Below are positions 1 through 23,711 of a DNA stretch of 23,711 nt, in pieces. The notes under the pieces were generated by a model that saw nothing but the letters and a program-made list of their open reading frames with translations, ran no database searches and had not been told where the DNA came from. The position numbers and the translations under genes were made by a program. The stretch is from a virus: the IMG/VR virus record IMGVR_UViG_3300044617_000368, positions 1-23,711 of that record; one strand, 5' to 3'. How positions within the stretch are numbered: the first letter of the stretch is position 1; every line of letters begins with the position of its first letter.

Positions 1-54
1 CTGGTATGTAGTTCAGGTAGATGAACGGTTCAAGGTAGACTGGCCTACTTTAAG

Positions 55-1077
55 TCAATCTTCCGGGTCGTTTGTTTTAAAAGGGTTGCACATGGATGGC
101 CTCGTGGCGGAGTGGCTACGCAGAGGACTGCAAATAGCGAAGTCCTTTGTTTTCAATGATTTACGGCCATATCTCCAATGTTTTCGATGGTCAACAACGG
201 GTTTATCTGGAAGATGAACACCCATTGCACCAATGTTCATATGTAAACTTTCGAGTGGATTTGTAGCAGGTGCATGATGCGCGTAGCGCCGAGTTGTCGC
301 CAGTGACGCATGTCCCAAAAGATTGGCAACAGTGAGTGACGGCACCCCCCTCTGAGTCATTATAGTAGCGGTCGTGTGACGCAGGACATGAGGCGTAATC
401 TCCGGCGTCAGATTGAGAGCCTGAGAGACCATCGTGCATGTGTCATACAGGACGCGATACGAGGGGACGCCTGTTTTCAGAAGTTGACATAAGTCATTGT
501 AGAGTTCCCCCGGTATGGGGACGACTCTATTTCTAGATGTCTTCGTCTTCTCCGCGCGAACGAGGATGAAATACCCGTTTACAGACATTTGTATCTGGTC
601 AGGCTTCAATGACAACAGTTCGCCAACACGCATCCCTGTCAGGATCAGTGTCTGAATGGCGACAGAAACGTCATGACCACGGTAACTGTAGACAGTCTCA
701 AGGAACTCAGGAATCCTGTCAGCAGGCAGGAACACATCCTTGACGGCTCTATCCTCGCACCACGGTATCTTAGGCATGCGGTCGATAATCTCACCGTCGT
801 AGGCCCACCGTAGAACCTTGGATGCCGCCGCCAGTATGCGGTTGATAGTTCCCGGCGCGTATGGGCGTCCGGTCCTCCCCACCAGTGTGTTCTCGAAATA
901 CTCAACGAGCATCTCAAGTTCACGCTTCTTTATACGCGCGAGGGGCGTATCTCGACCGAGAACGTCCATCACCATCATTAGACGTAAACGACTTTGCTTC
1001 TCGTTCTTACGTCCCTTCCAGAGACGATGGCTTGCCTCGTGCCATGCGTCGAGCAGGGTGTAGGTGTCATCAGTCAC
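55..1077 (-). CDS. int: Tyrosine site-specific recombinase (phage integrase)
   Basis: This is a lambda-type tyrosine recombinase that would integrate and excise the phage at the tRNA-Cys site. Residues about 5-100 look like the SAM-like core-binding domain and 115-275 like the catalytic domain. Visible catalytic residues are R150 (GMRVGELL), a beta-hairpin lysine at 177 or 179, H230-x-x-R233 (HVLRH), H256 (LLGH) and the nucleophile Y265 (RRYAHH). The start is GTG at 1077, five or six bases after GGGAG, and overlaps the stop of the winged-helix gene, so the two are co-transcribed. The protein is 340 residues. About 75 residues follow the tyrosine, longer than usual, and residues 315-327 are encoded by the antisense strand of the tRNA-Cys piece. 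The C-terminus should therefore differ between integrated and circular forms. The family call is firm. Confidence 0.95.
   Translation of the reverse strand: MTDDTYTLLDAWHEASHRLWKGRKNEKQSRLRLMMVMDVLGRDTPLARIKKRELEMLVEYFENTLVGRTGRPYAPGTINRILAAASKVLRWAYDGEIIDRMPKIPWCEDRAVKDVFLPADRIPEFLETVYSYRGHDVSVAIQTLILTGMRVGELLSLKPDQIQMSVNGYFILVRAEKTKTSRNRVVPIPGELYNDLCQLLKTGVPSYRVLYDTCTMVSQALNLTPEITPHVLRHTTATIMTQRGVPSLTVANLLGHASLATTRRYAHHAPATNPLESLHMNIGAMGVHLPDKPVVDHRKHWRYGRKSLKTKDFAICSPLRSHSATRPSMCNPFKTNDPED
98..134 (+). other. tRNA-Cys 5' half: probable phage attachment-site core
   Basis: The segment reads like the first half of a tRNA-Cys. It has a 7-base acceptor strand GGCCTCG, TG, a D-arm with GCG/CGC stem and AGTGGCTA loop, a 5' anticodon strand GAGGA, and the loop CTGCAAA with anticodon GCA. 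The tRNA likeness stops right after the anticodon loop, where no matching TCCTC strand follows. A half tRNA directly under the 3' end of an integrase gene is the usual look of an att site with crossover in the anticodon loop. Carrying the 5' half is less common than carrying the 3' half. It is either attP of the phage or a host/prophage junction; in the second case bases 1-97 would be bacterial. Confidence 0.72.
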
Positions 1078-1447
1078 TTGAGACTCCCATGCGCGAGAGG
1101 AGCCTATTGAGCAGCTTCCGACCTTGGATCGTCAGTGTGTAATGTTTACCGCGCAAGTCAGAACGGTCGATGGTCTGGTCAATAAGCATAAGACCATCTT
1201 CCCCGTTCCTCTTTTGTGGCCCTAGTTCCAGAAGTAGACGCGAGGTCATGCTCCCGTTCCACGTGGGGCCAAGGTATTGGGCAGCTTCAGAAGGGGTGAT
1301 GCCGGGTTTCAGCGCCACCAGAAGAAAAGCCGCCATTGAACTTGCAGGCATGTCAGCACGAACATCACGAAACGACTGAATACAGTTGAGCAGTCGTTCC
1401 ATCTTGATTGCGTCACCATCTGCAAGTCTATCTTTTGCGTAGGTCAT
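1070..1447 (-). CDS. Winged-helix DNA-binding protein, MarR-like
   Basis: A 125-residue protein with the layout of a small winged-helix regulator. There is a helical N-terminus, then a helix-turn-helix-like stretch at about 50-75 (ITPSEAAQYLGPTWNGSMTS), a loop, and a basic wing followed by a final helix (RGKHYTLTIQGRKLL, about 98-112). The KxYxLTxxG wing is typical of MarR-type proteins. AGAGG lies five bases before the ATG. The gene ends inside the start of int, so it may control int or act as an excision/lysogeny regulator. This is inferred from position and fold only. No effector pocket or partner can be seen. A good candidate to bind the dyad operators of this arm. Confidence 0.6.
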   Translation of the reverse strand: MTYAKDRLADGDAIKMERLLNCIQSFRDVRADMPASSMAAFLLVALKPGITPSEAAQYLGPTWNGSMTSRLLLELGPQKRNGEDGLMLIDQTIDRSDLRGKHYTLTIQGRKLLNRLLSRMGVSSD

Positions 1448-1463
1448 GTGAACCTCTTAATGA

Positions 1464-1691
1464 TTACTCAATACGGACATCAGCGCCCAGAGTGTCACAC
1501 AAGGCCAAGAGGCCATCCATGTGTGTAGCGTCTACAATATAGAGCGCGTCAGTGGGGCTGTATAGTGTGGTAACTACTCCATTCGTGCTGTCTGATGGTC
1601 CTCCTACTACTATCTGAACGACAACAGGGGCGCGCGAGGGAAGCGCTTGTCCATACTGCTGAAGGTATTGCTGTATCTCTTTGATTGACAT
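1464..1691 (-). CDS. Small hypothetical protein
   Basis: A 75-residue acidic-to-neutral protein that I do not recognise. It has a helical N-terminus (residues 1-15, Gln-rich), a beta-rich middle (VVVQIVVGG) and a C-terminal stretch with alternating hydrophobics (ALYIVDATHMDGLLALCDTL). No signal peptide or membrane segment is seen. It lies upstream of the winged-helix gene, 16 bases apart and in the same direction, so it is probably the first gene of the integrase transcript. The ribosome site is weak (GAAAG three bases before ATG). A DnaA-box-like sequence and a palindrome sit just upstream. Confidence 0.55.
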   Translation of the reverse strand: MSIKEIQQYLQQYGQALPSRAPVVVQIVVGGPSDSTNGVVTTLYSPTDALYIVDATHMDGLLALCDTLGADVRIE

Positions 1692-1713
1692 GGCTTTCTA
1701 TCCACAGTTTTTT

Positions 1714-1728
1714 AGGAACGCAGTTCCT
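1714..1728. promoter_or_regulatory. Palindrome AGGAAC-GCA-GTTCCT, possible operator
   Basis: A perfect 6-bp inverted repeat with a 3-base spacer lies 23 bases upstream of the first gene of the integrase transcript. The position suits a repressor site over the start of transcription. Which protein binds it is unknown; the winged-helix product of the same operon is one candidate. Confidence 0.4.
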
Positions 1729-1840
1729 GCTTAAGATTGGCCGGGGTAAACCCCTAAAAGCTTCAGAAGGCTCTAGGAAGCCCACTGAGGCGGCTGTTTG
1801 GTATTCTGCTAGTAGGGTAGCGGGCTTATTCCTTTCGTCT

Positions 1841-1857
1841 CTATACGGCCTGTATAG
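1841..1857. repeat. Inverted repeat CTATAC-N5-GTATAG
   Basis: A perfect 6-bp dyad with a 5-base spacer (GGCCT) in the middle of the gap upstream of the integrase operon. There is no U-run, so it is not an intrinsic terminator. Possible operator. Confidence 0.35.
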
Positions 1858-2055
1858 CGCTTTCTGGGACGCATTTCGGGTGCCTAGCGGTTTTCTGGGA
1901 TGGTCGCAAGCGCACGGCAGCAGCCCTCCCAGTCAGATTAGATGTTCTTATATTGTTCTAGTTCTATGATTTCTGCAATAGGGCCATAGACGCTGTGAAT
2001 ACTGTGGATAAATGGTCTAGCTACTGTGGCCCTACTGCTACATTTGTAGACAAGG

Positions 2056-2280
2056 CTAGTGCGTCAGCATGAACGAATATCGCGCGAGGGGAGGGTCGTT
2101 TCGTGTTTGCATATATTTAGGCAACGGCTCCACCTCGTAACACTCGCCTACCTCTTCATACGCGAGGAGACGGTCGCACGAGGCGATGTCGGTGCCGGAG
2201 ACATATCGCGTGTCCCCGACTCTAATGTAGTCCGCCCATCGTAACGGGGCGATGATGTGGGTTACCTTTGTCCTGTTCAT
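2056..2280 (-). CDS. Small hypothetical protein
   Basis: A 74-residue protein of unknown function. The start at 2280 was chosen because its ATG overlaps the stop of the preceding 47-residue gene (ATGA), as elsewhere in this arm; the frame stays open to 2364 but the ATG there has no ribosome site. The sequence looks like a small alpha/beta fold (ADYIRVGDTRYVSGTDIASC, then YEEVGECYEVEPLPKY) with two cysteines. No membrane segment is seen. Confidence 0.5.
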   Translation of the reverse strand: MNRTKVTHIIAPLRWADYIRVGDTRYVSGTDIASCDRLLAYEEVGECYEVEPLPKYMQTRNDPPLARYSFMLTH

Positions 2281-2420
2281 TTCTTCGCCGCTTTCTTTTG
2301 TCCCGCATGTTTCGACTTGCGATGTAGGCGCGTGTGGACGCCGGGGCGTTGTCGGTGAACCCATGGGGGCGCACCGCTAACGGCGAAGATGGGGTTAGTC
2401 GCAATGCACTTAGGTTTCAT
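2277..2420 (-). CDS. Small basic protein (47 aa), unrecognised
   Basis: A 47-codon frame with ATG at 2420 preceded by GAGG at seven bases, ending in an ATGA overlap with the next gene. The product is strongly basic (clusters RQRPG, HRKSKH, QKKAAKK) with several histidines and one cysteine, so nucleic-acid binding is plausible but not shown. It is the first gene after a dyad operator copy (2434-2451). The good ribosome site and stop/start coupling make it more credible than longer frames overlapping it in other registers. Confidence 0.5.
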   Translation of the reverse strand: MKPKCIATNPIFAVSGAPPWVHRQRPGVHTRLHRKSKHAGQKKAAKK

Positions 2421-2433
2421 TTGTTTGCCTCAT

Positions 2434-2451
2434 TGTGTCTATTGCTACACA
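2434..2451 (-). promoter_or_regulatory. Dyad operator copy 1 (TGTG-N10-CACA)
   Basis: On the minus strand it reads TGTG-TAGCAATAGA-CACA and is followed by ATGA. It is one of three near-identical elements in the left arm (also 3350-3367 and 4139-4156). Each lies between the stop of one gene and the start of the next group. The dyad symmetry suggests a dimeric regulator; the asymmetric conserved core (TAGCA) could also mean a promoter element. Confidence 0.5.
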
Positions 2452-2452
2452 T

Positions 2453-2611
2453 TTATCCGAAGTAATACCAAGCCATCATGCGGCCAAGGATAAACGCGCC
2501 TAACATCACGCCCATAATAAACGCGAGGGCGTCCAGTAGACTGTAGAACGCGAGATAAGCGCGAGGCGTGTTGTATACGCGCGAGGGCGTCGTGTGGTGG
2601 TGGTTGCTCAT
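2453..2611 (-). CDS. Small single-pass membrane protein (52 aa)
   Basis: A 52-codon frame. The N-terminus is polar and histidine-rich (MSNHHHTTPSRVYNTPRAY) and is followed by one long hydrophobic stretch at residues 20-43 (LAFYSLLDALAFIMGVMLGA, continuing FILG) and an aromatic tail ending FG. It should be inserted in the host inner membrane. The start overlaps the stop of the preceding gene (TAATG), so translation is probably coupled. No family is recognised. Possible roles such as superinfection exclusion or lysis control are guesses from size and location. It was missed by length cut-offs because it is short and masked by a longer out-of-frame ORF. Confidence 0.6.
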   Translation of the reverse strand: MSNHHHTTPSRVYNTPRAYLAFYSLLDALAFIMGVMLGAFILGRMMAWYYFG

Positions 2612-2781
2612 TAGTCTTGCTCCATCTCATCGAATAGCTGGTCTTCGGTGATAGCGCCGCTCTCTAATCCTTCGAGAATGTCGCGAACAATTGCTTCTTC
2701 GGCTCGTTCACATAAGTCCTCATAAGAGAGATTATCGACGACCCATTCGGCATAGGTTACTGCTAGTCGTTCGCGTTTCAT
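2611..2781 (-). CDS. Small acidic helical protein (56 aa)
   Basis: A 56-codon frame rich in Glu and Asp (NLSYEDLCERAEEAIVRDIL, then LFDEMEQD at the end), predicted mostly helical. It resembles many small early phage proteins but no family is recognised. ATG at 2781 was chosen because the leader GACC-ATG-AAA after an AAAGG-type site is shared with the gene at 3150; an in-frame ATG at 2787 that overlaps the upstream stop is an alternative. It is coupled to its neighbours on both sides. Confidence 0.6.
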   Translation of the reverse strand: MKRERLAVTYAEWVVDNLSYEDLCERAEEAIVRDILEGLESGAITEDQLFDEMEQD

Positions 2782-2783
2782 GG

Positions 2784-2993
2784 TCATGCCGCCTTTAGCT
2801 CACGAGTATTGATATCTAGGACATGCGTGACAGCGTCGTCGCTTTCTGTTGCGCGAGTAGCGCGAACGACGAACCATCGCATAGACAAATCATCCGCCCA
2901 TACTTTCGCTTCTTCGCGCGAGGCGAAGCGCAACGCATTGTCATACCATTTGCCAGAAGCATCGGTTTGGACTTCGGGTTTATAGCTTGTCAT
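2784..2993 (-). CDS. Small conserved-type phage protein (69 aa)
   Basis: A 69-residue protein of a style common in phage early regions: a short beta hairpin ending in an aromatic (ASGKWYDNALRFASREEA), a helix (EAKVWADDLSMRW) and a second strand pair (FVVRATRA). The start at 2993 was chosen over the longer frame from 3053 because AAAGG lies eight bases upstream and the preceding gene stops at 2998. Function unknown. Cytoplasmic; no membrane segment. Confidence 0.62.
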   Translation of the reverse strand: MTSYKPEVQTDASGKWYDNALRFASREEAKVWADDLSMRWFVVRATRATESDDAVTHVLDINTRELKAA

Positions 2994-2997
2994 GTTG

Positions 2998-3150
2998 TTA
3001 GCCTTTCTGAAATTCACGCAATATTGACAGTTTTTCTGCAGCATCGTCTGCATTCCACAGAAACATGCCAGTGAAGATTAGGTTTAGTTCGTCATCCTTG
3101 AATTTACCGAAAAGCCAGTAATCAAGGGTTTTGCATTTCTGCCATTTCAT
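2998..3150 (-). CDS. Small hypothetical protein (50 aa)
   Basis: A 50-residue protein with a Lys-rich N-terminus (MKWQKCKTLDYWLFGKFKDD), an aromatic-rich centre and an amphipathic helix at the end (DDAAEKLSILREFQK). ATG at 3150 follows AAAGGA at eight bases, the same leader as the 2781 gene. The upstream extension to 3189 would overlap the preceding gene and lacks a ribosome site. No family is recognised. Confidence 0.55.
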   Translation of the reverse strand: MKWQKCKTLDYWLFGKFKDDELNLIFTGMFLWNADDAAEKLSILREFQKG

Positions 3151-3152
3151 GG

Positions 3153-3329
3153 TCAATGTCCTTTCATGATGGGACGAAAGCGAACGCAATCTTGCGAATA
3201 ACCATGCGGGAACATTAGCGCCGCGCCTTTAACGGCGGCTTCGCGAGTTGCATATGTGAAAGGGCCAATGGTTCGCCATTTGCGATTACCGGCGCGAACA
3301 AGGGTGCGATATTGGATTACGTAAGACAT
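3153..3329 (-). CDS. Small hypothetical protein (58 aa)
   Basis: A 58-residue protein with a beta-hairpin, then helix (VIQYRTLVRAGNRKWRTIGP, then TREAAVKGAALMF). The layout resembles the 69-residue protein at 2784-2993 (strand, turn with K-W, TREAA/SREEA helix), so the two may be distant paralogues. ATG at 3329 has AAGGA 11 bases upstream. It is the first gene after operator copy 2. No membrane segment. Confidence 0.58.
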   Translation of the reverse strand: MSYVIQYRTLVRAGNRKWRTIGPFTYATREAAVKGAALMFPHGYSQDCVRFRPIMKGH

Positions 3330-3349
3330 GACTTTATTTCCTTCTATAG

Positions 3350-3367
3350 TGTGGTTATTGCTACACA
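3350..3367 (-). promoter_or_regulatory. Dyad operator copy 2 (TGTG-N10-CACA)
   Basis: On the minus strand it reads TGTG-TAGCAATAAC-CACA followed by CTATAG. It touches the stop codon of the GP88-like gene and lies 21 bases before the next start. Fourteen bases (TATTGCTACACATT on the plus strand, 3356-3369) are identical to copy 1. Confidence 0.5.
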
Positions 3368-4117
3368 TTAGGCCGCAACTCTAACGACGAAACCGCTTGT
3401 ATCCCGTTTCGCTTTGCGACCCTTTGGTGTTAGGCCAACAATGACGCCGCGAGGGTCTAAGTGGCGCAAGTCATGCTTGTCACCGTCAATGACCGCATGA
3501 CCTTTGTATGACGCAGGAAGCTTGTCGAAAACGACCGCGACATTGTGCCCATTGGATACAGCCGCAAGCGCCTGTGTCTCGTTTAATTCATGGCGCGACA
3601 AGGTTAGATGATAATTGCTAGGCAATGGGCGCGAAAGGCGCATGTGGTTTTTCGTGTAGTCCACATATTGGATATGAGGGAACGCTTCAAAAAGATTGCG
3701 ATATGTAACACCATTGCGTTCACATGCTATCCCTTCCCATGCAATATCAGTCGAACCATTTAGACGAACGCACAACGCTAAACCCTCGCGCTGCGCCTTG
3801 CGTTCACACAATTCAATAGCGCGCACAATGTCGCGCATGTATGCTTTACGGTCGCGCATGAAACGACGCGCCTTGTCAATGCGGGACTGGCGAACGCTAT
3901 TACCTTGCGCCTCATTACTCTCGATATCTTTGACCATACCAGCTTGTCCACTGGTTAAACCTAGGCAAGCCGCAATGCAGCTAGGGGTCGCATGTGAACA
4001 CAGATTGCCGACGCCGCCCATGGTCGCGGGCGCCATATAGTGTATGGCGTTCAAGTAGCCATAGCCCATCGCCTTTGCCGCTTTGGCGCTATCAGTGGAA
4101 AATATGCGGTTCTTCAT
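3368..4117 (-). CDS. GP88-like phage protein, function unknown
   Basis: A 249-residue soluble protein and the largest of the early arm. The sequence has the features I associate with the phage GP88 family: an N-terminal LNAIHYMAPATMGGVGNLCS with a cluster of three cysteines (C40, C47, C51; C-x6-C-x3-C), a basic middle (80-113), CVRLNGSTDIAWE at 116-128, and VDYTKN at 152-157. The conserved cysteines and the invariant-looking N-G-S-T-D / Y-T-K-N motifs suggest a metal-binding enzyme, but no reaction is known to me. Start ATG 4117 follows GGGGAT, and the same leader (GGGGATACA) precedes the gene at 4521. It lies alone between two operator copies. Confidence 0.75.
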   Translation of the reverse strand: MKNRIFSTDSAKAAKAMGYGYLNAIHYMAPATMGGVGNLCSHATPSCIAACLGLTSGQAGMVKDIESNEAQGNSVRQSRIDKARRFMRDRKAYMRDIVRAIELCERKAQREGLALCVRLNGSTDIAWEGIACERNGVTYRNLFEAFPHIQYVDYTKNHMRLSRPLPSNYHLTLSRHELNETQALAAVSNGHNVAVVFDKLPASYKGHAVIDGDKHDLRHLDPRGVIVGLTPKGRKAKRDTSGFVVRVAA

Positions 4118-4138
4118 AATGTATCCCCATATGCTCAG

Positions 4139-4156
4139 TGTGCCAGATGCTACACA
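4139..4156 (-). promoter_or_regulatory. Dyad operator copy 3 (TGTG-N10-CACA)
   Basis: On the minus strand it reads TGTG-TAGCATCTGG-CACA followed by CTGA. It lies 22 bases upstream of the GP88-like start and just after the stop of the 32-residue membrane protein gene. Same spacing and TAGCA core as the other two copies. Confidence 0.5.
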
Positions 4157-4161
4157 ATAAG

Positions 4162-4260
4162 TTAGAAGAAAAACGCCATCGCGCTGAAACCGATCGTCAA
4201 ACCGGCGCAGACAATGGTAAGAGCGAAGAAAGCGCCATAGGCGAAGTCTGAATAGGTCAT
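4162..4260 (-). CDS. Tiny membrane protein (32 aa)
   Basis: A 32-codon frame with a strong ribosome site (AGGAG eight bases before ATG). The product is almost wholly hydrophobic (about residues 8-32), with small residues and a Phe-rich end (MAFFF), preceded by MTYSDFA. It should be a single membrane helix. The quality of the ribosome site and the position between two real genes support it. Function unknown; membrane-active early phage peptides of this size exist, but I cannot assign one. Confidence 0.55.
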   Translation of the reverse strand: MTYSDFAYGAFFALTIVCAGLTIGFSAMAFFF

Positions 4261-4299
4261 GAGATTATCTCCTAGGGTATGGGTTGCCATGTGTTACTA

Positions 4300-4521
4300 T
4301 TAGCGCGCACTAATGGCGAACTTAATGTCTGCGTAAGCATTGGTTATGAAGAAGCGAGCCAGTTGAACATTGCCGCGCTTAAGTGAAACGCGGGCCTTGT
4401 TAAGGAAACGAATTGCCCAACGGATTGCGTCAATTGCTTGCGCGCTGTTACCATTGGCCCGCGCTTGTTGCAGCGCAGACATGGCGAGACCGATTGAGCG
4501 ATTGAGGCTTTGGGTATTCAT
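4300..4521 (-). CDS. Small basic helical protein (73 aa)
   Basis: A 73-residue, mostly alpha-helical protein with many Ala, Arg and Asn residues and regular hydrophobic spacing (SIGLAMSALQQARANG; AIRWAIRFLNKARVSL; LARFFITNAYADIKFAIS). It has almost no acidic residues, so nucleic-acid binding is possible. It is the first gene of the leftward arm. Its leader has GGGGAT five bases before ATG, like the GP88-like gene. No family is recognised. Confidence 0.6.
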   Translation of the reverse strand: MNTQSLNRSIGLAMSALQQARANGNSAQAIDAIRWAIRFLNKARVSLKRGNVQLARFFITNAYADIKFAISAR

Positions 4522-4605
4522 TGTGTATCCCCTGTGTTACGTGTGTTTCGATTGGTCTAATGTAGCATATGGTATAGAACATAAAACAACTATTTTTTAG
4601 CGCAA

Positions 4606-4681
4606 TGATATCAATGGGTTACGTGTGGTTGCATTGGGTAAACATTGGGGCAAATCGATCAGAGAAAACCCATTGATATCA
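4606..4681. repeat. Perfect 15-bp inverted repeat pair around GATATC
   Basis: TGATATCAATGGGTT at 4606-4620 and its exact reverse complement at 4667-4681, with 46 bases between. Each arm also contains a local palindrome (TGATATCA; TTGATATCAA in the second). It sits just upstream of the leftward arm, where a pair of repressor sites able to loop would be expected. Confidence 0.6.
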
Positions 4682-4747
4682 ACGCTTTACATCAAAGACT
4701 TAAATGTATACAAAAATCGTCATTTATTCGGTAACATAATACCACAC

Positions 4748-4849
4748 GGGATACAGTAGCGCATGATGCGACCGAATGTCGCACAATGTCCGGCAAATGT
4801 CTGGCAAATGTCCAATGCTTTCCCACTGTATCCCAATACATCCCATGTC
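4748..4849. repeat. ATGTC iteron-like array inside a 10-bp inverted repeat
   Basis: ATGTC occurs at 4776, 4786, 4797, 4808 and 4845; the first four are 10-11 bases apart, on one face of the helix. Two of the units are the direct repeat GGCAAATGTC. The array is bracketed by GGGATACAGT (4748-4757) and its reverse complement ACTGTATCCC (4825-4834). Iterons of a replication initiator or a cooperative repressor array are both possible. Confidence 0.45.
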
Positions 4850-4883
4850 CTACACAGGTGATACATGTGCTACACTGGTGATA
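4850..4883. repeat. 20-bp-period tandem repeat
   Basis: CTACACAGGTGATA (4850-4863) and CTACACTGGTGATA (4870-4883) are exactly 20 bases apart with one difference. ACACAGGTGA recurs at 5387. Two helical turns of spacing suit side-by-side protein binding. Confidence 0.45.
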
Positions 4884-5499
4884 GGATAGTTTATCCTTTG
4901 CGTCGTCGGGTTATCAGTGGGTTACGATGGATAGGCGGGAACATGCGACGACAACGGGTCCCTTCCGCTTGTCTCCCCCTGCTAAACCATTGAAAATCTG
5001 ATTTCAAAAAAGTGCCTGAAGCGGCTAGGTTGTTGTTCGTCTCACCACCGTTTCCCACGTTTCAGAGGGTTGACGGGCTGCTTACGGAATGTAAACAAAG
5101 AGTGTATTTCATAAAACTACGTAGTTACGCTGAGTGACTTTAGTTTCAATTAGTTACATGCTATTTTTCGATCTGCATCTTACTATAGAGAGAACCACGC
5201 TAAAAATGCGTGTTTTACACCTAGGCACAGGGGCCAATGTTGTCCCGCATACTTATCGCCAACTCACCGTAACTCTCGTCACCCACTGTTACCAAAAGCC
5301 ACCACCGTTCTACGCCTGACCGACTTAGGGGAGTCATCAGGTTTGCGTGGGGGACTACAGGGGGCAACCTAGGTCATCTAATGTAAACACAGGTGACCAA
5401 CGTATATCCACCTACGTTACACAGGTCTAATTACGTCAACCAAGGTTCTACATTGGTAGTAAGTAGTAGGACATAACTAGTTGTGTATCTAAGGTATTA

Positions 5500-5565
5500 C
5501 CTTGGGTATACCAAGGTTAAACTAACTGACGCTTAGTCCCTAGTTATACCTTGGTATACCCAAGG
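5500..5565. repeat. 25-bp imperfect inverted repeat, 95 bp before the virion operon
   Basis: Left arm 5500-5524 and right arm 5541-5565 are reverse complements with two mismatches, separated by 16 bases. Each arm is itself a near palindrome (CCTTGG...CCAAGG around GTATAC), so the DNA or RNA can fold in two ways. No U-run follows, so it is not a simple terminator. It could be an operator, a transcript leader structure or a replication element. Confidence 0.55.
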
Positions 5566-5659
5566 ATATTTCATCCAGTTTATTCCTTTCTTCATTCTAC
5601 TTTTGTGTTTCTTTTGATGGTCCTGCGTGGACCTAACGATACCCTAGGGAGACCCACGT

Positions 5660-6415
5660 TTGGCTATCGAATCCGCTTCATTCATCTCTGATCTAAACTC
5701 AAGTAACCCTCCCGGCAGTGACCCCGTAGGTCAAGCTGATGACCACATCCGGTTACTGAAGTCTGTCCTTAAGTCCACCTTTCCGAACCTCACTGGTGCC
5801 GTAACGGCTACTCAGGCCCAACTGAATGGTGCTTTGGTTCCTACAGGTTCCATCCTGCTATGGTCAGGCTCTACGTCCAGTGTTCCCACAGGGTGGGCCT
5901 TGTGTAACGGTCAGACCGTAGCTCGGACTGATGGCACAGGTAACATTACGACTCCTGACCTAACGAATAAGTTTGTGGTCTGTGCTGGCACTTCGTATTC
6001 CGTGGGTAGCACTGGTGGCGCTACCAGCGTTACACCCACGATTACTCTCACCAACCAAGCGGTAACCCTGACAGAAGCTCAGGTTCCTGCTCACGCCCAC
6101 ACGATTACCGTGACTGATCCGGGGCATAACCACACCATCAATGACCCCGGTCACGCCCACAGCTACGATAGGTCTAACGGAGGCACTGTGGTCAACGGTA
6201 GCGTGGCTGCTGTTGGTGCAGAGCAGGGCAAAACGAATACCGTCACTGGCACGAACTTCACGGGTATCAGCATCAACACTCGTGTGACCGGCATCACGGC
6301 TTCTAACAGTTCCTTTGGTGGCTCTGGTTCACACATCCACAACAATACGGCTGCGAGTTCTGCGATTCCTACGCTGCCCCCGTATTACGCCTTGGCATAC
6401 ATTATGAAGCTTTGA
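5660..6415 (+). CDS. Tail collar / short tail fibre protein
   Basis: A 251-residue virion protein and probably part of the receptor-binding apparatus. The N-terminus (FISDLNSSNPPGSDPVGQAD, then DDHIRLLKSVLKSTFPNLTG) is a module often seen at the start of phage tail appendage proteins. Residues 60-110 (PTGSILLWSGSTSSVPTGWA, then LCNGQTVARTDGTGNITTPD) are a tail collar domain. Histidine pairs HAH, HNH, HAH and HIH (about 145-230) resemble the metal-coordinating H-x-H needles of trimeric fibre tips. The end PPYYALAYIMKL is typical of the family. The start is TTG at 5660, ten bases after GGGAG. It is the first gene of the rightward operon. Confidence 0.85.
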   Translation: MAIESASFISDLNSSNPPGSDPVGQADDHIRLLKSVLKSTFPNLTGAVTATQAQLNGALVPTGSILLWSGSTSSVPTGWALCNGQTVARTDGTGNITTPDLTNKFVVCAGTSYSVGSTGGATSVTPTITLTNQAVTLTEAQVPAHAHTITVTDPGHNHTINDPGHAHSYDRSNGGTVVNGSVAAVGAEQGKTNTVTGTNFTGISINTRVTGITASNSSFGGSGSHIHNNTAASSAIPTLPPYYALAYIMKL

Positions 6416-6424
6416 GGTAACTGA

Positions 6425-8077
6425 ATGACCATCGTTCCAGTCCGTGACATCGGCAAACTCGGGGTCAATACGGACTGGTCTCCGGTTGATCTACCCATCA
6501 CTGCGTTCACTATGGGTTCCAACGTCCGGTTCACCAATAACCGTATTCAGCGTGGACCTATCTTCAACGCTGTGGGTGCTCTGAGCAACACTAGCCCTAG
6601 TCAGTGTATCGCTTACAAGCTACTTAACGACTCCTCTCAGTTCCTTGTGTTCAACCGAGATGGAACCATCACCAACTGGGCGGCATCGACTCCCGGCACT
6701 GCGCCGACTGAAGTCAACATAAGTCCTGCTGGCTACTCACCGGGTGATAGTGGCTTGGTGTATACCGCCACCATCCTTAATGATGTTGTGTATGTGAACC
6801 GTAGCGACAGAGTCCCGTGGTATAAGACTACGGGTGGCTCCAGCTTCGCTACGTTACCCAACTGGAACTCAGAGTGGCGCTGTGAAGCCCTTCGTTCCTT
6901 CCAAGGTGTCCTTGTAGCACTCAACATCACCAAGAACGGTGTTCGCTACCCGACCATGGTGAAGACCAGCGACTTCTCGGTCTTTGGTTCACCTCCGGGT
7001 GCTTGGACTGCTGCAACCAACAATAGCGCCACAGAGAACGTCTTAGGTGACCTTCAAGACCCTCTGCTAGACGGATGGCCTCTTCGTGACCGAATGATAC
7101 TCTACGCCCGCAATGAAACGTGGAGCATGGAGTATCGTGGCGATAGCTTGGTGTTCAACTATCGGCGTCTGTTCAACAACAGAGGCGTCATAAACCAAAA
7201 CTGTGTGGCAGAGCATAACTCTATCCACTATGTGTTTGGTAATGAGGACATCTGGTCACACGATGGCTACACCAATAAGTCCATCGCTATGGGCCGAGTC
7301 CGTGACTTTATCTTCAACAATATCGTCACAACTGAAGCATCCAAGTTCTTTGTGGTGAACAACGCCAAGCAGGGCGAAGTGATGTTCTGCTATGTGTCTC
7401 GTGACCCATACTGTCGGTTCCCTATTGGTAACAACACAGGCTACCCCGGTTGTAATAGGGCGGCTATCTACAACTACGTGTATGACACGTGGTATTTCTA
7501 TGATTTGCCATACGTCAACGGTGCGGCGCGCGGCATCACATACTCTGGGTCTAACTTTGGTGACCTATCGGCTGTCACCTACAACTCAGTGTCCGGCGCT
7601 TACAACAGTTACTTCGACGGCACTCAGCTTTACCTGATGACGGTATCGACTGGTGGCACGAGCGCTCTCGGCACATCTACGTCCAAAGTTCATGTGTATG
7701 AAGCGGCTAACATCGTTCAGGGTGTGGGTCTTTTCGATAGCTTTGCGACGGCTCCAGTGTTCCTTGAGAATAAACTCATGGATATGGACGATGTGTCGAA
7801 GGAGCTGCGTGGCTACAAGGTAGTTAACTCCATGTGGCCAGAATGCACGTTTGCTGTTGGTGCTCCGCCTATGACTTTCACATGGGGTTCTTCGGATGCA
7901 CCAAATGTTGCTGCGACCTATGACCACGACATGACCTTTGATGGAATAGTTTTGAACAAACTCGACTTCAATGCGCCCGGTAAATACCTGAGCCTGAAGA
8001 TGACCTATGATGGCATTCAGGACTTTAGTTTGTCTGGATGGGACTTGGAGTATCAGGTGTTTGCAAGACGAGGATAA
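6425..8077 (+). CDS. Tail structural protein, probable nozzle/hub beta-propeller
   Basis: A 550-residue, beta-rich, soluble protein following the collar gene by nine bases. The opening residues (MTIVPVRDIGKLGVNTDWSP) and the repeating W/Y-turn strands (residues 90-400, such as LVYTATILNDVVYVNRSDRV, MILYARNETWSMEYRGDSLV, then NSIHYVFGNEDIWSHDGYTN) look like a beta-propeller of the podovirus tail nozzle type (P22 gp10 / T7 gp12 in role). Position among tail genes supports a virion role. I infer the nozzle identity from sequence style and context; a generic tail protein is the safer reading. Confidence 0.6.
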   Translation: MTIVPVRDIGKLGVNTDWSPVDLPITAFTMGSNVRFTNNRIQRGPIFNAVGALSNTSPSQCIAYKLLNDSSQFLVFNRDGTITNWAASTPGTAPTEVNISPAGYSPGDSGLVYTATILNDVVYVNRSDRVPWYKTTGGSSFATLPNWNSEWRCEALRSFQGVLVALNITKNGVRYPTMVKTSDFSVFGSPPGAWTAATNNSATENVLGDLQDPLLDGWPLRDRMILYARNETWSMEYRGDSLVFNYRRLFNNRGVINQNCVAEHNSIHYVFGNEDIWSHDGYTNKSIAMGRVRDFIFNNIVTTEASKFFVVNNAKQGEVMFCYVSRDPYCRFPIGNNTGYPGCNRAAIYNYVYDTWYFYDLPYVNGAARGITYSGSNFGDLSAVTYNSVSGAYNSYFDGTQLYLMTVSTGGTSALGTSTSKVHVYEAANIVQGVGLFDSFATAPVFLENKLMDMDDVSKELRGYKVVNSMWPECTFAVGAPPMTFTWGSSDAPNVAATYDHDMTFDGIVLNKLDFNAPGKYLSLKMTYDGIQDFSLSGWDLEYQVFARRG

Positions 8078-8086
8078 CTATATTCA

Positions 8087-10372
8087 ATGACTGAAGCTCC
8101 TCTCGATACATACATAAAGTCTCCACCTCCAGCAGACGAGCGGTCTCACTTCAATTACCTCGAAGAACAGCTTACCAAACTGGAGAATGTCTCCAAGAAG
8201 CACGTTGTTCGCATAGGTGACAACAATGAGTCCGCTAAAGCTCTTGTGTTGCAGGAGGCTAACGCTCGTGTATCTGGAGATGAAGCACAGGCAACATACA
8301 CACAGACTGTAGCGGCGCAGACACTTGCGTCTGCTACGGCTCTGGTGAACACCGAAACAACCGCTAGAACGACTGCTGACTCCGCACTAGCCTCTCAGAT
8401 TACGACGCTCAACGCAAATGTTGGAACCCTCAGTGGAGCAATCACGAGCGAAGCTTCTATTCGTGTTACAGCAGACGAAGCCCTAGGCACACGCATCGAC
8501 AACCTCGTGCTAACCAACGGCTCCTCGGCGGCTGTCATCATTGACGAGGAAGCCTCAGCACGTATCGCTGCTGACTATGCCCTCGGCACACGTATTGACA
8601 GCCTGACCACCACGGTCAACTCTAATACGGCGGCTATCAGCACTGAGCAGACTGCTCGTTCTACCCGTGACGATGCGCTCGCCAAGCAGCTATTCACGAT
8701 GTCGAGTGGTAGCTCACGTATCTACGTGGCCGCGAGTGCTCCGAGTTCTACGGGTCGCCAAGCTGGCGATGTGTGGTTTGACAGTAGCACGGCGAACTAT
8801 AAGCCCTATGTGTGGGCCAGAAGCACACCTTCAGCTACTACTGGCTCTTATGACTGGCGAGACAACAGCGACGGTTCGTTCACCAATCTTGTGGGCAACT
8901 ATGCTGTCTATACGCAGGCTATCAGCACACTAAACACAGCCTCATCTAGCCAAGCCTCAAGCATCACAGCGTTACAGACGACTGTCGGCAACAGTAGCTC
9001 TGGCTTAGTGAAGGACGTTAGTGCGCTCACAGAGACTGTAGGCGACTCTACGGCTGGTTTGGTCAAAGACGTTACGACACTTCAGTCAACTACAGCCCAA
9101 CAGCGTATCTTCCGTCAGTCCACAATGCCTTCCACAGCTACGGCTGACCGTAAGGTAGGTGACTTGTGGTTCGACACGAGTAACGGCAACACGCCTTACT
9201 TCTGGAACGGAACAGCTTGGATTGCGAACCCTGATAACACTAGGGCGACTACGGCTGCTCTAACGACTGAACAGTCTGCTCGTAGCTCCGCTGACGCTGC
9301 TGTAGCTGCTTACGCTCTAACAGCATCTGCTGGCACAGGTCGTGTCTATACGTCCGATCCGGGGACTGTAAGTCGTCAGAACGGTGACGTATGGTTCAAA
9401 ACCGAAGAGAACTTCAAGCCATACGTTTGGTATAATAGCCAGTGGAATGACAATAGTTCTGGTGCATATACTCAGTATGTCGGTCAGATTGCGAGTGTTA
9501 CACAGACGGCTTCTGCGGCTTACAGCACTGCCAACAGTGCCCAGACTACAGCTAACCAAGCGAACACTACGGCAACTACGGCTAACAATACTGCCAATAC
9601 CTTGGCTAATAACCTCGGTTATGAGTGGCGTGTTCAGGGAACTATTGATGGACAGCCTGCTGGTTCTATCAAGCTGACTGGTGCAAAAAAGTATAACTCT
9701 GACGGCACCTCATCCACAGTAAGTAATCTTATTATTGATGCCAACGCTACCATTAACGGTAACCTTATTGTCAGCGGAACAATCAACGGAACAAAGATTG
9801 CTGATGGAGCGATTGGTTCTACGCAGATAGCTTCGTCTGGTGTTGCAACAACTAATATTGCTGCTAATGCTGTATCAGGTAGTGGCTTTGCTACAGGTTC
9901 TGGTAGTTGTTCAACAAGTGTGACTGTTAGACCGGGTTCTCGTGTTCAAGTAATTGGTATCGTAAAGTCGTCAACTTCTACAACAAGTAAATATTGGGCA
10001 TCTACAAATCAGAATGCTGGTGCTCCACAATATTACAACGGTAATGCTTGGGTATCTGGCTATCCGCCTGATCCTGCGACTACTGTGTCATCACAAGCTA
10101 CGCTGAGAATTACCACTCCTTCAGGAAATGAAGATACCGATATTCTTGGTGCATATAACGGAACAAAAAGTGATACATTAGTTGGTAGTGTGAAGCCTTC
10201 TACAATCAATGAGTTTTACTATCGAAGAGATTATACTACATTGATGTATGCTACTACAGGGATAACCAGCTACTACAACAGCGGCTCTACTCCAGTAACT
10301 TTCTCGTTTCAGCTTCAAGCAATTACTTCTGGGGCTACTGTTAATCTTTACGTAATCGAATTAGCTAAATGA
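8087..10372 (+). CDS. Modular tail fibre protein with three repeated GDVWF modules
   Basis: A 761-residue trimeric-fibre-like protein. Residues 20-40 are an N-terminal helix. Residues 45-205 are heptad-type Ala/Thr-rich coiled coil with repeated EEASARIAADYALGTRID-like units. Three related modules follow, with the signature G-D-[VL]-W-F then Y-x-W-x(n)-W (227-231, 358-362, 433-437), joined by further coiled coil. Residues 545-600 (NLIVSGTINGTKIADGAIGS) form a beta-helix/trimerisation segment like the end of tail-tip proteins, and 600-761 is the likely receptor-binding head. DNA from about 9650 on is clearly more AT-rich (sample lines 32-38% GC against about 60% upstream), so the tip was probably acquired separately. 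Overlaps the next gene by ATGA. Confidence 0.8.
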   Translation: MTEAPLDTYIKSPPPADERSHFNYLEEQLTKLENVSKKHVVRIGDNNESAKALVLQEANARVSGDEAQATYTQTVAAQTLASATALVNTETTARTTADSALASQITTLNANVGTLSGAITSEASIRVTADEALGTRIDNLVLTNGSSAAVIIDEEASARIAADYALGTRIDSLTTTVNSNTAAISTEQTARSTRDDALAKQLFTMSSGSSRIYVAASAPSSTGRQAGDVWFDSSTANYKPYVWARSTPSATTGSYDWRDNSDGSFTNLVGNYAVYTQAISTLNTASSSQASSITALQTTVGNSSSGLVKDVSALTETVGDSTAGLVKDVTTLQSTTAQQRIFRQSTMPSTATADRKVGDLWFDTSNGNTPYFWNGTAWIANPDNTRATTAALTTEQSARSSADAAVAAYALTASAGTGRVYTSDPGTVSRQNGDVWFKTEENFKPYVWYNSQWNDNSSGAYTQYVGQIASVTQTASAAYSTANSAQTTANQANTTATTANNTANTLANNLGYEWRVQGTIDGQPAGSIKLTGAKKYNSDGTSSTVSNLIIDANATINGNLIVSGTINGTKIADGAIGSTQIASSGVATTNIAANAVSGSGFATGSGSCSTSVTVRPGSRVQVIGIVKSSTSTTSKYWASTNQNAGAPQYYNGNAWVSGYPPDPATTVSSQATLRITTPSGNEDTDILGAYNGTKSDTLVGSVKPSTINEFYYRRDYTTLMYATTGITSYYNSGSTPVTFSFQLQAITSGATVNLYVIELAK

Positions 10373-10548
10373 ATTTCATACGCTACAACCCAGAAACAGG
10401 TGGCCTTACCAGCACTGGATACATGGATGATGTTCATGTGCAGGCTGAGATTGATTCAGGTCTACCTACGTTATTTGCAGACAACATTATGGACATCAGT
10501 TCTTGGCGAGTGAACCTAACCACCAAGCAACTTGAGCCTAAAGAATAA
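10369..10548 (+). CDS. Small protein after the tail fibre (59 aa)
   Basis: A 59-codon frame starting with ATGA overlap on the fibre stop, so translation is coupled to the fibre. The opening MNFIRYNPETGGLTSTGYMD and the acidic, beta-rich remainder resemble small proteins often encoded right after fibre genes, some of which are assembly chaperones. The base composition is close to the AT-rich fibre tip, so the two may have moved together. A chaperone role is inferred from position only. Confidence 0.7.
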   Translation: MNFIRYNPETGGLTSTGYMDDVHVQAEIDSGLPTLFADNIMDISSWRVNLTTKQLEPKE

Positions 10549-10587
10549 ATTTATGGGGTCATAGCCCCTACAAGCGGGGAGATACCC

Positions 10588-11727
10588 TTGGCATCCTATA
10601 ATTTCTTACCAACTATTAGCTCCACGAACCAAACGCAAACCACAGCCCCCTCATGGCAACCCCAAGTCGGCGCTCTGACCACAGCGTTTGGTGGAGCGAC
10701 TCGTGCTTACAACGACCAGTTGGCTCGTGGTCCCTACACTGGCGACTACGTAGCTGCTCCGAACCAGACGCAATACGACGCCTATGGTCAGGCTGCTGAC
10801 TTTGGTGCTGCTAATGGTGGCGTGGGTCAAACACAGATCAACACTGGTCAGGGCTTACTGAACAACTACAACACTGCGGGCAACGCTGCGGGCGCTCTGT
10901 ATAACTTCGGTAACGCTTCTCAGACGCAGAATAACATTGCTACCGCTAATGCTTACGCGCAGAACCCTTATATCTCTGGAGCAGTGGAAGCTGCTACGAG
11001 AGACGCCCGTTCTGCTGCGAACAAGGCGTCCACTAATCTCTATCGCAACGCTGCTGGAACAAACAACCTTAACTCTGACCGCGCTGCGTTAATTCAGGGT
11101 GAGATTGACAGCAACCTCGCAGAGAACGCACAGAACATTAGCGCGTCCATGCGTAACAATGCGTTTACGACAGGTTTAGGCACGGCTCTGACGGAGAACA
11201 GTCAGGGCTTGGGTGCTCTTAGCAATGCTGGCACTATGGCTGCTGGACTTGGTTCTCAGGGTAGCGGAATGCTCTCTCAGGGCATCAACGACCAGACGAA
11301 CCTCAGCAATCTGTATTCGACGGCTGGCTCCGGTCTCAATGCGCTTCAGCAGGCTATCCTTAGCAACAACTTGGCGAAGTATCAGGGACAGAATGCTGAC
11401 GCATGGTCTCCTGTGCAGAACCTTTACAACATTGCTGGTGCGAATAACTGGGGTTCCACGACGAATACGAGCGGCAATTCGGTTGGCATTCAGCCTGTAG
11501 CGAACCAGAGAACATCTCCGGGCGCTCTTGGCATCCTCGGCGCTGGCCTCGGTCTCGCGGGTTCCGTTGCTGGCCTCGGTATGGGTGGTGGAGCAACGCT
11601 TGGTGGCATGGCTGCTGGTGCTTTGTTCCCTGCCTTCGGTAAGGCTGCTGGTGCTGCTGGCTCCAATGGGATGCAGTTCCCTGTAGCCAATGCAAACGGC
11701 GGTTTTAGCCCCGGAGGATGGTATTAA
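10588..11727 (+). CDS. Virion protein with glycine-zipper C-terminus, probable ejection protein
   Basis: A 379-residue protein rich in Ala, Asn, Gln and Gly. Residues 1-300 are low-complexity and helical, with repeated NAxxA / AANxG patterns. Residues 310-360 hold a hydrophobic glycine-zipper stretch (ILGAGLGLAGSVAGLGMGGG and on) that could cross a membrane. This architecture, and the position before the two other large interior proteins, suit a DNA-ejection (pilot) protein carried in the capsid. The start is TTG at 10588 with GGGGAG seven bases upstream. The gene ends in a TAATG overlap with the next. I do not recognise a named family. Confidence 0.65.
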   Translation: MASYNFLPTISSTNQTQTTAPSWQPQVGALTTAFGGATRAYNDQLARGPYTGDYVAAPNQTQYDAYGQAADFGAANGGVGQTQINTGQGLLNNYNTAGNAAGALYNFGNASQTQNNIATANAYAQNPYISGAVEAATRDARSAANKASTNLYRNAAGTNNLNSDRAALIQGEIDSNLAENAQNISASMRNNAFTTGLGTALTENSQGLGALSNAGTMAAGLGSQGSGMLSQGINDQTNLSNLYSTAGSGLNALQQAILSNNLAKYQGQNADAWSPVQNLYNIAGANNWGSTTNTSGNSVGIQPVANQRTSPGALGILGAGLGLAGSVAGLGMGGGATLGGMAAGALFPAFGKAAGAAGSNGMQFPVANANGGFSPGGWY

Positions 11728-13277
11728 TGGCAATCCGTAATCCAACGCTAGACGCCTTCCAGCCCCGTGGCTTCAGGAACCTGAACCCCGGTAACATTGA
11801 GGACGGCCCGTTCGCTCGTCGTCAGCCGGGATACAAGGGGACAGACGGTCGCTTTGCTATCTTTGACTCTATGGAAAATGGGCTAGGCGCTCAGTCTGCC
11901 CTACTCAACAGCTACGGCAACCGGGGTCTCAATACACTAAACGCTATTGTGAACCGTTACGCTCCGGCGGCTGACCATAACAATACGGCTGCTTACTCCT
12001 CATTCCTCTCCAAGAGAATGGGTATAGCGCCGGATGCCCCGCTTGACATGAGCAACCCTAATGTCCGCCGCGACCTCGCGTTAGCTATGGCTGAACACGA
12101 GAACGGCAAAGACCCAAGAAGCTTTATGGCTCTTGGTTCTGACAGTATGCCTCAAGTTGGCGGAGAGCAGCCTCAAGCCCCACAGGGCGCTCAGAGTATC
12201 TCTCTGGGTGACCAAGAGAACCAGCAGCCCCTGAACAACATCGGGTCTACTTTGGCCAACATGGGGGCTTCTCTGGCCTCTCTGGACCGTGGTGGCACTG
12301 GCATTGCGTCTCTGAATGCTTCTCGTGTGGCGAGTAACCTTGCTGCTCAGGAACAGCAGCGTGAGGCGCAGGGTGGCTGGAAGTATGCCGGTCAGACCCA
12401 GAACGGTCAGGGACTGATGTTCCAGAATAGCCGTGGTGAGATTCGTGTTGAACCTCTGGCTCCGGGTTTCGCTGGTAAGTCTGACAGTGATCTGCCGAAC
12501 TCTGTGAAAGAGTATAATTACCGTCAGAAAAACCCTGATTACGCCGACTATATGGACAACAAGGACAAGCTAGAGCCTTCGTTGTCTGAAGATACTCGTC
12601 GTTCTTACGCAATGCGCGCTATCAAGGGTGACAATACTTGGACCAAGGAAATTGGTGGTGACAAGCAGGGTGCTGTCGATAAGCGGGCTATTGATGAAGA
12701 GCAGACAAAGGTTGCCAAAGAGCTTGGTCTGACTGTTGACGATGTTATGAAAGCCAGAACGGAACAGCGTTACCGCAACAAGGTTGCTGACCGTATTGCT
12801 CTTATTGATGTCAACACTGAGACAGCCTCTAACAAGATTGAAGCTGCTGCCACAAACCTCATCGAAACCTCGAAAAAATATCCGAGAGGAGACATCCGGT
12901 TCCTTGAGGGTATTAAGCAGAAGTGGGACGAACAGACCAACAACCCGAACCTTCAGTCACTGAAGACGGCTGTTGACGCTTTCGCTCTCGACTACGCTAC
13001 TGCTCTGAACCCTCAGAAGACGTCGCCTACTGTGGATGACGTTCGCAACGCGCGTAACAAAATTCTCACCACGATGAACCAAGAGTCGCTTGAGGCTGCT
13101 GTTAACATTGTTCAGCGGGAGATTGGCTCTATTCGCCAGAATGCTAGGAGAACTCACGAGCAGTTCTTTGGTTCTGTAAATGAAGCTCCGCTGGGTGGAA
13201 AGACTAATGGTGCTGGTGGTGACTCCGGTCAACCAAAGCGACTGAAATACAACCCGACAACGGGTGAACTGGAATAA
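11727..13277 (+). CDS. Virion protein with N-terminal lysozyme/transglycosylase-like domain
   Basis: A 516-residue protein. Residues 10-130 (GFRNLNPGNIEDGPFARRQP; DGRFAIFDSMENGLGAQSAL; YGNRGLNTLNAIVNRYAP) match the pattern of phage structural proteins with a peptidoglycan-cleaving or lysozyme-like N-terminal domain, which would open the cell wall during DNA entry. The catalytic residue is not certain from sequence alone. Residues 190-516 are Gln/Asn-rich and then helical (330-470). ATG at 11727 was chosen over the in-frame ATG at 11718 because GGAGG lies nine bases before it and it overlaps the previous stop; the upstream ATG has no spacing. Ejection role inferred from neighbours. Confidence 0.68.
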   Translation: MAIRNPTLDAFQPRGFRNLNPGNIEDGPFARRQPGYKGTDGRFAIFDSMENGLGAQSALLNSYGNRGLNTLNAIVNRYAPAADHNNTAAYSSFLSKRMGIAPDAPLDMSNPNVRRDLALAMAEHENGKDPRSFMALGSDSMPQVGGEQPQAPQGAQSISLGDQENQQPLNNIGSTLANMGASLASLDRGGTGIASLNASRVASNLAAQEQQREAQGGWKYAGQTQNGQGLMFQNSRGEIRVEPLAPGFAGKSDSDLPNSVKEYNYRQKNPDYADYMDNKDKLEPSLSEDTRRSYAMRAIKGDNTWTKEIGGDKQGAVDKRAIDEEQTKVAKELGLTVDDVMKARTEQRYRNKVADRIALIDVNTETASNKIEAAATNLIETSKKYPRGDIRFLEGIKQKWDEQTNNPNLQSLKTAVDAFALDYATALNPQKTSPTVDDVRNARNKILTTMNQESLEAAVNIVQREIGSIRQNARRTHEQFFGSVNEAPLGGKTNGAGGDSGQPKRLKYNPTTGELE

Positions 13278-13280
13278 TTT

Positions 13281-16031
13281 ATGGCAATGGAAGTAGAAGG
13301 GCCGGATGGGTCCGTAGTTGAATTTCCTGATGGCACTCCTCATGAGGTCATCAAAGGAGCTATGGCGAAGCATTTCGGCTCTCCTACTCCACAAGAGCAG
13401 CCGAAGACGAACCAACAGCAAACTGAAGAAATGCCTGCTGCCACAAAGGCTCTTAAAGCATTGGCTTTCGGTGCAACACAAACACGAAGCAAAGACGTTG
13501 ACACACTGCGTAAATCCGGTGCTGTGGGCTTTGATCTAGACGAGCTGGACAGAACCACAGACTGGATGAAGCAACAAGCTGGTCTTCAGAACTATGATCC
13601 AGCTTCAGCGCACTTTGCTGACTCAAGTAAACCTTGGACAGAACGCATTGGCTATTTGCCTCGCACGTTGCTTGAGGGTGCTCCAGAGATGGCGCAGCAC
13701 ATCGCTGCATCAACTCTTGCAGGACCGATTGGTATGCTCGGGTCCACTGCGCTTGCCGAAGGTGGTTCTTCAGTCAATCGTGTCCGTGAAGCCGATAAGA
13801 CTGACCCTAACGCAGAACTGACCACAAGCCAGAAGATGCGTGTTGGTGGTAATGTCCTTACACAGGCCATACTTAATGAAGTTGGTGGTAGAGCAACTCT
13901 TGGCGCAACACAGCCAGTTAAAGCTGTTGGTATGGAGGGTGTTAAGCAGGCGGCTGGTAATGTTGTCAAAGCTGCTGGTGTCGATGCTGCTGTTGGTGGC
14001 TATGGCGCTGGTGCTGACAAAGCCCTTATTGAAGGACAGGTTCCTTCGGTCGCTGACGTAGCTCTCCCTTCACTAGCCGGAGCTTCTGTAGGCACTGCCT
14101 TCCGTGCTCCCGGTGCAGCCAGAGAAGCTGCGGTTGCTACTCGTTTCCGTGAGCTAGGCAAGATTGACCCACAGTCTCGTGGTGAAGTCGCTGACATACT
14201 GAAGAAGTATGATGGTAGCTTTGATGCTGCGAAAGAACACCTCGGCAAAGAGCTAGACTATGCTTCCAAGGGTTTGGATGACGTAACCAAAGCATCCATT
14301 ACCGAAGCTAAGATCAAGCTTAAGAATGGTCAGAGGTTGGAGCCTGAAGAGATACAGGCGGTTGCTAAGGCTGATCCTGAAGCCGGTAAAGTTCTTCAGA
14401 ACCTAGACACCTTCAGCGTCATGAAGGGTTTGGATAACGGTGGTCTCTCAGGTTCTGCCTTTGGTCGCCTTCTGAACCCCTTCCAACGTGGTGCTCACGG
14501 TGACGTTCCGACGACACTTGGTCGCTTTGCTGAAGGCGCTTCTATTGGTCACGCATTCTGGGCGCATGACCCCACTACGGCTGCTGCTGTTCTTGGAACA
14601 CAGCTTGGTGGCACTATGGCGCTTAAGGGTGTCGATGCGCTTACGGGTGCCGCTAATCCCGCTCGTGTCATCACCGACAAGTTCGCTGGAACTGCTGAAC
14701 CTACGCCTAGTATTGCTCAGGCTAGGGCTGCTGTATTTGCTAAAGACTTGGCTGAAAGACAGGCTAACGCATTTGCTTCTAAGATGAAGCTTGATGTAGC
14801 GAAGGACGAGAAGTCGGCAGTCGATAAGAAAGCTGCTGATCTAGAAGCTGCTAAGAAGCAAGCCAAAGAAGACGCCAAGGCAACAGCCGCTGCTATGCGT
14901 GTTGCTCGTCAATCTCTGGATGCTGTTAGGAACACTGATGCAATCAGAGAGCGGCAGAACCAACAGGATGATGCTGCGATGCGGCGTCAAGCGGACCTGA
15001 TGCGAAACAGTCAAGCTGTGGAAGACATAAGGCTCGCTGCTGAAGATGAGGCTAAGAAGAAGTCCGATAAAGACTTCTGGGCAAACCAACGTAGTCGTTT
15101 GGACTTACGCACACGTAGTGACATTCCTGTATCGGAAGCTGCTGGTCGTAACCTCGGTGAAAGCCAGAATGTACCGTTGCCAGAACTTGTGTCATCTGAT
15201 GCTTCTAAATCCATCAGAACTCAGGCAGGCGTTCAGCGTATCCTAAGTAAAGCTGAAAATGATTATTGGGCTGAACAGCGACGACTTCTTGATGTTCGCA
15301 ACAGGAGTGACGTTCCTGCATCTCAATACATGGCTCAAGACCTGGGTGAAAGCCAGAATGTCCCACTACCGGGACTTGTGTCTACATCTGCTGCTCTACC
15401 TTTGGCTGTGTCCAGACTGAAGATCAGTAAAAATAAGAGACTTCAGCCAGAAGAAGAGGGTGTTGAAAATACACAAGCTGGTGATGCTAACTCTTCGCCG
15501 CTCAGTGCTCGTCCTGATGAAGTCAAGGCTGCTATGGCTTTGAACAAGGTAAAGAAAAAAGCCAAACAAAAGCAGCAACAGAAGTCAACTGAAGAAGCCA
15601 AAGCAAGTGTTGTGTCTGCTCAAGCAAAAGCTGAAAAGAAAGTAAGCGAAGCTCGTAGAGAAGCAAGGCAGGCGGAACAAGAAGCTGATCCAAACTATCA
15701 TGTGTTCAAAAGACATGGGGTAACTGAGAGATACCATAAGGACTCAATCCAGAATCCTCAACGATATGAGCAAAGCTGGAATGAGCGTCAGGATACACGT
15801 AAGTTCTTTCTTGATGATGCTCGTGAATATCTAAACACGAATCATGACCGGAAGATTCTTGATGGTATGCTCCTTCGTTGGTCCAAGCTTCGCAACAAGC
15901 CAGAGTTTGCTCGTCAAAAGTGGGAGGAGTTTGTGGATAACGCAGCCCTATCTCCAGAAACAAGGCAAGCTCTGAAAGAGGGCTTCGACGACATCATGTG
16001 GACTTGGGAAACTACAAGTAATGACGAATGA
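13281..16031 (+). CDS. Large internal virion (ejection) protein with internal repeat
   Basis: A 916-residue protein. The N-terminus (VEGPDGSVVEFPDGTPHEVI, then KGAMAKHF) is a short module common at the start of phage internal virion proteins. Residues 140-290 are Ala/Gly-rich with amphipathic helices (PIGMLGSTALAEGGSSVNRV), and 420-470 are similar. Residues 500-575 and about 749-803 are charged coiled coil. Between them is a 63-residue-period duplication: residues about 598-642 and 661-705 share D-[FY]-W-A-[NE]-Q-R, R-[ST]-[DG]-[IV]-P and LGESQNVPLP. The C-terminal 110 residues are helical and charged. It probably enters the cell with the DNA. Function inferred from architecture and position. 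Confidence 0.65.
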   Translation: MAMEVEGPDGSVVEFPDGTPHEVIKGAMAKHFGSPTPQEQPKTNQQQTEEMPAATKALKALAFGATQTRSKDVDTLRKSGAVGFDLDELDRTTDWMKQQAGLQNYDPASAHFADSSKPWTERIGYLPRTLLEGAPEMAQHIAASTLAGPIGMLGSTALAEGGSSVNRVREADKTDPNAELTTSQKMRVGGNVLTQAILNEVGGRATLGATQPVKAVGMEGVKQAAGNVVKAAGVDAAVGGYGAGADKALIEGQVPSVADVALPSLAGASVGTAFRAPGAAREAAVATRFRELGKIDPQSRGEVADILKKYDGSFDAAKEHLGKELDYASKGLDDVTKASITEAKIKLKNGQRLEPEEIQAVAKADPEAGKVLQNLDTFSVMKGLDNGGLSGSAFGRLLNPFQRGAHGDVPTTLGRFAEGASIGHAFWAHDPTTAAAVLGTQLGGTMALKGVDALTGAANPARVITDKFAGTAEPTPSIAQARAAVFAKDLAERQANAFASKMKLDVAKDEKSAVDKKAADLEAAKKQAKEDAKATAAAMRVARQSLDAVRNTDAIRERQNQQDDAAMRRQADLMRNSQAVEDIRLAAEDEAKKKSDKDFWANQRSRLDLRTRSDIPVSEAAGRNLGESQNVPLPELVSSDASKSIRTQAGVQRILSKAENDYWAEQRRLLDVRNRSDVPASQYMAQDLGESQNVPLPGLVSTSAALPLAVSRLKISKNKRLQPEEEGVENTQAGDANSSPLSARPDEVKAAMALNKVKKKAKQKQQQKSTEEAKASVVSAQAKAEKKVSEARREARQAEQEADPNYHVFKRHGVTERYHKDSIQNPQRYEQSWNERQDTRKFFLDDAREYLNTNHDRKILDGMLLRWSKLRNKPEFARQKWEEFVDNAALSPETRQALKEGFDDIMWTWETTSNDE

Positions 16032-16575
16032 CATCATCCACATAGGTGACGGTCGTTACATCAACTACACGGAGGGCGCAGCTTTGCGTCCTCCAGTCAT
16101 CAAAAAGAAATGGGTTCGACCCAAGTTCGACCCTAGTCGCCATGCGACCCCTCTGATTACTCACAGCCACAAACGTCCTAACAAGGACTGGTCGAAGCTC
16201 TATGATGGCTTGGTGGGCTACCGCGAGTTAGTCGAGTTTCGCCAAGGTCGCTACATGAAGTTCATTGCTCGTGGGCGTCCTTTTGGCCATACGCGCGGCT
16301 TGAACAAACACGAGCTAAAGATTGCTCATGACGCCGCTCGTGAACAGGCAAAGAAAGACATGGAACAGATTAAGAAAAACATTGATATGACGGAGGCTGC
16401 TGAGGAAGCCCTTGAGGGTGCCATCACAGTCCTTCGTCAGCCTGCGTCACAGCAGGTAAAACTGGCGGCTGCAAAGCTTGTCCTAGAGTTCACCAAATCG
16501 AAACCCGTCGCCAAATCTGAAGTCTCTGTGAACAAGGCTGAAGAGTGGCTGGCGTCTCTGGCTGCTGATGATTGA
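16021..16575 (+). CDS. terS: Terminase small subunit (probable)
   Basis: A 184-residue basic protein directly before the large terminase, overlapping it by ATGATTGA. Residues 60-100 (KLYDGLVGYRELVEFRQGRY, then FIARGRPFGHTRGLNKHELK) carry many Arg/Lys; 95-125 form a coiled helix, and 128-170 (EALEGAITVLRQPASQQVKL, then AAAKLVLEFTKSKP) are the kind of helical segment found in small terminases. It would recognise phage DNA and start packaging. It overlaps the previous gene by 11 bases. Assigned from position and character; no pac site was identified. Confidence 0.7.
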   Translation: MTNDIIHIGDGRYINYTEGAALRPPVIKKKWVRPKFDPSRHATPLITHSHKRPNKDWSKLYDGLVGYRELVEFRQGRYMKFIARGRPFGHTRGLNKHELKIAHDAAREQAKKDMEQIKKNIDMTEAAEEALEGAITVLRQPASQQVKLAAAKLVLEFTKSKPVAKSEVSVNKAEEWLASLAADD

Positions 16576-18136
16576 TCCTAAAGTCATCCGTAAGCGACTT
16601 TTCGATGACTTTGAGTTCTACGCCAAGAACGCCATCAAGATCAGAACTAAAGATGCGGACGTTAGGCCGCTAGTCCTAAATGAGCCACAGAAGAAGCTAC
16701 ACGCTGCTATTGAAGCTCAGAGGAAAGCTACCGGCAAAGTCCGCATCATCATTCTGAAGGCCCGACAGCAGGGTTTCTCTACGTATACCTCTGGTCGCAT
16801 GTATTGGACCTTGAGCCAACGTAAAGCCCGCAAGGGTCTTGTGGTAGCCCATCAGGCCGATAGTTCACGCACCATCTTCGATATGTATAGGCGCACTCAC
16901 GCTGAGATGCCTGAGTTGCTGAAGCCATCGACGAGCTACTCCTCTCGTAAGGAGCTTGCTTTCAGCGGCCTAGACTCCGGTATCATGGTGTCTACCGCAG
17001 GCGGCGAAGGTATCGCTCGTGGTGAAACATTCACCGACACTCATTTGTCCGAGGTCGCCTTCTGGCCTCCAGCGACTGCTGCTGACAATTTGAACGCCTT
17101 GCTACAGGCTATTCCAAACACAGAAGACACGAGCATCTACGTCGAGAGCACTGCCAACGGTATGTCTGGTGTGTTCTATGACCTTTGGAAGGGTGCTGTA
17201 GATGGAACTAATGGTTTCATAGCATTCTTCAGTGCTTGGTATGATACACCTGAGTATACTGAGGAAGTCCCTGAGAACTTTGAACGCACATACGAAGAAG
17301 AAGACTTAGTGAAGGCTTACGGTCTCACTGACGGTCAGCTTATGTTCAGACGCCGTAAGGTTGCTCAGAACGGTATCGACAAGTTCAAGCAAGAGTATCC
17401 GTCGAATGCCGACGAAGCATTTATTGCCTCTGGTCGCCCTGTGTTTAACCCAGATCAACTGCACAGAATGATGCAGGATGTCGAGCCTCCGCTTTACCAA
17501 ATGTCTCTTGAAGGACAGACGTTTGAAAAGAATGTCAGAGGCGAACTAAAAGTTTGGAAAGAACGTGAACTTGGTGATGAGTTTTATATTGGCGCTGATG
17601 TCGCTATTGGCATTCAGAAAGGCGACTACAGTGTCGCTCAGATACTCGACAGTCAAAAGAACCTCGTAGCATCATGGCGTGGGCATATCCACCCAGATAA
17701 GTTTGCTGATGTTCTTTTTGCTCTCGGTAACTATTACAACGAAGCTCAAATTATTGTCGAGAACAATAACCACGGCCTGCTCACTGCTGTAAGGTTGGGA
17801 CGCGACTTAGCGTATCCACATACATACACAGATGTTGCTGAAGGTAATCTCAACGATAGAGACTCGTTCACTATTGGTTTTAGAACCACAAGCAAGACCA
17901 AGCCTCTAATCATTGACAGGCTTCGTGCTGCTCTGCGTGACGACGAGATGAACATTCGTGACCGAACGACACTTCAAGAGATGCTTACATACATTGTGAC
18001 CGATAGCGGCGCTATGGAAGCAGAGCAGGGGTGTTTCGATGACTGTGTTATGGCCTTGGCATTAGCAAATCATATTCATACCGGAAAGTTTACACCAATA
18101 GATGTAACGTCCGACTTTTACATAAAGGCTATTTAG
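16568..18136 (+). CDS. terL: Terminase large subunit, ATPase and nuclease
   Basis: This is the DNA-packaging motor, 522 residues. The N-terminal ATPase has a degenerate Walker A at 64-72 (KARQQGFST) after the strand VRIIIL, a Walker B-like stretch ending S161-E162 (THLSEVAFW), and a coupling motif STANG at 194-198. The C-terminal RNase-H-like nuclease shows D344 (YIGADVAIG), E398 (IIVENNNHG) and D491-D492 (FDDCVMALA), the expected metal-binding set. The length is normal for the family and nothing is missing. The start ATG overlaps the small-subunit stop. The portal gene follows by three bases. Confidence 0.95.
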   Translation: MIDPKVIRKRLFDDFEFYAKNAIKIRTKDADVRPLVLNEPQKKLHAAIEAQRKATGKVRIIILKARQQGFSTYTSGRMYWTLSQRKARKGLVVAHQADSSRTIFDMYRRTHAEMPELLKPSTSYSSRKELAFSGLDSGIMVSTAGGEGIARGETFTDTHLSEVAFWPPATAADNLNALLQAIPNTEDTSIYVESTANGMSGVFYDLWKGAVDGTNGFIAFFSAWYDTPEYTEEVPENFERTYEEEDLVKAYGLTDGQLMFRRRKVAQNGIDKFKQEYPSNADEAFIASGRPVFNPDQLHRMMQDVEPPLYQMSLEGQTFEKNVRGELKVWKERELGDEFYIGADVAIGIQKGDYSVAQILDSQKNLVASWRGHIHPDKFADVLFALGNYYNEAQIIVENNNHGLLTAVRLGRDLAYPHTYTDVAEGNLNDRDSFTIGFRTTSKTKPLIIDRLRAALRDDEMNIRDRTTLQEMLTYIVTDSGAMEAEQGCFDDCVMALALANHIHTGKFTPIDVTSDFYIKAI

Positions 18137-18139
18137 TCG

Positions 18140-20182
18140 ATGAAGGACAAGCAGTTGACTGATGAGGCGATTGGTGTCCTCATTGATAGAAAGATTAACG
18201 AAAGTCTCATCTGGTATAACGCAAAGCTCTCTCGTGAACGCGAGAAGACAATGCAATACTACAATGGCGAACTGCCCCTTCGGCAGTCGTCTGGTTCGTC
18301 AAGCTATATCTCCACGGAAGTATATGACGCGGTAGAATCGATGAAGGCTCAGCTTCTTGAGACCTTCTCTGCTGGAAGAGAGATTGCCAAGTTTGACCCC
18401 AATTCACCCGAAGATGCTGAAGAAGCCCGCATCGCCACTGCCTATTGTGACTACGTGGTCTTCAGGCAGAATGATGGATACCACATCTTCTCTGATGTCA
18501 TCCATGATGGGTTGATTGCTCGCGTAGGTGTTGCGAAGGTCTACTGGGAAGAGAACGAAGAGAACATTGAGGAAGAGTTCGACGACCTGACTGAAGATGA
18601 AGTCATGGCGTTGGCTGCTGAGGAAGACATTAGCGACCTACAGGCTGAAGCTGACGAAGATCAGCCGGGGCTGTATAGTGGTAAGCTTACTCGCAAGCGT
18701 GACTCCTCGAAGGTTCGCATTGAGGTTCTGAACCCTGAAGAGTTCTGTGTTGAACCGCAGGCTAAGCATCTCGGCCCCGAATACTTCTGTGACCATCGCT
18801 CTCTTAAGACCAAAGATGAACTCATCAAGATGGGTTTTGACCAGAAGAAGGTCGAGAGCATCTCCCGTGTCGAAGACAAGCTGACCTTGCAGGCCCTTCC
18901 AGAAACATGGGCGCGCTTTCAGCAACTCGACGCTGGCTTCAAGATTGACTCCTCTGAACAGCAGGATGAACTCAAGACCATCCTTGTCCACGAGTGTTAC
19001 TGGAAGTTCAAACGTCAGGGCGACAAGCACGCCAAGCTCTACAAGATTGTTAGAGCAGGCAATGTGACCCTAGAGATTCAGGAAGTAGACGATCTGCCCT
19101 TCGTGGTCTTTGCGCCGCTTCCGATTCCACATTCATTCTACGGTAACAACTTTGCTGCCCGCGTTATCCCCAGTCAGAATGTCAGAACAGTTCTCACGAG
19201 AGCTATCGTTGACCATGCTACGATTACGGTCAATCCTAGATACACCGTCCTCAAGGGTGGTCTTACGAATCCAAGAGAGCTTCTGGATAATCGTCTTGGT
19301 GGCTTGGTTAATGTCACGCGCCCTGATGCTATTAGCCCTCTGGAGCAGGCACCTCTTAATCCATTTGTCTATCAGACGCTGGAACTAATCAAGAGTCAGA
19401 CTGAAGAAACGACTGGTATCTCTTCGCTATCACAGGGTCTCAACAAGGATGCCATCTCGTCGCAAAACTCTGACGCAATGGTGGAGCGTTTGGTTTCTCT
19501 CTCGCAAACGAGGCAGAAAGTCATCGCGCGCAACTTTGCGAACAACTTCCTAATTCCTCTTTACCTCAAGATATACAATCTTGTCGTCACGAAAGAGGAC
19601 AAGGAGAAAGTAGTTGAGTTAGCTGGTAATTGGGTAAGAGTAAAGCCAAGCACTTGGCGTGACCGTAAGACTATCAGTGTCTCTCTACATCTCGGTTATC
19701 GTGAGCACGATGCTGAAGCTCAAAAGCGTTTGGAGTTGGCTGCTTTTCTTACACAGAGTCCGGCGTTCGCCCCTATGTTCCAACTGCCTAACGCTTGGAA
19801 ACTAGCTACGGATGTCATGAAGCTGCGTGGTATGCCAGCAGTCAATGACTACCTGACGCCTCCGAACCAAGTGCCACCTCCGCAACCTGATCCGCTGGCT
19901 GTTAAGCAGTTGGAGAATGAGACCATGAAGGCTCAGGCTGCTCTGATTACCGCTCAGTCTACTCAGGGCAAGGTTCAGGCCAATGCTCAGATCGACCAAG
20001 CTAAGGTTGGCCTTGAGCAGAATAAGGCTGCTGTGGACGCTATGGTCAAGCAGCGTGACGCAGAGCGCAAAGACCTTGATGTCAACAATAAGGTTGATGT
20101 GGCGCAACGTGAGATGGACCTCGCGGAACGCACAGCAGCCACAGAGATTAAACAAACCAACATTGTGAGTCCTAATGGCTAA
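18140..20182 (+). CDS. Portal protein
   Basis: A 680-residue portal protein, forming the 12-subunit ring at one capsid vertex through which DNA enters and leaves. The N-terminus (residues 10-60, RKINESLIWYNAKLSRERE, then YNGELP) and the sequence around 65-130 (SYISTEVYDAVESMKAQLLE) match portal proteins of podoviruses. Residues 132-175 form a strongly acidic insertion. SFYGNNFAARVIPSQN (about 331-346) lies in the core. Residues 430-460 (GISSLSQGLNKDAISSQNSD) and the long C-terminal helix (590-672), Gln/Ala-rich coiled coil, suit a barrel. It sits between terminase and scaffold, the standard head-gene order. Eight bases overlap the next small gene. Confidence 0.9.
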   Translation: MKDKQLTDEAIGVLIDRKINESLIWYNAKLSREREKTMQYYNGELPLRQSSGSSSYISTEVYDAVESMKAQLLETFSAGREIAKFDPNSPEDAEEARIATAYCDYVVFRQNDGYHIFSDVIHDGLIARVGVAKVYWEENEENIEEEFDDLTEDEVMALAAEEDISDLQAEADEDQPGLYSGKLTRKRDSSKVRIEVLNPEEFCVEPQAKHLGPEYFCDHRSLKTKDELIKMGFDQKKVESISRVEDKLTLQALPETWARFQQLDAGFKIDSSEQQDELKTILVHECYWKFKRQGDKHAKLYKIVRAGNVTLEIQEVDDLPFVVFAPLPIPHSFYGNNFAARVIPSQNVRTVLTRAIVDHATITVNPRYTVLKGGLTNPRELLDNRLGGLVNVTRPDAISPLEQAPLNPFVYQTLELIKSQTEETTGISSLSQGLNKDAISSQNSDAMVERLVSLSQTRQKVIARNFANNFLIPLYLKIYNLVVTKEDKEKVVELAGNWVRVKPSTWRDRKTISVSLHLGYREHDAEAQKRLELAAFLTQSPAFAPMFQLPNAWKLATDVMKLRGMPAVNDYLTPPNQVPPPQPDPLAVKQLENETMKAQAALITAQSTQGKVQANAQIDQAKVGLEQNKAAVDAMVKQRDAERKDLDVNNKVDVAQREMDLAERTAATEIKQTNIVSPNG

Positions 20183-20300
20183 TTTTGAAAAACCTACGCT
20201 ACCTAATCCCGAAACAGTGTCTAAGGAAGCTTACATTTATACCGGCGAGAAGAACTATGAACCGCCGAAGCCGGACCCGTGGACGCAGGAGAAAAAATAA
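20175..20300 (+). CDS. Small hypothetical protein (41 aa)
   Basis: A 41-codon frame that starts within the portal stop region (8-base overlap) and ends in a TAATG overlap with the next gene, so it fills the gap exactly. The product is Pro- and Glu-rich (PTLPNPETVSKEAY; PPKPDPWTQEKK), probably extended, with no membrane segment. Such small proteins between portal and scaffold are common in phages and often unassigned. Coupling on both sides makes it likely real. Confidence 0.6.
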   Translation: MANFEKPTLPNPETVSKEAYIYTGEKNYEPPKPDPWTQEKK

Positions 20301-20491
20301 TGGCTATTGGTTCTAAGGACAAAAAGCCCACGGCTGGTATCCCCGGTGGCCGTAGCCGCAAGGCTCCCTCGAAGGTTCCGGCTGGCTCGAAGCAGGGCGT
20401 AGGTGCTCGTGGTTCCGCTAAGGGTGGCAAGGCTCCTAACAAGGATGCCAAGGTCGGCATGGGAACTGGGAAGACTTTCGGTCGCTGCTAA
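20300..20491 (+). CDS. Small very basic protein (63 aa)
   Basis: A 63-residue Lys/Arg/Gly-rich protein (GSKDKKPTAGIPGGRSRKAP; KGGKAPNKDAKVG) with no hydrophobic core, probably disordered and able to bind DNA or acidic scaffold. The ATG at 20300 was chosen because AGGAG lies eight bases upstream; an upstream GTG at 20279 gives a longer frame but overlaps the previous gene and lacks a site. No family is recognised. Confidence 0.65.
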   Translation: MAIGSKDKKPTAGIPGGRSRKAPSKVPAGSKQGVGARGSAKGGKAPNKDAKVGMGTGKTFGRC

Positions 20492-20497
20492 CGCTGA

Positions 20498-20752
20498 ATG
20501 ACTGAAGATGACATTGTGAGGAGGGGGGCCATTGCGGCCTCTCTCTTCGATAACCCCGACATTATGTGGTTCTTCAACCACTACAAAGAACTTACGCTGG
20601 AATCCATTGGTCAGACAAAGCCTGAGCAATACGACCAGCGTGAGCAACTATTCTATCAACACAGAGCCGTGGATGAAGTCCTCGGCATTATGATGTCTTA
20701 CATGGACGCTGCTAAAGCTATCCATGAAAAGAATGAAAGTGAACGCGACTAA
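20498..20752 (+). CDS. Small head-region protein (84 aa), unknown
   Basis: An 84-residue acidic, helical protein (MTEDDIVRRGAIAASLFDNP; EQLFYQHRAVDEVLGIMMSY). It lies between the basic protein and the scaffold, ending in a TAATG overlap with the scaffold start. The helix at 52-80 is amphipathic. It resembles small proteins found beside scaffold genes in other podoviruses, but I cannot name a function. Confidence 0.7.
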   Translation: MTEDDIVRRGAIAASLFDNPDIMWFFNHYKELTLESIGQTKPEQYDQREQLFYQHRAVDEVLGIMMSYMDAAKAIHEKNESERD

Positions 20753-21825
20753 TGCAAACAGTTATCCAAGGTGAATTGCCGTTGGACGCTGCAAAAGAAC
20801 TAGACGGCACCGATACTGGAGCCGACGAATTTTTCAAGCGTATGGTTCAGGACGCCGAGAAGCCATCCGACCCAGACGAAGAGGAAGAAGAGCCGTCAGA
20901 AACCGACGACACTGAGGAACCTGAAGGCGGACGTAGCTCCGCTACTGAAGACTCCGACGAAAGTCCAGAGGGCGAAGAGGAACCTGAAGATACCGAAGGT
21001 GAAGAAGACGACACAGAGGAACCTGAAGACACCGAAGAAGCCACTGAGAAACCTAAGAAGGTTGTGGAAGCTTCGGAAGATGCAGTCGTTAAGATCAAGA
21101 TTGATGGGCAGGAAGTTACCGCCACAGTCAAAGACCTGAAGCGACTGTATGGACAGGAAGCCTCACTCACTCGCAAATCCCAAGAAGCAGCCGAACTAAA
21201 GAAACGTGCTGAAGACGTAGCAACACGCCACGTAACTGGACTTGAAGCACTCCTAGCGAGAGCCAAGGAGCAGGCGGCACCTTACGCAAACATCAACTTC
21301 TTGGCGTTGACTAAAGACCCGAATGTAAGCTCTGAGGAACTCTCAGCACTGTCAGACGCGGCTAATCGTGCCTTCGATAATGTCCGCTATCTGGAGACGG
21401 AGCTTGATGGAGTAATCAAGGCTGCTCAGGATCAACGCCAGCAGCAGATGATGCAGATGGCCCGCGAAGCTATCAAGACACTTACGGACCCGAAGAATGG
21501 GATTCCTGGGTGGAATGAACAGATGTATAATGACATCCGTTCGTTTGCAGTTAGTTCAGGAATGGATGCACAGGTCGTCAACGAGATGGTTGATCCTGTG
21601 GCTTTCAAGATTTTACACATGGCCATGCAGTATCAAAAGGGTAAGACAGCCGTCACTAAGACGAAGAAAATCGACAAGACTCCGAAGCGTATCATTAAGG
21701 GAACGCCGGATGAAGTCGTCAAGAGTGCTAAGGCTGACCCTAAGCGCGCCATGATGAAGAAGCTTCAGCAGAGTGGTTCTGTTGATGACGCAGCAGATGC
21801 GTTTCTGGCTCAATGGGAAAACTAA
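20752..21825 (+). CDS. Capsid scaffolding protein (probable)
   Basis: A 357-residue protein directly before the capsid gene. Residues 40-103 are an almost unbroken acidic Glu/Asp/Ser/Thr/Pro run (DPDEEEEEPSETDDTEEPEG and on), and 105-130 are a small beta segment (VVKIKIDGQEVTATVKDLKR). The rest is helical and coiled (140-300), and the end is basic (KTAVTKTKKIDKTPKRIIKG). Acidic N-terminus, coiled centre and basic C-terminus are the scaffold pattern; the basic end would bind the capsid protein. Starts TAATG-coupled. Identification rests on composition and position. Confidence 0.82.
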   Translation: MQTVIQGELPLDAAKELDGTDTGADEFFKRMVQDAEKPSDPDEEEEEPSETDDTEEPEGGRSSATEDSDESPEGEEEPEDTEGEEDDTEEPEDTEEATEKPKKVVEASEDAVVKIKIDGQEVTATVKDLKRLYGQEASLTRKSQEAAELKKRAEDVATRHVTGLEALLARAKEQAAPYANINFLALTKDPNVSSEELSALSDAANRAFDNVRYLETELDGVIKAAQDQRQQQMMQMAREAIKTLTDPKNGIPGWNEQMYNDIRSFAVSSGMDAQVVNEMVDPVAFKILHMAMQYQKGKTAVTKTKKIDKTPKRIIKGTPDEVVKSAKADPKRAMMKKLQQSGSVDDAADAFLAQWEN

Positions 21826-21835
21826 AACTATTTTA

Positions 21836-21852
21836 CGGGGACGAAGTCTCCG
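21836..21852 (+). other. Stem-loop between scaffold and capsid genes
   Basis: CGGGGAC-GAA-GTCTCCG forms a 7-bp stem (one G.U) with a 3-base loop ten bases after the scaffold stop. There is no U-run, so it is not an intrinsic terminator. It may be an RNA processing or stability element that sets capsid mRNA apart. Confidence 0.45.
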
Positions 21853-21875
21853 ACTTCTAAGGAATACAATTTCAA

Positions 21876-23095
21876 ATGGCTAATACGTATACCGTTTATG
21901 AGGTGATTGGTAAGAAGGAAGATGTCTCGGACATTAAGTGAATGGTGTCCCATAGACAGTAATGTCTGTGTTAAAAACTGTGTGAATTGCTGGAACATCC
22001 CACGCGGACAATCAGCAGCCAAGCTTGGACAAATGTCCTTGAAGGTTCAACGACTAGGCGAAAGCCGTAGCTACAAGTGTAGCGAAGCGCACAGCCCCAG
22101 TAATGGGTGAAGATATAGTCTGACCTTGCAGGTAACTGTAAGCAGTCCTTTGTGGACGAGCAGGAACTAACGACTCCTGTTGAACATTTTGCATCACCAA
22201 CATCTCTCCGACCACGACGCCCTTCCAGTCCATGATTGGCAAGGAGAGCGTCAACAACGTCCTCTTCCAGTATCAAGAGGACACGCTTGCCTCTGCGGCT
22301 GCTAATGCTCAGTACGATGGCTTTGATGCCACCGAAGTTGCTGCTGTGCCGACTGTTGTCCGTACTGGATTTACCCAGATTCTGGCGAAGGCCATTAAGG
22401 TTGCGACGACCACGGACAAAATCTCGACGTATGGTCGAGCGAAGGAAACTGCCTACCAGCTTAGTAAGCGTTCGGCTGAATTGAAGAGAGACCTAGAGTA
22501 TGTTCTCCTCAACAAGCAGGCTGGTGGTGCTGGTACGCTCAACAACGTCACGCTTACGTCGCTTGGTAATTCTGCGAACGTCGCGTCTGACGCTGCTCGC
22601 ACCATGAAGTCCTTTCAGGCTCAGGTTGACTCCTCGACTTACTCGGCTCTGCTGACGAAGACGGGTGGCACCTCGACTGCCATGTCGGAAGCTAACCTCA
22701 ACACGGTTCTCCAGACGCTGTTCAACAACGGTGCTGACCCGAAGTATCTAATGATTCCTCCGGGTGAAGCTCTTAACATCGCTTCGTATGCTCAGGCGTC
22801 TGGTCGCTATCGCTTTGCCGATAACGCTGATGCTGATGCGGCTCGTCGCGTTGTCAACGTCATTGACCTCTACGTTTCGCCGTTCGGTGAAATTAAGGTC
22901 ATCCTGAATCGCTTTCAGGCTGCTGATGACCATCTGGTCTTCGATCCGTCCATGTGGTCGCTGGCGGTTCTCCGTCCGTGGACCCGTGAGCCGCTCGCTA
23001 AGATTGGTGACTCGGAGCGTCATCTGCTTGTTGGCGAATATGGCCTCAAGCACAAGCATTACGGTGCCTCTGGCATTATCCGTAAGGCTGCGTAA
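21876..23095 (+). CDS. Major capsid protein, split by a group I intron (join 21876-21934, 22192-23095)
   Basis: Exon 1 is 59 bases and exon 2 904 bases, giving 963 bases and a 320-residue protein. The junction reads V-S-D-I-I-T-N-I-S-P-T-T-T-P-F, the normal N-terminal motif of SU10/DUF5309-type capsid proteins (HK97 fold). The C-terminal W-S-L-A-V-L-R-P-W and L-A-K-I-G-D-S-E also fit this family. Without splicing the frame stops at TGA 21939-21941 after 21 codons, and the ATG at 22232 has no ribosome site, so splicing is needed for capsid. AAGGA lies 12 bases before the ATG at 21876. A terminator follows 26 bases after the stop. The gene is not broken: both exons are intact and in phase. Confidence 0.93.
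21935..22191 (+). ncRNA. Group I intron, subgroup IA-like, no ORF (257 nt)
   Basis: A self-splicing ribozyme in the capsid gene. P1: exon GGACAT (21929-21934) with guide GTGTCC (21945-21950), U.G at the splice site. P10: ATG (21942-21944) with exon CAT (22192-22194), extendable by GTG/CAC. P2: an 8-bp stem (21951-21970) with GUAA loop. P3: CTGTGTG (21978-21984) with CGCACAG (22088-22094). P4: TGCTGG (21988-21993) with TCAGCA (22012-22017). P5: TCC/GGA. P6a: GGAC/GTCC (22027-22038). P7: GACTA (22052-22056) with TAGTC (22116-22120). P7.1: GGC-GAAA-GCC (22057-22066). P7.2: GCTAC/GTAGC (22070-22083). P8: CCC/GGG (22096-22107). GTTCAACGACTA and AAGATATAGTC are the typical R and S elements. P7.1/P7.2 suggest IA. 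The intron ends in G. P9-like hairpins fill 22122-22179. Confidence 0.95.
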
Positions 23096-23121
23096 CTTTT
23101 AGTTACATAAGTATTACTTGG

Positions 23122-23152
23122 GAGGTCCAGAGTAACATCTGGGCCTCTTTTT
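23122..23152 (+). terminator. Intrinsic terminator after the capsid gene
   Basis: A 10-bp stem (GAGGTCCAGA with TCTGGGCCTC, one U.G) with loop GTAACA is followed by TTTTT. It lies 26 bases after the capsid stop and should cap the capsid transcript, leaving downstream genes to read-through or a separate promoter. Confidence 0.92.
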
Positions 23153-23166
23153 GTTAGCTAGGACTT

Positions 23167-23472
23167 ATGACTACCGAACTCATTAACCCCGACATCACCT
23201 TTGAGGACGACACCGATAACGCACTCGTCGTCAAGAAGGAACAAGCAATACCTCAGTCCTTCTTAGATCGACTGAAAGACTCCAGAGACGAAAGCGCCAA
23301 CAACCGCATGGGTGACTACCATCGAGTCGCTTCAATTCCCACTGTAGTGGTCGAGAAGTGGATGCGTGAAGGCTTTAACATCTGGGACAAGAACGTCACA
23401 GCGAAAGAGATAGTGGCTCGCTTAAAGCTAGAGAATCTCGATGCTTTCCTGACGACTACTAAAAATATCTAA
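23167..23472 (+). CDS. Small hypothetical protein downstream of capsid (101 aa)
   Basis: A 101-residue acidic protein with helices at 30-45 (FLDRLKDSRDESANNRMGDY) and 58-98 (VVVEKWMREGFNIWDKNVTA). The N-terminus is acidic and extended. It starts 14 bases after the terminator U-run, with only a weak ribosome site (AGGA seven bases before). Similar-looking proteins commonly follow the capsid gene in related phages; I cannot name a role. Head completion or regulation would be guesses. Confidence 0.7.
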   Translation: MTTELINPDITFEDDTDNALVVKKEQAIPQSFLDRLKDSRDESANNRMGDYHRVASIPTVVVEKWMREGFNIWDKNVTAKEIVARLKLENLDAFLTTTKNI

Positions 23473-23486
23473 TTCAACAAGGAAAC

Positions 23487-23711
23487 ATGCGTAAAGCTAT
23501 TGATATGCTCGGCCAGACATGGGGCCGCTTAACAGTTATCGAAAAGGCAGAAAGCGAAGTTCAGGGTAACTCAACTATAGCAAAATGGAAATGTGTTTGC
23601 GAATGTGGGAATGAGACAACTGTGCGCGGGTCTTCCTTACGAACTGGGCATATCAAATCCTGCGGCTGTTATAGTCGTGAGTTGACGGCACAAAAAGGAA
23701 GAAACAACAGA
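23487..23711 (+). CDS. Probable HNH-type homing endonuclease, N-terminal part (runs off window)
   Basis: Seventy-five codons are visible to the window end with no stop. The start ATG is preceded by AAGGAA four bases upstream. The pattern G-x-x-W-G-R-L-T-V-I (9-18), W-K-C-V-C-E-C-G-N (34-42), L-R-T-G (51-54) and S-C-G-C (58-61) is the cysteine-rich DNA-binding module found at the N-terminus of many phage HNH and related homing endonucleases. Cysteines 36, 38, 40, 59 and 61 could hold zinc. The catalytic part would lie beyond the window, so nuclease activity is inferred. It may instead be a DNA-binding protein without nuclease. It lies 1.3 kb downstream of an ORF-less intron. Confidence 0.7.
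   Translation, partial: MRKAIDMLGQTWGRLTVIEKAESEVQGNSTIAKWKCVCECGNETTVRGSSLRTGHIKSCGCYSRELTAQKGRNNR

Follow-up and report, generated by a model that had tools for sequence, protein, structure and literature searches.

The major capsid gene of the virus is interrupted by a 257-nt group I intron that contains no open reading frame. The window (the 23,711-base virus record analyzed here) carries genes for a terminase, a portal (PF23899, SU10 portal), a scaffold and the major capsid protein at its right end. We consider it highly probable that the intron, by which the capsid gene is split, is self-splicing and was recently gained.

The interrupted gene is an SU10-type major capsid gene, with coding sequence at 21876–21934 and 22192–23095 (plus strand, as for the exon, intron and endonuclease gene coordinates of the window given below). 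Exon 1 starts at 21876 and runs for 59 nt, comprising codons 1–19 and two bases of codon 20, and has an identical or nearly identical counterpart at the beginning of the uninterrupted capsid genes of five related contigs (L002–L006). After the insert at 21935–22191, coding sequence resumes at 22192 and continues as exon 2 through the stop codon. Joining 21934 to 22192 yields a 320-aa protein that matches SU10_MCP (PF17236; 4.8e-77, 259.8 bits). With the insert left in, translation ends after 21 codons at a TGA and the next open reading frame begins at 22232, confirming the original prediction that a gene caller would report a 21-codon fragment plus a truncated capsid protein. The same prediction stated that splicing restores an intact capsid protein at its most conserved N-terminal motif. 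The first part of this claim agrees with the 320-aa product; the second needs correction, since the insertion interrupts codon 20, a short distance ahead of the conserved ISPTxTPF motif, and does not lie within it.

Natural alleles without the insert were observed in all five related contigs. The viral contig L002, which was found with the spliced protein, encodes a capsid protein that is 100% identical to that of the window. The blastn alignment of the two breaks exactly at 21934|22192, each of the 150-bp blocks between 21429 and 23241 is 99–100% identical, and the only other gaps amount to 46 positions, all downstream of the capsid gene. For L003, L004, L005 and L006, the alignment is interrupted at these two bases as well; L003–L005 look like copies of one lineage, which leaves about three independent lineages among the five contigs. 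Since the insert has different bases at its two ends, the junction is unambiguous. Removal of the insert restores the host gene exactly, with both the protein and the junction identical to those of L002.

These alleles also bear on two other explanations. If the 257 nt were a translated insertion or a frameshift element, they would form part of a variant capsid protein. No support was found for this explanation, which is extremely improbable: the insert contains stops in all three frames and its length is not divisible by 3. Homologues translating the 257 nt would, according to the original prediction, speak against an intron; none does so, and the relatives lack the 257 nt. Alternatively, the intron of another phage could have been joined in during metagenome assembly, as might be suspected from the intron at 21934|22192 being carried by one metagenomic contig only, with near-identical contigs lacking it. 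We give such a chimera an equally minimal chance, because the sequence on either side is unbroken and near-identical to L002, because the insert begins and ends precisely at the splice junctions, and because the guide inside it pairs with the exon of the window. Returning to a genuine intron, the absence of the insert from this site in every relative makes a gain in the lineage of the window the simplest reading, and this gain was probably recent. In a blastn search against isolate phages, the region matched other group I introns only in scattered stretches of the core. In comparisons with L003–L005, identity to the window is approximately 99% immediately ahead of the intron site and 77–95% beyond it; identity to L002 is near 100% throughout. 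From the drop in identity to L003–L005, a recombination breakpoint seems to be located close to the insertion site.

The original prediction had suggested a covariance search with the Rfam group I intron model RF00028. This search gave a single such match in the record, spanning 21925–22142 and the whole model, with 83.6 bits (E 3e-20) as compared to a gathering score of 50 bits. Two independent lines of evidence, the score far above the cut-off and the natural alleles without the insert, together establish the ORF-less group I intron predicted at 21935–22191. MicroRNA model matches in the Rfam search were below the cut-off and were dismissed as chance or plain hairpins. A strong intergenic hairpin is present at 5500–5565 of the window, with 25-nt arms that are 92% complementary and a loop of 16 nt; its score against a miRNA model was weak, and it is surely no miRNA.

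Analysis of sequence and fold placed P1 at 21929–21950, where GGACAU at the end of the 5′ exon pairs with GUGUCC of the intron guide, with a U.G pair at the 5′ splice site and the in-frame TGA (21939–21941) in the loop. The catalytic core P3–P9, with a pseudoknotted P7 (GACUA/UAGUC) and the extra stems P7.1 and P7.2, occupies 21973–22142 according to alignment A3, core model R1 and the pair counts. The remaining part (22143–22191) contains the P9.1 and P9.2 hairpins, which are seen in the fold, and the terminal G of the intron, read directly at 22191. Thus, the predicted splice-site features (U.G in P1, P10 and terminal G) are all present, with a P10 (CAU/AUG) that is short (3 bp) yet contiguous. 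Unconstrained folding recovered P1, P2, P3, P4, P5, P7.1, P7.2, P8, P9, P9.1 and P9.2 (z = -3.45). This result, and the covariation of core pairs in related introns, agrees with the claim that every core helix can be drawn. The stems P7.1 and P7.2, which are expected of IA2 introns, are present as GGCgaaaGCC and GCUACaaguGUAGC, both covarying, and mark the intron as IA-type; the IA2 subtype holds over half of the viral group I introns (PMC11835236). The length of 257 nt had been described as near the lower end for a phage group I intron, but is ordinary, with related introns measuring 233–298 nt.

Covariation of the core was tested on 42 pairs in nine introns from SU10-type capsid genes (the window and eight relatives). 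Paired bases were found in 98.4% of the cells and compensatory changes on both sides in 24 of the 42 pairs, in an alignment that was built from sequence and not fitted to structure, but with the structure drawn on the window intron, which gives that structure some advantage. None of 500 shuffles equalled the real core alignment, and pairing fell to 30–44% in controls with slid partners. P7 is present but invariant across the nine introns, and is thus supported by identity only, not by covariation. These results argue against a degenerate, inactive intron that no longer splices, leaving a broken capsid gene in a decaying prophage. An integrase gene on the contig makes a decaying prophage conceivable, and P10 is short. 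However, all core helices are intact and covarying, the score is as high as in the relatives, and the exons are near-identical to an intact allele with no other lesion, so that inactivity is very improbable.

An active intron is probably spliced out in vivo, to judge from these sequence features. The pre-mRNA would fold around the P3–P9 core, bound guanosine would attack after U21934 in P1, and the freed exon would attack after G22191, whereupon the exons would be joined and codon 20 (AU|C, Ile) made whole again. Ribosomes translating the unspliced RNA would stop at the TGA that lies two codons inside the intron, ahead of the core, such that capsid protein would be made from spliced RNA only. 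A dependence of capsid yield on ribozyme activity would follow from this in-frame stop. All 12 of the 12 introns checked have an in-frame stop 3–23 nt past the 5′ splice site (after 7 nt in the window), suggesting that the ribosome halts before reaching the catalytic core. Established work on T4 introns provides the basis for connecting ribosome halting with intron folding, and by analogy the early halt may protect the folding of the introns studied here.

Related introns were identified at other positions in SU10-type capsid genes. Two contigs have introns of 233 and 243 nt (L007:3317–3549 and L010:3317–3559) inside the codon for Tyr108. These resemble the window intron in sequence, in the absence of an ORF and in residing in an SU10-type capsid gene, but differ in their insertion site, which is empty in the window. 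The L061 intron and the second L084 intron are located at the same place as these two, in genes for capsid proteins with 37% (L061) and 43% (L084) identity to that of the window. L084 contains three group I introns (666–943, 1188–1447 and 1801–2073), the removal of which gives a full capsid protein of 294 aa. The first of these was considered as a candidate for an intron at the window's site, but was rejected because its exact splice points place it approximately 19 nt closer to the 3′ end of the aligned gene. L020 has two introns near the 3′ end of the capsid gene; reading of the sequence placed the splice of the first after GACU, and that of the second, after CUU, is less certain, since the splice-site pair would be U-A instead of U.G. 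The MAG contigs L215 and L230 have introns near the 5′ end of the gene, and the group I intron in the latter, bacterial MAG contig (L230:3350–3990) has an HNH-like ORF inside. In all, SU10-type capsid genes are interrupted at six or more sites. A search with the capsid protein gave 297 isolate phage records, in 293 of which most of the protein matched at a single location; no intron-split capsid gene was found among the isolate phages sampled, all 60 of which, taken down the ranking, had the gene in one piece. No intron was detected by R1 in 86 capsid loci picked by best match, a set that favours uninterrupted genes and is no measure of frequency.

Introns of this type were also found in other genes. 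A DNA pattern from the window intron core (P7 strand and P7.1) retrieved 108 viral DNA stretches, and model R1 gave 126 matches when applied to these stretches together with a few further loci. The tree, built from 90 distinct cores, places L047 as the nearest neighbour of the window intron (79.5% identity, support 0.92); the L047 intron likewise lies close to the 5′ end of a gene for a major head protein, but one of another family (phrog_3437). The L035 and L050 introns are in phrog_283 heads and the L111 intron in a phrog_334 head. The closest relatives of the window intron are located in capsid genes of families unrelated to its own. A scan of 83 downstream exons identified the capsid or head families phrog_1328 (9; the head family that includes SU10-type genes), phrog_283 (8), phrog_267 (5) and phrog_334 (3), and 7 tail sheaths as compared to 4 DNA polymerases (phrog_262), 4 terminases (phrog_2) and 3 ribonucleotide reductases (phrog_84). 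The family counts are not mutually exclusive, many of the loci nearly duplicate one another, L215 and L230 were added via the capsid search and the pattern came from the window intron, and the scan therefore shows recurrence in structural genes rather than a measured enrichment. Introns of the same core type were observed ahead of tail sheath reading frames in L046, L092, L018, L034, L019, L095 and L021; seven match phrog_165.

The start of an HNH endonuclease gene, a possible partner in intron mobility, is located about 1.3 kb downstream of the window intron (23487–23711; phrog_374, 7.2e-21) and is cut by the contig end. A Pfam search with the encoded protein gave no match. The intron itself contains no endonuclease gene, there being no long ORF in 21935–22191. 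A complete HNH homologue of 161 aa, 59% identical over the shared part, is present at the same place in L008, the only contig in which a scan for relatives identified one at this position. The HNH gene was not found in the records of L002–L006, L007 and L010. Thus, the intron and the HNH gene are both present in one contig and both missing from five, whereas L008 begins inside exon 2, past the intron site, and lacks a readable site. In collaborative homing, a free-standing endonuclease mobilises a nearby ORF-less intron. Both PMC3984707 and PMC10448857 employ this term. We hypothesize that the window intron, which probably is mobile and entered its site recently in this lineage, was moved in this manner by the putative downstream HNH endonuclease, homing aided by the nearby gene being one possible route. 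More tentatively, a lineage of small IA-type introns may prefer virion structural genes, above all the major capsid gene, and move between unrelated capsid families and between sites within one capsid gene, with the window copy being recent and possibly mobilised in trans by the HNH endonuclease encoded downstream. The deep branches of the tree are weakly supported, and movement between families is therefore a reading, not a demonstration.

Introns in capsid genes have been published before, and the window intron is a well-supported further example. Splicing of an intron in the major capsid gene of mycobacteriophage LittleE was shown by RT-PCR and N-terminal protein sequencing (PMC3706429). 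Like the window intron, it was recognised by comparison with an intron-less relative, and has a U before the intron and a G at its end. It differs in its size of 819 bp, in its LAGLIDADG-like ORF on the opposite strand and in belonging to another phage group, and was described as "most likely a group I". The same study confirmed by RT-PCR the splicing of a 265-bp tail-gene intron without an endonuclease gene in mycobacteriophage BAKA, which is ORF-less and in a virion gene, like that of the window, but in a minor tail gene instead of the capsid gene, and cited a capsid gene intron in Tuc2009 (PMC3706429). In the Jug phages, 37 of 76 group I introns are backed by metatranscriptome reads (PMC12363816). 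These are also small and split essential phage genes, but the phages are huge gut phages and the host genes stressed are terL and nrdD (PMC12363816). We found no report in the open-access papers searched of introns in SU10-type capsid genes, or of introns spread over capsid families.

Capsid genes serve as markers and are assumed to be uninterrupted, whereas automatic annotation yields a fragment and a truncated protein in this case. With the natural pair of alleles, which have or lack the intron but encode an identical protein, one could measure directly what an intron costs in the virion gene that is in greatest demand. Finally, that related introns turn up repeatedly in several capsid families raises the question of why capsid genes are so often targeted.
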